Positions 1 through 64,000 of a DNA stretch of 64,000 nt are shown here, piece by piece. The notes below the pieces were generated by a model. That model was not told the origin of the DNA. It was given only the letters and a program-made list of their open reading frames with translations, and ran no database searches. Where the stretch lies: NCBI RefSeq assembly GCF_009859475.1, contig NZ_CP044549.1, positions 5,580,001 through 5,644,000 of the forward strand, read 5' to 3'. The translations under genes and the position numbers were made by a program. This stretch comes from Hydrogenophaga sp. BPS33 (lineage in GTDB: Bacteria > Pseudomonadota > Gammaproteobacteria > Burkholderiales > Burkholderiaceae_C). Each line of letters opens with the position of its first letter. Within the stretch, counting starts at the first letter, position 1.

Positions 1-1835
1 TTGCCATCGTCCACGTCGTCGCCCAGCGTCAGGCCCAGATCGCCATCGCGCCAGCCTTTGACGGTGATGCTGTCCTGGCTGTTGTTCTTGGCACTGATGT
101 GCAGCGTGGTCTCGTCCAGGCGCACGATGCGGAATTTCGCGCTGCTGTCTTCCCAGGCGTTGCTGTTCTGCGCCAGTTGTTTGCCCACGCTCAAGGTCTG
201 GCCATCGATCTCGATGCGGCCCAGGCCATCGGCGTCGAGCACCACGTCCTGGCCGTGGCCGCTCTGGAAGACGTAGGTGTCGTTGCCTTGTCCGCCGAGC
301 AGCGTATCGTCGCCGAGGCCTCCGATCAGGGTGTCGATGCCGATGTTGCCTTCTAGGTGGTCGGCACCGCCTTCGCCGCTCAGAGCGTCGTCGCCTTGTC
401 CGCCGAAGAGGCGGTCGTCTTTGTCGCCGCCCAACAAATCGGCATCCGAGGTGTTGCCACCGAACACCACCTTGCTTGCAGGCAACAGGGGCGTATTGCC
501 CAACACCTGGAGCTGCTGTTGGTGAGCACGATCCTCGAACCGCGTGTTGCTCGCCGCGCCGAGTGCGCGCACCGATGCCACACCACCCAACAAGGCGATC
601 TCTTCGGTGTGCGTCGATGCCAGTGCGCGGACGTACTCGCTGCGGGCTTGCAGATAGTCGTCACTGAAATGCAAGGTGGACGCGTCCGCGCCGGAAGCGA
701 TGGCGTTGTGGTCGGTCAGCCACCGTTCGTAGTCGGTGCGGTGCAAGGCATACAGCTCCATCGCAGCGGCAGATGTTGTGCTGGAGGCACCGGGGAGGCG
801 GATAGCAAACGGCAGACCAAGTTGCAGCGACAGCATGGCGCCAAAGTCGTTGCGGGCTTCGCTCGCGCTCGGCGTGGTGGCGGAGATTTGAATGCCGCCT
901 GGAACGCGATCGGTGACAGCAGCAATGCGCCCGGCGAAGGCGACGATGGCCTTGTCGTCTGCGTTGTTGGCCAGCGGCGTGGCCGAGGGGTTGAACACCT
1001 GGGCCAAGGCGTTGAGCAGCGCCACGGTTTCTCGGCCTTCGCGTGCGGAGCCGGCCACGTCGAACAGGCGACCGAGGTCGGGGAGCGCGATGCTGTTGTC
1101 GATGCGGTGCAGCAGCATGGAGGTGTAGACCGAACCGGTCGGGTCCAGGCGGGCTGCGCCTTCGCCGAAGGTGACGGATTCGAGGCGGTGCCAGAAGCCG
1201 TCGGGAAGGTACTCACCCATCCAATCAAAAACTGGGCGGGTGGTGTACGGGTTCAAGTACTTGGCACCGACTGCTCCCGCCACTGCGCCTGTACCGCCAG
1301 CAAACGCTACCCAGGCTGCGCCAGCTCCGAAGGCGCCGGCGACTGATGAGAGCACAGCGCCAAAGGCTGCCCCTAACCCCATCGATAAAACCGCTTCACC
1401 TGCCTTGTTGCCATCACCGTCTTTGATCGCACCGGCAATGCCCACGATGTCGAACGCTGGTCCTGCAAAACGACCGATAGATCGCAAGCCATTGTTGACC
1501 CTCGCCTGAAAGGATGTAAGTCGGTCTGCCGCAGAAACGGCGTCATCGGCCAAGGCAAACGCAGCATTTGACATTTCGTCGGCAGCTGTGCGCCAAACCG
1601 CTTCAGCAAAGACGTCAGCTGCCGCCATAGCCATCTCTCGTTTTGCGATCGCAGATGCAATGGCGATCTGGTACTGCGATCTCACAGCAGTCAGATTTTT
1701 CTCTGCGCTTGCGCCTCCGCTTTCGAAAGCATCGACGATGCCACTGGCGAAGTTGGCCGCCCAACCCGCCAAGTCATCCCACATCCCCGCGAACTGTTCG
1801 TATGTCTGCTGTTGCATGGTCGTACTGGTGTTCAT
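1..1835 (-). CDS. RTX-repeat protein, probable type I secretion substrate (C-terminus beyond window)
   Basis: The reading frame is open from the ATG at 1835 to the window edge (about 611 codons seen). A strong ribosome site (AGGAGGA, 1841-1847) fixes the start. Residues 1-130 are Ala-rich and helical. Residues about 147-191 form a long Gly/Ala segment with GxxxG spacing (GLGAAFGAVLSSVAGAFGAG), a glycine-zipper-like membrane-active stretch. Residues about 457-527 carry nonapeptide RTX repeats (LLGGDKDDRLFGGQGDD, LIGGLGDDTLLGGQGNDTYV), which bind calcium in this family. A beta-rich segment ending in a GWRDGDLGLTLGDD stretch follows. Type I exporter genes lie upstream on the same strand, so it is likely their cargo. 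It could be a toxin, bacteriocin or surface protein; the molecular activity is unknown. Confidence 0.85.
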   Translation of the reverse strand, partial: MNTSTTMQQQTYEQFAGMWDDLAGWAANFASGIVDAFESGGASAEKNLTAVRSQYQIAIASAIAKREMAMAAADVFAEAVWRTAADEMSNAAFALADDAVSAADRLTSFQARVNNGLRSIGRFAGPAFDIVGIAGAIKDGDGNKAGEAVLSMGLGAAFGAVLSSVAGAFGAGAAWVAFAGGTGAVAGAVGAKYLNPYTTRPVFDWMGEYLPDGFWHRLESVTFGEGAARLDPTGSVYTSMLLHRIDNSIALPDLGRLFDVAGSAREGRETVALLNALAQVFNPSATPLANNADDKAIVAFAGRIAAVTDRVPGGIQISATTPSASEARNDFGAMLSLQLGLPFAIRLPGASSTTSAAAMELYALHRTDYERWLTDHNAIASGADASTLHFSDDYLQARSEYVRALASTHTEEIALLGGVASVRALGAASNTRFEDRAHQQQLQVLGNTPLLPASKVVFGGNTSDADLLGGDKDDRLFGGQGDDALSGEGGADHLEGNIGIDTLIGGLGDDTLLGGQGNDTYVFQSGHGQDVVLDADGLGRIEIDGQTLSVGKQLAQNSNAWEDSSAKFRIVRLDETTLHISAKNNSQDSITVKGWRDGDLGLTLGDDVDDG

Positions 1836-1852
1836 TTACATCCTCCTGATTG

Positions 1853-2452
1853 TTAAAAGTTGACTCGATTGACTTTTCTGGTGGTGGTGCATGCATGCCC
1901 TGCCCACAAGGTTAGAAAGAAGCTCAGCGGAATGCCCACAACCAACTGATTCATCGCGGTGAGAACGCCAAAAGTCCCTGATGTAGCTGCTTTGAGCAAG
2001 AAATAGGATCGGCTCATGCTGAGAGGGTCGAGGTAAGGCCACTTCCACAAAACCAATAACAAGAAGCAGACCACGCTCCACGCATAGAGCAACGCCAACC
2101 AGCGCTTGGCTCGACTCTCAAAGGTCTTCAAGTGGTACCCCCGAACTGCCACGGTGAAGTACAACAAGATCAGAAATGCGATCAGCAACGACATGCCGAT
2201 GAACGTCTGTGCAAACACCGGATCGGGCGTGCGTGCTGTCGCCCGCATCGCATTCGGGATCAACTCAACGATCGGGAGCATGAGACGGTGCAATGGACCT
2301 AAATGCTCACCAGACGGGAGGAGCAGCCCGAGAAACGCCGTACCTATCGCGTGTCCAAGGTAAGCCTTCATGAGCGGTGGATGTCTGTACATGCGCGCGT
2401 TTGTCTTCGCTTGGACTTGCTCGCGAGCAGACTTCGTTGACCCAAAAAACAT
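1853..2452 (-). CDS. multi-spanning membrane protein of unknown function, upstream of RTX gene
   Basis: The ATG at 2452 is chosen because GAGGAA lies 7 nt upstream; an ATG at 2470 and a TTG at 2476 are in-frame alternatives. The protein is about 199 aa with four likely membrane segments (around AIGTAFLGLLLPSG, FIGMSLLIAFLILLYFTVAV, WLALLYAWSVVCFLLLVLW and LTAMNQLVVGIPLSFFLTLW). Its stop is 17 nt before the RTX start, so the two genes are probably co-transcribed. I recognise no family. The position next to an RTX protein with a membrane-active segment would fit an immunity or accessory protein, but that is inference. Protein-like sequence continues upstream of the start in the same frame back to a stop near 2560, hinting at a decayed or alternative 5' end. 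Confidence 0.6.
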   Translation of the reverse strand: MFFGSTKSAREQVQAKTNARMYRHPPLMKAYLGHAIGTAFLGLLLPSGEHLGPLHRLMLPIVELIPNAMRATARTPDPVFAQTFIGMSLLIAFLILLYFTVAVRGYHLKTFESRAKRWLALLYAWSVVCFLLLVLWKWPYLDPLSMSRSYFLLKAATSGTFGVLTAMNQLVVGIPLSFFLTLWAGHACTTTRKVNRVNF

Positions 2453-2775
2453 GCTGCGTTCCTCGTGCATGAACAACGCCTCACGGTACGTCTGTAGTTG
2501 TTCCGTGATTGCATAGACTTGCGAGGGCTGTGGCGACCATTGCGACAGCGCACATAGTCACCACCATCGATGGCAGTGTTCGAAGTGGCATGGAAGCCGC
2601 CCATCAAGCGTTCGCCTTTGGCCTCTTCTGCCGGGTGTTCAGGCCTGCCGGGCTGCTGCTCTTTGAAGCAGCCACGCACGGCGATGGCGCGCGCGAGACC
2701 GCCTATGTTCGCCATCTGAAGGCGCGCACGCATTCGGCGGCAAAAATTCAAGACATCCTTGATCGCTTGGATCAC
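2368..2775 (-). CDS. hypothetical small protein, doubtful
   Basis: A GTG at 2775 follows a good ribosome site (GGAGGG) at the right spacing and opens a 135-codon frame. The product is basic, with many Arg and Cys, and matches no family I know. It overlaps the start of the downstream membrane-protein gene by 85 nt, which is unusual. A second frame in the same stretch encodes a short hydrophobic peptide ending at the TGA near 2483. The region may be decayed coding sequence rather than an active gene. Confidence 0.3.
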   Translation of the reverse strand: MIQAIKDVLNFCRRMRARLQMANIGGLARAIAVRGCFKEQQPGRPEHPAEEAKGERLMGGFHATSNTAIDGGDYVRCRNGRHSPRKSMQSRNNYRRTVRRCSCTRNAACFLGQRSLLASKSKRRQTRACTDIHRS

Positions 2776-2989
2776 GTTTCCCTCCTTCCCATTTGCTTTT
2801 TCTTGTGGATGCCTCTCGGCAAACTTGAATGGCGCGTTGGACCCAGTGGTCATTCAGATCGAGGTTGCGCTTGAGAACAAGCCACCTCAAAACGCCAGCG
2901 CGTGACGATACGCGCAACTGAACTTGAACAACACCGGCCAAGATGCCTATGCGGGCACGCTGCGGACCAAATCGGCCCCGATGCCCAGT

Positions 2990-3343
2990 TCAAGCATGAA
3001 TATCCTCCTCGTGCTCGCGAAACACGTTGATGGCTTGTGTGACGACCACCGTTCCCATGCCCGCGCCATTGAAGGTGTAGGTGGCCGCGACCGCGTCTGG
3101 GTACAGAAGGTTGAAGTTCGTGGCCAAGTGATCACCGAGGTTGTCCGCCAATTCGGTGGAGCGGAAGCTCAAGACTTGTTCGCCGGTCTTGCTGTTGTGG
3201 AACAGCGTGCCGCTGAAGCTTGTGGTTGTGCTGTTGGTGTGCTCCACCACCTGCCAACGATCTGCGATGAAAGCTTGGGCTTGGGTGTCTGCCGCGATCT
3301 GCAGATTGGAAAACCTCAAGTAGTCCGACATTCGAGAGCTCAT
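2990..3343 (-). pseudogene. N-terminal fragment of an RTX-type hydrolase/lipase-like protein
   Basis: The frame begins at the ATG at 3343 behind a GGGAGG ribosome site and ends after 117 aa. The text around SFSGTLFHNSKTGEQVLSFR and STELADNLGDHLATN resembles the opening of the large RTX proteins whose first domain is an alpha/beta-hydrolase or class 3 lipase-like fold (SGTLF..K.TGE...SFRSTE). Those proteins run to many hundreds of residues, so this looks like a truncated relic. A neighbouring frame continues with protein-like text (ELGIGADLVRSVPA) before also stopping at 2947. The start overlaps the preceding small ORF by 4 nt (ATGA). It could be expressed as a short protein, but loss of the rest of the gene is more likely. 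Confidence 0.5.
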
Positions 3344-3525
3344 CTCCACCTCCCTTCTCTGGTTTCAAAACCCGCAGCGAACAAGCCCGCCACGATAAGC
3401 GCGAATTCGGCGGCGAAATACCGCCCATGGGTATCGAAACAGCCACTATTTTTTGTGATCCATTCACCTTCATTCGCGGTGGTCTTGCGCCATCCGCGCG
3501 ATGAACGCGGCAACTCACCGCTCAC
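3340..3525 (-). CDS. small hypothetical protein with one hydrophobic segment
   Basis: A 61-codon frame starts at GTG 3525, overlapping the end of the HlyD gene by 11 nt, and ends in an ATGA overlap with the next frame at 3343. The C-terminal third (AEFALIVAGLFAAGF) could form one membrane helix. The tight coupling on both sides suggests it belongs to the secretion transcript. No family is recognised and no ATG is available in frame, so it may be only a spacer. Confidence 0.3.
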   Translation of the reverse strand: MSGELPRSSRGWRKTTANEGEWITKNSGCFDTHGRYFAAEFALIVAGLFAAGFETREGRWR

Positions 3526-4954
3526 GCAAACTCTCGCTCGTGTGCTGCATCAACGGCGCCAAGAAATACTCGATCACGCGCCGCCGTCCGGTCTTCACTT
3601 CCACGGTCACGGCCATACCCGGGCTCAGGCCGACGTCGGTACCCTCGACCCGCAGGTGCGCCTTGGCCATGCGCACGCGGCTGACGTAGATGAGGCCGCG
3701 CCTCTCGTCGTTGATCGCGTCGTGCGACACGGTCGATACCGCCGCATCGATCGTTCCGTATTTGGTGAACGGGAAGGTCTCCACCTTCACTTCGGCGCGC
3801 TGCCCGGCGCGCACGAAGCCGATGTCCTTGTTCTCGAAGAAGGCTTCCACTTCGAGCGGATCGTCGCTGGGCACGATCAACATCAAGGGCTGGGCAGCGG
3901 TCACCACGCCGCCTTGCGTGTGCACCGCGAGTTGCTGCACGGTGCCGTCCACCGGCGCGGTGATGCGCATGAGGCGCCCGCGCACATCGGCTTTCTTCCA
4001 TTCCTGCGCGAGCGCATCGAGCTGTTGCTGGCCTTCGGTGATGCTGTCAAGCGTGCCGCGCCGGGTTTCGGCGATCAAGGCCTGGCGCTGCCCGCGCACT
4101 TCGCCCAGCGACGCCTCGATTTCGCGCAGGCGGCTGCGTTGCGCCGCCAGATCGGCCTCTTGTTCGATGCGGTGTTGCTCGTGTTCCATGAAGCCGTGGC
4201 GCGACACGAAGTTCTGCGCCATCAGGTTCTGGTAATCCCGTGCGCGTTGCTGCGCCATGGGCACGGTCTGCTCCAGCTTGCGCACGATTTCCTGGGTGGA
4301 GCGCAGCTCGGCTTCGCGCCGCGCGGTGTCGGCCACGATGCGGCTCAGGCGTGCGGCGAACTCGGCGTACTGACCGGACAGCAGACGCTGCGCTTCGAGG
4401 TGGCGTGCACCGTCCACGCCCGCCGGGCGTTGCATCACAGGCTCGCGTCCGCCGGTACCCAGCGCAGCCAACAGGGCCTGTCCACGCGCCACTTGCAGTT
4501 CGGCCGCGCCGCGTTCGCCTTGGAGCCTGTCGGTGTCGGCTTGCGCGGTGGTGGCGTCGAGTTCGATCAGCAGGTCACCGGCCTTGACGTGTTGGCCATC
4601 GGTGACGTGAATGGCCTGGATGGACGCGGTCTCGAAGGACTGGACGGTCTTGGTGCGGTCGCTGGGCACGATCTTGCCTTGCGCCGTGGCCACCACGTCG
4701 ATGCGACCGAAGACGGCCCACAACAGGGTCAGCAACAGGAAGCCGATGAGCAGCCACATGGCCACGCGCGGTGCGGGCGAGACGGGCGCGTCCTGCAGCG
4801 ACAGGGCCGCGGGCATGAAGGCCACTTCATACCCCTGGCGCGGTGGGGTGCGGTGGTCGGCGCGCGCGCGCCAAGCCTGGCGCCAGGCGTGGCGGTAGCG
4901 CCGCAGCAGATCAGACAGGGCTTGCAGGCGGATGCGCAGTGCAATGGTGTTCAT
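3515..4954 (-). CDS. HlyD-family type I secretion periplasmic adaptor
   Basis: This is the membrane fusion protein of a type I secretion system, linking the inner-membrane ABC exporter to an outer-membrane TolC-like channel. The start at 4954 (MNTIALRIRL) is 7 nt after the stop of the ABC gene. The 479 aa comprise a cytoplasmic N-terminus, one membrane helix (about 64-83, WLLIGFLLLTLLWAVFG), a lipoyl-like half-motif (about 90-130), a long coiled-coil hairpin (about 135-310), the second lipoyl half (TAPVDGTVQQLAVHTQGG) and a beta-barrel C-terminus ending near RRRVIEYFLAPLMQHTSESL. Length and ending are typical of HlyD. No TolC gene is in the window. Confidence 0.93.
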   Translation of the reverse strand: MNTIALRIRLQALSDLLRRYRHAWRQAWRARADHRTPPRQGYEVAFMPAALSLQDAPVSPAPRVAMWLLIGFLLLTLLWAVFGRIDVVATAQGKIVPSDRTKTVQSFETASIQAIHVTDGQHVKAGDLLIELDATTAQADTDRLQGERGAAELQVARGQALLAALGTGGREPVMQRPAGVDGARHLEAQRLLSGQYAEFAARLSRIVADTARREAELRSTQEIVRKLEQTVPMAQQRARDYQNLMAQNFVSRHGFMEHEQHRIEQEADLAAQRSRLREIEASLGEVRGQRQALIAETRRGTLDSITEGQQQLDALAQEWKKADVRGRLMRITAPVDGTVQQLAVHTQGGVVTAAQPLMLIVPSDDPLEVEAFFENKDIGFVRAGQRAEVKVETFPFTKYGTIDAAVSTVSHDAINDERRGLIYVSRVRMAKAHLRVEGTDVGLSPGMAVTVEVKTGRRRVIEYFLAPLMQHTSESLRER

Positions 4955-4961
4955 GCGGACC

Positions 4962-7160
4962 TCATGCCTGCTGCAAACGGTGCAACGCGGCATACGCGCC
5001 CGAAGGCTTGCGCAGCAGCTCGGCGTGCGTGCCCATCTCCACGATCTGGCCTCGGTCCATGACCACGATGCGGTTCGCCTCGCGCACGGCGCTCAGGCGG
5101 TGCGCAACGATGATCACGGTGCGCCCCTGCACGATCTCTTTCATGTTGTTCTGAACGATCCGTTCGCTCTCGTAGTCGAGCGCGCTGGTGGCTTCGTCGA
5201 AGATGAGGATGCGCGGGTCGCCGAGCAGCGCGCGCGCAATGGCGATGCGCTGGCGCTGCCCACCCGACAGCGTGGAGCCGTGCTCACCCACCAGCGTGTC
5301 GTAGCCCTCGGGCAGCTCGGTGATGAAGTCGTGCGCGCCGGCCATGCGCGCGGCGTCCATCACCTGCGCCAGCGGCGCGCCGGGTTCGGCCAGGGCAATG
5401 TTGTCGCGGATGCTGCGGGCGAACAGCACGTTGTCCTGCAGCACGACGCCGAGTTGGCGGCGCAGCGAGCTGGCGTTGACGAGCGAGAGGTCCATGCCGT
5501 CGACCAGCACGCGTCCGCGCTCGGGCAGGTGCATGCGTTGCACCAGGCGTGTGAGCGTGCTCTTGCCCGAGCCGGAGCGGCCCACCACGCCCACCACTTC
5601 GCCAGGGGCGATGTCGAGCGAAAGATTTTTCAGCACTTCGGGGCCGTCGGCGCGGTAGCGGAAGACCACGCTGTCGAGCGTGATACGGCCTTGGATCGGC
5701 GGCAAGGTGCATTTGGCGTCGGCCGCTTCGGCTGGGCTGTTGAGAATGTCGCCCAGGCGTTGCACCGACAGGCCGGTTTGCTGAAAGTCGGTCCACAACT
5801 GCGCCAGACGCATCACGGGTTGGGCCACCTGCCCGGCCAGCATGTTGAAGGCGATCAACTGGCCCCCGCTGAGCTGGCCTTCGATGACCAGCTTGGCACC
5901 GAAATACAGCGTGGCCACGGTCACCAGCTTGGAGATGAGGGTGACGCCGCCGTTGGCCAGGGTGCCGATGGTGGCGGTGCGAAAGCTCGCCGACACATAG
6001 CCTGCCAGTTGGTTGTCCCAGCGCGTCGTCCACTTTGGCTCCACGGCCATGCTCTTGACGGTGTCGATGTGGCTGATGGTTTCGACCAGGAAGGCCTGGT
6101 TCTCCGCGCCACGGCTGAACTTCTCGTTCAGGCGCGCGCGCAGCACCGGCGTGGTGACCGCCGTGAGGATGGCGTAACACGGCAGCGACAGCACCACGAT
6201 CAAGGCAAGCCAGACGCTGTAATACGCCATGACCGCGAGGAACACCACGGAGAACAGCAAGTCGAGCACCACGGTGAGTGCGCTGCCCGTGAGGAAGGAA
6301 CGCACGTTCTCCAGTTCGCGCACCCGCGCCACCGAATCGCCCACGCGCCGCGCATGGAAGTAGCCCAGTGGCAGCGCGAGCAGGTGCTGGAACAGGCGGG
6401 CGCCGAGCTCCACGTCGATGCGGCTGGTGGTGTGGGCGAAGACATAGCTGCGCAGCGCCGTGAGGGTGACCTCGAACAGGACGACCACCGCGAAGGCGAC
6501 CGCGATCACGTCCAGGGTGGTGGTGCCCCGGTGCACCAGCACCTTGTCCATCACCACCTGGAAGAACAGCGGCGTGATGAGCGCGAAGACCTGCAGCACG
6601 AGGCTGACCGCCAGCACCTCCAGCAGCAGCTTGCGGTACTTCACGACCGCCGGAATGAACCAGGTGAAGTCGAACCGCGCCATCTCACCGGCCAGGGTGG
6701 ACCGGGAGGTGAAGAGGATCGCTTCGCGGTCGGGCCATCGCGCGGCCAGTTCGTCCAGCGAAAGGAAGTCGGGCTTTTGCAGGGACGGGGCGTACACGAT
6801 CGCACCGTTGTCGGTCACGTCCAGCAGCACATGGAAGTCGGGCTGGCCTTGCGCGTCGTGACCCACCAGGATGGCGGGCCTGGGGACTTGGCCCAGGCGC
6901 CCGGGATCGACGCTGACGCGACGGGCGTGCAACGACAGTTTGCGGGCCGCGAGCAGGATGCCCTGCACTTGCAAACCGCCCTCATGGGCGAATTCATGGG
7001 CGATCTGAGGACCATCGGCGGCCACGCCGTGGAACTGCGCGATCGTCAGCAGGCAGCACAGGCCAGCGTCCGGGGAGGGGGTTGCTTTTGGCGAAGGGCT
7101 CAGCGGCGCCTCCACCCCTAGGCGCAAGGCGTGCGGCCCTGCCAGGGTCATGTCGGTCAT
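4962..7160 (-). CDS. type I secretion ABC exporter with inactive C39-like domain
   Basis: An HlyB-type ATP-driven exporter of 732 aa. Residues about 25-145 form a C39-peptidase-like domain. Where active bacteriocin exporters have the catalytic DCG cysteine, this protein reads DAG (Ala32), so it should bind cargo without cleaving a leader, as RTX exporters do. Six membrane helices follow (about 165-440). The nucleotide-binding domain has Walker [10 protein letters not shown], signature [15 protein letters not shown], Walker [13 protein letters not shown] and the switch histidine in VIIVAHRLS. The gene lies directly upstream of the HlyD gene, and its probable cargo is the RTX protein further downstream. 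Confidence 0.95.
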
Positions 7161-7254
7161 GGTTTCTCAGCGGTTGGTGAACGCCGTGGATGGCGTCGGC
7201 CGGCTCAGCGCGGGGTGCCTAGGGCAAGGTCTGGCCGGGATTCGAAGGCGCTGT

Positions 7255-7283
7255 TTTTAATACAAAAGAAACCAATATGTCCA
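7255..7283 (-). promoter_or_regulatory. possible sigma-70 promoter for the type I secretion genes
   Basis: In the AT-rich gap before the ABC gene the minus strand shows TGGACA (7278-7283; 5 of 6 to the -35 consensus), a 17-nt spacer and TTAAAA (7255-7260; a poor -10). A CATCC/GGATG inverted repeat (7282-7300) overlaps it. The rest of the 7161-7355 gap is AT-rich next to the small gene and holds no other feature I can support. Confidence 0.25.
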
Positions 7284-7355
7284 TCCAAATTTTTAGGATG
7301 TTTTCTTTTGAATTGATTTTTAAACCAACTCGGGTGATCCCCACCCCACAGCGGT

Positions 7356-7799
7356 TTACTCCAGCTCGCAGGAAAAACTGCTGGACTTGGAGAGAACGCC
7401 GCCATCCTTGTAGGCGTTCAAGGCGGCGCGGAGATCGCGTTTGATCTGCCACTGCAGCGCAACCATCTCGGCGGGCATTTCGATTTCGACGAGACGCGAA
7501 CGGGACCAGCCATGCTGCCCGGCATCGCCGCCGGCTTCCAGCGCCTGGAGCTTGACCTGGGTGAGCGCTCCGCGCCAATAGAAGTCCCAGACGGACACCT
7601 CCGTGGTCGCGCCGGTGGAGGCTTTGAGCTTCGCATTGGCGCAGAACTGCCGCAGCCAGGAGTTGGCGTCGCGGTCGATGGTCCAGGCCGTGGCAGGCGA
7701 TGGCGCGGCGCCGCCGGATCGGGGGCGCGCGGTGTTCAAGGAGGCGAGGTTGTAGCGCTCGAAGTCTTCACCGGAGATGTATTCGTTCAAGAAGGCCAT
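7356..7799 (-). CDS. hypothetical protein upstream of type I secretion genes
   Basis: A 147-aa soluble protein starting at the ATG at 7799 behind CAGGAGACG. There is no signal peptide, membrane helix or recognised motif. The middle and C-terminus are rich in Trp, Arg and charged residues (WDFYWRGALTQVKLQALEAG; MVALQWQIKRDLRAALNAY), suggesting a folded helical and strand protein. It precedes the ABC exporter on the same strand with a 195-nt AT-rich gap, so it may be separately transcribed. It might be a chaperone, a small secreted substrate or a regulator of the system; none of these is shown by the sequence. Confidence 0.6.
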   Translation of the reverse strand: MAFLNEYISGEDFERYNLASLNTARPRSGGAAPSPATAWTIDRDANSWLRQFCANAKLKASTGATTEVSVWDFYWRGALTQVKLQALEAGGDAGQHGWSRSRLVEIEMPAEMVALQWQIKRDLRAALNAYKDGGVLSKSSSFSCELE

Positions 7800-7893
7800 T
7801 TGCGTCTCCTGCCCGGAGTCGAAAAACGCGCAACTCTACTACATTCTTGTGATGAAAAAATTCATTTGTTGAGCTTTTTTCTTATATATAGAC

Positions 7894-8646
7894 TCAATTC
7901 GACGGTGACGCGTAAGCCGCCCAGCCTTTGGCGCGCAGCTCGCAGGCCGGGCAACCGCCACAGCCGTAGCCCCAGGGTTGGCGGTGGCGGCGGTCACCGA
8001 GGTAACAGGTGTGGGTGTGTTCGACGATCAGGTCCACCAGCGCGTTGCCGCCGCCCACGAGCAGCGCGTTTTCGCCCAGTTCGTGGGCCAGGCGCCAAGT
8101 GGCGGCCTTGTCGATCCACATCAAGGGGGTGTCGATGAGGAAGCGGTGGTCCATGCCGAGCGAGAGCGCGACCTGCAGCGCTTTCATGGTGTCGTCGCGG
8201 CAATCGGGGTAGCCGGAGTAGTCGGTTTCGCACACGCCGGTCACGATGACCTGGATGCCGCGCCGGTAGGCCAGGGCCGCGGCCAACGTGAGGAAGAGCA
8301 GGTTGCGCCCGGGCACGAAGGTGTTGGGCAGGCCGCTCTCCTCCATGCGAAAAGCCATGTCGCGCGTGAGCGAGGTTTCGCTGACCTTGCCCAGCACGCC
8401 GAGGTCGAGCACATGGTCTTCGCCCAGGCGTGGCGACCAGGCGGGGAAACGCTGGCGCAGTTCGCGCAGCACGTTGAGCCGGGCGTCCATTTCCACGTGG
8501 TGGCGCTGGCCGTAGTCGAAGCCGATGGTTTCCACGCGCGGGTAGCGCGAGAGGGCGTGGGCCAGGCAGGTGGTGGAGTCTTGTCCACCCGAGAACAGCA
8601 CGAGGGCGCTGGTGTGGTGGGGGCTGGAGAGCGGCGCGTGGGTCAT
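7894..8646 (-). CDS. queC: 7-cyano-7-deazaguanine synthase QueC
   Basis: QueC converts 7-carboxy-7-deazaguanine to preQ0 with ATP and ammonia, in the queuosine tRNA-modification pathway. The ATG at 8646 (MTHAPLSS) is preferred over a GTG 30 nt upstream. The 250-aa protein has the ATP-pyrophosphatase loop SGGQDST at residues 19-25 and four cysteines for zinc at 214, 229, 232 and 235 ([10 protein letters not shown]). Length and motifs are normal. It follows the HDOD gene by 40 nt on the same strand. It has no functional link to motility that I can see. Confidence 0.95.
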
Positions 8647-8686
8647 GGTGCTGCCTATCGTAGCGCCGCGATCCACGCGACACGTG

Positions 8687-9886
8687 CTATGTCAAACGTT
8701 CGGAGCGTCGGCCCGCGTGGTGCCGGCTCGTGGCCAGCATGCGGATGAGCGCGCGGTTGGCGTCTTCCAGGCTGATGTCGTGCCGATGGCAAACGGCCGG
8801 CAGGCGGTGCAGTTGCCCCGGCTCGCCCTGCGCGCGCGCCACGTCGAGCAAGGGAAAGTAAGGCCCGTCCTGGCGCAGCACGGCATCGAACACGCGGCCG
8901 GAGAGGGGCAGGCGCATCAACAGGTCGTTGAGCGGCTGGTGCAGCAAGCGGTCGAGCTGCGACAGCACGGACGTGGTGTAGACCTCGCCGCGCAGGTTGT
9001 CTTCCGCACCGGTGGCCAGCAGGTGTTGCGCCAGGCGCGAGCGCATCACCATGGCGTAGCGCACGGGGTGCAGGTCGCGGTCGGGCTCGCTGTGCGGCAA
9101 CTGCTCGGCGAGCCAGCGGCCGAGTTCGCGAAAGCCCAGCATCATCAGCGCGTGCCGCAGCGAACCGATTTCGTGGCGGCCACCAAAGGCAGCGGAGTTG
9201 ACGAGCAGCAGGATGCGGTAGACCAGCACCGGGTCTTGCCGCACCAGGCGCTCGAGGTGTTCGATGGAGCAGTCTTCGTCGCCGATCGCCATCAGGATCT
9301 GCTGGATCACGGCGGCGTCGTAGTTCATCGGCTGGTGGCGGTGGCTGTGCAGCACGTCGCCATCGGGCCAGCCCAGCACGCCCCAGGCGCCGGCGTCGTC
9401 CAGGCATTGGCGCGCCAGGATTTGCGTGGCCACGCCTTCGACGAGCTGGCCCACCAGACCGGGTGGCGCGGACTCGGCGCCCAGGCGCAACAGGTTGCGC
9501 ATGTCGGTCAAGGCGAAGTTCTCGCCGCGCACGGCGGCCAGCTCGGTGCGGCGCAAGAGCTTGTGCCCGCGCCGCGCGGCGGCCTTCAGCCGACCCGCGG
9601 TCTCGGGGGTTTCGAACAAGCCGCCCGGCACTTCCAGCCAGGTGTTGTGCACCGGCGCGCAATCGAGCGCTTGCTGCAACAGGCGCGGGCTGTCTATGGA
9701 CAGGATGAGCACGGGCGCGCTCTCGGGCCAGTCGTCGCCCAGCGCCTGCATGAGGTGGGCGGCGTCGATGGATTCGGGGTGCACGGCGCGCGCGCCCAGG
9801 CGCACCGCGGCGAGTTCGCGCGCGCGGTTCCACACCGGCTCGTAGCCGAGCGCGATGCTGTCGAGAACGGTGTTTCGGTTGGTCAT
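8687..9886 (-). CDS. HDOD-domain signalling protein
   Basis: A 399-aa protein with an HDOD domain at about 190-330 ([54 protein letters not shown]). HDOD proteins are non-catalytic relatives of HD phosphohydrolases and often act in signalling and motility control. The N-terminal 150 residues look like a degenerate EAL-type region ([16 protein letters not shown]), as in YuxH-like EAL-HDOD proteins, and lack the EAL catalytic motif. The start overlaps the flgL stop by 4 nt (ATGA), so it is translationally coupled to the flg operon and probably expressed with late structural genes. Confidence 0.85.
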
Positions 9887-11100
9887 CCGATGGCAGAGAA
9901 CAGGGACAGGCGTTGCACCTGGGCATAGGACTTGATCGCGGCTTCAAAGCCAATGCGCTGGCTTTCGAGGTCGCTCAGGCCCTGGATCATGTCGAGCTCT
10001 TCGAGCCCGGCTTTCTCGGCCTTGAGGGCCACCGAACGGTCTTCCATCTGGGTGTTGAGCGAGTCGGCGCGGTTGAGCCACTCGCCTGCGCGGCCGCGCG
10101 CGGCGAGCACGCGGTCGTGTCCGGCGTCGACCTCGGTGATCGCGCGCGCCATGGCCTGGGCCTGGTGCGCGCTCTGGTTGGCACCGGTGTAGCGCAGCGC
10201 GTCGATCGCGCCTTGCACCACCGAGAAGATGTCGGTCGTGGTGGTCACCGGACGCAGTTCGACCACGTCGCCGGCGGTGGGCATGCCCCGCATTTCCAGC
10301 GACATGCCGTCGAACTCGATGCTCTTGTTGGCCACGTAGGGCTGGCCGGTGTGGCCGGGCACGGGCGTGCCGGTGGTGGTGTTGGTCACGGTGTACTGCA
10401 TCACGCCACCGACCTCGGCGAAGGTGATGTCGTAGTTGTCGCCGGTGACCAGCGCGCCATCGGTGACCTTGCCCATGTCGGTGCTGACGCCACCGGTGTT
10501 GCTGTTGGGCAGGCCCACGGTGAAGCTGCCGTTGCCCTGGGGCACGCGCATCCAGATGGCGTCGCCATCGAGCGCGGAGGGCAAGGCGTTGTTGCCGGCC
10601 GCGGCCTGTCCGCGCTGGCCGTCGAACTGCACGCCATTGCCGCTGGGGCCGTACAGGTCGGCGAAGGGCACGGAAGAACCGCCCAGCCCGCCGTACAGCG
10701 TGCGACCCGAATTGTCGGTGCGGTTGGCCACGGCAATGAGTTGCTCGCGCAAGCCTTCCAGTTGTTTGGCCACGTCTTCGCGCTCGGCGTCGGTGAAGGT
10801 GGCATTGCCGGCGGTGACGAGCAGGTCGCGCACCTTTTGGATGAGTTCGCCCGACTCGGCCAGACCGCTTTCGGCCTGCTGCAGGCTGGCGCGCGAAGCC
10901 TCCAGCGCCCGCAAGTCGGACTGGGTGCGCGCAAGGCGGTTGGCGGCAGTCTCCGCGAGCGTGGCCGCCACCGGGTCGTCGCTCGCCTTGCGCACGCGCA
11001 TGCCGGTGGTCACACGCTCTTGCTGCGCGGCCAGTTCGGCCTGGCGCCGGGTGAGCAGGGCGATGGTGTTGTCGTAGCTGTTGGCGGTAGAGACTCGCAT
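9883..11100 (-). CDS. flgL: flagellar hook-filament junction protein FlgL
   Basis: FlgL (HAP3) joins the hook-associated FlgK to the flagellin filament. The 405-aa protein begins MRVSTANSYDNTIALLTRRQ, the flagellin-like N-terminal D0 helix, and ends with the matching C-terminal helix (SQRIGFEAAIKSYAQVQRL). The central part (about 140-300) is variable. The start has GAGGAA upstream. It follows flgK by 25 nt and overlaps the HDOD gene by 4 nt. Confidence 0.96.
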   Translation of the reverse strand: MRVSTANSYDNTIALLTRRQAELAAQQERVTTGMRVRKASDDPVAATLAETAANRLARTQSDLRALEASRASLQQAESGLAESGELIQKVRDLLVTAGNATFTDAEREDVAKQLEGLREQLIAVANRTDNSGRTLYGGLGGSSVPFADLYGPSGNGVQFDGQRGQAAAGNNALPSALDGDAIWMRVPQGNGSFTVGLPNSNTGGVSTDMGKVTDGALVTGDNYDITFAEVGGVMQYTVTNTTTGTPVPGHTGQPYVANKSIEFDGMSLEMRGMPTAGDVVELRPVTTTTDIFSVVQGAIDALRYTGANQSAHQAQAMARAITEVDAGHDRVLAARGRAGEWLNRADSLNTQMEDRSVALKAEKAGLEELDMIQGLSDLESQRIGFEAAIKSYAQVQRLSLFSAIG

Positions 11101-11125
11101 GGGAATTCCTCGGGTTCAGGCGTGC

Positions 11126-13042
11126 TCAGCGGCCGACGATTTGAAGAAGGTTGTCGAACGTGCTCTGGGCGATCTGCAGAAACTTGGCCGATGCCTGGTA
11201 GGCCTGCTGGAACTGCAGCAGGCGCGCGGCTTCTTCGTCGAGGTTGACGCCGGCCACGTTCGCGCGCGCCGTCTCGGCGGTGGTGGCGACGTTGGCCGAG
11301 AAGCTGGCCGCGAATTCCGCGCCCTGCACGCGCGTGCCGATGTCGGCGAACAACGTGACGTAGCCGTCGGACAAGGACACACCGTCGAAAGTGGGCATGT
11401 CGCGCAAGGCGAGCATGCCGGTGGCGTTGCCGGCGTTCTGCGCCACCGAGCCGGGTGGCGCCGCGCCGATGCTGAAGGTATCGCCCGTGCCCGGGTTGCC
11501 GCGCAGCGTGAGGCTCCAGCCGTTGAGGGTGATGGATTCGCCGGGTTTGAAGTTGTAGCTCGGTGGCGGGCCCGGGTTGTCGGGCGCGGGATTGCCCGGG
11601 CCGAGGCCGGTGGCGGTGAAGCTGCCGTCGGCCAGGAAGGTGATGGTGACCGGGTCGGTGAGGTTGGCGGATGCCGATGAGGCGTACAGGCTTTCCACGC
11701 TCAGGCCGCCCGAGTTGCCGGCGCCGGGCGTGACCATCACCGGGCTTGCGGCGGCGAGTTTGTCGGGAGAACCGATGGCCACCTGCAGGTTGCGCGCGGC
11801 GGCCTCGTAGGGACGGATCAGGATGCGGTCGCCCGGCTGGCCCACGCCGCTGTCCAGGTTGAAGGTGAGCCCATCGACCTGCGCCGGCAAGGACGTGACC
11901 GGTGTGCTGGTGCCGTCGGACAGGCGCACCACGCTCATGCCGCCGGTCTCGAAGCGCAGTTCGTAGTCGGACGCCACGAGCGCCGTGGGGTCGGCCACCG
12001 TGGCGCTCACCTCGGCGCTGCCGTTGTTGCCTACCATCGGCAAACCCTTGGCGGCCGCGGGCGGCACGAAGAAATTGCCCCCGGGGTTGCCCTGCAGGTC
12101 CACGCCCAGCTGGTGCTGGCGGTTGACGGTGTAGGCCGTGGCCAGCGCCATGCGGCCGAGCTGGTTCTGCACGTCGACCAGATCGCTGTTCATGAAGCGC
12201 ATGAGGCCGGCGAGTTCACCGCCGCCCAGGCTGCTCTCGGGCACGGCCGTTTTCACGCCGCCCTGCACGAAGGACAAGGCCAGGCGGGCGGTGTCGGTGC
12301 TGTCGCGTCCCACGGCCAGCTCGTTCGCGCGCGCGCCCAGCACCAGCGGCTGGCTGCCGGCCACGAACACGCTCACGGTGCCGTCGTCGGCCTGGATGCT
12401 GGTGGTCTGCACCTGCTTGTTGAGGTCGGCGAGGATCTTGTCGCGCTGGTCCAGCAGGTCGTTGGGCGTGTGCGCGCCGCCACCGCCGATTTCCGAGATC
12501 TTGCCGTTGATCTTGGCCAGGTCTTTCGCCAGCGCGTTGATGGTGCTGACCGAGCCCTCGGCCTGCGCCAAGGTGGTCTTTTGCAGCGAATCGAGTTGCC
12601 CCGCCGTGTTGCGCAGGCGCGAGGCCAGTTCTTCGCCCTTGGCGATGGCGACCGTGCGCGCGGTGAGGTTGCCGGGCGAGGAGGACACGTCGGTCCAGGC
12701 GTTGAGCATTTCGTTGAGCGCCGCACCCAGGCCTGCCGCGCCCGTGGGGAAGGCACTTTCGAGTTGCTGCAGGCGCGCGTAGCGCAGCGCATCTGCCGCG
12801 GCCACCGAGCCGGCCTTCTGCGCTTCGATCGTGAGGTATTGGTTGTGCGAGCGTTCGACGGTGGCGATTTCCATGCCCTTGCCGAAGAAGCCATTGCCCA
12901 TCTGCTGGTAACCGGAGGTCTGCAGCAGCACGTTCTGCCGCGAGTAGCCCGGCGTGTTGACGTTGGCGATGTTGTTGCCGATGACCTGCAGGGCGGCCAG
13001 GTTGGCACTGAGGGCGCGAGAGCCGATGTTCAGGGCAGACAT
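11126..13042 (-). CDS. flgK: flagellar hook-associated protein FlgK
   Basis: FlgK (HAP1) caps the hook and forms the first junction ring to the filament. The 638 aa start with the rod/hook N-terminal motif (MSALNIGSRALSANLAALQV, IGNNIANVNTPGYSRQN) and end with a C-terminal helix (FQQAYQASAKFLQIAQSTFD). The central domain (about 330-500) is longer than in enterics, which is common in this group. GAGGAAG sits before the start at 13042. It is part of the flg operon, between flgJ and flgL. Confidence 0.97.
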   Translation of the reverse strand: MSALNIGSRALSANLAALQVIGNNIANVNTPGYSRQNVLLQTSGYQQMGNGFFGKGMEIATVERSHNQYLTIEAQKAGSVAAADALRYARLQQLESAFPTGAAGLGAALNEMLNAWTDVSSSPGNLTARTVAIAKGEELASRLRNTAGQLDSLQKTTLAQAEGSVSTINALAKDLAKINGKISEIGGGGAHTPNDLLDQRDKILADLNKQVQTTSIQADDGTVSVFVAGSQPLVLGARANELAVGRDSTDTARLALSFVQGGVKTAVPESSLGGGELAGLMRFMNSDLVDVQNQLGRMALATAYTVNRQHQLGVDLQGNPGGNFFVPPAAAKGLPMVGNNGSAEVSATVADPTALVASDYELRFETGGMSVVRLSDGTSTPVTSLPAQVDGLTFNLDSGVGQPGDRILIRPYEAAARNLQVAIGSPDKLAAASPVMVTPGAGNSGGLSVESLYASSASANLTDPVTITFLADGSFTATGLGPGNPAPDNPGPPPSYNFKPGESITLNGWSLTLRGNPGTGDTFSIGAAPPGSVAQNAGNATGMLALRDMPTFDGVSLSDGYVTLFADIGTRVQGAEFAASFSANVATTAETARANVAGVNLDEEAARLLQFQQAYQASAKFLQIAQSTFDNLLQIVGR

Positions 13043-13055
13043 GTGGTGTTCTTCC

Positions 13056-13928
13056 TCAGCCCTGTGCGCGCTGCAGGCTCAGGGTGGTGTTGATCGCGCG
13101 GCTCAACTTGGCGGCGTATTGCGGGTCGGTGGCGTAGCCGGCCTTTTGCAAGCCGCTGGCAAAGCCTTGCACCGAATGCAGCTGGTCCATCACGCCGTCG
13201 TAGCGCGGGCTGTTGCCGATGAGGCGCGCGTAGTCGCGGAACGAGTCGGCGTACGAGTCGTAGGCGCGGAACTTGGCGGTGACCTTGCGCGGCTCGCCGT
13301 TGACGTACTCGGTGGTTGTGATCTCGGCCACCTTGCCCTTCCAGCTGTCGGTGGCCTTGATGCCGAACAGGTTGTGCGAAGGCGAGCCGTCGGCGTGGCG
13401 GATTTCGCTGCGGCCCCAGCCGGTTTCGTGGCCGGCCTGGCCGATCATGAAGCTGGCCGGAATGCCGGACTCGCGCGCCACCGCGGCGGCCGCCTGGCTG
13501 TGCTGTTCGACGAAGCCGGCCTGGCGCGGGCCGGCGCTGGCGCGGCCGACGGTGCTGCTGGTATCGCCCCCGCTCACGAAGGCGTTGGCGCGGGCCTCGG
13601 ACGGGTTGCCGGCGGCCGCGATCTGGCGGCCGAGTTGGCGCTCGATGGCCTCGGACAGACCGCCCGGCAAGCCGGAGAGCTGCACGGCGAACTGCTGGTC
13701 GAGCAGGTCGGACCCGAGGTCGCTGCCCTCGTTGTCCATCAGGCCCGACTTCTGCGTGGCCTCGCGCATGCTCTTGATGAGCTCGCGCATGAAGAGCGAT
13801 TCGAACTGCTTGGCGGCTTCCTTGATCGCGGCTTTGTCGTCCCCGCCCTTGCCCGCGCCCAGGCGCAGCGCGTTGAGCGCTGTCGGGTCGGCGGCCAGGC
13901 CGGTGGGAGCGAGACGGGGCGCGTTCAT
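13056..13928 (-). CDS. flgJ: flagellar rod assembly muramidase FlgJ
   Basis: FlgJ cuts peptidoglycan in the periplasm so that the rod can pass, and scaffolds rod assembly. The start at 13928 (MNAPRLAPTG) lies 2 nt after the flgI stop, indicating coupling; longer upstream frames lie inside flgI. The 290-aa protein has a rod-binding domain (about 35-110, QFESLFMRELIKSMREATQK, LLDQQFAVQLSG) and a glucosaminidase domain (about 135-285) with the probable catalytic glutamate in MIGQAGHETGWG. The two-domain form is typical of beta- and gammaproteobacteria. Confidence 0.96.
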   Translation of the reverse strand: MNAPRLAPTGLAADPTALNALRLGAGKGGDDKAAIKEAAKQFESLFMRELIKSMREATQKSGLMDNEGSDLGSDLLDQQFAVQLSGLPGGLSEAIERQLGRQIAAAGNPSEARANAFVSGGDTSSTVGRASAGPRQAGFVEQHSQAAAAVARESGIPASFMIGQAGHETGWGRSEIRHADGSPSHNLFGIKATDSWKGKVAEITTTEYVNGEPRKVTAKFRAYDSYADSFRDYARLIGNSPRYDGVMDQLHSVQGFASGLQKAGYATDPQYAAKLSRAINTTLSLQRAQG

Positions 13929-13930
13929 GG

Positions 13931-15046
13931 TCAGATCACTTCCAGCTCGGCATTGAGCGCCCCCGATGCCTTGATGGCCTGCAGGATCGCCAGCAGGTCC
14001 TGGGGCGTCGCGCCCAGCGTGTTCAGCACGCGCACCACCTCGGAGAGTTGCGGCGCGGTGTCCAGCTTGATGAGCGCGCCCTTGTCCTGGCTGATCTGGA
14101 TGTTGGCCTTTTCGGCCACCACGGTCTCCCCGCGCGAGAGCGGATTGGGTTGGCTGATGACCGGCGTGGAGCTGATGCTCACCGACAGGTTGCCGTGCGC
14201 GACCGCGCAAGCACCCAAGGTGACGGCCTGGTTCATGACGATGGATCCGGTGCGCGAGTTGATGATCACGCGCGCGGTGGGAATGACGGCGTCGAGGCGG
14301 ATGTCTTCCACCTTGGCCAGGAAGCTCACGCGATCGCTCGGATGGGCCGGCGCGCGCAGGCGCACCACACGGCCGTCCATGGCGCTGGCCGTGCCCGGGC
14401 CCATCACGCGGTTGATCGCATCGGTCACGCGGCTGGCGGTCTGGAAATCGTTCGAATTCAAGCCTAGGTCGATGGTCTCGCCCAGCGCGAACGGCGTGGC
14501 CACCGCGCGTTCGACCTGAGCACCACCGGGCACGCGGCCGGCGCTCAGGTGGTTGATCTGCACCTTGCTGCCACCGGCCGATGCGCCCGCGCCTCCCACC
14601 AGCAGGTTGCCTTGTGCGAGCGCGTAGATCTGGCCGTCCGCGCCCTTGAGCGGCGTGGTGACGAGCGTGCCGCCGCGCAGCGACTTGGCATTGCCGACGG
14701 AAGACACGGTCACGTCGATGGCCTGACCGGGCTGGGCAAAGGCCGGCAGTTGCGCGGTGACCATCACGGCCGCCACGTTCTTCAATTGCATGTTCGTGCC
14801 CGGGGGCAGCGTGAGGCCGAGTTGCTGCAGGTAGTTGTTCAGGCTCTGCGAGGTGTAGGGCATCTGCGTGGTCTGATCACCCGTGCCGTCCAGCCCCACC
14901 ACCAGGCCATAACCCGTGAGCTGGTTGCTGCGCACGCCTTGCACGGCCGCGATTTCCTTGATGCGGATGGCCTGTGCCGAGGCCGCCGCGCAAGCCAGCA
15001 CGCTGCACAAAACCATCAAGAATCGAAAGAAGCGGTCGATAGTCAT
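13931..15046 (-). CDS. flgI: flagellar P-ring protein FlgI
   Basis: FlgI forms the periplasmic P ring around the rod. It has a Sec signal peptide (residues 1-25, MTIDRFFRFLMVLCSVLACA ending ASAQA) and the conserved start of the mature protein (IRIKEIAAVQGVRSNQLTGY, GLVVGLDGTGDQT). At 371 aa it is standard length. It sits between flgH (41 nt upstream) and flgJ (2 nt downstream). Confidence 0.97.
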   Translation of the reverse strand: MTIDRFFRFLMVLCSVLACAAASAQAIRIKEIAAVQGVRSNQLTGYGLVVGLDGTGDQTTQMPYTSQSLNNYLQQLGLTLPPGTNMQLKNVAAVMVTAQLPAFAQPGQAIDVTVSSVGNAKSLRGGTLVTTPLKGADGQIYALAQGNLLVGGAGASAGGSKVQINHLSAGRVPGGAQVERAVATPFALGETIDLGLNSNDFQTASRVTDAINRVMGPGTASAMDGRVVRLRAPAHPSDRVSFLAKVEDIRLDAVIPTARVIINSRTGSIVMNQAVTLGACAVAHGNLSVSISSTPVISQPNPLSRGETVVAEKANIQISQDKGALIKLDTAPQLSEVVRVLNTLGATPQDLLAILQAIKASGALNAELEVI

Positions 15047-15086
15047 TTCATGGGTCCAAGGGATCTGGGCCGATGATGCCCCGGCA

Positions 15087-15785
15087 TCAGAACGGGAGAA
15101 CGGTCAAAAAGAACCGTGCCAACCAGCCAATTGAAAGCGCTTCGTTTTGCTGGCCGCGTCCTCGCGACTCGATGCGCACATTGGCGACCTGCGCCGACGG
15201 CACCACATTGCCCGGCCGGATCTGGCGCGGGTCGACCGTGCCGGAGAAGCGCAGCACGTCCACGTTCTGGTTCACGCCGATCTGCTTCTCGCCGACCACC
15301 ACCAGATGACCGTTGGGCAGCACTTCCTGCACCGTGGTGGTGATGGAGCCGGTGAAGTTGTTGGCGTTCTCGGTCTCGCCCCCCCCCTCGAAGTTGTTGG
15401 ACGAATTCGCACCCAGGTTGAGCTTGCCCAGCACGGACGCGCCGGGGTTGAGCAAGGGCAATGCCGAGACGCCGGCCGACGCGCTGGCGTTGCGGTCCAC
15501 CGACGAAGAGGATTTTTGCGTCGCGCTGATGCGTTCGACGATCTGCACCGTGAGGGTGTCGCCCGGCAGGCGCGCGCGCGGGTCTTCGAACGCCGGCCGG
15601 TAGCTCACCGCCTGGAACAGGCTGCCGGTGGGGGCTTGCGTGACGGCGGGAGCGGCCAGCAGGACGGGCTGCTGCTGCACGTACTGCACCGGCTGCGCGG
15701 GCGCGAGATCGACCTTGGGCGTGCGCTGCAAGGTTTCGCAGCCCGTGGCAAGAACAGCCAACGACAGAAGGAATGCCAAACGCAT
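15087..15785 (-). CDS. flgH: flagellar L-ring lipoprotein FlgH
   Basis: FlgH builds the outer-membrane L ring. The N-terminus is a lipoprotein signal with lipobox LATGC (Cys16). The mature part has the family features PGDTLTVQIVE, ISATQKSSSS, GSITTTVQEVLPNGHLVVVG and the conserved VDPRQIRPGN. It is 232 aa with a ribosome site AAGGA. It is part of the flg operon, 10 nt after flgG. Confidence 0.97.
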   Translation of the reverse strand: MRLAFLLSLAVLATGCETLQRTPKVDLAPAQPVQYVQQQPVLLAAPAVTQAPTGSLFQAVSYRPAFEDPRARLPGDTLTVQIVERISATQKSSSSVDRNASASAGVSALPLLNPGASVLGKLNLGANSSNNFEGGGETENANNFTGSITTTVQEVLPNGHLVVVGEKQIGVNQNVDVLRFSGTVDPRQIRPGNVVPSAQVANVRIESRGRGQQNEALSIGWLARFFLTVLPF

Positions 15786-15794
15786 GGGATGTCC

Positions 15795-16577
15795 TTACAG
15801 CTGACTCAGACGCTGGAGCATCTGGTCAGAGGTTTGAATGGCCTTCGAATTCATTTCGTACGCGCGCTGGGTGCCGATCATCTCCACCAGTTCCTGCACC
15901 ACGTTGACGTTGGAGCCTTCCGTGTAGCCCTGCATCAGGCTGCCCATGCCCACCGAATTGGGTGCGCCGTTGATGGGAGCGCCCGAGGCCACGCTCTCGG
16001 CAAACAGGTTCTGGCCCAGCGGCTCCAGGCCGGCGGGGTTGATGAAGCTGGCCAGTTCGATGTTGCCGATCGGCTGTGGCGTGGTGGTGCCCGGCATCTT
16101 CGCGGTGACCACACCATCGGCGGAAATGGTGATGCCCTGCGCGCCGGCCGGTATCGTGATGCCGGCCGTGAGCGGAAAGCCGCTGTTGGTGACGATGCGG
16201 CCTTGCGCATCGGCCTTGAAGCTGCCGTCGCGCGAGTAGGCGGTGGTGCCGTCGGGCATTTCGACCTGGAAAAAGCCGTTGCCGTTGATGGCGACATCGA
16301 GCGTGTTGTCCGACTGTTGCACCGTGCCCTGCGTGAAATTGCGCGCGGTCGCCACAGTGCGCACCCCCAGGCCCACCTGCAAGCCGGTGGGCAAGGTGGC
16401 CTGCTCGGCGGTGTTCGCGCCGACCTGGCGCAGGTTCTGGTACATCAGGTCTTCGAACACGGCGTTGGCGCGTTTGAAGCCGGTGGTGGCGACGTTGGCC
16501 AGGTTGTTGGAAATGACGTCCAGCTTCATCTGCTGGGCCTGCATCCCGGTCTTGGAAATCATCAAGGAATTGATCAT
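15795..16577 (-). CDS. flgG: distal rod protein FlgG
   Basis: FlgG polymerises into the distal rod. At 260 aa it carries the rod/hook signature near the start (QQMKLDVISNNLANVATTGF) and the C-terminal motif (VQELVEMIGTQRAYEMNSKA). The core matches the FlgG family in length and motifs. GGAG lies upstream of the ATG at 16577. It is preceded by flgF with a 24-nt gap. Confidence 0.97.
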   Translation of the reverse strand: MINSLMISKTGMQAQQMKLDVISNNLANVATTGFKRANAVFEDLMYQNLRQVGANTAEQATLPTGLQVGLGVRTVATARNFTQGTVQQSDNTLDVAINGNGFFQVEMPDGTTAYSRDGSFKADAQGRIVTNSGFPLTAGITIPAGAQGITISADGVVTAKMPGTTTPQPIGNIELASFINPAGLEPLGQNLFAESVASGAPINGAPNSVGMGSLMQGYTEGSNVNVVQELVEMIGTQRAYEMNSKAIQTSDQMLQRLSQL

Positions 16578-16601
16578 GGTGTGCTCCGCGAAGGAAAGTG
16601 T

Positions 16602-17339
16602 TTAGCCGTTCATGCTCAGCAACTGAGATGCGGTCTTGTCGTTCGTCTCGCAGTTCTGCAGCATTCGCATCTGCACCTCGAACTGGCGGCCCACGGCGAT
16701 CATTCCGATCATGGCTTCCATGGGGTTGACGTTGGAGCCTTCGAGCGAGCCGCTTTCCAGGCGGGCCACGTCGCTGGCGGGCAAGGCATCGCCCTGGGGC
16801 CCGCGGAACAGGCCGTCTTCGCTGCGGCGCAGCGGGTTGTCCTGATCGGGCGTGACCATCTTCAGCCGGCCCACAGTTTGCGGTGGCTGCTGGCCCACAC
16901 GCGCGCTCACCGTGCCGTCGGTGGCGATGTTCACCTGTGCGCCTTCGGGAACCACGATCGGGCCACCGTCTCCCAGCATGGGCAGGCCCGCGGGGTTGAC
17001 GAGCGTGCCATTGGGGTCGACTTCCAGCGCACCGGCGCGGGTGTAGGCCTCGGTGCCGTCCAATCCCTGCACCGCGAAATAGGCGTTGCCGCGCGCGGCC
17101 ACATCGAGGAGGCGGCCCGTCTGGCTCACCGAGCCGGGCAGATCGGAATGGCCCGAGGTAGCCTCGAGCGCGAACACGCGCGTGCTCGCACCGTCGCCGC
17201 GCACCGGCACCGAGCGGAAAGCGTCCAGCTCGGCACGGAAACCCGGCGTGGACACATTGGCCAGGTTGTTGGCCAACACCTGCTGGCGGTACTGCGCGGC
17301 GTTCGCGCCCGTCATCGCGGTGTAGATCATCTTGTCCAT
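16602..17339 (-). CDS. flgF: proximal rod protein FlgF
   Basis: FlgF is one of the minor proximal rod subunits. At 245 aa it starts MDKMIYTAMTGANAAQYRQQ and carries the NNLANVSTPGFRAELDAFRS signature and the C-terminal motif NVNPMEAMIGMIAVGRQFEV. The ribosome site is AAGGAG. It lies between flgE and flgG. Confidence 0.96.
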   Translation of the reverse strand: MDKMIYTAMTGANAAQYRQQVLANNLANVSTPGFRAELDAFRSVPVRGDGASTRVFALEATSGHSDLPGSVSQTGRLLDVAARGNAYFAVQGLDGTEAYTRAGALEVDPNGTLVNPAGLPMLGDGGPIVVPEGAQVNIATDGTVSARVGQQPPQTVGRLKMVTPDQDNPLRRSEDGLFRGPQGDALPASDVARLESGSLEGSNVNPMEAMIGMIAVGRQFEVQMRMLQNCETNDKTASQLLSMNG

Positions 17340-17376
17340 GCACGGCTCCTTCGTTCAGTTCAAACGCGTGGCTTGA

Positions 17377-18591
17377 TCAGCGCATGTTCAGCAAGGTGCT
17401 CAGGACCTGGTCCTGCGTCTTGATGGTCTGCGCATTGGCCTGGTAGTTGCGCTGCGCGCCCATCATGTTGACCAGCTCGGCGGTGATGTCGACGTTCGAA
17501 TCTTCCAGCGCCCCCGAGCGCAGCGCGCCGAAGTTGCCGGTGCCGGGTTCGCCGTGCAGCGGTGCGCCCGAGGTGAAGGTGGCCGCCCAGTTGCCGCCCC
17601 CGGTGGGCTGCAGGCCCTGCGGGTTGCGGAAGTTGACCAGGGCGATCTGGCCGGCGGCGCGGGTCTCGCCGTTCGAATACTGGCCGGTGACCATGCCGTC
17701 TTCGCCGATCTTCAGGCCGAGGAACTGGCCGGGTGCGTAGCCGTCCTGGTCCAGATCGCTCACGGCGTAGTTGGTGCCGAACTGCGTGGCACCGCTGAAG
17801 TCGAGGTCGACGCTGAAGGTCACCGCGGGATCGTTGGGCGAGGTCAGGGTGAGCGGCGGGATGACGGAAGCCGGGTCGAGCGAACCGTCGGGCAGGAAGC
17901 TGACCGCGAACGGCGTGGACAGGGCCGGGTCGGCGCCGTTGACGCCGGTGTACACGTTCCACTGGTTGTTGCCGATCTTCTCGAAGCTCAGGGACACCGG
18001 CACTTCCAGGCCCTGCGGGTCGTAGGCGATCAGCGAGGTGCCGTAGGTGGACAGCGGCGTGGGCGGCGTCTGCGTGGCCGCCACCGGCGCGCGCGCGTCG
18101 AGGTTGAACTCCGCGACGATGTTGGCGGTTTGCCGCGCGGGAATCGGACCACCCGTGGGCAGGCGCAGCGGCTGCGTGTCGAAGCTCAGGCGCGTGCCAT
18201 CGGGCGAGGTCGGGTAGCCCATGAGGTTGGCACCGTTGTTGGTGATGACGTTGCCATCGGCGTCGAGCTTGAACATGCCGGCGCGGCTGTAGGCCACGGA
18301 ACCGTTGGGCATGGTCAGTTCGAAGAAGCCCGAGCCGTTGATGGCCACGTCCATGTCGTTGCCCGTGACGCTGATGTTGCCCTGGGTGAACTGCTGCGAC
18401 ACCGTCGTGAGCGCCACCCCGATGCCCGAGTTCACACCGCCGGCCGCGTTCAAGGCGCTGGCGTAAAGCTCGCCGAATTCGCCGCGCGAACTCTTCATGC
18501 CCACGGTGTTGGCGTTGGCGATGTTGTGGCCGATCACGTCGAGATTGCGGCTGGCGCTGTTCAGACCCGAGAGTCCTTGCTGGAATGCCAT
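17377..18591 (-). CDS. flgE: flagellar hook protein FlgE
   Basis: FlgE is the hook subunit. At 404 aa it opens MAFQQGLSGLNSASRNLDVI with GHNIANANTVGMKSSR and closes with DITAELVNMMGAQRNYQANA, both standard. The central domain (about 150-300) is the variable exposed part. AAGGAC lies before the start at 18591. It follows flgD by 52 nt. Confidence 0.97.
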   Translation of the reverse strand: MAFQQGLSGLNSASRNLDVIGHNIANANTVGMKSSRGEFGELYASALNAAGGVNSGIGVALTTVSQQFTQGNISVTGNDMDVAINGSGFFELTMPNGSVAYSRAGMFKLDADGNVITNNGANLMGYPTSPDGTRLSFDTQPLRLPTGGPIPARQTANIVAEFNLDARAPVAATQTPPTPLSTYGTSLIAYDPQGLEVPVSLSFEKIGNNQWNVYTGVNGADPALSTPFAVSFLPDGSLDPASVIPPLTLTSPNDPAVTFSVDLDFSGATQFGTNYAVSDLDQDGYAPGQFLGLKIGEDGMVTGQYSNGETRAAGQIALVNFRNPQGLQPTGGGNWAATFTSGAPLHGEPGTGNFGALRSGALEDSNVDITAELVNMMGAQRNYQANAQTIKTQDQVLSTLLNMR

Positions 18592-18643
18592 GGTGATGTC
18601 CTTTGGGAGGGGAAAGGGGTGTGGCGAAGAAGAGGTCAGGTGC

Positions 18644-19306
18644 TCACATGAACGCGAGCACGTCGTTGTAGGCGCGGGTGGTGCCGTCCTGCAGCAGCAT
18701 GTAGATGGAGCCGCCGGAGAAACTCACCGAGTCGACCGAGATGCGCTGCAGCGACACCGTGTCCACGCCGGCGTTGCCGTCGAGCGCGCGCACCTTGAAA
18801 CCCTTGACCTGGGACGGGTCCAGGCCTTCGGCGTCCCAGTCGAAGCCGTGCAGGCCGGGCCCAAGCGCGCCCATGTCGATGGTGTCGAGCACCTCGCCGT
18901 TGGTGCCCATGATGTCGACCTTCACATCCGTGGCCTTGGCGTCGAGCGAGAAGGCCGCCTTGCCCTGGCCGTTCTTGAACGTCAGCTGATCGCCCGGGAG
19001 CAGCGCTTCGCGGCCGATCAGCGTCGTGGCCTGCAACGCGGTTTGCGAGGAGAACTGTGCGGCCATGCTGCTGAGCGTGGCATTGAGTTCCTGGATGCCG
19101 CTGACCGTGTTGATCTGCGCCATCTGGGTCGTCATCTGCGCGTTGTCCATCGGGTTCAAGGGGTCCTGGTTGTTCAGCTGCGCCACCAGCAGCTTCAGAA
19201 AGCGGTCTTGCGAGGCCTTCGGGTCCATGCTGTTCTTGGCCGAAGAGCCCGTGGTGCTGCCCACGGCGGTGCCGAGGTTGCTGAGATCGAGAGGGGTCAT
19301 GAACAT
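18644..19306 (-). CDS. flgD: hook-capping protein FlgD
   Basis: FlgD caps the growing hook and is needed for FlgE assembly. At 220 aa it has the conserved N-terminal stretch QDRFLKLLVAQLNNQDPLNP with MDNAQMTTQMAQINTVSGIQ, then an Ig-like and tudor-like hook-cap domain (about 105-210). A second in-frame ATG two codons downstream (19300) is an alternative start. It follows flgC by 19 nt. Confidence 0.96.
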   Translation of the reverse strand: MFMTPLDLSNLGTAVGSTTGSSAKNSMDPKASQDRFLKLLVAQLNNQDPLNPMDNAQMTTQMAQINTVSGIQELNATLSSMAAQFSSQTALQATTLIGREALLPGDQLTFKNGQGKAAFSLDAKATDVKVDIMGTNGEVLDTIDMGALGPGLHGFDWDAEGLDPSQVKGFKVRALDGNAGVDTVSLQRISVDSVSFSGGSIYMLLQDGTTRAYNDVLAFM

Positions 19307-19325
19307 GGTTCAGGTCTTTCCAGGG

Positions 19326-19730
19326 TCATTGCCCCATCTGCAGGGTCTTGAGCAACAGCGACTTGGCGGTGTTCATGACCTCGACGTTGTTCTGGTACGA
19401 GCGCGAGGCCGAGATCATGTTGACCATTTCCTCCACCGGGTTCACGTTGGCGTGCGTCACATAGCCTTCGGCATCGGCGCTGGGGTGCGCGGGGTTGTGC
19501 ACGCGGCGCCCGGGCGCATCGCTCTCCACGATGTTCTGCACCTTCACGCCGGCGCTGCCGTCGTTGCCCATGGCCACGGTCTGGAACAGGATGTGGCGCG
19601 CCTTGTAGGCCTGGCCGTCCGGGCCGGCCACGGCATCCGCGTTGGCCAGGTTGCTGGCCACCACGTTGAGGCGCTGGGACTGCGCGCTGACCGCGCTGCC
19701 CGAGACGCCGAAGATGGAAAACATCGACAT
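19326..19730 (-). CDS. flgC: proximal rod protein FlgC
   Basis: FlgC is a proximal rod subunit. At 134 aa it has the motif QRLNVVASNLANADAVAGPD near the start and EEMVNMISASRSYQNNVEVM near the end. The ribosome site is AAGGAA. It lies directly after flgB (17-nt gap). Confidence 0.97.
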   Translation of the reverse strand: MSMFSIFGVSGSAVSAQSQRLNVVASNLANADAVAGPDGQAYKARHILFQTVAMGNDGSAGVKVQNIVESDAPGRRVHNPAHPSADAEGYVTHANVNPVEEMVNMISASRSYQNNVEVMNTAKSLLLKTLQMGQ

Positions 19731-19747
19731 GGCAGATTCCTTTCAGC

Positions 19748-20161
19748 TCATTGGCCCGTGATCGCGCTCAACATGGTCTTCACGTGGCCATTGATGAAGC
19801 GCAGCGTGGACTCGTAGCGCACGCTGTTGTCCACGAAGTTGGCGCGCTCGCGGTCCAGGTCGACCGAGTTGCCGTCCTGGCTGGGTTGTGTCTGCACCGT
19901 GTAGGCCAGGTCGGGGCGGGCCGGGCCGGCGCCGGTAGTGCCCAGCTGCATGTGCTGCGCGCTGGTCTGTGCCACGCCCGCCGCGGCACCACTTTGCATG
20001 CCGGAGACATTGCGCAATGCCTCGGCAAAGTCGAAGTCGCGCGCGATGTAGCCCGGTGTGTCGGCGTTGGCAATGTTGCTGGCGATCACCTGCTGGCGCT
20101 GCGAGCGCAACAGCAAGGCATTGGCATGGAAGTCCAGCCGGCCGGTCATCTGTTCAAGCAT
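19748..20161 (-). CDS. flgB: proximal rod protein FlgB
   Basis: FlgB is the first gene of the flg operon and encodes a proximal rod subunit of 137 aa. The ATG at 20161 (MLEQMTGRLDFHANALLLRS) has TTGGAG upstream; a longer frame reaching 20272 lacks family support. Motifs: QQVIASNIANADTPGYIARD and the C-terminal VDNSVRYESTLRFINGHVKT. The 235-nt gap to the divergent flgA must hold promoters for both, but no clear sigma-28 or sigma-54 box is visible there. Confidence 0.96.
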   Translation of the reverse strand: MLEQMTGRLDFHANALLLRSQRQQVIASNIANADTPGYIARDFDFAEALRNVSGMQSGAAAGVAQTSAQHMQLGTTGAGPARPDLAYTVQTQPSQDGNSVDLDRERANFVDNSVRYESTLRFINGHVKTMLSAITGQ

Positions 20162-20396
20162 GTGCAACTCCAACCTTGTGAAAGAGCCTGGCAGCGGGCC
20201 TCTTGAAAAGGCCCTGGCACCAGGGGTTGGAGGAATTATGAAAATCTTGAGGGTCGCCAATGGGCGGAACAAACGCTGCTTTTCAAGCCATTTCCCGGCT
20301 TTGTCCGGCCCGGCTCCGGCCTACAGTGCATCCCTGAGTCCATGGGCGCCAGGCGTCCATGCCCCATCCCCATCTTCACCTCCACCGGAGCTCGCC

Positions 20397-21152
20397 ATGC
20401 GCCCCACGCTGTCGCACCACCTCCTGCAGATGCTGCGGCGCTGGCTGCGGGCCTGTGCCTGCGTGGTGTGGGCCATGCTGTCGGGCCTGGGCCTCGCGCA
20501 CGCGGGCCAGGATGCGACCACCGAACTGGAGAAGACCGCGCGCGACTGGCTTCAGCCCGCCTTGGACGCAGCCCTGCCCAGCGACGGCAGCCTTCCTCTG
20601 CGCACCGAAGTGGAGATCGGCGAACTCGACCGCCGCCTGCGCCTGGCGCCCTGCGCCAAGGTGGAGCCGCACCTGCCGCGCGGCTCGCGGCTCTGGGGCC
20701 GCAGCCGCATCGGCCTGCGCTGCGTGGAAGGCGCGCGCTGGAACGTCTACCTGCCGGTGACCGTCAAGGCGTTCGGTCCGGCCTGGGTCATCAAGCGGCC
20801 AGTGGACGCGGGTGCCACCCTCACTCAAGACGACGCCGAACTGGCCGAAGTGGATTGGGCCGCCCAACCGGTGACGGTGCTGGCACGGCCCGAGCTGTGG
20901 GTGGGGCAACAAACCGCGTTCCCGCTCACACCCGGGCTGGCCATCCGCCAGAACATGGTGCGTCCGGCCAAGGCATTCGATGCCGGCGCGCAGGTCCGCG
21001 TCAACGGCGGCGGCAACGGTTTCAGCGTTTCCGTGACCGGCCAGGCACTGACCGTGGGCCTGGTCGGGCAATCCGCCCGCATCCGCCTGCCCAATGGCCG
21101 CGTGGTCGTGGGCGAGGTGCAGGAAGACCAGACCGTGGAGATGGCACTGTGA
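20397..21152 (+). CDS. flgA: flagellar P-ring chaperone FlgA
   Basis: FlgA is the periplasmic chaperone for FlgI P-ring assembly. The ATG at 20397 has GGAG upstream and gives 251 aa. It has a signal peptide (about 1-36, ending GLAHAG) and the SAF domain (about 120-190, ending in the usual VRPAKAFDAGAQVRV). The C-terminal text around SVSVTGQALTVGLVGQSARI and RLPNGRVVVGEV is typical. It is divergent from flgB and followed by flgM. Confidence 0.95.
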   Translation: MRPTLSHHLLQMLRRWLRACACVVWAMLSGLGLAHAGQDATTELEKTARDWLQPALDAALPSDGSLPLRTEVEIGELDRRLRLAPCAKVEPHLPRGSRLWGRSRIGLRCVEGARWNVYLPVTVKAFGPAWVIKRPVDAGATLTQDDAELAEVDWAAQPVTVLARPELWVGQQTAFPLTPGLAIRQNMVRPAKAFDAGAQVRVNGGGNGFSVSVTGQALTVGLVGQSARIRLPNGRVVVGEVQEDQTVEMAL

Positions 21153-21183
21153 CGGAATGCCTGCACACCGGCACAAAAGTTCT

Positions 21184-21210
21184 TAAAGTTCCTGGCCACA
21201 GGGTCGATAG
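21184..21210 (+). promoter_or_regulatory. sigma-28 promoter of flgM
   Basis: TAAA (21184-21187), a 15-nt spacer and GTCGATAG (21203-21210) match the FliA consensus TAAA-N15-GCCGATAA in 10 of 12 positions. It is 40 nt upstream of the flgM start. It lets flgM be re-expressed from the late promoter, the known feedback arrangement. Confidence 0.8.
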
Positions 21211-21250
21211 TTCTCACACATCACCCTGACAACGGGGTTTGGAGCGTGAA

Positions 21251-21565
21251 ATGAAAGTCGATTCTTCACCCGATTCCTATATAGGTTCCGTGGCGGGCGG
21301 CCCCCAGAAGGCAGCCGACAAACCGGTGGCCGGCGTCGAGCCGAGCGCGGCGCTCAAGCCGCAGCCGGCCGGCGTGACCGTGACGCTGTCGTCCTCCACC
21401 GTCTCGGCCATGGGCGCTGGTGCGAGCAGCGAGGTCTTCAACGCCGAAAAGGTCGAAGCCATGAAACAGGCGATTGCCAACGGAACGTTCCAGGTGAACG
21501 CCGAGGCCATCGCCGACAAGATGCTGTCCAACGCCGCCGAAATGCTCAACGGCGTGCGGGCCTGA
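21251..21565 (+). CDS. flgM: anti-sigma-28 factor FlgM
   Basis: FlgM binds FliA and blocks late genes until it is exported through the finished hook. The start at ATG 21251 has GGAG 6 nt upstream; a TTG 12 nt earlier is less likely. The 104-aa protein has a low-complexity N-terminus, then the sigma-binding C-terminal half (FNAEKVEAMKQAIANGTFQV, NAEAIADKMLSNAAEML). It is preceded by a sigma-28 promoter and followed by flgN. Confidence 0.95.
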   Translation: MKVDSSPDSYIGSVAGGPQKAADKPVAGVEPSAALKPQPAGVTVTLSSSTVSAMGAGASSEVFNAEKVEAMKQAIANGTFQVNAEAIADKMLSNAAEMLNGVRA

Positions 21566-21594
21566 TCCACCCACCTGTCCATCGAAAACACGCC

Positions 21595-21972
21595 ATGACG
21601 ACTGCCGCAACGACCTCCTCCCATCCCTGGATCGAATCGTTGCAGGCAGAACTCGATGCGCTCCAGGCGGCCTTGCTGCGCGGCGACGCGCCCGGCGTGG
21701 AACAGGCCAGCGCGGCCATGCAGGCGGTGCTGCAGCAAGCGCCGAAAACGCCAGACTTCGCCAACCCCGACAGCGCCCTGCGCCGCGACACCCAGAACGC
21801 CGCACAACGTTTTGCCCAACTGCGCCAGGCGGTGCTGCGCACAAACGCCCAAAACGAGCGCGCCGTCGCAAGCCTGCTGCCGCAGCAGGACCCGCGACGC
21901 CAGCCCACGTACAGCCGGATGGTCAAACCTTCCACTCTGCGAGGCGCCGGCCGCGGCTTTCTGACCGCCTGA
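21595..21972 (+). CDS. flgN: flagellar chaperone FlgN
   Basis: FlgN is the cytoplasmic export chaperone for FlgK and FlgL. The 125-aa protein is almost wholly helical (WIESLQAELDALQAALLRGD) with an Arg-rich C-terminal tail (STLRGAGRGFLTA). Identification rests partly on its position after flgM, as these proteins diverge strongly. A strong terminator follows at 21991. Confidence 0.85.
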   Translation: MTTAATTSSHPWIESLQAELDALQAALLRGDAPGVEQASAAMQAVLQQAPKTPDFANPDSALRRDTQNAAQRFAQLRQAVLRTNAQNERAVASLLPQQDPRRQPTYSRMVKPSTLRGAGRGFLTA

Positions 21973-21990
21973 GGTTTCAAACTTCATACC

Positions 21991-22013
21991 AAGCCGGCAT
22001 TGCCGGCTTTTTT
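21991..22013 (+). terminator. rho-independent terminator after flgN
   Basis: An 8-bp perfect stem (AAGCCGGC / GCCGGCTT) with a 3-nt loop is followed by TTTT. It ends the flgA-flgM-flgN unit. Confidence 0.9.
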
Positions 22014-22139
22014 GCGTCCAGCGGCACCTACCTTTCACGCCTTGAAAGGCGCACGCTGATACGCCATTAGTTGTCCTGATGCAGGTGGCCTTATCAGGGT
22101 TTACCCTTGAAAATACGGGTTTTCCCCAATCTGAAGACC

Positions 22140-22334
22140 ATGAACACGCCAACCAACTCCTGGGCACCTCGACTGGCGCTTGCCCTTCGCCACTTCTTCC
22201 AACGTGCCGCCGCGGGCGCCTCCGACGGGCTCGAAGCGCACCTCAGCACCGCCACGAGCCTGCATGAACTGGAAAACATGCAACGCCAATGGGACCGCGC
22301 CCGCCGCGGGCAGCGCTTCTATGGCGCGCTTTGA
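22140..22334 (+). CDS. small DUF3563-like protein
   Basis: A 64-aa protein starting at the ATG at 22140. It has a basic hydrophobic N-terminal helix (WAPRLALALRHFFQRA) and an acidic helical C-terminal part (LEAHLSTATSLHELENMQRQ, WDRARRG). The arrangement resembles the short DUF3563 proteins of Burkholderiales (AYLAQS.DL.DLE.R.R). Function is unknown. The ribosome site is weak (GAAG). Its end overlaps the next small gene by 14 nt. Confidence 0.55.
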   Translation: MNTPTNSWAPRLALALRHFFQRAAAGASDGLEAHLSTATSLHELENMQRQWDRARRGQRFYGAL

Positions 22335-22557
22335 AGCCGCGGCAGTCACGCCGACGCACCGACTAATCGCCTTCCTCAACTCGTTTTTCCGCGCCCCTCG
22401 CTTCGCCGCTGGTGCCCGCGTCAACCGCCTGCACAAAGGCACGCTGGACCGCATCGACGGCCGCGTCGTGGCACAGACCCGCGACGGCGTACTGGTCGAA
22501 TGGCCGCGCCACGGCACGGGCTGGGAACGGCCGGGCGCGCTCTGTCAGCAAGGCTGA
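22321..22557 (+). CDS. small basic hypothetical protein
   Basis: The 78-aa frame begins at ATG 22321 inside the end of the previous gene. It has a helical N-terminus (RLIAFLNSFFRAPRFAAGAR) and a short strand-rich part (KGTLDRIDGRVVAQTRDGVL, VEWPRHGTGW) like a small KOW- or SH3-type barrel. No family is recognised. The overlap suggests translational coupling to the DUF3563-like gene. Confidence 0.5.
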   Translation: MARFEAAAVTPTHRLIAFLNSFFRAPRFAAGARVNRLHKGTLDRIDGRVVAQTRDGVLVEWPRHGTGWERPGALCQQG

Positions 22558-22652
22558 GTACCGTCAAGCGGAGCGCTTTTCGCGGCCCATTTCTGCGCTT
22601 GACGGAGCCCACAGGACATAGCATTGTTTTGTCCGACCTCCGAGGAGCCCCG

Positions 22653-23042
22653 ATGCCTGCTCAGCTCGACCACCTGCTGGTGCCCTCCCGCGACAAGCTC
22701 GCCGCTGCGCGGCAGATTGCCGAACTGCTCGACGTGCCCTGGTCATCGACCGGCATCGGCGCCTTCGCGCCGGTCTACGTCAACGACGGCCTCACGCTCG
22801 ACTTCGACGAGTGGCCGGAACCGGTGCCCCAGATCCATTTCGCCTTCCGTGTGAGCGATGGCGAGTTCGACGCGATCCTCGCACGCCTGCAGGCCGCAGG
22901 CATTCCGTACCGCAGCACGGTGCATGGGCCGGTGGATGCCCAGGTCGACACCGCCCACGGCGGGCGCATCGTCTACTGGAATCAGCCCGATGGGCACCAA
23001 TGGGAGATGCTCACGGTGAGCTATGCCCGGCGGGCAAGCTGA
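22653..23042 (+). CDS. VOC-family (glyoxalase/bleomycin-resistance fold) protein
   Basis: A 129-aa single-domain protein of the vicinal oxygen chelate superfamily. It opens MPAQLDHLLVPSRDKLAAAR and closes GGRIVYWNQPDGHQWEMLTV, the usual last strand with the metal-ligand Glu. His7 and Glu near the end could be metal ligands. GAGGAG at 22642 fixes the start. The substrate cannot be told from sequence; it may be a dioxygenase-type or sequestering protein. It shows no tie to motility. Confidence 0.85.
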   Translation: MPAQLDHLLVPSRDKLAAARQIAELLDVPWSSTGIGAFAPVYVNDGLTLDFDEWPEPVPQIHFAFRVSDGEFDAILARLQAAGIPYRSTVHGPVDAQVDTAHGGRIVYWNQPDGHQWEMLTVSYARRAS

Positions 23043-23216
23043 GGCCGCGCAGCGGGCGTGCCAGCCCAAGATGCCACTGCCTCTCCGGCGCGCGTGACTC
23101 CATCCAGAGGCATCGAGGGACGGCTGCGCCGGCCCAAGATGCCGTCCCCTCTCGAAGCGCCGAAGGCGCGCCACAGAGGGGGGAGGCCGCGCAGCGGCGC
23201 AGGGGGGAGTCCCTTC
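23043..23216. repeat. GC-rich intergenic repeat, copy 1
   Basis: Between the VOC gene and fliA (convergent). The core 23154-23213 (GAAGCGCCGAAGGCGCGCCA, then a G run, then GCCGCGCAGCGGCGCAGGGG) recurs nearly unchanged at 31970-32026 and, inverted, at 56409-56462. It contains short self-complementary arms (GCCGCGCAGCGGC). Confidence 0.8.
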
Positions 23217-23219
23217 CAG

Positions 23220-23939
23220 CTAATGCGCGCGCAGCTTGGCGCGCAACCGCGCGATGGACTGGCTGTGCAGCTGACAGATGCGCGACTCGGTCACGCCGAG
23301 CACAGCGGCGATTTCCTTCAGGTTCATGTCGTGCTCGTAATACATCGACATGATCTGCTGCTCGCGCTCGGGCAGCACCTTGATCGCCGCCACCAGCGCG
23401 GTGCGCATGCGGTGGTCCTGCAGCTTGGCCGACGGATCGGCCTCGCTGTCACCCATGTGCCGGTCGAGAAAGCCCTCCTCGTCGTCACCGCCATTGCCGC
23501 TGATGTCTTCCAGGTACACGAGCTGGGTGCCACGCACCTTGGCCAGCAGGTGCTGGTAGTCGGCCAGGCCCATGCCCATTTCCTCGGCGATCTCGCTTTC
23601 GCGTGGCACGCGGTGCAGCTTCTGCTGCAGGCGGTTGACGGCCTGTTCGATGTCTTTCTGGCTCTTGCGCGAACCGCGCGACATCCAGTCGCCATCGCGC
23701 AGCTCATCGATCATCGCGCCACGGATGCGCTGGCTAGCGAACGTTTCGAACTGCACGCCCTGCGAGGGTTCGAAGCGCGCGATGGCTTCGGTCAGGCCGA
23801 TCATGCCGACCTGGATCAGGTCGTCCAGCTCCACGCTGGGCGGCAGCTTGGCGATCATATGGTGCGCCAGGCGGCGCACCAGCGGGCTGTACTTGCGCAG
23901 TTGATCGTCTCGGTCGAGGGTGCCTTTGGCGGTGTACAT
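23220..23939 (-). CDS. fliA: flagellar sigma factor sigma-28 (FliA)
   Basis: FliA directs RNA polymerase to late flagellar promoters. The ATG at 23939 gives 239 aa, the usual size; the frame continues upstream but there lies inside the flhG-like gene. Region 2: YSPLVRRLAHHMIAKLPPSV, ELDDLIQVGMIGLTEAI and QRIRGAMIDELRDGDW. Region 3: SQKDIEQAVNRLQQKLHR. Region 4: LPEREQQIMSMYYEHDMNLK and ESRICQLHSQSIARLRAKL. It is the last gene of the flh-fliA unit, 2 nt after the flhG-like gene. Confidence 0.97.
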   Translation of the reverse strand: MYTAKGTLDRDDQLRKYSPLVRRLAHHMIAKLPPSVELDDLIQVGMIGLTEAIARFEPSQGVQFETFASQRIRGAMIDELRDGDWMSRGSRKSQKDIEQAVNRLQQKLHRVPRESEIAEEMGMGLADYQHLLAKVRGTQLVYLEDISGNGGDDEEGFLDRHMGDSEADPSAKLQDHRMRTALVAAIKVLPEREQQIMSMYYEHDMNLKEIAAVLGVTESRICQLHSQSIARLRAKLRAH

Positions 23940-23941
23940 CG

Positions 23942-24709
23942 TCAGCTCCAGAGAGAAGGGGCGGCGGCGGGTGCGAACACACCGTGGACGCCGTGCGCAG
24001 GGTAGGCGCGCGCCGGCCTTGGGATGGCGCTTTCCTGCACGCGCAGGGCCCAGCTGTGGGCGGGCCAACAATCGAGCGCGAGGTGCAAATGGCGCTCGGC
24101 GGTATCGATCACGTTGTGCACCACCGTTTGCAACGCGGATGCAGCGGCCTGGGAGGCGGCCAGCGGTGCCAGTACCGGCAGCACGTCGGCGGCGGCCAGC
24201 AACTTGACCGCGCCGTACGCGTCGATGCTGGCTTGCGGCTGCTCGACCACCGGCACCAGCGTGCGCGCATTCAAGTCCTGCAAGAGACTGGCCAAGGCAT
24301 GGGCTGGTGCGAACAGCAGCACCACGACACCGGCGGCGAACGGAGCGAGCAGGCGCGCAATCGCGCTGGAAGCACCAGCGGTGCGCGCCGTTTCCAGCAA
24401 GGCTTGCAAGCCGGCTGCGCCGGGCAACACCAGCCAGTCGGCAGCCTCGTCCACCGGACGCTCCAGGTTCGCGATGGAAGGGTCTTGCAGTGCGCGCATC
24501 AGGCCCTGGTCGTTGCTGCGGGATTCGTTGGCCGTGCCGTCGACAATGGCCACCGTGCGCCCCTCGGCGCTGAGGCTGGACGCCAGCGTGCACAGCCATT
24601 CGTAGCCGCGCTCGGGCTGCGCCGGACTGGCCACCGGCATCAGCACCGGCCCCGCCACGCTCGGCTCGGCCCGCAGGCCAGCGGCCTGGTCGAAGCCGGG
24701 TTCAAACAT
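23942..24709 (-). CDS. FlhG/FleN-like protein, divergent and lacking a P-loop
   Basis: It lies between flhF and fliA, where FlhG, the MinD-like ATPase that limits flagellar number, is found. The ATG at 24709 overlaps the flhF stop; 255 aa. Segments such as LASSLSAEGRTVAIVDG fit a MinD-type second strand, but the deviant Walker A (KGGVGKT) expected before it is absent; that part reads MPVASPAQPERGYEW. The rest is Ala/Leu-rich. Either the protein has lost ATPase function or it is a different accessory factor that replaced FlhG. The role is inferred from context. Confidence 0.65.
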   Translation of the reverse strand: MFEPGFDQAAGLRAEPSVAGPVLMPVASPAQPERGYEWLCTLASSLSAEGRTVAIVDGTANESRSNDQGLMRALQDPSIANLERPVDEAADWLVLPGAAGLQALLETARTAGASSAIARLLAPFAAGVVVLLFAPAHALASLLQDLNARTLVPVVEQPQASIDAYGAVKLLAAADVLPVLAPLAASQAAASALQTVVHNVIDTAERHLHLALDCWPAHSWALRVQESAIPRPARAYPAHGVHGVFAPAAAPSLWS

Positions 24710-26225
24710 GCGAGGCCCCCAGGTGAATGCCGCGGCTGGACGCCTGTGCGAAGAAATAGCCCATGTCGGTCGTGGTGTTCGGGTCGAAGGCCGACTTGCC
24801 CTGGGTGCCCATGGACTGGCGCACCAGTGCGGCCGCATCGGGGTTCTTCCAGTCTTCGGGCACGCGCTGGCCGTTGGCCACACCGCGCAAAGTCACCTGG
24901 TGGCGCACCAGCGCATCCAGCGCCGGGCCGAGCTTGACGGCCTCGTCCACCTTGGAGAGCACCACGCCGTGCAAGGCCTTGGCCTTGAACGAGTTCAGCA
25001 CTTCGTCCAGCGTGTCGCCTTGCGCGCCAGCGTTGAGCACCAGCGTCTTCTTGACCGAAGGGATGTCCAGCACGTCCAGCATGTCCTGGATGCGCTGGTC
25101 GCGCTGGCCCAGGCCGGCGGTGTCGATGATGACCAGGCGCTTGTTGGACAGCAGGTTGAGCAGGTCCTTGAGCGCGGCGCGGTCGTGCGCCAGATGGGCC
25201 ACGACGCCGAGCATGCGGCCATAGGCGCGCAGCTGCTCGAAGCCGGAGACGCGGTAGGTGTCGAGCGTGACCATGCCGACGCTGCCGGCGCCGTATTGCT
25301 TGACGCACTGCGCGGCCAGCTTGGCGGCGGTGGTGGTCTTGCCGACACCGGTGGCGCCGATCAGGGAGACCACACCGCCTTCGTCGCACAAACCGGCGCC
25401 GGGTGCTGCGACCTTGAGGTTGCGGGTGATCACGTCCATCAACCAACGCACGGCTTCGGCCGCACCGGCCTCGCTCGGCACGCGCTCGAGCACGGCACGC
25501 GACATGGCGGGCGAAAAGCCGGCACGGATCATTTTGTGCATCAGGTTGGACTGGATCGGGTCCTGCTTGGACGAACCGATCCAGGCCAACGTGTTGAAAC
25601 GCTCTTCGATCATTTCCTTGAGCGCCGAGAGTTCCACCGCCATGCGGTTGTCGCCGGTGCTGGAAAAACGCGTGGAGGGCTGCGAGTCCTCGAAGGCCGG
25701 GTGGCGTGTGGCGGCTGGCGAGCGGGTGTTGAGGAACTCGGGCTCGTTGAAGCGCTGCACCGGGATGGAGATCGGCTCGGACCTGGGGGCCATCACGGCT
25801 TGCTGCAAGGGGGTGACTTCCACCGGCGCGCGGCGCACCGGCTCGGCAACGGGTGGGACAGCAGGCGTGGCAGCGGGCGCGGTACCCGTGCCCGCCAGCG
25901 TTTCGCGGCGCTTGCGCAGCATGCGCTCGCGCACATAGTCCTGGAACGACAGCGTGCTCATGGCCATGGTTTCGGTGTCCTTGGCCACGGAGGCTGGCGC
26001 GCTGGCCGTGGCCGCCTGTTGGCGCTGCGCGGCGCGGGTGGCTGGCGCGGCGGTCTCGGCAGCATGTTCGGCCAGCGAAGCCAGACTCTCTTCGGCAGCG
26101 GCCATCACCTCAAATCCCTCGGCGCTCGAACGCGTGGAGAGGATGACGGCACTGTCGCCGAAGGCACGGCGGGCCTTGTTCATGGCTTCGCGCGAGGTCG
26201 GGGCGGTAAAACGCTGGATGTTCAT
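24702..26225 (-). CDS. flhF: flagellar SRP-like GTPase FlhF
   Basis: FlhF is a signal-recognition-particle-type GTPase that positions flagella, usually at the pole. The 507-aa protein starts MNIQRFTAPTSREAMNKARR and has a basic/low-complexity middle (about 60-200). The C-terminal NG domain has G1 LIGATGVGKTTTAAKLA, DTYRVSGFEQLRAYG and G3 LVIIDTAGLGQRD. The start overlaps the flhA stop by 4 nt. With the FlhG-like gene it suggests polar flagellation. Confidence 0.96.
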   Translation of the reverse strand: MNIQRFTAPTSREAMNKARRAFGDSAVILSTRSSAEGFEVMAAAEESLASLAEHAAETAAPATRAAQRQQAATASAPASVAKDTETMAMSTLSFQDYVRERMLRKRRETLAGTGTAPAATPAVPPVAEPVRRAPVEVTPLQQAVMAPRSEPISIPVQRFNEPEFLNTRSPAATRHPAFEDSQPSTRFSSTGDNRMAVELSALKEMIEERFNTLAWIGSSKQDPIQSNLMHKMIRAGFSPAMSRAVLERVPSEAGAAEAVRWLMDVITRNLKVAAPGAGLCDEGGVVSLIGATGVGKTTTAAKLAAQCVKQYGAGSVGMVTLDTYRVSGFEQLRAYGRMLGVVAHLAHDRAALKDLLNLLSNKRLVIIDTAGLGQRDQRIQDMLDVLDIPSVKKTLVLNAGAQGDTLDEVLNSFKAKALHGVVLSKVDEAVKLGPALDALVRHQVTLRGVANGQRVPEDWKNPDAAALVRQSMGTQGKSAFDPNTTTDMGYFFAQASSRGIHLGASHV

Positions 26226-28297
26226 GAGGCGAGCTCTCCGAGGATCGGTCCGATGCGGATCAGGTGGGTGTCAGGGATTTCGCTGTGCGCCAGCACCTGC
26301 AGGCGCGGCGCGGCGCGGCGCAGCAGGCGGGACATGGCGTTGCGGATGGCGTCAGGCACCAGCAGGCAGGCGGGCACGCCCTTTTCTTCCTGGTGGTTGG
26401 CGATGTCGGTGGCGGATTTGCTCAGCATCTCGGCCACGCCGGGATCGAGCGCGCCGTTGGGGCCGCCGGCGAGGGCCTGCATCAGCAGGCGCTCAAGACC
26501 CGGTTCAATGGCGATGACTTCGAGCTCCTTCACCGGGCCGTAGATCTGCTGCACGATGGCCGGCGAGAGCGCCATGCGCACGCGGCGGGCCAGTTCGACC
26601 GGGTCGGTGGTGTGGGCCGCGTGCTCGGCCAGCGATTCGATGATGGTGCGGATGTCGCGCACATGCACAGACTCTTCCAGCAGCAGCTGGAGAACTTTCT
26701 GGAAGGTGGCGACGGGAACCATTTTGGGCACGACTTCTTCGATCAGTTTGGGGGCCAGGCGGGTGACGTGTTCCACCAGATCCTGGGTCTCCGTCCGGCT
26801 CAGCAACTTGGCGGCCTGGACTTGCATCAAGTGTGAAAGATGCGTGGCCAGCACGGTCTCGGAATCAACCACGGTAAAACCGGCCATTTGCGCGTTCTCG
26901 CGTTGCTTTTCTTCGATCCAGTGCGCGGGCAGGCCAAAGGCCGGGTCGGTCGTGGGGGTGCCGATCAGGGGTGTGTTGATGCCACCGGGGTCGATGGCCA
27001 GGAACATGCCGGGGAACACCTCGCCCTCGCCCACCACCACGCCGCGCAGCGTGATGCGGTAGCCCGCCGGGCGCAGTTCGAGGTTGTCGCGCACGTGCAC
27101 GGCGGGCGGCAGAAAACCGACCTCTTGCGCGAACTTCTTGCGCACGCCTTTGATGCGGGTGAGCAGGTCGCCCTGGCGGGTCTTGTCGACCATCGCGATC
27201 AAGCGGTAGCCCAGTTCCAGTCCGAGCAGGTCGACCGGCTGCAGGTCGTCCCAGGTGGCTTCTCCATCGCCTTGCTGCGCGGGCGCTTCGGGCTCGGGCG
27301 CCGGTTGGTTCTGTCGTCGCATCTGCCACCAGGCGAGGCCACCCGTGACCACGGAGAAGGACAGGAACACCCCGTGTGGCATGCCGGGCACGATGCCGAG
27401 CATGAACAGCACGGCCGAGGTGATGCCCAGAATCTTGGGCGAGGCGAACATCTGCTCGACCACCTGCACGCCCAGGTCTTCGTCCTTGCCCACGCGCGCG
27501 ACCACCATGGCCGCGGCCACCGAGATCAGCAGCGAGGGAATTTGCGCCACCAGCGCGTCGCCCACGGCCAGCAGGATGTAGTTGTCCGCCGCCTGGCCGG
27601 CCGAGAGGCCGTGCTGCACCATGCCGATGATGAAGCCGCCAATGATGTTGATGAAGAGAATGAGAATGCCGGCGATCGCATCGCCGCGCACGAACTTGGA
27701 CGCACCGTCCATGGAGCCGAAGAACTCGGCCTCGTCGCCCACTTCGGCGCGGCGGCGCTTGGCTTCCTTCTCGTCGATCAGGCCGGCGTTGAGATCGGCG
27801 TCGATCGCCATCTGCTTGCCGGGCATGGCGTCCAGGGTGAAGCGTGCCGACACCTCGGCAATACGCTCCGAGCCCTTGGTGATCACCACGAAGTTGATCA
27901 CGACCAGGATGGCGAAGACGATGAAGCCGACGGCGAAGTTGCCGCCGATCAGGAAATGGCCAAAGGCCTCGATCACCGCACCGGCTGCACCCGGGCCGGT
28001 GTGGCCTTCGAGCAGCACCACGCGGGTGGAGGCCACGTTGAGCGAGAGCCGCAGCAGCGTGGTGAGCAGCAGCACGGTGGGGAACACCGAGAAGTCCAGC
28101 GGGCGCTTCATGTAGGCCGCGACCATCATCACCACCAGCGCGGTGGCGATGTTGAGGGTGAAGAAGGTGTCGAGCAGCCAGGGCGGCAGGGGCAGCACCA
28201 TCATGGAGAGGATGGTGATCACCAGCATGGGGGCGGCCAGGCCGCCGGCCCAGCCGGCATTGCGCTGGAACCATTGCTGCAGTTGCTGCAAGTTCAT
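26222..28297 (-). CDS. flhA: flagellar export gate protein FlhA
   Basis: FlhA is the major export-gate protein that selects substrates and uses the proton gradient. The 691-aa protein has eight N-terminal membrane helices (about 18-320), with the FHIPEP region (SVFPTVLLLTTLLRLSLNVA, STRVVLLEG), and a cytoplasmic C-terminal domain (about 345-690). The conserved cytoplasmic loop reads RIAEVSARFTLDAMPGKQMA and IDADLNAGLIDEKEA. It overlaps flhB and flhF by 4 nt each. Confidence 0.97.
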   Translation of the reverse strand: MNLQQLQQWFQRNAGWAGGLAAPMLVITILSMMVLPLPPWLLDTFFTLNIATALVVMMVAAYMKRPLDFSVFPTVLLLTTLLRLSLNVASTRVVLLEGHTGPGAAGAVIEAFGHFLIGGNFAVGFIVFAILVVINFVVITKGSERIAEVSARFTLDAMPGKQMAIDADLNAGLIDEKEAKRRRAEVGDEAEFFGSMDGASKFVRGDAIAGILILFINIIGGFIIGMVQHGLSAGQAADNYILLAVGDALVAQIPSLLISVAAAMVVARVGKDEDLGVQVVEQMFASPKILGITSAVLFMLGIVPGMPHGVFLSFSVVTGGLAWWQMRRQNQPAPEPEAPAQQGDGEATWDDLQPVDLLGLELGYRLIAMVDKTRQGDLLTRIKGVRKKFAQEVGFLPPAVHVRDNLELRPAGYRITLRGVVVGEGEVFPGMFLAIDPGGINTPLIGTPTTDPAFGLPAHWIEEKQRENAQMAGFTVVDSETVLATHLSHLMQVQAAKLLSRTETQDLVEHVTRLAPKLIEEVVPKMVPVATFQKVLQLLLEESVHVRDIRTIIESLAEHAAHTTDPVELARRVRMALSPAIVQQIYGPVKELEVIAIEPGLERLLMQALAGGPNGALDPGVAEMLSKSATDIANHQEEKGVPACLLVPDAIRNAMSRLLRRAAPRLQVLAHSEIPDTHLIRIGPILGELAS

Positions 28298-29448
28298 ACG
28301 GGAGCCTCCTGGGCGGCTTTCTTGAAGTGCGGATCGAGTTCGGGCGGCACGACCGGCACGGGCTGTTCGGCGGGCATGGTGCCCTGGCCTTTCAGGGCGG
28401 CCTTGAGCTGGTAGACGTAGGCCAGCACCTGCGCCACGGCGGTGTAGAGCGCGGACGGGATCTCATCGTCGATCTCGGCATGGGCGTAGAGCGCACGGGC
28501 CAGCATGGGCGACTGCAGCACCGGCACCTGGTTCGCCTTGGCAACGTCGCGGATCTTCATGGCCAGCAGGTCGGCGCCCTTGGCGATGACGCGCGGCGCG
28601 GACATGGTGGCGTCGTCGTAGCGGATGGCCACGGCGTAGTGGGTGGGGTTCATCACCACCAGGTCGGCCTTGGGCACGGCCGAGATGCTGTTGCGCTGGG
28701 CCATTTCGCGCGCGCGCTGGCGGCGCTTGCCTTTCATGAGCGGGTCGCCTTCGGACTGCTTGTGTTCGTCCTTGACTTCCTGCAGCGACATCTTCAGGCG
28801 TTGCGCATGCAGGAAGCGTTGCGCGGGAAAGTCGATCACGGCGACGATCGCGACCACCAGCAGCAGGCCACCCACGCCGAGCACGAGCCAATGCCCCAGC
28901 TGGCCCAGCGCGGATTCGAGGGGTTGCATGACGAGCGTGCCGAAGAGCTCGACGTGCGAGGCGATGAATTGCCAGGCCACCACGCCGACGATGGCGGAGA
29001 TGGCGGCCAGCTTGATGGTGTCGAAGAGCTGCTGCTTGGAGAACAGGCGGCCGATGCCTTTGAGCGGGTTGATGCGGCTCAGGTCGGGCATGAGGGGTTT
29101 GGTGCTCAGAGCCCAGCCACCGGAGACGAAGGCGGTGAGCAGCGCGATGGCCAGCACGAGAACGCCCAGCGGCAGGTAGAGCATGAGGCCCTGCGCGAAA
29201 CCGTCCACCAGGCGTTCGGTGGCGAGTTCGGGTTTGAGCAGGGTCTGGCGGTCGAAGCGCAGTTGGCCTTGCAGGGCGCTGCGCAGTTTTTCGAAGCCCA
29301 TGGGTGCGAGTGCCATGAGCACGACCGCGCCGCCACCGAGAACGGCCAGGTTGGACAGGTCCCGGGATTTGGGCACCTGGCCATCGTCGCGCGCCTTTTT
29401 CAGGCGCTGCGCGGTGGCGGGTAGGTTCTTGTCCTGGCTGGATTCCAT
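28294..29448 (-). CDS. flhB: flagellar export switch protein FlhB
   Basis: FlhB controls the switch from rod/hook to filament export. The 384-aa protein has four membrane helices (about 35-210) and a cytoplasmic domain with the self-cleavage site NPTH at 267-270 (VVMNPTHYAVAI). A basic linker (KRRQRAREMAQRNSISAVPK) precedes it. The extended C-terminus after about 360 is Pro-rich. The ATG at 29448 begins MESSQDKNLPATAQRLKKAR, the family start. Confidence 0.97.
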   Translation of the reverse strand: MESSQDKNLPATAQRLKKARDDGQVPKSRDLSNLAVLGGGAVVLMALAPMGFEKLRSALQGQLRFDRQTLLKPELATERLVDGFAQGLMLYLPLGVLVLAIALLTAFVSGGWALSTKPLMPDLSRINPLKGIGRLFSKQQLFDTIKLAAISAIVGVVAWQFIASHVELFGTLVMQPLESALGQLGHWLVLGVGGLLLVVAIVAVIDFPAQRFLHAQRLKMSLQEVKDEHKQSEGDPLMKGKRRQRAREMAQRNSISAVPKADLVVMNPTHYAVAIRYDDATMSAPRVIAKGADLLAMKIRDVAKANQVPVLQSPMLARALYAHAEIDDEIPSALYTAVAQVLAYVYQLKAALKGQGTMPAEQPVPVVPPELDPHFKKAAQEAPV

Positions 29449-29512
29449 GGTGCGGGTTCACTCGATCGGTGCATCCGATTCTGGAATCCGCGGGGAAAAA
29501 CTAAAGGGGGAT

Positions 29513-29534
29513 AAGACGGGGTGAATCCCGTCTT
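29513..29534. other. hairpin between cheZ and flhB
   Basis: AAGACGGG / CCCGTCTT form an 8-bp perfect stem with a 6-nt loop in the 241-nt gap upstream of flhB. A U-rich run follows on the plus strand only, so on the transcribed minus strand it could act as an attenuator or processing site rather than a full terminator. The rest of the gap (29535-29689) is GC-rich with no gene. Confidence 0.5.
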
Positions 29535-29689
29535 TTCTCTTTCTGTGCGTTGCGCTTCGGGCCTGCACCTCGCGGGCGCGCGAACGCCGGTGCTCTGCTC
29601 CGCGGGTGTCCCCCGCCGCCGGGAGGGCGGCTCCTCCTTTACCCCGCTGCGCAGAACACCAGCATCCGCGCACTCATGGAGGCTTGGGC

Positions 29690-30319
29690 TTAGAAACCCA
29701 GTGAGGCCAACAGATCGTCCACCTGCTGCTGATCGTTCACCACATCGGTGCGCCCCTCGGGGTTGACCACGGGCCCTGCCAGCGCGGGCTCCGCGATCAC
29801 ATGGTCCTGCCCAGGTTGGCCGGAGGGGGCCGCCTGCAGCAGCAGACCCAGGAGTTGCTCTTCGATGGTGCCCGCGAGTTGCACCACGCGGCCGATCACC
29901 TGGCCGGTGAGGTCGTGGAAGTCCTGCGCCATCATGATGTCGGTCAGGCGCGCGTCGGACTTTTCGCTCAGGTCGACGATGTCGGTGGACCATTCCAGCA
30001 ACTCGGGCATGGCGCGCGCCAGGCCCGGCACGCGCTTGATCGTGTCGGCCAACTGGCGGCCGCGCTCGGCGATCCGGGCTTGTTCCGCCTTGCCTTCGTC
30101 CACGTGGTTGAGCACCTTCTCCGCCGCCTCGCCGGTGAGGCGGGCGATGTACGACAGGCGGCTCTGGGCGTCGGGCAATTGATCCACCGTGCCCTTGAGC
30201 TTGTCGGTGTAGCCCAGCTCTTTCAGGGCCTCGTGCAGTTGCCGGGTGATCGAGCCGAGTTGGCGAAACATGTCCGGGTTGCCGGCGGCTTCGTCCTTGG
30301 GTTGTTGTTCTTCTTGCAT
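29690..30319 (-). CDS. cheZ: chemotaxis phosphatase CheZ
   Basis: CheZ removes the phosphate from CheY-P. The ATG at 30319 (MQEEQQPKDEAA) gives 209 aa. The long helical hairpin carries the catalytic motif MMAQDFHDLTGQVIGRVVQL, where Asp and Gln correspond to D143 and Q147 of E. coli CheZ. The C-terminal CheY-binding peptide VDDLLASLGF is present. It is 10 nt downstream of cheY. Confidence 0.96.
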   Translation of the reverse strand: MQEEQQPKDEAAGNPDMFRQLGSITRQLHEALKELGYTDKLKGTVDQLPDAQSRLSYIARLTGEAAEKVLNHVDEGKAEQARIAERGRQLADTIKRVPGLARAMPELLEWSTDIVDLSEKSDARLTDIMMAQDFHDLTGQVIGRVVQLAGTIEEQLLGLLLQAAPSGQPGQDHVIAEPALAGPVVNPEGRTDVVNDQQQVDDLLASLGF

Positions 30320-30329
30320 GGTGCGGACC

Positions 30330-30716
30330 TCACAAGCCAAGTTTCTTGAAGATATTGGCGAGCTTGTCTTCCAGCGTGGCTTTGGTGAAGGGTTTGACGA
30401 TGTAGCCCGCCGCGCCGTTCTGCGCGGCCATCACGATGTCTTCCTTGCGCGCCTCGGCCGTCACCATCAACACCGGCAGGTGCTTGAGCTTCTCGTCCTT
30501 CTTGATCTCGGCCAGCAGCTCGAAGCCGTTCATGTTGGGCATGTTGATGTCGGAGACGACGAAGTTGAAATTGCCGCTGCGCAATTTGTTCAGCGCAATC
30601 GCACCGTCTTCGGCTTCGTCTGCGTCGACGTGGCCGATCTCCTTGAGCAGGTTGCGCACGATGCGGCGCATGGTGGAGAAGTCGTCAACGATCAGGAATT
30701 TCATCGGGGTGGACAT
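30330..30716 (-). CDS. cheY: chemotaxis response regulator CheY
   Basis: CheY-P binds FliM and FliN to reverse the motor. The ATG at 30716 is behind GGAGG and gives 128 aa. Residues: acidic pair Asp11-Asp12, phospho-acceptor Asp56 ([16 protein letters not shown]), Thr in MVTAEA and Lys in [12 protein letters not shown] single receiver domain with no output domain. It lies between motB and cheZ; cheA and cheW are not in the window. Confidence 0.97.
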
Positions 30717-30765
30717 GCAAGGCCTCCGTGGGAGGAAAGGATCAGGGAATGGCGCGGCGATCGCA

Positions 30766-31815
30766 TCAGCCACCGCTTTGTGTTGGGAATTTCGTCACTT
30801 CACCGGAAATCTGAAGCGCCGGCAGCGCAATGGCGCCCCCGGGCTTGGCCCCCACGGGCATGGGGCGCGCGGCCTCGGTGGGTGCGACCACGGCCGGCAC
30901 GGCCTTGGCGGCGGGGTGCGCCTGGGCCGCCACCGGCGGTGGCGCCGCCTGTGGCAGCATGCGCTCTTCGGCTTCCTGGGTCATCACCACGATGCTGATG
31001 CGCCGGTTGATCGGGTCGGTGGGCGCGTCCGCGCGCAGCAGCCGGCTCGATGCCAGGCCTTCGACGCGGCGCAGCTTGTCGTCGGGCAGGCCGCCGGCCA
31101 CGAGTTCGCGGCGCGAGGCGTTGGCGCGGTCGGCCGAGAGTTCCCAGTTGCTGTAGCCGCGGTCGCCATTGCCGTAGGGCGTGGCGTCGGTGTGGCCGGC
31201 CAGCGCGATGCGGTTCTCCACATCGCCCATGGCCGCTCCGATCTCGCGCAGGATGTCGCGCATGTAGGGCTTCACCAAAGCGCTGCCGGTGTCGAACATG
31301 GGCCGCTGCTGGTCGTCCACAATCTGGATGTGCAGGCCGTCGGGCGTCTTTTCGAGCTGGATCTGCGAGCCGTACTCCGAGAGCTTCGGGTTGCGCGCGA
31401 TCACGGCGGAAATCTTGCGCTCCAGCGCCTCCATGCGCATCGCATCCTTGCGGGCCTGGTCGGCGCGCGCCATCTGGGCACCGATGAGCTTGGCCGCGCG
31501 TTCGGAATCGCCGCTGTCCATCTGGCCGAAGGACTTGCTCAGGTCGCGCCCGCCACCGGGCAGGATGCTGCTGCTGTTGCCGGTGCCCGGGCCGCCCATG
31601 AGCGAGACCTTCACTGGCGACTGGAAGTAACTCGCGATGCCCTGCAACTCGCCCTTGGCGGTAGAGCCCAGCAGCCACATCAGCAGGAAGAACGCCATCA
31701 TGGCGGTCACGAAGTCGGCATAGGCGATCTTCCATGCACCACCGTGAGCGGCATGGCCGCTCTTCTTGATGCGCTTGACGATGATCGGTTGCAGCTTCTT
31801 TCCATCACCCGCCAT
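30766..31815 (-). CDS. motB: flagellar stator protein MotB
   Basis: MotB anchors the stator to peptidoglycan and carries the proton. The 349-aa protein starts [20 protein letters not shown]. The single membrane helix begins at [20 protein letters not shown], with the proton-carrying aspartate at Asp34. An OmpA-like domain (about 160-290) contains [20 protein letters not shown] and the NW-ELSADRA pattern. The C-terminal tail (about 290-349) is Ala/Pro-rich and longer than in enterics. It follows motA after a 215-nt gap that holds repeat copy 2. Confidence 0.96.
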
Positions 31816-31834
31816 GACGAGCTCCTATGTGACG

Positions 31835-32030
31835 AGAGAAGCAACCCCGCCCAGAGGCACCAAGGGTCCGGCTTGGCTGCCCCGAGGCACCACGCTCTCT
31901 CCGGCGAACGGGCCTGAACCCACAGGCATCAAGGGTCCGGCTGCGCCGGCCCGAGAGGCCGTCCCCCCTCGAAGCGCCGAAGGCGCGCCACGGAGGGGGG
32001 AAGCCGCGCAGCGGCGCAGGGGGGTGTTCC
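31835..32030. repeat. GC-rich intergenic repeat, copy 2
   Basis: Fills the gap between motA and motB. It contains two CAAGGGTCCGGCT units (31860-31875 and 31928-31942) and the core 31970-32026 shared with copy 1. Its presence inside an otherwise tight operon is unusual. No gene is visible in it. Confidence 0.8.
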
Positions 32031-32888
32031 TCACTTCTTTTTGACATGCGCCTCCAGCTCGGTGAATGTCGGCCGCACGTCGACGAAGAGCACCTTGCGG
32101 CCGAACTCGATCGCGGTCAGCGGGGCATAGCCCTGCATGCTGGACAGCAGCGTGGTCTTCACGCAGAGCAGTTCCTTGCTGCCCTCCTCCACCTTTTGGT
32201 CGAGCAGGCCACCCAGCGGCTCGAACACGCCGTACGCCAGCAAAATGCCCAGAAAGGTACCGACCAGGGCCGAACCGATCATGGCGCCAAGCACCGCGGG
32301 CGGCTGCCCTACCGAGCCCATGGTGTTCACCACGCCCAGCACGGCCGCCACGATGCCGAACGCCGGCAGGCCGCCGGCGAGCCGCCCGATGGCCGCCACC
32401 GGGGCATGGGCTTCCTGGTGGTGGGTTTCGATTTCCGCGTCCATCAACGACTCGATCTCGTGCGCATTGAGGTTGCCCGATACCATCATGCGCAGGTAGT
32501 CGGTGATGAACTCGACCAGGTGGTGGTCGGCCGCGATGGCCGGGTACTTCTTGAACAGCGCCGATTCGTGCGGGTTCTCCACGTCCTGCTCGATCGCCAT
32601 CAGGCCTTCCTTGCGCGCCTTCTGCAGGATGTCGAACATCAGGGCCAGCAGTTCCATGTAGCGCGCCTTGGTGTAGTGGCTACCTTTGAAGCACTGGGCC
32701 AACCCTTTGAACGAGGCCTTGACCACCTTCATCTGGTTGTTGATGAGGAAGGCCCCCAGCGCCGCGCCGAGGATGGTGGTCAGCTCGAAAGGCAAGGCCT
32801 TGAGCACCACGCCGATGTTGCCGCCGTGGAAGATGAACACCCCGAAGATGCAAAGCATCGAGACGACGAAACCGATGATGACAAACAT
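32031..32888 (-). CDS. motA: flagellar stator protein MotA
   Basis: MotA is the proton-channel subunit that presses on FliG. The ATG at 32888 (MFVIIGFVVSMLCIFGVFI) gives 285 aa. There are four membrane helices: two near the N-terminus and two around 170-230 (LPAFGIVAAVLGVVNTMGSV, MIGSALVGTFLGILLAYGVF). The cytoplasmic loop has charged residues (ILQKARKEGLMAIEQDVENP) that match the FliG-contact region. A sigma-28 promoter lies 64 nt upstream. Confidence 0.97.
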   Translation of the reverse strand: MFVIIGFVVSMLCIFGVFIFHGGNIGVVLKALPFELTTILGAALGAFLINNQMKVVKASFKGLAQCFKGSHYTKARYMELLALMFDILQKARKEGLMAIEQDVENPHESALFKKYPAIAADHHLVEFITDYLRMMVSGNLNAHEIESLMDAEIETHHQEAHAPVAAIGRLAGGLPAFGIVAAVLGVVNTMGSVGQPPAVLGAMIGSALVGTFLGILLAYGVFEPLGGLLDQKVEEGSKELLCVKTTLLSSMQGYAPLTAIEFGRKVLFVDVRPTFTELEAHVKKK

Positions 32889-32951
32889 GTTCTTGGGCCT
32901 GAAAGAGGACGCGGCGCACCCACGCACGCGCAACTTGGACGGATGTGTTTT

Positions 32952-32978
32952 CTATCGGTCAACTCTAGGGGCGATTGA
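32952..32978 (-). promoter_or_regulatory. sigma-28 promoter of motA
   Basis: On the minus strand TCAA (32975-32978), 15 nt, then ACCGATAG (32952-32959). This is one of the best matches in the window to the FliA consensus and it points at motA. Confidence 0.8.
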
Positions 32979-33047
32979 GGGGAGCCATAAACGCGAAATG
33001 GACCCGCATCGGGGTCCATTTCAAGCGTTGAGGAGAAGTGTCTTCAT

Positions 33048-33131
33048 CCAGAAATGCCGCGGAACAGGCTTTGCCAGGCCGCAGGCATTGCCCCCTGGGG
33101 GTGACGCCGAAGGCGGCGCAGGGGGAGCCCC
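33048..33131. repeat. GC-rich intergenic repeat, copy 3 (diverged)
   Basis: In the gap between flhC and motA. It has the GCCGAAGGCGGCGCAGGGGG motif and a GCCTTTGCC-like arm, related to but more diverged than copies 1 and 2. No coding potential is supported here. Confidence 0.55.
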
Positions 33132-33133
33132 AT

Positions 33134-33670
33134 TCAGTGCAACCTCAGACCGCCTGAAGCACCGCCCTTGCCGGCACGTGCCGGCGGCTGGCACAGGCCG
33201 CAGACGAAGTGGCGGTTCTCATAGGGCTCGCTCACGAAGTGGCCGCCGCAGCAGGAGCACTTGGTCAGGGTCAGCATGCCGTTGTCGACGAACTTCACCA
33301 GGCGCCAGGCGCGGGTGACGGAGAGCAAGGGCTCGACGGCGCTGGCCGTCATCTGGTCGCTGTAGAGGCGGAAGGCCTTGATGACCGTGTCGATCTCTTC
33401 GAGCTCGCTGGTCTTGGAGAGGTATTCGTGGATGTTGAGGAACAGCGACGAATGGATGTTGGGTTGCCAGGTCAGGAACCAGTCGGTGGAGAAAGGCAGT
33501 TGGCCCTTGGACGGCGACTTGCCCGCGACTTCCTTGTACAGCCGCAACAGCCGTTCATACGAAAGGCTGGTTTCGTACTCCAGTACCTGCAGGCGCGCGC
33601 CCAGCTGGATCAGGGCCACCGCGCGTTCGATATCGCGCGATTCGTTGAGGATGCTTTTGCCTGCGGCCAT
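33134..33670 (-). CDS. flhC: flagellar master regulator subunit FlhC
   Basis: FlhC with FlhD forms the activator of early flagellar operons. The 178-aa protein has the helical N-terminus (ESRDIERAVALIQLGARLQV) and a zinc site from four cysteines (CSCCGGHFV and FVCGLCQPP). Length is near the enteric 192. It follows flhD by 48 nt. Confidence 0.97.
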   Translation of the reverse strand: MAAGKSILNESRDIERAVALIQLGARLQVLEYETSLSYERLLRLYKEVAGKSPSKGQLPFSTDWFLTWQPNIHSSLFLNIHEYLSKTSELEEIDTVIKAFRLYSDQMTASAVEPLLSVTRAWRLVKFVDNGMLTLTKCSCCGGHFVSEPYENRHFVCGLCQPPARAGKGGASGGLRLH

Positions 33671-33718
33671 GGTCGGCTCCTGGAGATGTAACGGCGTGAG
33701 AGGAAAACGAGACAGCGA

Positions 33719-34060
33719 TCAGTGCGCCGTGGCCGCCATGGATTCGGCGAATTTGCCGGCCATGAGGATGCTGGCGTGCAGCTGGGTGGTGGTGCTGTTG
33801 TCCACCTTCTTCACGTTGTGGCTGGTCAGCAGGTTCCACACCAGATCGTCGTCCACACGGAAGCGGCACAGCAGCATGTTGCTCGACGCGATCTTGAGCA
33901 ATTGCGCGGTAGACAGCATGCCCAGCAGGTCGGCGGCTTCCTCGGTGATGCCCAGGCGGAACAGCGCTTCGGCGCGGTCCTTGCGGATCAGGTTCTGCGC
34001 CAGCATGAGGTAGGTCAGGTTCGCTTCGCGGATTTCGGCGAGGATTTGGTCGTTGTCCAT
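33719..34060 (-). CDS. flhD: flagellar master regulator subunit FlhD
   Basis: FlhD is the partner of FlhC. The ATG at 34060 gives 113 aa (MDNDQILAEIREANLTYLML, AQNLIRKDRAEALFRLGI, then LLGMLSTAQLLKIASSNMLL), a close match to the family. It heads the flhDC-motAB-che-flh cluster. Confidence 0.96.
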   Translation of the reverse strand: MDNDQILAEIREANLTYLMLAQNLIRKDRAEALFRLGITEEAADLLGMLSTAQLLKIASSNMLLCRFRVDDDLVWNLLTSHNVKKVDNSTTTQLHASILMAGKFAESMAATAH

Positions 34061-34172
34061 GGTGAGGGTCCTTCGTTCGGTGGGCACCGCCGTGTGGGCG
34101 TTGCGTTTACATGTGCTGACTCGATGTGTTGAATTGTGTCGACGGGTAAAAAAACTTGAATCGGCGAATGGC

Positions 34173-34194
34173 TGCGCACACCGTCAGGTGCGCA
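34173..34194. promoter_or_regulatory. inverted repeat upstream of flhD, operator-like
   Basis: An imperfect palindrome (TGCGCACACC / GGTGCGCA, 4-nt centre) lies 113 nt upstream of the flhD start in the 478-nt gap between flhD and the first flagellin gene. Such symmetry could bind a dimeric regulator of flhDC or form an RNA hairpin. The rest of that gap (34061-34361) is AT-richer near 34130-34160 but shows no convincing -35/-10 pair and no gene. Confidence 0.3.
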
Positions 34195-34361
34195 ATACCC
34201 CCCTGTCATCCAGATTCCTACATCTTTGGTGTTCAGTTGGGCGCTTTTCGTGATGCACCGCACGAACGGGCGAGGGACAAGGCACCAGGCCGCTGCACGG
34301 CAAAGCCTTGAACAGACGGCAAACACACCGGTTTATTGGCCCGTTGTGGCGCGGTCAAACC

Positions 34362-34388
34362 TCAAGAATCTCCAGTCATCACCGAAAT
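34362..34388 (+). promoter_or_regulatory. sigma-28 promoter of flagellin 1
   Basis: TCAA (34362-34365), 15-nt spacer, ACCGAAAT (34381-34388). The same layout precedes the other three flagellins, with GAAT after the -35 in three of the four. Confidence 0.75.
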
Positions 34389-34395
34389 TGACTCA

Positions 34396-34417
34396 ACGAA
34401 CTTCCAAATGGGTTCGT
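34396..34417 (+). other. 5'-UTR stem-loop of flagellin 1 mRNA
   Basis: ACGAAC / GTTCGT, 6-bp stem with a 10-nt loop, starting 8 nt after the -10 box, so at or next to the expected transcription start. The same arms occur before flagellins 3 and 4 at the same distance. Confidence 0.6.
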
Positions 34418-34538
34418 CGTGCAGCCCGGCAAGGGCGGCGAGCAGCGACGGTGGAGGCCCGAAAGGGTCGACGCGGCGATGGGCACAAGAGCCTGTCAAA
34501 CCGGTTCACTTTCCAGGTCCCATTTACAGGAGTTAGCC

Positions 34539-35729
34539 ATGTCCACCACCATCAACACCAACCTGATGTCGATGAATGCTCAGCGCAACCTGAGCAGCAC
34601 GTCCAGCTCGCTGGCCACTTCCATGCAGCGCCTGTCCTCGGGCCTGCGCGTCAACAGCGCCAAGGACGACGCCGCCGGGCTGGCGATCTCCGAGCGCATG
34701 AACACCCAGGTGCGCGGCTTGAACGTGGCCGCGCGCAACGCCAACGACGGCATCTCGCTGGCCCAGACGGCCGAAGGCGCGCTGGGCAAGGTCGGCGACA
34801 TGCTGCAACGCATGCGCGAACTCGCCGTGCAGTCGGCCAACGCCTCCAACAACAGCAGCGACCGCACGGCCCTCAACGCCGAAGTGACGCAGTTGCGCCA
34901 GGAAATCGACCGCGTGTCCAAGACCACGTCGTTCAACAGCACCAACCTGCTCGACGGCTCGTTCGCCAACGCCACCTTCCAGGTCGGCGCCAACGCGGGC
35001 GAAGGCATTTCCATCGACAGCATCGTCAACGCCAACACCACCGCGCTCGGCCAGACCGCCGTGCACATGACGGCCAAGATCGTGCCGCCGGCCACGCCGG
35101 TCGCGCCGGCCGTGCTGGCCGCCATTCCCACCGGTGGCGCAACGCCGCTGACCATCAACGGCGCCGACGGCGTGGCCGTGAACCTCGGCCCGATCGGCGA
35201 GGCCACCACACTGGCACAGCGCGCGGGCCAGATGGTGGACGCGATCAACGCCAAGTCCACCGACACCGGCGTGTTCGCCCGTCCCACCTACACCGCCGGC
35301 GTGGTGGATGGCTACGAGGTGTTCTCCGACCGCGCCCTGGTGGCCGGTGACTTCGGCAACTTCGGCGCTGGCACGACCGGTGCGGGCGCGGCCACCGCGG
35401 CCGCCGCCGACTCGTTCGTGGCCGACATCAACGTCAACAGCTTTGGCGATTCGCAACTCGCGCTCAAGGTGATCGACAACGCCATCAACGCGGTGAACAG
35501 CTCGCGCGCCGACCTGGGCGCGCTGCAAAGCCGCTTCGAGAACGCGGTCTCCAACATCCAGATCACGGCGGAAAACCTCTCGGCCGCGCGCGGGCGCATC
35601 GTGGACGCCGACTTCGCCAAGGAAACCTCCAACCTCTCGCGCGCGCAGATCCTGCAACAGGCCGGCACCGCCATGGTGGCGCAGGCCAACCAGGTTCCGC
35701 AGGGCGTGCTCTCGCTGCTGCGCTCCTGA
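34539..35729 (+). CDS. fliC: flagellin 1
   Basis: A filament subunit of 396 aa. The start at 34539 ([20 protein letters not shown]) has AGGAG upstream. The N-terminal D0/D1 (about 1-165) and C-terminal D1/D0 (about 315-396) are almost identical to the other three copies. The centre (about 166-310) is Ala/Thr/Gly-rich and specific, though its INAKS-DTGVFA region is shared with copies 3 and 4. It ends SLLRS, one residue longer than its paralogues. It differs from them at several N-terminal sites ([16 protein letters not shown]) and may be the major or the hook-proximal flagellin. fliD follows 76 nt later with no terminator between. Confidence 0.95.
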
Positions 35730-35805
35730 TCCACCACACACGCCATGACACCACACGCCACCTGCTCCTTCACGCAACCGTGCCGCGCCGGCGGGGAGAT
35801 CTGAC

Positions 35806-37215
35806 ATGGGCATTTCCTCCACCGGCCTGGCCAGCGGCGTTCCCATCGACAGCATCGTCTCGCAACTGGTGGCGCTCGAACGCGCCCCGCTGGTGCCCCT
35901 GCAGGCGCAGGCGACCAAGTTCCAGAGCAGGATCTCGGTCTTCGGCACGCTGACGTCGATGATGAATTCGCTCGGCGAACTGGGCACCAAGCTGGCCGAC
36001 CCGAACGCGTTCAAGGCCGTCAAGGGCAGTTCCTCGCAGGACAAGGCGGTAGGCATTACCGTGGCCGCGGGCACCGCACCGACGGCGATGTCGGTCGAGG
36101 TGCAGCAGCTGGCCAAGGCGCAATCCACCGCCAGCGTGGCCGTGCCCAAGGACACCGCCATGGGCGCGGGCAGCCTCAAGATCACCATCGGCGACTGGAG
36201 CTCCGGCTCGTTCGTGGCGGGCGACAAGACCCCGGTGGACATCGAGATCGCCGAGGGCGAAGACACCCTTACCCAGATCGCCGCCAAGATCAACGCCGCC
36301 GACGCGGGCGTCACGGCCACCGTTCTGCGCGACGCCTCGGGCGAGCGGCTTTTGATGCGCTCGAAGGAAACGGGCGAAGCCCTGGGCTTCGAGGTCCAGG
36401 CCACCGACGCCGACGGCGTGGCCACCGACGGCCTGTCTCGCCTGGCGGTGCAGACCGGCGTGGCCTCGGGCGTGCAGATCACGCACGGCGCGAACGCACT
36501 GGCGACCATCAACGGAATCGACATCGTCTCGGCCAGCAACACCTACAAGGACGGTATCCCCGGCATCACGCTGCAGTTCTCGCAGCTCACGACCTCGCCG
36601 GCCGAGGTCGCGGTGACCCTCGACAAGGAGGCGATGACCAAGACCATCCAGTCCTTCGTCGACGCGTACAACGCGCTCAACGACATGCTCACCAGCACCA
36701 CCGGCTACAACCCCGACACCAAGGTGGCCGGGTCGCTGCAGGGCGACAGCACCGCCGTGGGCCTGCAGGGCGCGCTGCGCGGCATGATGCGCTCGTTCAC
36801 CCCCGGTGGCGAGTTCACCACGCTGGCCGACATCGGCATCGAGATCAAGTCGGGCGGCAAGATGAGCATCAACAGCACCAAGCTCAGCGAGGCGCTGGAC
36901 AAGCCGGATGCTGTGCAGAACCTGTTCAACGCCGACCACATCGACCCCACGGCGCAAGGCTTCGGCGAGAAACTCAAGACGTTTGCCGAAGGCTTCGGCG
37001 GGGCCAGCGGCACGCTGACGTCGCGCACAGAGTCGCTGCGCGCGGCCGTCACGCGCAACACCAAGGAACAGGACAAGGTGAACGAGCGCGCCTCCCGCGC
37101 CGAGACGCGCTACCTCAAGCAATACAACGCGATGGACGCGATGGTGGGCCAGCTCAATTCGCTCAACGCCTTCGTCACGCAACAGATCGCGCAGTGGAAC
37201 AAGGCCAGCTCCTGA
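35806..37215 (+). CDS. fliD: filament cap protein FliD
   Basis: FliD (HAP2) caps the filament and folds flagellin into place. The 469-aa protein starts MGISSTGLASGVPIDSIVSQ, the family opening (G(L/I)ASGxDxxxxV). The C-terminal coiled coil (AAVTRNTKEQDKVNERASRA, YNAMDAMVGQLNSLNAFVTQ) is typical. GGGGAG is the ribosome site. It lies between flagellins 1 and 2 and has its own terminator. Confidence 0.96.
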   Translation: MGISSTGLASGVPIDSIVSQLVALERAPLVPLQAQATKFQSRISVFGTLTSMMNSLGELGTKLADPNAFKAVKGSSSQDKAVGITVAAGTAPTAMSVEVQQLAKAQSTASVAVPKDTAMGAGSLKITIGDWSSGSFVAGDKTPVDIEIAEGEDTLTQIAAKINAADAGVTATVLRDASGERLLMRSKETGEALGFEVQATDADGVATDGLSRLAVQTGVASGVQITHGANALATINGIDIVSASNTYKDGIPGITLQFSQLTTSPAEVAVTLDKEAMTKTIQSFVDAYNALNDMLTSTTGYNPDTKVAGSLQGDSTAVGLQGALRGMMRSFTPGGEFTTLADIGIEIKSGGKMSINSTKLSEALDKPDAVQNLFNADHIDPTAQGFGEKLKTFAEGFGGASGTLTSRTESLRAAVTRNTKEQDKVNERASRAETRYLKQYNAMDAMVGQLNSLNAFVTQQIAQWNKASS

Positions 37216-37240
37216 CAGCGCGCAGCCGACTTTCTCCCTC

Positions 37241-37272
37241 GCCCTGGCGCCCCGCGACCAGGGCTTTTTTTT
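37241..37272 (+). terminator. terminator after fliD
   Basis: GCCCTGG / CCAGGGC stem, 10-nt loop, followed by eight T. It separates fliD from flagellin 2. Confidence 0.9.
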
Positions 37273-37284
37273 GCGGGCTACGCC

Positions 37285-37311
37285 TCAAGAATCCAAGCGC
37301 GACACCGAAGT
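37285..37311 (+). promoter_or_regulatory. sigma-28 promoter of flagellin 2
   Basis: TCAA (37285-37288), 15 nt, ACCGAAGT (37304-37311), the same layout as for flagellin 1. Confidence 0.75.
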
Positions 37312-37313
37312 GA

Positions 37314-37334
37314 GAACCATCGGGTGAACGGTTC
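37314..37334 (+). other. 5'-UTR stem-loop of flagellin 2 mRNA
   Basis: GAACC / GGTTC, 5-bp stem with an 11-nt loop. The arms differ from those of the other flagellins but the structure lies in a similar place, 2 nt after the -10 box, so it might be a compensatory form of the same element. Confidence 0.4.
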
Positions 37335-37360
37335 CGCCCCCCTCTCTCATGAGTTCCTCC

Positions 37361-38557
37361 ATGACGACGATCAACACCAACGTGATGTCGATGACGGCCC
37401 AGCGCAACCTGGGCACCACGTCTTCGTCGCTGGCCACGTCCATGCAACGCTTGTCTTCGGGCCTGCGCGTCAACAGCGCCAAGGACGACGCCGCCGGCCT
37501 GGCCATCTCCGAGCGCATGAACTCGCAAGTGCGTGGCTTGAACGTGGCCGCCCGCAACGCCAACGACGGCATCTCGCTGGCGCAGACCGCCGAAGGCGCG
37601 CTGGGCAAGGTCGGTGACATGCTGCAGCGCATGCGCGAACTGGCCGTGCAATCGGCCAACGCCTCCAACAACAGCAGCGACCGCGCGGCCCTGCAAGCCG
37701 AAGTGACTCAGCTTACCCAGGAAATCGACCGCGTGGCGAGCACCACCTCGTTCAACGGCACCAAGCTGCTCGACGGCTCCTTCGCCAACGCCACCTTCCA
37801 GGTCGGCGCCAACGCCGGCGAGGCTATCTCTCTCCAGAGCACGGCCGACGTACGCTCTGCGAGCCTCGGGGGCGCCACATTCCTCTCCACGGTGGGAATG
37901 AGCTGGGCCGCAGGAACGGCCACGTCGGCAGGCACCATCAGCGGCATTTCGGTGACGGGCCCGAAGGGGAACATCATCTCCGTGAGGGATGTGGACGTCG
38001 CCTTGGGGGACACGGCAGCGCAAGTCGTGAAAAAGATGGAGGCAGCCTTCAACGCCGCCACCTCCGAAACCGGGCTGATTGCGCGCGCGGTCGCGGGTAC
38101 CGCCCAGATGTCGCTCGACTCCGTGACCGACTGGGTGGACAGCAGCGGTGCTGCAGCGGGCTTCAACATCAGCGGGGGGACCAGCAGCGCCGCAGGTCTT
38201 GGCACCTTTGGCTTGACTGGTGGCCCCGGAGCCAACTGGGTCCAGCAGCTGGAAGACCTGGACGTCAGTACCGTGATCGGCGCAGGCCGAGCGATCACGC
38301 TCGCCGACAAGGCAATGACCACCATCAACTCGGCTCGTGCCGACCTGGGTGCCCTGCAAAGCCGTTTCGAGAACGCGGTGGCCAACATCCAGATCACGGG
38401 CGAGAACATCGCCGCCGCACGCGGGCGCATCGTCGACGCCGACTTCGCCAAGGAAACCTCCAACCTTTCGCGCGCCCAGATCCTTCAACAGGCCGGCACC
38501 GCCATGGTCGCCCAGGCCAACCAGGCGCAGCAAGGCGTGCTCTCGCTGCTGCGCTGA
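37361..38557 (+). CDS. flagellin 2, divergent centre
   Basis: A 398-aa flagellin. The ATG at 37361 aligns with the paralogues ([17 protein letters not shown]); an in-frame ATG at 37349 overlaps the position of the ribosome site. The conserved ends (about 1-160 and 320-398) are near-identical to copies 3 and 4. The centre (from [18 protein letters not shown] to [15 protein letters not shown]) shares no obvious similarity with the others and lacks their NAKS-DTGVFA segment. Central codons look less GC-biased than the ends, a sign of recombination with an outside flagellin. Confidence 0.94.
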
Positions 38558-38579
38558 CCGTCCCGGGAGACCGGTGGGC

Positions 38580-38606
38580 TAAAGAATTCGTGGCGTCCTC
38601 CGAAAT
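38580..38606 (+). promoter_or_regulatory. sigma-28 promoter of flagellin 3
   Basis: TAAA (38580-38583), 15 nt, TCCGAAAT (38599-38606). Confidence 0.75.
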
Positions 38607-38614
38607 AGAAACCA

Positions 38615-38636
38615 ACGAACTTCACCGAGGGTTCGT
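38615..38636 (+). other. 5'-UTR stem-loop of flagellin 3 mRNA
   Basis: ACGAAC / GTTCGT stem, 10-nt loop, 8 nt after the -10 box. The stretch from here to the start codon is almost identical to that of flagellin 4. Confidence 0.6.
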
Positions 38637-38690
38637 GGCCCGGGCAACCGGACAAGTTCAGCTCACTCAACCGCTCAACAGGAGTTTTTC

Positions 38691-39842
38691 ATGTCTACCA
38701 CCATCAACACCAACGTGATGTCGATGACCGCCCAGCGCAACCTGGGCACCACCTCTTCTTCGCTGGCCACTTCCATGCAGCGCCTGTCCTCGGGCCTGCG
38801 CGTGAACAGCGCCAAGGACGACGCCGCCGGCCTGGCCATCTCCGAGCGCATGAACGCACAAGTGCGCGGCCTGAACGTGGCCGCCCGCAATGCCAACGAC
38901 GGCATCTCGCTGGCCCAGACCGCCGAAGGCGCGCTGGGCAAGGTCGGCGACATGCTGCAGCGCATGCGCGAACTCGCCGTGCAGTCGGCCAACGCCTCCA
39001 ACAACAGCAGCGACCGCACGGCCCTGCAGGCCGAAGTGACGCAACTGAGCAAGGAAATCGACCGCGTGGCCGGCACGACCTCGTTCAACGGCACCAAGCT
39101 GCTCGACGGCTCGTTCGCCAACGCCACCTTCCAGGTCGGTGCCAACGCCGGCGAAGGCATCGCCATCGACAGCATCGTCAGCGCCAAGACCAGCTCACTG
39201 GGCGACACCTCGCTGATCACCGGCGCCGGCACCATCACCACCACGGCCGGTGCGAACGTCGCCATCGCGGCCGGCGACCTGACCGTCAAGGGCGTGGAGC
39301 TGGGTCCGATCGCCGCCGCAACGACCGCCAGCCAGCGCACCCTGCAAGTGGTGGACGCGATCAACGCCAAGTCTTCGGATACCGGTGTGTTCGCCAAGGC
39401 CACGCTGGACGCCAACGGCAACGCGACCGCCTTCGAAGTGTTCGGCGAAAGCGCGATCGCCGTGGCCGATTTCGGCGGCTTCACCGCCGCTGCCACCGGC
39501 ACGGTGGCCGTCGGCGCCGCCGCCACCAGCCAGCTCGACGACATCAACGTCAACAGCTTCGGCGACGCACAAAAGGCGCTCAAGGTGATCGACACGGCGA
39601 TCAACGCGATCAACAGCTCGCGCGCCGACCTCGGCGCCCTGCAAAGCCGCTTCGAGAACGCCGTGGCCAACATCCAGATCACGGGCGAGAACATTTCGGC
39701 TGCGCGCGGCCGCATCGTGGACGCCGACTTCGCCAAGGAAACCTCCAACCTCTCGCGCGCCCAGATTCTGCAGCAGGCCGGCACCGCCATGGTCGCCCAG
39801 GCCAACCAAGGCGCCCAAGGCGTGCTCTCGCTGCTGCGCTGA
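38691..39842 (+). CDS. flagellin 3
   Basis: A 383-aa flagellin starting [20 protein letters not shown] with ACAGGAG as ribosome site. The first 177 residues match flagellin 4 almost exactly and the last 80 match both 2 and 4. The centre (about 178-300) has its own sequence ([20 protein letters not shown]). A strong terminator follows. Confidence 0.95.
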
Positions 39843-39867
39843 TCGCGTCGCGGGCATCGCCTCCAGT

Positions 39868-39910
39868 GGCGGTTGTGCGGTGAACACCGCGCAACCGCCT
39901 TTTTTCTTTT
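39868..39910 (+). terminator. terminator after flagellin 3
   Basis: A long GC stem (GGCGGTTGTGCGG / CCGCGCAACCGCC, one mismatch) with a 6-nt loop, followed by TTTTTTCTTTT. Confidence 0.9.
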
Positions 39911-39917
39911 CAATATC

Positions 39918-39992
39918 CCGTTCGGGCTGAGCTTGTCGAAGCCCTTGCAAACCAACATCACAAGAAGGCTTCGACAAGCTCAACTCGAACGG
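39918..39992. repeat. 26-bp inverted repeat between flagellins 3 and 4
   Basis: The left arm 39918-39943 and the right arm 39967-39992 are reverse complements over 26 nt with two mismatches; the spacer is 23 nt. The arm core GCTTCGACAAGCTCA is a motif I associate with dispersed intergenic repeats in related genomes. It sits between the flagellin 3 terminator and the flagellin 4 promoter. Confidence 0.85.
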
Positions 39993-40008
39993 AACATACG
40001 TAACGCGC

Positions 40009-40035
40009 TAAAGATTCCGACTGCGCCACCGAAGT
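40009..40035 (+). promoter_or_regulatory. sigma-28 promoter of flagellin 4
   Basis: TAAA (40009-40012), 15 nt, ACCGAAGT (40028-40035). Confidence 0.75.
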
Positions 40036-40043
40036 TAGACACA

Positions 40044-40065
40044 ACGAACTTCACTGAGGGTTCGT
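40044..40065 (+). other. 5'-UTR stem-loop of flagellin 4 mRNA
   Basis: ACGAAC / GTTCGT stem with a 10-nt loop, 8 nt after the -10 box, as in flagellins 1 and 3. Confidence 0.6.
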
Positions 40066-40119
40066 GGCCCGGGCAACCGGACAAGTTCAGCTCACTCAAC
40101 CGCTCAACAGGAGTTTTTC

Positions 40120-41295
40120 ATGTCTACCACCATCAACACCAACGTGATGTCGATGACCGCCCAGCGCAACCTGGGCACCACCTCTTCTTCGCTGGCCACC
40201 TCCATGCAGCGCCTGTCCTCGGGCCTGCGCGTCAACAGCGCCAAGGACGACGCCGCCGGCCTGGCCATCTCCGAGCGCATGAACGCCCAGGTGCGTGGCC
40301 TCTCGGTGGCCGCGCGCAATGCCAACGACGGCATCTCGCTGGCGCAGACCGCTGAAGGCGCGCTGGGCAAGGTCGGCGACATGCTGCAGCGCATGCGCGA
40401 ACTCGCCGTGCAATCGGCCAACGCCTCCAACAACAGCAGCGACCGCACGGCCCTGCAGGCCGAAGTGACGCAGCTGAGCAAGGAAATCGACCGCGTGGCC
40501 GGCACGACCTCGTTCAACGGCACCAAGCTGCTCGACGGCTCGTTCGCCAACGCCACCTTCCAGGTCGGTGCCAACGCCGGTGAAGGCATCGCCATCGACA
40601 GCATCGTCAGCGCCAAGACCAGCTCGCTGGGCGAGCTCTCCGCCACCGAACATTTCGTGGCAACCGTGGCGGCGCCTTCCACCGCCGCCAACGCCGCGAT
40701 CCCTGCGGGCACCGCCGGCTGGTCGATCAAGAATGCTGCGGGCGTGGACGTGGCCCTGGGTGGCATCGCCGCCTCCACCACCGCCGCGCAGCGCACCACG
40801 CAAGTGGTGGACGCGATCAACGCCAAGTCTTCGGATACCGGTGTGTTCGCGCGCGAACTGGCCGCTGGCGGCTACGAAATCTTCTCCAGCCGCGATCTGA
40901 CCGCCGCCACCGACTTCGGCGCGGCCTTCACCGCGGCCACCACCGGCGCGCCTGGCGACACCGCGCCGCCCGCCACGCTGACCACGCTGTCGGCCATCAA
41001 CGTGAACAGCTTCGGCGACGCACAGAAGGCCCTGCAAGTGATCGACAAGGCGATCAACTCGATCAACAGCTCGCGCGCCGACCTCGGTGCCCTGCAAAGC
41101 CGCTTCGAGAACGCCGTGGCCAACATCCAGATCACGGGCGAGAACATCTCGGCTGCGCGCGGCCGCATCGTGGACGCCGACTTCGCCAAGGAAACCTCCA
41201 ACCTCTCGCGTGCCCAGATCCTGCAGCAGGCCGGCACCGCCATGGTCGCCCAGGCCAACCAGGGCGCCCAAGGCGTGCTCTCGCTGCTGCGCTGA
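40120..41295 (+). CDS. flagellin 4
   Basis: A 391-aa flagellin with the same start and ribosome site as flagellin 3. Residues 1-175 differ from flagellin 3 only at isolated sites (VRGLSVAAR for VRGLNVAAR). The centre (about 178-310; [37 protein letters not shown]) is different. The last 80 residues match again. The nucleotide identity of the ends and 5' UTR points to recent duplication or gene conversion. Confidence 0.95.
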
Positions 41296-41331
41296 TCGCG
41301 CGGCGGCCCCATCCGTTCTCCTCCAGGGGGT

Positions 41332-41365
41332 GGTCGCGCGGTGAAAGCCGCGCGGCCTTTTTTTT
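41332..41365 (+). terminator. terminator after flagellin 4
   Basis: GGTCGCGCGG / CCGCGCGGCC stem (one mismatch), 6-nt loop, then eight T. Confidence 0.9.
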
Positions 41366-41456
41366 GCCCGTGAGACGGCCGCCACGTCGGCGCGCCGGCG
41401 CAAAAGAGAAGGGGAAAAAGCACACCATTGCCCCACCAATTGCTGCCGTTCAGACC

Positions 41457-41483
41457 TACAGACACGCCGCTGAGTGCCGATAA
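41457..41483 (+). promoter_or_regulatory. sigma-28 promoter of fliST
   Basis: TACA (41457-41460), 15 nt, GCCGATAA (41476-41483), which is a perfect -10 for FliA. It is 33 nt upstream of fliS. Confidence 0.8.
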
Positions 41484-41516
41484 GAAAAGCATCAGACCAC
41501 AGCAGGAACCCAAGCC

Positions 41517-41930
41517 ATGTTCACCTCTGTCAATACCCGCGCCGCTTCCGCCTACAAACGCGTTGCCGTCGACACCGGCGTGCAGACGGCCGACCCGCAC
41601 ACGCTGGTCGCCATGCTGTTCGAGGCCCTGATCCAGAGCCTGAACCTGGCCCGTGGCGCCCTGGAACGCCAGGACGTGGTGGCCAAGGGCATGGCCATTG
41701 GCAAGTCGATCCGCATCATGGAAGAAGGCCTCAAGGCCGGCCTGAACCTGAAGGAAGGCGGACAGCTGGCGGCCAACCTGAAGAGCCTGTACGACTACAG
41801 CATCCAGCGCCTGACGCTGGCGAACCTGCGCAACGACATCGCCCCCATCCGCGAGGTGCTCAACCTCATCGAACCCTTGGCCGACTCATGGAAGCAGATG
41901 CGCACCGAAGGCGCGTTGCAGGGAGCCTGA
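41517..41930 (+). CDS. fliS: flagellin export chaperone FliS
   Basis: FliS binds the C-terminal helix of flagellin and delivers it to the export gate. The 137-aa helical protein has the family pattern (AYKRVAVDTGVQTADPHTLV, AMLFEALIQSLNLARGAL) and AGGAA before the start. It is transcribed with fliT, 3 nt apart. Confidence 0.96.
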   Translation: MFTSVNTRAASAYKRVAVDTGVQTADPHTLVAMLFEALIQSLNLARGALERQDVVAKGMAIGKSIRIMEEGLKAGLNLKEGGQLAANLKSLYDYSIQRLTLANLRNDIAPIREVLNLIEPLADSWKQMRTEGALQGA

Positions 41931-41933
41931 AAA

Positions 41934-42233
41934 ATGGAACACGGTTTGATCGACTACTACAAGGCCATCGAAAACACCAGCCAGCAGATGCTGGTGGCCG
42001 CCCAGGGCGAGAACTGGGACGAAGTGGTGCGCCTCGAAGGTGCCTGCGCGGTGCTGATCGCACAGCTGCGCTACAAGTCCAAGACCGACGAACTCGGCCC
42101 GGACGAGCGCAAGGAGAAGGTGCGGATCATGCAACGCATCCTGCGCACCGACGCCGAGATCCGCTGTCTGGCCGAGCCCTGGTTGAGCGATCTGGCGCAG
42201 ATGATCGACAGGGGCAGCCCGGCGGTGCACTAG
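41934..42233 (+). CDS. fliT: flagellar export chaperone FliT
   Basis: FliT is the export chaperone of FliD and, in enterics, an inhibitor of FlhDC. The 99-aa protein is fully helical (YYKAIENTSQQMLVAAQGEN, ERKEKVRIMQRILRTDAEIR). The call rests on size, helical pattern and position after fliS. Confidence 0.88.
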   Translation: MEHGLIDYYKAIENTSQQMLVAAQGENWDEVVRLEGACAVLIAQLRYKSKTDELGPDERKEKVRIMQRILRTDAEIRCLAEPWLSDLAQMIDRGSPAVH

Positions 42234-42237
42234 AGAT

Positions 42238-42306
42238 CAGAGATCACCCCCCTGCGCCGCTGCGCGGCTTCCCCCCTCCGTGGCGCGCCTTGCGGGGAGT
42301 CCTGCT
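42238..42306. repeat. GC-rich intergenic repeat, copy 4 (short, inverted)
   Basis: Between the fliT and fliE ends (convergent). It matches the inverted core (CCCCCTGCGCCGCTGCGCGG, then CTTCCCCCCTCCGTGGCGCG) and is truncated to about 60 nt. Confidence 0.75.
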
Positions 42307-42621
42307 CTAGACGCTCATGTTCATGATGTCGGAATAGGCTTGCACCATGCGGTTGCGCACGTGCAGCGTGGCCTGGAACCCCACCTGGGCTTTCTGCATG
42401 GCGAGCATGGTTTCTTCCAGGCTCACCTTGGGGTTGCCCAGTTGCACCTGGGTCTGCAGGTTGGAGGCGGCTTCCTGCGAGGCGCTCACTTCCTTCAGCG
42501 CATTCTTGAAGTTGGCGGCAAAGCCGGACTCCACGCCCCCCGCCGCCCCCGGCTTCTTCAAGGCCGATGAGCCGATGCCGTTCAGGGCCTGGCTGCCCAG
42601 AGGGGAAATGCGCATGTCCAT
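42307..42621 (-). CDS. fliE: flagellar MS-ring/rod adaptor FliE
   Basis: FliE links the MS ring to the proximal rod and is the first exported subunit. The ATG at 42621 (MDMRISPLGS) has AAGGAG upstream and gives the usual 104 aa. The conserved C-terminus KVSLEETMLAMQKAQVGFQA with RNRMVQAYSDIMNMSV is present. It is divergent from fliF with a 181-nt gap, where no clear sigma-28 promoter is visible. Confidence 0.96.
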   Translation of the reverse strand: MDMRISPLGSQALNGIGSSALKKPGAAGGVESGFAANFKNALKEVSASQEAASNLQTQVQLGNPKVSLEETMLAMQKAQVGFQATLHVRNRMVQAYSDIMNMSV

Positions 42622-42802
42622 GGGGGACTCCTTCCAAGAAAACGAATGGGACGATGCTAGGCCGGCCCTCCCCGCCGCGGGCCGGGAATAAGGGTGCAAT
42701 CCCCCGCCTTTTCATGGCTATGGCGGGGGCACCGGGACCGAATAATCGACCGCACCAGGGGTTCCGCCCCCGTGCATCGACCCCCAACCCGAAGCCCATG
42801 CC

Positions 42803-44500
42803 ATGAGCACCACCGCCGTTGCCGAACTGGACATCACGCCGACCACCGCGAAACCCCGCAGTGCCTTCGGCGAAGGTTTTGCGCGCATGGACCCGGCGCA
42901 GAAGGTCAAGCTCGGCGTGGGCGCGCTGGCCCTGATCGCCGTGGCGCTGGCCTTCTTTTTCATGGGCCGCCAGCCCGAATGGCGCGTGCTCTATGCCAAC
43001 CTGGGCGACAAGGACGGCGGCGCGGTCGTGGCCCAGCTCTCGCAGATGAACGTGCCCTACAAGCACGCCGAAGGGGGCCAGGCCATCATGGTGCCGGCCG
43101 ACAAGGTGCACGACACGCGCCTGCGCCTGGCCTCGCAAGGCCTGCCCAAGGGCTCGGTCACCGGTTTCGAGCTCATGGAAGCCAACCGCTTCGGCATGAC
43201 CCAGTTCCAGGAACGCCTGACCTTCCAGCGCGGCCTCGAGGGCGAGCTCACCCGCTCGATCCAATCGCTTTCCTCGGTGGCCTCGGCGCGCGTGCACCTG
43301 GCCCTGCCGAACCAGAATGGCTTCTTCCGCGAGCAGCAGAAACCCAGCGCCTCGGTGCTGCTCACGCTGCACGCCGGGCGCACGCTGGACCGCGCGCAGG
43401 TCGCCGGCATCGTGCACCTGGTGGCCTCCAGCGTGCCCGAGATGAACCCCAAGGCGGTCAGCATCGTGGACGACGCCGGCTCCCTGCTCTCCAGCCCGCC
43501 CGATGGGCAGGCGCAGGGCGCGGACACCCAGAAGCTGCAGTACGTGCAGCAGCTCGAACAGCTCTACACCCGCCGCATCCTGGACATGCTGGAGCCCCTA
43601 GTGGGCCGCAACAACGTCAAGGCACAGGTGAGCGCCGAGGTCGATTTCTCGCAAGTCGAATCCACCAGCGAACAGCACCGCCCGAACCAGGGCGCCGACA
43701 CCACGGCCACGGTGCGCAGCACGCAGACCCTGGAGGACGGATCGGGCGCGCGCGCGCAGCCCTCGGGCGTGCCCGGCGCCGTGAGCAACCAGCCTCCGGC
43801 CACCGGCACCGCGCCCATCAACGGCGCGGCGGCCCCGGTGGGCGTGGCCAGCGCCCAGAACGGCACCGACCAGGCCGGCAACATGCGCCGCCAGTCGGTG
43901 GTGAACTACGAGGTCGACAAGACCGTGAAGGTGGTGCGCGAGTCCAGCGGACAGGTCCGGCGCCTGAGCGCGGCGGTGGTGATCAACCACCGCACCACGC
44001 TGGACAAGGCCGGCAAGGAAACCACCGCCGCCATCCCGCCCGAACAACTCGAACAGATGACGGCCCTGGTGCGCGAAACCATCGGCTTCAACCGCGAGCG
44101 CGGCGACTCGGTGAACCTGGTGAACGCTGCCTTCAACGTCGAGAAGACCAGCGAAGCGGACGAGGCCGTCTGGTGGCAACAACCCGCCAACCAGGACGTG
44201 ATGCGCAGCCTGGCCTGGCCGATCGGCATGGTCGGCCTGGGTCTGCTGCTGCTGCTGGGCATGGTGCGCCCGGGCCTCAAGCTGATCAAGAACCCCGCGC
44301 CGCGCCTGGAGGCCACCGCCGTGCAGCCCCTGAGCGCGGTGCTCAACGAAACACCGGAGCGCCCAGGGCTGCCGATGCCGAGCAACGAGCCCACGCCCGA
44401 AGCCCTGCGCCTCTCGGACGCCAAGCGCCTGGCGCTCGAAAATCCGGCCGCCGTGGCGAACATCGTCAAGGGTTGGGTCAACGGCGAAGCGCCGGCCTGA
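42803..44500 (+). CDS. fliF: MS-ring protein FliF
   Basis: FliF forms the membrane-embedded MS ring. The 565-aa protein has a first membrane helix at about 34-54 (VKLGVGALALIAVALAFFFM), the YscJ/FliF ring domain (about 55-230, with FQRGLEGELTRSIQSLSSVA), a second ring domain, a linker rich in Pro/Gly/Ala (about 305-365), and a second membrane helix (about 472-494, WPIGMVGLGLLLLLGMV). The C-terminal FliG-binding tail ends ALENPAAVANIVKGWVNGEA. Confidence 0.97.
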   Translation: MSTTAVAELDITPTTAKPRSAFGEGFARMDPAQKVKLGVGALALIAVALAFFFMGRQPEWRVLYANLGDKDGGAVVAQLSQMNVPYKHAEGGQAIMVPADKVHDTRLRLASQGLPKGSVTGFELMEANRFGMTQFQERLTFQRGLEGELTRSIQSLSSVASARVHLALPNQNGFFREQQKPSASVLLTLHAGRTLDRAQVAGIVHLVASSVPEMNPKAVSIVDDAGSLLSSPPDGQAQGADTQKLQYVQQLEQLYTRRILDMLEPLVGRNNVKAQVSAEVDFSQVESTSEQHRPNQGADTTATVRSTQTLEDGSGARAQPSGVPGAVSNQPPATGTAPINGAAAPVGVASAQNGTDQAGNMRRQSVVNYEVDKTVKVVRESSGQVRRLSAAVVINHRTTLDKAGKETTAAIPPEQLEQMTALVRETIGFNRERGDSVNLVNAAFNVEKTSEADEAVWWQQPANQDVMRSLAWPIGMVGLGLLLLLGMVRPGLKLIKNPAPRLEATAVQPLSAVLNETPERPGLPMPSNEPTPEALRLSDAKRLALENPAAVANIVKGWVNGEAPA

Positions 44501-44521
44501 GCGCGCACAGGGAGCAAGATC

Positions 44522-45520
44522 ATGGAAGACCAAGGCATTCAGGACGCGGCCATCTTTCTCATGTCGCTGGGCGAAGAGGAAGCGGCCGAAGTGTTCAAGC
44601 ACCTCTCGCCCAAGGAAGTGCAGAAACTGGGAGAGACCATCGCCAAGACGCGCTCGGTGTCGCACGAGCGCGTGGACCAGGTGATGCAGAAGTTCACCGA
44701 CGCGGCGTCCTCGCAGAGCCTGCTGGTGTCCGACACCGACAACTACGTGCGCGCGGTGCTCAAGCGCGCGCTGGGCGACGACAAGGCCTCGCTGCTGATC
44801 GACCGCATCCTGCAGGGTGGCGACGTCTCCGGCATCGAAAGCCTGAAGTGGATGGACCCGCTGTCCATCGCCGAACTGCTGCGCAACGAGCATCCGCAGA
44901 TCGTGGCCGCCATTCTGGTGCACCTGGAGTCCGACCAGACCGCGGGCGTGCTCAAGAACTTCACCGAGCGCACACGCAACGAAGTGATGCTGCGCATCGC
45001 CACGCTCGAAGGCATCCAGCCCACCGCCCTCAAGGACCTCAACGAAGTGCTCTACAAGGTGCTGGCCGGTGGCGACAAGATTCGCAAGACCTCGATGGGC
45101 GGCGTGAAGACCGCCGCCGAGATCATCAACATGATGGGCACGCAGATCGAGACCTCGGTGATCGAGTCGATCCGCGAGTTCGACGCCGACCTGGCCCAGA
45201 AGATCATGGACAAGATGTTCACCTTCGAGGACTTGCTCAAGCTCGACGGCAAGTCGGTGCAGATGGTGCTCAAGGAAGTGGCCACCGAGTCGCTGGTGAT
45301 CGCGCTCAAGGGTGCCACCAACGAGCTGCGCGAACTCGTGCTCTCCAACATGTCCAGCCGCGCGGCCGAAGCGCTGCGCGAAGACCTCGAATCGCGCGGC
45401 CCGGTGCGGCTGTCGGAAGTGGAAGCGCAGCAGAAGGAAATCCTCAAGGTCGTTCGCCGTCTCTCCGACGAGGGCCAGATCGTGATCATGGGTGGCGGCG
45501 AAGAAGAGGCTTTTGTATGA
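44522..45520 (+). CDS. fliG: motor switch protein FliG
   Basis: FliG is the torque-generating rotor protein contacted by MotA. The 332-aa protein has the N-terminal FliF-binding domain, the middle domain with EHPQIVAAILVHLESDQTAG and the C-terminal domain (MFTFEDLLKLDGKSVQMVLK, then SSRAAEALREDLESRGPVRL) with the charged helix that meets the stator. GGGAG precedes the start at 44522. Confidence 0.97.
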   Translation: MEDQGIQDAAIFLMSLGEEEAAEVFKHLSPKEVQKLGETIAKTRSVSHERVDQVMQKFTDAASSQSLLVSDTDNYVRAVLKRALGDDKASLLIDRILQGGDVSGIESLKWMDPLSIAELLRNEHPQIVAAILVHLESDQTAGVLKNFTERTRNEVMLRIATLEGIQPTALKDLNEVLYKVLAGGDKIRKTSMGGVKTAAEIINMMGTQIETSVIESIREFDADLAQKIMDKMFTFEDLLKLDGKSVQMVLKEVATESLVIALKGATNELRELVLSNMSSRAAEALREDLESRGPVRLSEVEAQQKEILKVVRRLSDEGQIVIMGGGEEEAFV

Positions 45521-45522
45521 GG

Positions 45523-45640
45523 AAGAAAACACCCCCCGCGCCGCTTCGCGGCTCCCCCCTCTCTATCGCCTTCGGCGGGAGGGGGGCGACACCTGGGGCC
45601 GGCGAAGCCGGACCCTCGGTGCCCCTGGATGACGTCACCT
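45523..45640. repeat. GC-rich intergenic repeat, copy 5 (inverted)
   Basis: Between fliG and fliH, inside the operon. It shows the CCGCGCCGCTTCGCGGC arm, a C run, a GGGAGGGGGG arm and the GCCGGCGAAGCCGGACCCTC unit (45599-45618) seen also in copies 2 and 7. Confidence 0.75.
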
Positions 45641-45680
45641 CTTTCGTGGCGCCTCGCGCTGACGTGTCGATCTGAATTCC

Positions 45681-46388
45681 ATGGCATCCAGCAAACCCAA
45701 TCCCCATACCCGCTTCATCCCGCGCGAAGAAATCTCGGGCGTGTCGGCCTGGCATTTTTCCGCTGTCGATGGCAGCGACGACACACCCAAGGCATCGGTG
45801 AGCGAAGATCCCGTGCCCGCCGAGGGCGTGACCTCCGAGGTGCTGCAGGAAGCGCGCCAGCAGTCCTACGCCGAAGGCTTCGCGCGCGGCCGCGATGCCG
45901 GTGGCCAGGAAGTGCGCGACGCGCTCGAAGCCACGGTGCGCAAGACCGCCGAAGAGACCGCCGTGCGCATGGCGCAACTGCTGCACAACACGCGCGACCA
46001 CCTCAAGAAGAGCGAAGCCAAGATCTCGCGCCAGATCCTGGAACTGGCCTGCGACCTGGCGCGCCAGGTGGTGCGCCAGGAACTCAAGAGCGACACCGAG
46101 CACATGAAGCCGGTGATCGCCGAAGCCCTGGACCAACTCGTGGACGACGGGCAACCCGCCACCGTGCGCATGAACCCCGGCGACCTCGCCCTGATGCAAG
46201 GCGCACTGCAGGAAAACATGGGAAACCACCCGGTGGAATTCGTGGCCGATGCGGCCATCAGCCCCGGCGGCTGCCTGATCGAATCGCCCTCCATGCGGGT
46301 GGACGCCACGATCGAAAAACGCTGGACGCGCGCCGTCGGCAACCTCGGCCTCGAAACCCCGTGGAACCCGGAGAACGCCGATGTATAG
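45681..46388 (+). CDS. fliH: flagellar export ATPase regulator FliH
   Basis: FliH is a dimeric stator-like regulator that holds the FliI ATPase at the export gate. The 235 aa consist of a disordered N-terminus, the glycine-spaced helix (SYAEGFARGRDAGGQEVRDA) and the C-terminal domain (ILELACDLARQVVRQELKSD, ISPGGCLIESPSMRVDATIE). The ribosome site is weak. Confidence 0.94.
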   Translation: MASSKPNPHTRFIPREEISGVSAWHFSAVDGSDDTPKASVSEDPVPAEGVTSEVLQEARQQSYAEGFARGRDAGGQEVRDALEATVRKTAEETAVRMAQLLHNTRDHLKKSEAKISRQILELACDLARQVVRQELKSDTEHMKPVIAEALDQLVDDGQPATVRMNPGDLALMQGALQENMGNHPVEFVADAAISPGGCLIESPSMRVDATIEKRWTRAVGNLGLETPWNPENADV

Positions 46389-46394
46389 ACAGGA

Positions 46395-46475
46395 CACACC
46401 CCTGCCGCGCTTCGCGCGCCCCCCTCAAGGGGGCGTCGCTGGCCGTCCGGCAAAGCCGGCCCGGCGGCGACTCTG
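46395..46475. repeat. GC-rich intergenic repeat, copy 6 (diverged)
   Basis: Between fliH and fliI. It has inverted GC arms (CGCGCTTCGCGCG) and a CCGGCAAAGCCGGCCCGG unit like the CCGGC-AAGCCGG unit of copies 5 and 7. Confidence 0.6.
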
Positions 46476-46505
46476 GGTTAGACCCGTGAGCGCGAGGAGC
46501 ACCGC

Positions 46506-47975
46506 ATGACCGACAGTGTCTTTGGGCCAGAAAGCCGCTGGGGCAACTTCATGGAAGACGTGCGCGCCAGCGCCAGCGTGAAGACGCCGCTGGAAGTGCG
46601 CGGCACGCTCACCCGGCTGGCCGGCCTGGTGCTCGAAGCCGTGGGCCTGAAGGTGCCGGTGGGTTCGCAGTGCCTGATCGACAACGGCCACAAGGAGCCG
46701 GTGCTGGCCGAGGTGGTGGGTTTTTCCCAGGACCGCGCCTACCTCATGCCCGCTGGCGACACGCATGGCCTGTCCAGCGGCGCCAGCGTCACGCCGCTGG
46801 CGCCCTACCGCACCGTGCCGCGCGTGGGCCAGGCCAACAAGCCGCCTTCGCCCGACGACCGGGGCACCCTGCGCCTGCCCCTGGGCCGTGGCCTGCTCGG
46901 CCGCGTGGTCGACTCGCACGGCAACCCGCTGGACAAGATGGGGCCGATCGAGAACGTCGACATCGAACCCATGGACCGCGCACCGCTCAACGCGATGGAA
47001 CGCGACCCGGTGCGCACGCCGCTGGACACCGGCGTTCGCGCCATCAACGCCTTGCTCACCGTGGGCCGTGGCCAGCGCATCGGCCTCTTCGCCGGCTCCG
47101 GCGTGGGCAAGAGCGTACTGCTGGGCATGATGGCGCGCTACACCAAGGCCGACGTGATCGTGGTCGGCCTGATCGGCGAGCGCGGCCGCGAAGTGAAGGA
47201 ATTCATCGAGGACATCCTCGGCGTCGAAGGCCGCCAACGCGCCGTGGTCGTGGCGGCTCCCGCAGACGCGCCCCCGCTGGTGCGCATGCAGGGCGCGGCC
47301 TACGCCACCGCGATCGCCGAGCGCTTCCGCGACGACGGCCTGGACGTGCTGCTGCTCATGGATTCGCTCACCCGCTACGCGATGGCGCAGCGCGAGATCG
47401 CGCTGGCCATCGGCGAGCCACCCGCCACCAAGGGCTATCCGCCTTCGTGCTTCGCCAAGCTGCCGCAGCTGGTGGAGCGCAGCGGCAACGGGCTCAACGG
47501 CAGGGGTTCGATCACCGCGTTCTACACCGTGCTCTCCGAAGGCGACGACCAGCAAGACCCGATCGCCGATGCGGCGCGCGCGATTCTCGATGGCCACATC
47601 GTGCTCTCGCGCGCGCTGGCCGAGTCGGGCCACTTCCCCGCCATCGACGTTGAGGCCTCGGCCTCGCGCGTGATGCACAACGTGGCCGGTGCGGTGCACC
47701 TGGACATGGCCCGCCGCTTCCGCGGCCTGTATTCGCGCTATCAGAAGAGCCGCGACCTGATCCAGCTCGGCGCCTATGTGGCCGGCAGCGACCCCGAGAC
47801 CGACCGTGCCATCGTGCTCTACCCGGCGTTGCAACGCTTCCTGATGCAGGGCATGCACGAAGCCGCTTCGCTGCCCGAGAGCCTGCAGCAGATGAAGGAG
47901 GCGCTGCAGGACGAGAAGGAGAAGGCCGCGCCACAGCGCCAGGCCCGCCCGCACCACAACCCATATAGCGCATGA
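46506..47975 (+). CDS. fliI: flagellar export ATPase FliI
   Basis: FliI is the F1-beta-like ATPase of the export apparatus. The 489-aa protein has Walker [16 protein letters not shown], Walker [21 protein letters not shown] and the DxxxxHIVLSR pattern ([20 protein letters not shown]). AGGAG lies before the ATG at 46506. The stop overlaps fliJ by 4 nt. Confidence 0.97.
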
Positions 47976-48436
47976 CCCAGCTACAAACCCTGCACAAGGT
48001 GGTGGACATCGCGGAAAAACGGCGCGACGAAGCCCTGGGCGCGTTGGCCCAGAAGCAGCGCGAGCTGCAAGCCGCGCAGAGCCAGATGGACCAATTGGCC
48101 GCGTACGCGAAGGAAGCCGAAGCCCGCTGGGCATCGCGCAGCGCGGTGGGGGTGGACGCGGCCCTGCTCATGCACCACCGCCAGTTCATGCAAAAGATTC
48201 ACCACGCCATGGAATTCCAGCACAGCGTGCTCAGCGAGCGGCAGCAACAGATCGACCAGGCCCAGGCACAGGTGCACGTGGCCGAACGCGACCTGGCCGG
48301 CCTGCGCAAGTTCACCGACCGCAAACAACAGGCCATCGACCTCAAGGTCCAACGCCAGGACCAGAAGCAGACCGACGAGATGGCATTGACCATCCACCTG
48401 CGCCAGCACCTGGCGCAATCCCTGGCCCGCCATTGA
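47972..48436 (+). CDS. fliJ: flagellar export protein FliJ
   Basis: FliJ is the coiled-coil stalk of the export ATPase and activates FlhA. The 154-aa protein is a long two-helix coiled coil ([40 protein letters not shown]). Identity rests on this structure and on its place after fliI. Confidence 0.93.
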
Positions 48437-48458
48437 AGCCCCCAGACGAGAGCAGCCC

Positions 48459-49760
48459 ATGACCACCACCGCCTCCACCGGCAGCACAGCCGCCAAGCCC
48501 GCCGAGCACGCCCACAAGCCCCAGCAGGACAAGGCGCGCCCCGAAGCGGACAAGGCCGGCCAGGCCTCGGACCTGTTTTCCGCGATGCTCGCGCTGATGA
48601 GCGACGCCCAGGGCGACGCCAGCGCGGCGGACGAAGCGCTGGACACCCACAAGAAGGAGGCCGATGCCAACGCTCTCGATCCCTTGGGCGCCATGCTGGC
48701 CTGGATGAAGCGGGACCCCGCCAGCGACGCCGACGGCCAGGCGCGTGCGGGCACACCGGGGGCCGCAGCCGGCACCGCCACCCAAGCGCCGCGCGAAGGC
48801 GGCATCGGCATCGATGGCATGGCACGGGTCGATGAACCCGCCCCGCCGCTGGCCAACCCCAGCGCGCAGGCACGCGCCGCCTCGCGCCCCGCCTTCAGCC
48901 CTCTCAACCCGCACGCGCCCGTCCCCGCCGCATCGGCCGCCGACGGGCAGGCATCCGGCGGTGGACCCCAGCCGCTGGCGTGGCAACGCGGCGGCCCTGT
49001 GGGCAGCACCGATGCGCTGCAGCAGCAACAGGCGGCGCAACTGGCCCAGGTGCGCACCACCGTCGCCATGAACGAGCGCTTGGGACTGGCCAGCCCGTCG
49101 CCCGAGCGCGGCGCGGTGGCGCTGGCCCCAAGCGAATTCGCGTCCACCCAGAACGCCTTCAACATGGCGGGCGGCAATGCCGCCGGCGTGAAGACCGGCC
49201 CGGTGTCGGGCATGGCCGCAACGGGCGACAGCAACACCGCGGGCCTCGTGGGTGTGGGTGCTGCCAACGATGGCAGTGGCGGCAGTGGCGGCGCCAGCGG
49301 AGACGCTTCTGCCCAGGCACAAGGCAACGACGCGCAGAACCCCTACGCCGCCGAAGCCGAGACCAGCACCGTGAGCCACTGGGGCACGCAGCACCTGCGC
49401 CACGCCAGCCTGCGCGTGGGTGGCGAAGGCAGCGCCGACGCGATCGACATCCAGTTGCAGCTTCAAGGCCAGGAGGTGCAGGTGAACTTCCAGACCGACA
49501 ACGCCGAAGCGCGTGCGCAACTGCGCGAGAGCGCGGGCGAATCGCTGGCCGATCTGATGCAGCGCGGTGGCATCCAGCTGGGCAGCGTGTCGGTGGGGTC
49601 GCAGGGACCGTCGCACGGCGACGGGTCACAGGCGCATGCGGCCACGGCACAGATGCCGCGCGCCGCACAACGCCAGCCGTCACCACCGCAGGCGGTGTCC
49701 CGGGAGCCCATCGAGCACACGCGCGCCGACGGCTCGCGACCGCTGGATGTGTTTGCCTGA
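48459..49760 (+). CDS. fliK: hook-length control protein FliK
   Basis: FliK measures hook length and triggers the FlhB switch. The 433-aa protein has a long Ala/Pro/Gln-rich N-terminal region (about 1-300) and the hook-control domain (about 305-400; HLRHASLRVGGEGSADAIDI, QLQLQGQEVQVNFQTDNAEA, RAQLRESAGESLADLMQRGG). The tail ends in RADGSRPLDVFA. Downstream, instead of fliL, is an opposing ankyrin-repeat gene. Confidence 0.94.
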   Translation: MTTTASTGSTAAKPAEHAHKPQQDKARPEADKAGQASDLFSAMLALMSDAQGDASAADEALDTHKKEADANALDPLGAMLAWMKRDPASDADGQARAGTPGAAAGTATQAPREGGIGIDGMARVDEPAPPLANPSAQARAASRPAFSPLNPHAPVPAASAADGQASGGGPQPLAWQRGGPVGSTDALQQQQAAQLAQVRTTVAMNERLGLASPSPERGAVALAPSEFASTQNAFNMAGGNAAGVKTGPVSGMAATGDSNTAGLVGVGAANDGSGGSGGASGDASAQAQGNDAQNPYAAEAETSTVSHWGTQHLRHASLRVGGEGSADAIDIQLQLQGQEVQVNFQTDNAEARAQLRESAGESLADLMQRGGIQLGSVSVGSQGPSHGDGSQAHAATAQMPRAAQRQPSPPQAVSREPIEHTRADGSRPLDVFA

Positions 49761-49821
49761 AGGCTCGTCAGACCATGGGGTTCGAGGCCCGCAGTGGGGC
49801 CTTGTCACGCACACACATGCG

Positions 49822-51984
49822 TCAGACGCGCATCGCGCCCGCAGCGGCTCTCAACAGCCGCACCGTCTCCTCGTGTTTCCATTCAAGCGCCAAGTGCAGC
49901 GGCATGAGCCCCGCCGTGTTGGCCTGATGGATCGAGGCCTTGTGGTCCAGCAACAGCTGGACCACACCATGGTGGCCCGCTCTGCTGGCGGCGTGCAGCG
50001 GCGTGTCGCCTTGTTTGGCGGTCGCGTGCACTTGATGTGGCGCCTGCGACAGGATGAACCGGACGATGTCCAAATGGCCTTTCTGGCTCGCGTGGTGGAG
50101 TGCCGTCAGCCCGAATGCATCGCACTCGTTCAGATCCACACCGTGTTCGATCACCAGCGCCTTGACCTCGGCAAAGTGGTTGTCGCTGGCATGCATCAAC
50201 AGCAGGCCGACCCGGATTCGGTGCGCATCCCGCGGCTGCAGATCACCGAGCTCTTGCGCCTTCAGCGTGGCGCGCTCATGGATCACCAGCGCTTGCTGGT
50301 GGGCATCCCACGTCAAGGTGTTCATGGGGGGCGCGGAGCGCTGCAACAACGCAATACCGGGTTGGCCGGTGGTTCGCTCAGTACCGCCATCTTCGATCCA
50401 CAAGACCAGCGCCTGCATGTTCAGCTCGATCAAATTCGTGCCGTCGCCGCCAACCGTGGTGATGTGAAGCCCCTGATAGCCGCCATCCTGGTGACGCGGC
50501 CGAGGAATGCCCGGATCGTGTTGAAACCGGCCGCGCATGGCTTCGATGGCCCGCTTGATGTCACAACCCAAGCCGAGGATGCGCAACACGCCTTTTTCAA
50601 ACAGCAAGCGAAACACCTCGACCAAGGGCGCACGCTCGCTGCGGCCCAAGATCACCATCACCTGCTGGTAGGCGTCGTCCCAGTACGAGTGAAAGTTCAG
50701 CGCGACCATGTCGCCATCCATCCTGGGCAGATCCATCAAGCCTTGCCAACTCAGGTCTTGCATACCATCGCCCAGCTTGTGCATCTCGATCCCGGCCGCG
50801 GCACCGCATTTGAAAAAGGGGCCGTGGTCCCAAGCCGCATGGTCTGCGCCCACGATGATCCAACACCGCTTGAACGTCGTCGGGGCGAGCTGGATGGGCT
50901 GGGCCATTTGTGTCATTTGCAGGGATTGGATGACTTTGAGCGGCTGGCCACACTGCGCCGCCAGACCCACCGGCAAGGTGCGCCAGTCGTTGGGCTGGTT
51001 GGCCATTTCCCGGAACTTGTCGGCTGGCATGGCGGCCCGCAGCGCCTCGGTGTTTTCCGGATGGCGGGTGTTCATGGCAGCCATGTGCAAGGCGGTATGA
51101 CCGCGAATGCCCCGCGCATGCAGGTCCACGCCTTGCTTGATCAGCCAAGCCACTGTGAACGGGCTCCCGTCCCGACAGGCGACCAGCAGTGGAGACCATC
51201 CGTTGGGCAAGGATGTGTGAACGTCCGCCCCTTTGGACTGCAACAACTTCGCCATGTCGAGAAGCTCGTGTGAAATGGCGAGGTAAAACGGGGTGGCACC
51301 GGCGGTGCGGCGGGCGTTTACGTCGGCCACACCAAGCCCCAGCAGCATTCGAACGACGGATTCCTGGCGGTGGGCCAGTGCCAGGTGCAGCGGCGTCGAG
51401 TGGTTGTCGACCGTGCGGGGGTTGGGATGGGCCTTGCGGTTCAACAGCGCAGCCACGATGGTGAAATGGCCCGCCTTGGCCGCTTCGTGCAAGGGCGTCA
51501 TGCCTTTGTGGTCGGCTTGGTTCACATCAGCGGTGCCCTGCCACAACAGGACATCGACAATGCCTTGCTCCACCGCCCCCGGCTGCCGCACGGCCAGCTG
51601 CAAGGCGGTTCCTCCCGTGCTCAAGGGCTTGTTCAGCACGGAGGGATGTGCCTTCAACAGCGCCTCCACCGCCTTCTTGTCGCCATCGACGATGGCCCGT
51701 TCCAGCTGCTGCGCGTGGCTCAGACCGGCTTCGCGAACAGCCTGCGCCTGGATGGAGAGCGTAGGCTGTGGCGCCAACGCCGTCGTCGTGGTGGTCACGT
51801 CACCCGGCAATGCGGTGGCGGTCGTTTGTGTGGTCGACGTGGTGGTCGTGGTAGTCGTGGTATTTGTGGTGGTCGTGGTGGTGGCTGGGCCGCCTGGCCC
51901 GCTCGGTAGGTGGAGCGGGGGTGCGGAATCGGGTTGCAGCCCGGTCGGTTGTCGGGTGTACGGCGTCGCAGAGGTGTTGTTCAT
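49822..51984 (-). CDS. ankyrin-repeat protein with possible caspase-like central domain
   Basis: A 720-aa protein from the ATG at 51984 (GAGA 7 nt upstream); ATG 52014 and GTG 52044 are in-frame alternatives. Residues about 35-52 are almost all Thr. About 100-310 hold ankyrin repeats (GMTPLHEAAKAGHFTIVAAL, HTALHMAAMN), and about 583-715 more (GLTALHHASQKGHLDIVRFI, GDTPLHAASRAGHHGVVQLL). The region between (about 365-545) is not ankyrin. It has MVALNFHSYWDD, then RLLFEKGVLRILGLGCDIKR; a strand-His then strand-Cys order like caspase/CHAT peptidases (His432, Cys474). That reading is inference. There is no signal peptide. It lies opposite to the fli operon between fliK and fliL, and looks like a later insertion. 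An effector or toxin role is possible but not shown. Confidence 0.8.
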   Translation of the reverse strand: MNNTSATPYTRQPTGLQPDSAPPLHLPSGPGGPATTTTTTNTTTTTTTTSTTQTTATALPGDVTTTTTALAPQPTLSIQAQAVREAGLSHAQQLERAIVDGDKKAVEALLKAHPSVLNKPLSTGGTALQLAVRQPGAVEQGIVDVLLWQGTADVNQADHKGMTPLHEAAKAGHFTIVAALLNRKAHPNPRTVDNHSTPLHLALAHRQESVVRMLLGLGVADVNARRTAGATPFYLAISHELLDMAKLLQSKGADVHTSLPNGWSPLLVACRDGSPFTVAWLIKQGVDLHARGIRGHTALHMAAMNTRHPENTEALRAAMPADKFREMANQPNDWRTLPVGLAAQCGQPLKVIQSLQMTQMAQPIQLAPTTFKRCWIIVGADHAAWDHGPFFKCGAAAGIEMHKLGDGMQDLSWQGLMDLPRMDGDMVALNFHSYWDDAYQQVMVILGRSERAPLVEVFRLLFEKGVLRILGLGCDIKRAIEAMRGRFQHDPGIPRPRHQDGGYQGLHITTVGGDGTNLIELNMQALVLWIEDGGTERTTGQPGIALLQRSAPPMNTLTWDAHQQALVIHERATLKAQELGDLQPRDAHRIRVGLLLMHASDNHFAEVKALVIEHGVDLNECDAFGLTALHHASQKGHLDIVRFILSQAPHQVHATAKQGDTPLHAASRAGHHGVVQLLLDHKASIHQANTAGLMPLHLALEWKHEETVRLLRAAAGAMRV
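51820..51882. repeat. trinucleotide (ACC)-type repeat coding for poly-Thr
   Basis: A run of GTGGT/CGTGG triplets on the plus strand encodes about 20 consecutive Thr with single Asn, Ser and Gln interruptions near the N-terminus of the ankyrin protein. Imperfect triplets suggest age, but length change by slippage is possible without frameshift. Confidence 0.8.
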
Positions 51985-52116
51985 AGAGCGTCTCATCGGG
52001 GTGATGAGGTTCATGAAACGCGACAGTCTGCGAGGTTCCCGCACGGAATAGCCGGCTTTTCAAGCCCTTTTCCAGCGACCACCGCAAGGGTGAGCGCTGA
52101 ATAATTCTTTCCACCC

Positions 52117-52134
52117 CACACGGCTTCCCGTGTG
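52117..52134 (+). other. hairpin upstream of fliL
   Basis: CACACGG / CCGTGTG 7-bp perfect stem with a CTTC loop, in the 168-nt gap between the ankyrin gene start and fliL. It may be a new leader for the fliL-R half of the operon or part of a regulatory site. No convincing promoter is visible beside it. Confidence 0.5.
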
Positions 52135-52152
52135 CGTCGTTGAAGGAATTCC

Positions 52153-52728
52153 ATGTCTGCCGCTGCTGCCACCGCCACCGCTGCCGCTCCCGAAGCGCCC
52201 AAGAAGAAAAGCAAGAAACTGCTGTTCATCGTGCTCGGCGTGGTCGTGCTCGCCGTGCTGGGCGCGGCCGCGGCGCTGTTCATCCTCAAGAAGAACACCG
52301 CCGAGGACGACTACGAAGAAGACGACGGCCATACGCCCGTGGCGCAGGCCAAGACCTCCAAGACCGCCCCCACCTTCCTGCCGCTGGAAAACATGGTGAT
52401 CAACCTGGCCGATCCGGGGGGCAACCGCTTCATCCAGCTCGGCCTCACGCTGCAGTTGCAGGACGCCGTCACCGAAACCGCGGTGAAGTCCTACCTGCCA
52501 AGCATCCGCAGCCAGGTGCTGGTGCTGATCTCGCAGCGCACGACCGAGGAACTGCTGGTGGTCGCGGGCAAGGAAAAGCTGGCCAACGACATCATCGCGA
52601 CCATCTCCAAGGAAATGGGCTACGCCATGCCTGCCGAGAAGAACGCCGACGGCACACCCCCGCGCCGCACGCGCGCCGCACCCAACCCGGTGCAGGCCGT
52701 GCTGTTCTCCAGCTTCATCATTCAATAA
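52153..52728 (+). CDS. fliL: flagellar basal-body protein FliL
   Basis: FliL surrounds the stator and supports torque. The 191-aa protein has one membrane helix (about 22-44, KLLFIVLGVVVLAVLGAAAA), an acidic linker and a periplasmic domain (FLPLENMVINLADPGGNRFI, QLGLTLQLQD) ending VQAVLFSSFIIQ. AAGGAA precedes the ATG. Confidence 0.96.
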   Translation: MSAAAATATAAAPEAPKKKSKKLLFIVLGVVVLAVLGAAAALFILKKNTAEDDYEEDDGHTPVAQAKTSKTAPTFLPLENMVINLADPGGNRFIQLGLTLQLQDAVTETAVKSYLPSIRSQVLVLISQRTTEELLVVAGKEKLANDIIATISKEMGYAMPAEKNADGTPPRRTRAAPNPVQAVLFSSFIIQ

Positions 52729-52747
52729 CCGAACCGGGCAACGCGCC

Positions 52748-53752
52748 ATGGCCGACTCGTTTCTGTCCCAGGAAGAAATCGACGCCCTGCTCGAGGGCGT
52801 GACCGGCGAGAGCCAGAAGCTCGCCAAGGAAGAGGCCCCCACCGGCGGTGTGCGGGACTACAACCTCTCCAGCCAGGAACGCATCGTGCGTGGGCGCATG
52901 CCCACCATGGAAATCGTCAACGAACGGTTCTCGCGCAACCTGCGCCTGGGCCTGTTCAACTTCATACGCCGCAGCCCCGAGATTTCGGTGGGCGCGGTGC
53001 AGGTGCAGAAATACAGCGCCTTCCTGCGCGAGCTGGTGGTGCCGACGAACTTCAACATCATGGCAATCCGCCCGCTGCGCGGCAACGGCCTGGTGGTGTG
53101 CGAGCCTTCGCTGCTGTTCGGCGTGATCGACAGCCTGTACGGCGGCACCGGCAAGTTCCACACCCGCATCGAAGGGCGCGACTTCTCGGCCACCGAACAG
53201 CGCGTGATCAACCGCCTGGTGGACGTGGTGTCCGAGGAATACAAGAAGGCCTGGCGCGGCGTGTACCCGATCGAGCTGGCCTACCAGCGCTCGGAAATGC
53301 AGCCCCAGTTCGCCACCATCGCCACGCCCAGCGAAATCGTGGTCTCCACCAGCTTCTCGCTGGAGATCGGCGACATCTCGGGCTCGTTGCACATCTGCAT
53401 GCCCTACGCCACGCTGGAGCCGATCCGCGACGTGCTGTACTCCGCCGTGCAGGGCGATGCCATCGAAGTCGACCGCCGCTGGGTCAAGCTGCTGAGCCAC
53501 GAGATCCAGGCCGCCGAGGTGACCATGGTGGCCGAGCTGGCCCAGACCGAGGCCACGGTGGAACAGCTGCTGGCCATGCAGATCGGCGATTTCATCGAGC
53601 TCGACCGCTCGCCCACGATCAAGGCCCACGTCGACGGCGTGCCCGTCTTCGAATGCCAGTACGGCACCCACAAGGGCAAATACGCGCTGCGCGTGGAACG
53701 CAATCTGCGCGGCACCGAATCGCACTGGTTGGGAGATTCCTATGTCAACTGA
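52748..53752 (+). CDS. fliM: motor switch protein FliM
   Basis: FliM binds CheY-P and sets rotation direction. The 334-aa protein has the N-terminal CheY-binding motif FLSQEEIDALLEGV, the CheC-like middle (IVNERFSRNLRLGLFNFIRR and on) and the C-terminal SpoA domain (about 255-325). It overlaps fliN by 11 nt. Confidence 0.97.
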   Translation: MADSFLSQEEIDALLEGVTGESQKLAKEEAPTGGVRDYNLSSQERIVRGRMPTMEIVNERFSRNLRLGLFNFIRRSPEISVGAVQVQKYSAFLRELVVPTNFNIMAIRPLRGNGLVVCEPSLLFGVIDSLYGGTGKFHTRIEGRDFSATEQRVINRLVDVVSEEYKKAWRGVYPIELAYQRSEMQPQFATIATPSEIVVSTSFSLEIGDISGSLHICMPYATLEPIRDVLYSAVQGDAIEVDRRWVKLLSHEIQAAEVTMVAELAQTEATVEQLLAMQIGDFIELDRSPTIKAHVDGVPVFECQYGTHKGKYALRVERNLRGTESHWLGDSYVN

Positions 53753-54167
53753 TACCACCACCAACACCATGAACGACGCCGCCGTTGCCGACGAATGGGC
53801 CCAGGCCCTGGAAGAACAGGCTGCCACCACCGAAACGGTGGCCGACAGCGCACCCGAGTTCGAGGCCAGCACCGCGCCCGCGACACCCGGCGCAGGCCCG
53901 ATGCAGGACATCCAGATGGTGCTGGACATCCCCGTGCAGCTCTCGGTGGAACTGGGCCGCACCCGCGTGCCGATCAAGTACATCCTGCAGCTCGCACAGG
54001 GCTCGATCGTCGAACTCGATGCGCTGGCCGGCGAACCGATGGACGTGCTCATCAACGGCTATCTGATCGCCCAGGGCGAGGTGGTGGTGGTGAACGACAA
54101 GTTCGGCATCCGCCTGACCGACATCGTGACGCCGTCCGAACGCATGCGCCGGGTGAGCCGTACTTAA
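53742..54167 (+). CDS. fliN: motor switch protein FliN
   Basis: FliN completes the C ring. The 141-aa protein has an acidic N-terminus and the SpoA domain (about 62-135: IQMVLDIPVQLSVELGRTRV, LAQGSIVELDALAGEPMDVL, GEVVVVNDKFGIRLTDIV). GGAG precedes the ATG inside fliM. Confidence 0.97.
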   Translation: MSTDTTTNTMNDAAVADEWAQALEEQAATTETVADSAPEFEASTAPATPGAGPMQDIQMVLDIPVQLSVELGRTRVPIKYILQLAQGSIVELDALAGEPMDVLINGYLIAQGEVVVVNDKFGIRLTDIVTPSERMRRVSRT

Positions 54168-54236
54168 GGCCGGGACGGATTCGGGGCTGGGCTCTCTACA
54201 CTGGCGCCCTCCTCCTCCGCTCAAGGACCGATCGCC

Positions 54237-54587
54237 ATGTTGCAAAACCTCACCCCCGTCCTGGTGCTGCTCGCCGTTCTGGTGGGCATTGCCTTCGCAC
54301 TGAAATGGGCGCGCCGCCGCCTGCCCGGTGCGGCCGGCCACAGCGGCCCGCCGATGCAATTGCTCTCCCAGCTCTCGCTGGGCCCCCAACAGCGGGTGGT
54401 GACGATGCAGATCGGCCAGGGCGAAGACCGCGTGTGCCTGGTGCTCGGCGTCTCGCCCGGCAGCGTGAACACGCTGCACCAGATGAAGATGCCGGCCGAC
54501 CTGCCCGAGTCGCCCATTGCCACGCCAGCGTCCGGTTTTGCCGCGCGGCTGGCCCAGCTCACCCAACCTCCCAAACCCCATGCTTGA
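54237..54587 (+). CDS. fliO: flagellar export protein FliO
   Basis: FliO stabilises FliP during gate assembly. The 116-aa protein has one N-terminal membrane helix ([20 protein letters not shown]) and a short cytoplasmic domain ([20 protein letters not shown]). AAGGA lies before the start. The stop overlaps fliP. Confidence 0.93.
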
Positions 54588-55350
54588 GAAGGCTTCACAC
54601 CGCCACATGCTGTTGGCCGGCCTGCTGCTCCTGTGTGCCAGCGGCGCCTGGGCACAAGGCGCTCCGGCCTCCCCCGGCCCCTCGCTGCCGATCATGATCG
54701 GCCAGGGCGCGGGCGGCAATTCCTACTCGGTGCCGATCCAGACGCTGCTGTTCTTCACCGCGCTGTCCTTCCTGCCGGCCGTGCTGCTGCTCATGACGGG
54801 TTTCACCCGCATCGTGATCGTGCTCTCGCTGCTGCGCCAGGCGCTGGGCACGCAATCGGCGCCCCCCAACCAGGTGATCGTCGGCCTGTCGCTGTTCCTC
54901 ACGCTGTTCGTGATGGGCCCCACGCTGGACCGCGTGTACGCCGACGCCTACGAGCCCTATTCCCGCAACGCGATCAGCTTCGAACAGGCACTCGATCGCG
55001 GCCAGCTGCCCATGCGCGAATTCATGCTCAAGCAAACGCGCCAGTCGGACTTCGAACTCTTCGCCAAGCTGGCCAAGCTGCCCGCCGACGTGACCGCGCA
55101 GAACGCGCCGTTTCGCGTACTGGTGCCGGCCTTCGTGACCAGCGAACTCAAGACCGCGTTCCAGATCGGCTTCATGATCTTCATTCCGTTCCTGGTGATC
55201 GACATGGTGGTCGCCAGCGTGCTCATGTCGCTGGGCATGATGATGCTCTCGCCCGTGCTGGTGGCACTGCCGTTCAAGCTCATGCTGTTCGTGTTGGCCG
55301 ATGGCTGGAACCTGTTGATCGGCTCCTTGGCCGCATCCTTCTCGACTTAG
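54580..55350 (+). CDS. fliP: export gate protein FliP
   Basis: FliP forms the core of the export gate with FliQ and FliR. The ATG at 54580 overlaps the fliO stop by 8 nt, which suggests coupling; an ATG at 54607 is possible. The 256-aa protein has a cleaved signal ([18 protein letters not shown]), four membrane helices (such as [20 protein letters not shown]) and the conserved [17 protein letters not shown] and [17 protein letters not shown]. Confidence 0.97.
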
Positions 55351-55357
55351 GAAAGCC

Positions 55358-55627
55358 ATGGATCCCCAAGCCGCTCTCACGATGGCGCAGAACGCGCTGT
55401 TCATGCTGCTCATGGTCGCCGCGCCGGTGCTGGCCACGGTGCTGGCCGTGGGCCTGCTGGTGAGCCTGTTCCAGGCCATCACGCAGATCAACGAGGCCAC
55501 GCTGGCCTTCGTGCCCAAGCTCATCGCGGCCATCGCGGTGTTCGCCATCGCCGGCCCCTGGATGATGACGACGATGGTCGAGTTCATCCGCAGCACGATC
55601 CTCTCGATCCCCAACTACGCGGTTTGA
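55358..55627 (+). CDS. fliQ: export gate protein FliQ
   Basis: An 89-aa protein with two membrane helices ([20 protein letters not shown] and [20 protein letters not shown]) and the family motif [23 protein letters not shown] precedes the ATG. It lies 7 nt after fliP. Confidence 0.97.
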
Positions 55628-55635
55628 GCGCGGCG

Positions 55636-56403
55636 ATGCCGACCTTCACCGAAGCCCAGATCATGGCGCTGGTCATGCCGGTGTTCTGGCCGTTCCTGCG
55701 CATCCTGGCGGTGTTCTCCAGCGCGCCCATCTTCTCCTCGCGCTCGGTGCCGATGCGCACCCGGGTGGGCCTGGCAATGCTGGTGGCGCTGTGCGCGCAG
55801 GCGGGTTTGCCCGAACAACCCATGGTGGCCCTCACCGATCCGGGCGCGTTCGCCGCGGTCGTGCAGCAGGTGGTCGTGGGCGTGGCCATCGGCCTGGCGG
55901 TGCGCATCGTGTTCGCCGCGGTCGAACTCGCGGGCGAACTCATCGGCTTGCAGATGGGCTTGAACTTCGCGGGCTTCTTCGATCCGTCCACCAACTCGCA
56001 ATCGAGCACGGTCGGACGCTTCTTCGGCAACACCACCATGCTGCTGTTCGTGGTGATGGGCGGCCACCTCATGTTGCTGCAAGCGGTGATCGCCAGTTTC
56101 AACACCTTCCCCGTGGGCGCAAGCGCCTTCGAGTCGGTCAACCGCATGCAGCTGCACGAGCTGGGCGCGGTGGTGTTCCGCTACGGTCTCTGGATCGCCC
56201 TGCCGATGATCGGCATGCTCATCTTCATCAACATCGTGCTGGGGTTCATCTCGCGCATCGCGCCGCAGATGAACGCCTTCGCCATCGGTTTTCCGCTGAC
56301 GCTGTCAGCGGGCCTGGTGGGCATCGCCTTCACGCTACCGATGCTGGACGCGCCAGTGGCCGCGCTGATGCGTCTGGCGACCAACATCTTCACGGGTGGA
56401 TAG
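55636..56403 (+). CDS. fliR: export gate protein FliR
   Basis: FliR completes the FliPQR gate. The ATG at 55636 gives 255 aa; a TTG at 55624 overlapping the fliQ stop is an alternative. There are about six membrane helices, with the motifs [40 protein letters not shown] and [20 protein letters not shown]. It is the last gene of the fliL-R run. Confidence 0.96.
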
Positions 56404-56404
56404 G

Positions 56405-56515
56405 AACACCCCCCTGCGCCGCTGACGCGGCTTCCCCCCTCCGCAGCGCGCCTTCGGCGCTTCGAGGGGGGACGGCATCTCGGGCCGGCAAAGCCGGACC
56501 CTTGATGCCCCTGGA
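56405..56515. repeat. GC-rich intergenic repeat, copy 7 (inverted)
   Basis: Between fliR and the chemoreceptor gene. The core 56409-56462 is the reverse complement of the core in copies 1 and 2, followed by the GCCGGCAAAGCCGGACCCTT unit and GATGCCCCTGG. Confidence 0.8.
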
Positions 56516-56569
56516 CCGACTCCCCCTCGCGCGTCGCCTCTCTTTGCGCCGCCGCCTGTCCAGCCACAC

Positions 56570-56596
56570 TCAAAAAGACGCGCAGCGCGCCGACAT
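56570..56596 (+). promoter_or_regulatory. sigma-28 promoter of the chemoreceptor gene
   Basis: TCAA (56570-56573), 15 nt, GCCGACAT (56589-56596), 55 nt upstream of the start codon. Confidence 0.6.
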
Positions 56597-56651
56597 TCCT
56601 GGCGAGACCGTGTATGTTCGCATCGTGTCCCCTCCTCCACGGAAGCCATTC

Positions 56652-58214
56652 ATGAAACTTCGCACCCAGATTCTGTGTCTCGGCCTGGCGGGCGCCGCAC
56701 TGGTGTCCGCCGCGGGCGGCATCGGCCTGCTGGCCGTCTCCTCCATGGCGACCAAGGTGGAAGCTTCGGCACTCGCCAGCCAGGCGCTGCATGCCGCGCT
56801 GAGCGCGGACATGATGCACGATGCCCTGCGTGGCGATGCGCAGCGCGCCTTGCTCGGTGTGATGAAGGGCGACGCCGCCACGGTCGCGGCCGCGCGTGCC
56901 GACCTGGACGACCACGTCACCACACTCGACGCGGCGCTGCAGAAGATCGCGCAAGCTGGCATCGACGCCGAGGCGCAGAAGGCACTCGACGCGGCCCTGC
57001 CCGCGGTGAACCAGTACAAGGCGGCCGCACTGGCGGTGGTCGGCGGCGCGGCGCAGGACGTGGCCCAGGCCGAAGCCCAGGCACCCGCGCTGAACAAGGC
57101 GTTTGCCGAACTCGAAGACGCGCTGGAAAAGCTCTCCGGCATGATCGAGGAAGACGGCGCGGCCATCTCCGAGGCGGCAGCGGCCAGCGTGAAGCAATCG
57201 CTCTGGACCATCGCACTGGCCGTGCTGGCGGCCACCGTGGCCCTGGTGATCGGCGCGCTGTGGGTCGCCCGCCTCATGGCGATCCCCATGGACCAGGCCG
57301 TGTCCGCCGCCGGCCACCTCGCCCAGGGCGACCTGACCATGCCGATTCGCCTGGTGGGCAACGACGACACGCGCCAGTTGCTCGAAGCCATGCGCACCAT
57401 GCAGCAGCGCATCGGCGAAACCGTGGGCCACGTACAGGACAACGCCGCGCTCGTCTCCGAAGCCAGCGCGCAGATCGCCCAGGGCAACACCGATCTCTCC
57501 ACCCGCACCGAGCAGCAAGCTTCGGCGCTGGAAGAAACCGCGGCCTCGATGGAACAGCTCGGCACCACCGTGCGCCAAACTGCCGACCACGCAGGCAAGG
57601 CCAACGAGCTGGCGCGCAACGCCTCGCAGGTGGCGGCCGAGGGCGGCGATGTGGTGGGCAAGGTGGTCGAGACGATGCGGGGCATCAACGACAGCTCGCG
57701 CCGCATCGCCGACATCATCGGCGTGATCGATGGCATCGCGTTCCAGACCAACATCCTGGCGTTGAATGCCGCCGTGGAAGCGGCGCGCGCGGGCGAACAG
57801 GGGCGCGGCTTCGCGGTCGTAGCGGGTGAAGTGCGCACGTTGGCGCAGCGCAGCGCCGAAGCGGCCAAGCAGATCAAGGGCTTGATCGACGCCAGTGTGG
57901 AACGGGTGGCCAGTGGCACGGTGCTGGCCGATCAGGCCGGTGCGACCATGCAAGGCGTGGTGAGCGCGATCCGCCGCGTCTCGGATCTGGTGGGCGAGAT
58001 CAGCAGCGCCACCAGCGAACAGAGCGCGGGCGTGGGCCAGGTTGGCGAGGCCATCGGCCAGATGGACAAGGTCACGCAGCAGAACGCGGCGTTGGTGGAG
58101 GAAAGTGCGGCGGCTGCCGACAGTTTGAAACAGCAGGCGGTGCAGATGGTGCGGGCGGTTTCTGTGTTCAAGGTGAACCGGGAGGCTCGCTTGGGGTTGT
58201 CTTCTTTGGGCTGA
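56652..58214 (+). CDS. methyl-accepting chemotaxis protein
   Basis: A transmembrane chemoreceptor of 520 aa from the ATG at 56652 (GGAAG upstream). Helix 1 is at about 7-30, a helical periplasmic sensor at about 31-180 (Ala-rich four-helix bundle type), helix 2 at about 186-208 ([20 protein letters not shown]), HAMP at about 210-262, and the signalling domain after that, with the hairpin tip [20 protein letters not shown] and [20 protein letters not shown]. No NWETF-type pentapeptide is seen at the C-terminus ([10 protein letters not shown]). The ligand is unknown. Confidence 0.96.
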
Positions 58215-58381
58215 ATTGCCCTTTGCCCTTTGCCCTTTGAAGTAGCTTTTTCTCTTTCGTGGCGAGCCGGGTCTCGGCCCGGCGGCCGACTCACTTTTCT
58301 TTGCTTCGCCAAAGAAAAGTAAGCAAAAGAAAGGCGAGCCGAAGACCGGGCCCCTTCGGGGCTCCTTGCGCTGCTCGGTGT

Positions 58382-58438
58382 GCGGGGAGAAGTTCGCAAA
58401 CTCGCTTCGCTCAAACACGCGAACTTCTTTTTCCCCGC
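58382..58438. terminator. long hairpin, probable bidirectional terminator
   Basis: Nested arms GCGGGGA / TCCCCGC (58382-58388, 58432-58438) and GAAGTTCGC / GCGAACTTC (58389-58397, 58419-58427). A short T run (TTTTT) lies just after the inner right arm. The position between convergent genes suits transcription termination for both, though this sequence may also be a dispersed repeat. Confidence 0.55.
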
Positions 58439-58470
58439 ACCCCTGCGCTGCTCAGCCCGGCCTCACGGCA

Positions 58471-58508
58471 GATGCGGATGCGGGTGCGGGTGCGGGTGCG
58501 GGTGCGGG
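58471..58508. repeat. hexanucleotide tandem repeat
   Basis: GATGCG twice, then GGTGCG four times, plus GG. Noncoding, 57 nt from the acyl-CoA ligase stop. Confidence 0.9.
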
Positions 58509-58564
58509 TTTCCTCAGAGATCGGCTTTAGCGTGACCAGTTGCGCGGTAGCGCACGTTGTGGAC

Positions 58565-60220
58565 TCAAACCTGCACCGGTTTTCGCGAGGGTTTCTCAAA
58601 CGGTTCGGGCTTGAGGGCGCCTTGCGCGATCTGCTCGCGCAGAGCGTACTTCTGGATCTTTCCAGAACTGGTGGTGGGAAAACTGTCCACGCAATACCAG
58701 CGTACTGGCAGCTTGTAGGCCGCCAGCCGCGAGCTGCAGTGGTGGTAAAGGTCAAGTGCGGTGGGGCGCGCCACACCAGGGTTCAGCTGCACCACGGCCG
58801 CCACCACTTCGCCCCACTGCGTGTCGGCCTCGCCCACAACCTGCACCTCCTGTACGGCAGGGTGCTGCCGCAACACCTCCTCGATTTCCATTGGGTAGAT
58901 GTTCTCGCCGCCGCGAATGATGCAGTCCTTCAGGCGTCCGGTGATGCGCAGGTAACCCGCGGCGTCCATCGCCGCCACGTCACCGGTGCACAACCAGCCA
59001 TCGGCAGTGACGGCGTCGGCCACGCCCGCCGGCAGCGAGAAGTAGCCCTGCATCACCTGGTAGCCACGCACCCAGATCTCGCCGGGCTCGCCAATGGCGC
59101 GCACCGCGCCCGTGGCCGGGTCGGCAACCTTGAGTTCCGCACAGCGCGCCGGGCGGCCAATGCTGGTGGTCTGGCGCTCCAGCGTGTCGTCGGGCGAGGT
59201 CTGGCAAATCACGCCGTTGGCCTCGGTCTGGCCGTAGGTGATAGTGAAGCGACTGCCCAGTTCTTCGCGCGCGCGGCGCACCAGCCAGTCGGGCACGAGG
59301 GAGCCGCCGCTCATGAGCGTGCGCAGCGAGCGCAGATCGCGCTGCGGCCGCTCGGGGTGGTCGAGCATGCGCATGACCATGGTCGGCACACCGTGGAAAT
59401 GGTTGACCTGCTCGCGTTCAATGATGCGCAGCATGTCGCCCGCATCGAACTGCGGCTGCAGCACGAAGGTGCCGCGCGAGGTCAGCGCGCCCAGGTGGCT
59501 GCCGGCGCTGCCGCCGACGTGGAACAGAGGCATGGCCGTGGCCCACACGCCGCCATCGGGAAAGGTGGCGCGCTGCGCTGCGAAGCGCGAGGCATTCACC
59601 AGGCCCAGGTGGTGCAGGCGAGCCCCCTTGGGTTTGCCGGTGGTGCCGGAGGTGAACTGAATCTGCGCCACGTCGTGGGGCGAGACCACCGGCAATCCAA
59701 TGCCGGGCTGGCTTTGTGCGGTGAAGTCACCCCATTGCGCCAGCTCGAAGCACTCGCGCAAGGCCGGCAGACGGCCCCGCAACTGCGCGACCACGTTCGC
59801 CACGTCCAGACCACGGTACTCGCGCACATGGAACAGCCCCACCGCGCCAGAGGTCGAGAGCACGTGGTGCACCTCTTCGCCGAGGTAGGCCGGGTTCACC
59901 GTCACCAACACCAGCCCGGCCATGGCGGCGCCATGCTGCAGCAGCACCCACTCGGCGCAGTTCGGCGACCACACGGCCACCTTCTCGCCAGGCCTGAAAT
60001 GGCGCAGCAGCGCGCGCGCCGAGCGCTCGGCCTCGGCCAGCAGTTGGGCATTGGTCCAGCGCCGCGTGGGCATGGGTGGCAGCGGGGCTTCCACGAAACC
60101 GATGCGCTCGGGCACTTCGCGCGCGAGTTGGCGCAGCAGATCGCCGATGGTGATGTGCAGCAGCGGTTGGTCGACCTCGGCCGGCCACAGGGATTCGGTG
60201 AGCGCGACCTCAGGCGGCAT
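58565..60220 (-). CDS. AMP-forming acyl-CoA synthetase/ligase
   Basis: Activates a carboxylic acid to its CoA ester through an acyl-adenylate. The ATG at 60220 overlaps the upstream gene by 11 nt; 551 aa. Motifs: IQFTSGTTGKPKGA (P-loop), ITYGQTEANGVICQT, the hinge GWLCTGDVAAMDAAGYLRIT with GRLKDCIIRGGENIYP, and the catalytic lysine in TTSSGKIQKYALREQ. The substrate may be a fatty, aromatic or branched acid and cannot be told here. It is coupled to an ADP-forming CoA synthetase, an unusual pairing. Confidence 0.93.
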   Translation of the reverse strand: MPPEVALTESLWPAEVDQPLLHITIGDLLRQLAREVPERIGFVEAPLPPMPTRRWTNAQLLAEAERSARALLRHFRPGEKVAVWSPNCAEWVLLQHGAAMAGLVLVTVNPAYLGEEVHHVLSTSGAVGLFHVREYRGLDVANVVAQLRGRLPALRECFELAQWGDFTAQSQPGIGLPVVSPHDVAQIQFTSGTTGKPKGARLHHLGLVNASRFAAQRATFPDGGVWATAMPLFHVGGSAGSHLGALTSRGTFVLQPQFDAGDMLRIIEREQVNHFHGVPTMVMRMLDHPERPQRDLRSLRTLMSGGSLVPDWLVRRAREELGSRFTITYGQTEANGVICQTSPDDTLERQTTSIGRPARCAELKVADPATGAVRAIGEPGEIWVRGYQVMQGYFSLPAGVADAVTADGWLCTGDVAAMDAAGYLRITGRLKDCIIRGGENIYPMEIEEVLRQHPAVQEVQVVGEADTQWGEVVAAVVQLNPGVARPTALDLYHHCSSRLAAYKLPVRWYCVDSFPTTSSGKIQKYALREQIAQGALKPEPFEKPSRKPVQV

Positions 60221-62381
60221 GTGCACGCGGCTGTTCGGCCGCCTCCACTGGAGTCAACACGATCAGGGCGTCCACCGCGATCACCTTGCCGTCGGACACC
60301 ACCAGGGGGTTGACGTCGAGCTCGTCGATCAGCGCCGGGTGGTCGGCCAGCAGCTCGCTCACACGGGCCACGGCCTGCGCGACCTGCGCCACGTCGGCCG
60401 GCGGTGCACCGCGAAAGCCGTCGAGCAAGGCGCGCCCGCGCAGGCGGTCGAGCAGACCGCGCGCCTGCCCTTCGCTCACCGGTGCCAGCGCCACCGCGCT
60501 GTCCTTGAGCAGCTCCACGAAGATGCCGCCCATGCCGACCACGATGGTCGGGCCGAACAGCGGATCGCGCCGCCCGCCAACGATGAGTTCCAGGTCGCGC
60601 CGCACCATGGGCTGCACCAGGATGCCGTCGATGCGCGCACCGGGCACGTGGGCCGAGGCGCTGCGCTGGATGGCCTGCCAGGCCTCGCGCACCGCGTCAG
60701 CGTTGTGGATGTGCAGCTTCACGCCACCGGCTTCGGTCTTGTGCGGAATGTCGGCCGATTGCACCTTGAGCACGACCGGATAGCCAAACTGCTCGGCTGC
60801 GGCCACGGCCTGTTCGGGCGAGGTCGTCAGTTGCTCGGCCACCACGGGTACGCCATACGCGGCGAGCACGGTTTTGGCGGCGCTCTCGGTGAGCGTGTGG
60901 CCCTGCGGCACGGCGTTGACCAAGGCACGCGCGGCCGAGGCTTGGCTCAGGCGCGCGGCCTGCTGGCGCTGTTGCTGCAGGCGCTGGCCATACAGGTGCC
61001 AGGCGCGCAGCGTGGCCATGCAACGCTCCATCGAACGGAACAGGCACAGGTAAGGGCTGGCTTCCACCTCCTTCGCACCGGGCCCGTCCAGCCACTGCGA
61101 CAACCAGACGCAGCACACCGGTTTGCCAGACGCGCGCGCGGCTGCTTCCAGCGCCAGCAGGCGCGAAGTGCCAGGTGCGTAGGCATAGGGGTGCGGGATG
61201 ACGAGTGCGCCGTAGGTGTCGCTCTCCAGCAGGGCGCTGGCACACGCGGGCAAGGACGCGGGGTTGCTGAGGATCTGCGCCGTCACGTCGCAGGGGTTGC
61301 GCGCCGAACCGAACTCCGGGATGTGCGACTTGAGCACCGCCTGCACCTCGGGCGAGGGCTGCGGCAAAGGCACCGCGTGCAGCTCGGCCTTGTCGGCCAC
61401 CATGATGGTCGCACCGCCCGAGGTGGCCAGCGCTGCCACGCCGGTGCTGCGCGGCAGGCCGGCCTTGGCGAAGAAGGCCGCAGTTTCCACCAGGGCTTCG
61501 AAATCGTCCACCTCCACGATACCCACGCTCTCGAAGGCCGCGCGGTACACCGCCGCCGAGCCGGCCAGCGACCCAGTGTGCGACATCGCCGCCTGCATGC
61601 CCTCTTCGCCGGTGGCGATCTTGTGCACGATCACCGGCTTGCCCGCGCGCGTGGCGCGCCGCGCCGCTTCCAGCAGGCGCTGCGGATCGGCCATGCCTTC
61701 GAACAGGCAGGCAATCACCTTGCAGGCCGGGTCTTCGGCCAGGTAAGCCACCTGGTCGGCGACGTCCACATCGCAGGAATTGCCCGCCGACAGCACGTGC
61801 GAGAACACGTAGCCGTGCTGCGCGGACTGCGCCAGCGCCAGACCCAGACCACCGGACTGGCTCACCAAACCAATGCCCATCGTGGTCAGAGCATCCGCGT
61901 TCATGTCGGGTGCTTCGGCGAAGGTCAACCGCAGTCGCCCGCCGTCGGACAGGATGCCGATGCAGTTCGGGCCGAGGATGCGCATGCCGCTGCGCTGCGC
62001 CAGGGCCGCCAGGTCGTCCTGCATCTGGCGGTGTTCGGCGTGGCCGGTTTCCGCATAGCCCGAGGCGTAGACGATCGCGCCGCGAATGCCGTGGTCGGCG
62101 CAGTCCTGCGCCACGGCCTGCACCGCGTCGCGCGGCACGGCGATGACCGCGCAGTCCAGGCCGCGAGGCAATTGCGCCACCGAGGGCACGACCCGTTCGC
62201 CGCCGTCGCCCGCACGCTTGGGGTTCACCACCCAGACGTCAATGCCGCTGCCGGCCAGGTTGGCCGCGGTGCGTGCGCCGAAGGAGAAAGGCTTGGACGA
62301 GAAGTCCACCACCGCCACGCTGCGGGGTTGGAGCAAGGGACGGAGTTCGGAAGCGGCGAACAGGTCGCGGTGAAAGGTCAT
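60210..62381 (-). CDS. ADP-forming acyl-CoA synthetase (ACD-type)
   Basis: A 723-aa fused NDP-forming acyl-CoA synthetase. It has an N-terminal CoA-binding domain (about 20-140), a succinyl-CoA-synthetase-like domain with IGLVSQSGGLGLALAQSAQH and the likely phospho-histidine in AAMSHTGSLAGSAAVYRAAF, and a C-terminal ATP-grasp domain (about 490-715; GYPVVLKVQSADIPHKTEAG, FGPTIVVGMGGIFVELLKDS). ATG 62381 is used; a TTG 12 nt upstream is possible. It may convert acyl-CoA to acid with ATP formation or the reverse. Confidence 0.92.
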   Translation of the reverse strand: MTFHRDLFAASELRPLLQPRSVAVVDFSSKPFSFGARTAANLAGSGIDVWVVNPKRAGDGGERVVPSVAQLPRGLDCAVIAVPRDAVQAVAQDCADHGIRGAIVYASGYAETGHAEHRQMQDDLAALAQRSGMRILGPNCIGILSDGGRLRLTFAEAPDMNADALTTMGIGLVSQSGGLGLALAQSAQHGYVFSHVLSAGNSCDVDVADQVAYLAEDPACKVIACLFEGMADPQRLLEAARRATRAGKPVIVHKIATGEEGMQAAMSHTGSLAGSAAVYRAAFESVGIVEVDDFEALVETAAFFAKAGLPRSTGVAALATSGGATIMVADKAELHAVPLPQPSPEVQAVLKSHIPEFGSARNPCDVTAQILSNPASLPACASALLESDTYGALVIPHPYAYAPGTSRLLALEAAARASGKPVCCVWLSQWLDGPGAKEVEASPYLCLFRSMERCMATLRAWHLYGQRLQQQRQQAARLSQASAARALVNAVPQGHTLTESAAKTVLAAYGVPVVAEQLTTSPEQAVAAAEQFGYPVVLKVQSADIPHKTEAGGVKLHIHNADAVREAWQAIQRSASAHVPGARIDGILVQPMVRRDLELIVGGRRDPLFGPTIVVGMGGIFVELLKDSAVALAPVSEGQARGLLDRLRGRALLDGFRGAPPADVAQVAQAVARVSELLADHPALIDELDVNPLVVSDGKVIAVDALIVLTPVEAAEQPRAHAA

Positions 62382-62421
62382 GGGGAACAACAAAAGGATC
62401 AGGAAAAGGAACGACGAAGCG

Positions 62422-63399
62422 TCATTGCGGCTTGATGCCCAGGGACCGGATGAGTTCGGCCCAGGTCTTCATGTCGGCGTCGATGTCCTTGCGGAAATCG
62501 GCAGGAGCACGCCAGTCGACCTGCAGATCGCGATCAGCCCACTCGCGCTGGAACTCGGCATCGCGCGTGATGGCATGGGCCGCTTGCGTCAGCTTCGCCA
62601 GCACCGGCTGTGGCGTGGCAGCGGGCGCGAACAGGCTCAGCCACACGCCGGAAGAGCGGTAGCGCGGGTAACCCTGGTCGGCCAGCGAGCGCACGTCCGG
62701 CATGGACGCGATGCGACCGGTGGACAGCGAACCCAGCGCCTTGACGCGGCCATCCTTCACCAGCCCCTTCACCGACGGGATCGAGAAGATGCCGCCCTGA
62801 ACCTGGCCACCCAGCACGTCGGTGATGGCGGCGGACTCGCCCTTGTAGGCCACCACCGGCAGGTTCAGACCGTTGTCCTGGATGAAGGCGCGGCTGAACA
62901 CGTCGCCCGCCGAGGCCGTGGCATAGGTGCCGAGCGACCAGGACTTGTTGGCCTTGGCTTCCTCAATGAACTCCTTCATGTTGTTCGCCTTGACCTGCGG
63001 GTGCACCACGAACACCAGCCCGGTCGTGCCCAGTTGGCCGATGGGCGCGAAGTCGCGCACCGTGTCGTACGGCAGGTTGGTGCTGAGCGCGGCCTGCTGG
63101 ATGTGGGTGGTCGACGTGAACAGCAGTGTGTAGCCATCGGCCGGGGCCTTGGCCACCGTGGCCGCGCCCAGCTGGGTGCCGGCGCCCGGTCGGTTCTCCA
63201 CCACCACCGGTTGCCCCAGGCGGGTGGAGAGGCGGCCCGCGAAGACGCGCGCCCAGTTGTCGGTGCCGCCGCCAGCGGCAAACGGCACGACGATACGAAT
63301 AGGCTTGTCGGGGAAAGTGCCTTGTGCCTGCGTGGCACCGGCCATGGTGAGTGCGGTCAGCAGCAGCAGGCCGCGTCGCGTCGAGCTCATACGCTTCAT
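62422..63399 (-). CDS. Bug-family (TTT) periplasmic solute-binding protein
   Basis: A periplasmic receptor of the tripartite tricarboxylate transporter type, abundant in Burkholderiales. The ATG at 63399 (GGAA upstream) gives 325 aa; ATG 63435 is possible. It has a signal peptide (RRGLLLLTALTMAGATQAQG) and the family motifs FPDKPIRIVVPFAAGGGTDN, VVVENRPGAGTQLGAATVAK and ADGYTLLFTS. Its membrane partners TctA/TctB are not in the window. With the two CoA ligases it points to uptake and activation of an organic acid. Confidence 0.94.
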   Translation of the reverse strand: MKRMSSTRRGLLLLTALTMAGATQAQGTFPDKPIRIVVPFAAGGGTDNWARVFAGRLSTRLGQPVVVENRPGAGTQLGAATVAKAPADGYTLLFTSTTHIQQAALSTNLPYDTVRDFAPIGQLGTTGLVFVVHPQVKANNMKEFIEEAKANKSWSLGTYATASAGDVFSRAFIQDNGLNLPVVAYKGESAAITDVLGGQVQGGIFSIPSVKGLVKDGRVKALGSLSTGRIASMPDVRSLADQGYPRYRSSGVWLSLFAPAATPQPVLAKLTQAAHAITRDAEFQREWADRDLQVDWRAPADFRKDIDADMKTWAELIRSLGIKPQ

Positions 63400-63564
63400 C
63401 TGGTTTCCATAAATTTCGTTGATTGGGTGATCCATTATGATGGAGCCAAAATTCCACGTCAACACGGCGCCAGCGCCGGGCATGGTCATTGGGGTTTTCT
63501 CGCAATTGCCCTAGACTGGATGACCCAAACAACCGACAACGAGAGACGAAAGGACGGCCCTCAA

Positions 63565-64000
63565 TTGAGCATCCATGGAAAAGCCTATCTCGTGGGGGCA
63601 TACGAACACCCCACCCGCGAAGCGAAGGACAAGTCGCTCGCCCAACTGCATGCCGAAGTGGCCAAGGGCGCGCTGGACGACGCGGGCCTGACGCACCGCG
63701 ATGTCGACGGCTTCTTCTGCGCCTCTGACGCACCTGGCCTGGGCCCGATGTCGATGATCGACTACCTCGGCCTGCGCGTGCGCCACCTCGACTCCACCGA
63801 CATCGGCGGCGCCTCGTACCTGGCGCACGTGCACCACGCGGCCCAGGCTATTGCGCTGGGCAAATGCAACGTCGCGCTGGTCACGCTGGCTGGCAAACCG
63901 CGCTCCAGCGGCTGGAGCGGCACGCAGGCCCGCACCTTTGGCGACGAAGCACCCGACGCGGCATTCGAGTACGCCTACGGCATGGGCACGGCCAACGTGT
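63565..64000 (+). CDS. thiolase-family acetyl-CoA acetyltransferase-like protein (partial)
   Basis: The N-terminal 145 codons of a thiolase-superfamily protein. The TTG at 63565 (family-like opening (M)SIHGKAYLVGAYEHPTREA) has AGGA about 10 nt upstream; an in-frame ATG at 63520 would add 15 residues. Following text (DDAGLTHRDVDGFFCASDAP, IGGASYLAHVHHAAQAIALG) fits SCPx-type thiolases, in which the usual CxxG cysteine is replaced (here DIGGASY). It is divergent from the Bug gene and cut by the window edge. Confidence 0.9.
   Translation, partial: MSIHGKAYLVGAYEHPTREAKDKSLAQLHAEVAKGALDDAGLTHRDVDGFFCASDAPGLGPMSMIDYLGLRVRHLDSTDIGGASYLAHVHHAAQAIALGKCNVALVTLAGKPRSSGWSGTQARTFGDEAPDAAFEYAYGMGTANV

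Follow-up and report, generated by a model that had tools for sequence, protein, structure and literature searches.

The fli operon of Hydrogenophaga sp. BPS33 contains a gene for a protein, P0001, in which a domain predicted to adopt a caspase fold is embedded between two blocks of ankyrin repeats. With a probability of roughly two in three we take P0001 to be an active peptidase guided by its ankyrin repeats, a reading that builds on structural models. The middle domain occurs in six copies in this genome, and the copy in the fli operon sits in an insertion between fliK and fliL.

The gene lies on the minus strand at 49822..51984 of the window, the whole stretch of 64,000 nucleotides that was analysed, and its frame encodes 720 amino acids from an ATG at 51984, the length also given in the public database entry. 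The frame remains open upstream to a GTG at 52044, corresponding to 740 amino acids, and the protein may therefore start further upstream. Pfam reported no family besides ankyrin above its cut-off, the best matches including residues 137-225, 161-188, 596-644 and 658-689. Pfam and the predicted model together delimit an N-terminal ankyrin block of approximately residues 78-354 (50923..51753) and a C-terminal block of approximately residues 584-715 (49840..50235), and between the two the model and fold comparison place a caspase-fold, clan CD-like domain at residues 362-582 (50239..50901), all on the minus strand. An ankyrin protein of 720 residues lying opposite to fliK and fliL had been described in an earlier note, and the frame, the Pfam ankyrins and the plus-strand neighbours agree with that description. 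Residues 35-75 (51760..51882, minus strand) form a low-complexity stretch with 25 threonines in 41 positions, and the predicted model has a pLDDT below 50 over residues 1-76. Threonine runs are also seen in relatives from different contigs, with 23-32 threonines in the N-terminal 90 residues of P0001, P0002, P0006 and P0007 and only 10 in those of P0004. The runs of P0001 are partly encoded by 9-nt direct repeats at 51833-51886 of the window. No Sec signal is evident by eye in the protein.

Fold comparison of whole-protein P0001 listed ankyrin-type matches, and the middle domain was therefore folded alone, both models being built on five sequences. The domain-only model matches structures of MALT1, caspases, CHAT and C11 proteins. 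As evidenced by the Foldseek search of the PDB, all 14 matches at E <= 0.001 are MALT1, with low TM-scores of 0.39-0.45 across these 14 best matches. The VIA comparison placed the CHAT part of SAVED-CHAT first and Raptor, a caspase-fold protein that is not a peptidase, second, with Craspase TPR-CHAT among the top matches; the three best viral structure matches are unnamed or uncharacterised proteins. Among the fold matches listed by Foldseek PDB and VIA, clan CD structures ranked first, and C80 was absent from the matches listed. The predicted catalytic base, His432 (codon 50689..50691, minus strand), lies just past strand 426-430 of the model and the predicted nucleophile, Cys474 (50563..50565, minus strand), just past strand 468-472, which is the order of clan CD and agrees with the alignment. 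On the strength of these predictions a caspase fold of the middle domain is highly probable. The earlier note had proposed a caspase/CHAT-type centre from the segments NFHSYW and ILGLGC; both are present, with His432 and Cys474 42 residues apart, and the structure prediction it had suggested as a check speaks for such a centre by its fold matches and the strand positions of the dyad.

The profile search suggested alongside did not place the segment in a named family. Neither the C14 nor the CHAT profile of Pfam matched P0001 (E <= 1) or seven middle domains (E <= 10), and when these seven domains were searched alone, six, that of P0001 among them, had no Pfam match of any kind. The remaining one matched Peptidase_C32 at E 0.089, which was taken as chance. 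Sequences of solved structures gave seven weak matches to the domain, the best at E 0.084.

A search of the BPS33 genome (6,772,294 bases in three contigs) with P0001 returned 36 matches, mostly ankyrin. The profile of the middle domain found six places at E < 1e-100, namely the P0001 gene, a copy at 1.949 Mb of contig C1 and four copies within 1.144-1.160 Mb of the same contig. The domain of P0001 is beyond chance, since there are five other copies in the genome and nine sequences align over its full length. The four clustered copies belong to a run of six minus-strand ankyrin frames (C1:1142720-1161547, fetched as L016 and L017), two of which, of 391 and 928 codons from stop to stop, are without the domain by profile search. 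These two (L016:4724-5896 and L017:1585-4368) share, by eye, another N-terminal segment, LLxxxGIDPTTxKAxALI, which from its sequence suggests a second type of module.

Across members the domain is 26-49% identical, with one pair at 68%. The positions of His432 and Cys474 are kept in six of the nine domains (P0001, P0002, P0007, P0004, the 1.95-Mb copy and a 1480-codon frame, a1480). A 1556-codon frame has Arg and Ala at these positions and the 68% pair, formed by a 962-codon frame and P0006, has Arg and Asp; the members without the dyad are thus two copies in the genome and P0006, which is found on a short public contig. Among the 29 columns that are invariant in the six dyad-bearing domains, only the His and Cys columns differ in all three others. 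Because the two groups were defined by these very columns, the joint loss was weighed by the conditional chance that Cys had changed where His had, which is 0.21 x 0.32 = 0.07 (two lineages, 29 columns), and it is suggestive only; the tree of the nine domains is compatible with one or two losses of the dyad. Within the six dyad-bearing domains His is followed by Gly in two (P0007 and a1480) and by Ser or Thr in four, and Cys is preceded by Ala in one (a1480) and by Gly in five. In the passages cited here of a review (PMC12445089), H-G and A-C motifs are printed for family C11 and Gly is also worded as preceding His; a Gly before His is found only in copy b981.

Outside the genome, P0002 was retrieved from the protein database, as were P0006 and P0007 by means of a seven-row profile; the contigs of these three are 2.8-7.1 kb long. 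Of 123 collected proteins none besides P0001-P0007 has the domain at E <= 1, and P0003 among these is a fragment cut from P0004. A search with the domain of P0004 found only P0004 itself among 4832 candidates. More relatives may exist, as the seven-row profile scored only the 7997 candidates sharing most words and the best 120 of 1383 matches were considered. Profile searches of the candidates from a loose first look found no domain relative in 398 other genomes of the family or 398 other genomes of the order, and none in 368 other genomes of the class and 397 of the phylum beyond two short marginal matches, these four samples overlapping. One of the two, in L144, covers 39 positions at E 0.007; the other, in L146 (47 positions, E 0.0017), falls in a 410-codon frame read by eye as a glycosyltransferase and was rejected. 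A collection of contigs from 84,980 species gave 49 pattern matches, none of them a relative. In a genus sample of 60 genomes, BPS33 included, P0001 had matches, mostly ankyrin, in 57, and among the matches listed none outside BPS33 can hold the middle domain; the match in G025, although assigned to query residues 233-678, is only 246 bases long. Phage cargo was rejected, as the domain has no match in phages and the 77 pattern matches in viral contigs include no relative, and so was plasmid cargo, a slightly longer stretch than the domain having found no plasmid match. Known NCBIfam and PADLOC names were likewise set aside, since the best stretches shown fall in ankyrin repeats and the NCBIfam scores fall well short of the curated ones. 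In the open PMC literature, searched by titles and the starts of abstracts and with subscription journals outside the scope, we found no description of an ankyrin/caspase-fold family.

The six neighbours scanned, an FliI-type ATPase, FliJ and FliK on the left and FliL, FliM and an FliN-type protein on the right, are all encoded on the plus strand, and the minus-strand gene therefore converges with fliK (48459..49760, plus strand) and diverges from fliL (52153..52728, plus strand). The nearest named relatives of FliL are in Hydrogenophaga, with 87% for Hydrogenophaga sp. 2FB. Read by eye, the alignments with the nearest relative, L046, lose clear similarity at the fliK stop (49760) and regain it at about 52018, so that the insertion (49761..52017, approximate ends) measures about 2.26 kb and comprises one gene. 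Past it, the fliL leader (52018..52152, plus strand) is kept over about 135 nt, similar to that of the closest relative (CTTTTC ... AATAATTCTTTC ... fliL start) and with motifs that also occur in relatives. FliL was matched in 58 of 67 genomes of the genus, BPS33 included, and 30 loci were obtained. Between the end of the FliK alignment and the beginning of the FliL alignment there are 138-476 nt in 27 of the 29 relatives' loci and about 2.4 kb in BPS33; the remaining two loci (L048 and L063) are shorter and show no FliK. By the comparison of this junction, also proposed earlier, the gene is not conserved at this place across the family. Much of the genus has a similar leader (L046-L074), which in several relatives contains an inverted repeat of the form AATAAGCGCC-TTTTCC-GGCGCTTAT with CAATAATTCTTTCAA or close variants after it; the repeat might be a site for a flagellar master regulator or a sigma factor. 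A scan of 49600-52300 found no sigma-70-type promoter and one terminator-like site, against a shuffle average of 2.3.

Given its position inside the operon and its divergence from fliL across a kept leader, the gene could share flagellar control, and the earlier note had considered a partner of the flagellar export system. A regulator or partner of flagellar assembly is nevertheless very improbable: five further copies of the domain reside elsewhere in the genome, and the short junction in relatives, at most 476 nt in 27 of 29 loci with the other two shorter and lacking a visible fliK, rules it out as the main reading. In our preferred reading of P0001 as an ankyrin-guided peptidase, the copy in the fli operon would be a lone gene that was inserted between fliK and the fliL leader, with no special flagellar role. 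The other sites were compared in the same manner. At 1.14 Mb the ankyrin run sits between a thiolase gene and a patatin-type gene, and both flanks match in four of six fetched relatives with about 0.9-1.25 kb between them, a space that holds an acyl-CoA thioesterase in L128 (by Pfam) and, by eye, similar frames in the other three; the remaining two relatives have no match to the right flank. For the 1.95-Mb site four relatives were fetched, and in none of them does the DNA match extend more than slightly upstream of a periplasmic-binding-protein gene; as three of them have more than 5 kb there, the break reaches beyond the ankyrin gene. Each domain-carrying site differs from the relatives looked at.

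We infer that P0001, one of six lineage-specific copies of its family, is a clan CD-like cysteine peptidase whose ankyrin blocks would capture a target protein and bring it to the His432-Cys474 dyad for cleavage. The members without the dyad, two in the genome and P0006, would be inactive and only bind, competing for the same targets or guarding them. A bolder extension, which we hold only tentatively and consider rather unlikely, would make P0001 the first known member of a new clan CD family of caspase-fold peptidases inside ankyrin solenoids. This family would have multiplied in one Hydrogenophaga lineage as its genes duplicated and dispersed, and its active and dead members would be matched to each other as cutters and decoys directed at protist or phage targets.

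It is plausible that P0001 is an effector or a toxin. In its most specific form this would be a protein injected into a eukaryotic host such as an amoeba and acting, by analogy, as RARP-2 may do, with ankyrins for localisation and a clan CD dyad that cuts a host protein. In the passages cited here, RARP-2 likewise combines these two elements and depends on both its ankyrins and its predicted Cys (PMC7259798), and divergent relatives occur in other Rickettsiales, one of them in an Acanthamoeba endosymbiont (PMC11077975). The lineage-specific and multiplied family would suit such a role, as would the Thr-rich N-terminus, found in four of the five members examined and modelled with low confidence in P0001. 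A route of delivery is harder to name. No injectisome was found in the genome, its single FHIPEP gene being the flagellar one, nor was a VipB for a type VI sheath, and its two VirB4-type genes reside on the two smaller contigs, C2 (L148, 340 kb) and C3 (L147, 107 kb), within two T4SS-type clusters, one VirB/VirD4-type and one Trb/Tra-type. Hydrogenophaga is, moreover, not known to us as an invader of host cells, and we regard an injected effector as a serious possibility that is nonetheless more doubtful than not.

An internal protease of defence or cell death, triggered by a phage protein on the ankyrins in analogy to CHAT and caspase-like immune effectors, is unlikely in our view. The rank of SAVED-CHAT and Craspase in the VIA comparison favours it, and the strong divergence of the paralogs, one pair excepted, would fit an arms race of sensors. 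The best PADLOC stretches in four members, however, lie in the ankyrin blocks and touch the domain only at its C-terminal edge, overlapping it by at most about 18 residues (P0002, P0004 and P0007); furthermore, no defence gene is present among the six fli neighbours and none was recognised in the frames and Pfam matches around the cluster. Less probable still is a non-proteolytic scaffold of caspase fold, like Raptor, in which His and Cys would be conserved for structure or binding. The second place of Raptor and the lack of both residues in three of nine members would be in line with it, but in the six divergent dyad-bearing domains His and Cys are invariant though most of the sequence has changed, and in the model they follow core strands in the order of clan CD.

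To our knowledge, ankyrin repeats and a clan CD protease in one bacterial protein are known mainly from intracellular Rickettsiales. Hydrogenophaga is an environmental genus, and the design would, if borne out here, suggest an origin also outside obligate intracellular bacteria. The closest kind is RARP-2, a type IV effector of Rickettsia, by description and not by sequence: as far as the cited passages go, it also joins ankyrin repeats to a predicted clan CD His-Cys domain, mutation of its Cys and deletion of its ankyrins each abolish its effect on the Golgi (PMC7259798), and it is classed as MEROPS C123 of clan CD (PMC12445089). Its repeat number is variable and its divergent relatives, mostly from other Rickettsiales, are patchily spread and retain the clan CD site (PMC11077975), which further likens it to the BPS33 family. 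The family of BPS33 differs from it in domain order, host and copy structure. RARP-2 has an N-terminal protease and C-terminal ankyrins, whereas P0001 has ankyrin blocks on both sides of its domain and comes from a betaproteobacterium that carries flagellar genes, in which no injectisome was found and the domain occurs in six copies, two of them lacking the dyad.

Other known proteins share single traits with P0001. MALT1 paracaspase, metacaspases and orthocaspases (C14) are alike in the Foldseek matches and in having His and then Cys after core strands, but P0001 has low TM-scores, no C14 Pfam match and no demonstrated p10-like subdomain. From the CHAT proteases of SAVED-CHAT and Craspase TPR-CHAT it differs in its ankyrin instead of TPR arms and in its lack of a CHAT Pfam match, and no sensor or CRISPR partner was recognised at loci of the family. 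In Legionella AnkH, too, a domain resembling a cysteine protease is inserted among ankyrin repeats, yet in the cited part of its description this domain is similar to XopD of clan CE, with a His-Asp-Cys triad and a fold other than the one predicted for P0001 (PMC6712400). Pseudo-orthocaspases, bacterial caspase homologs that commonly lose both dyad residues, often show Tyr-Ser and similar pairs and occur mainly in Alphaproteobacteria and Cyanobacteria according to the passages cited (PMC6426788), whereas in the ankyrin proteins of the BPS33 family Arg is paired with Asp or Ala. With its other domain order, its multiplication and its partial content of apparent pseudoproteases, the Hydrogenophaga family would offer a tractable setting for how ankyrin arms steer a caspase-like protease, as members with and without the dyad form a matched set for a direct test.
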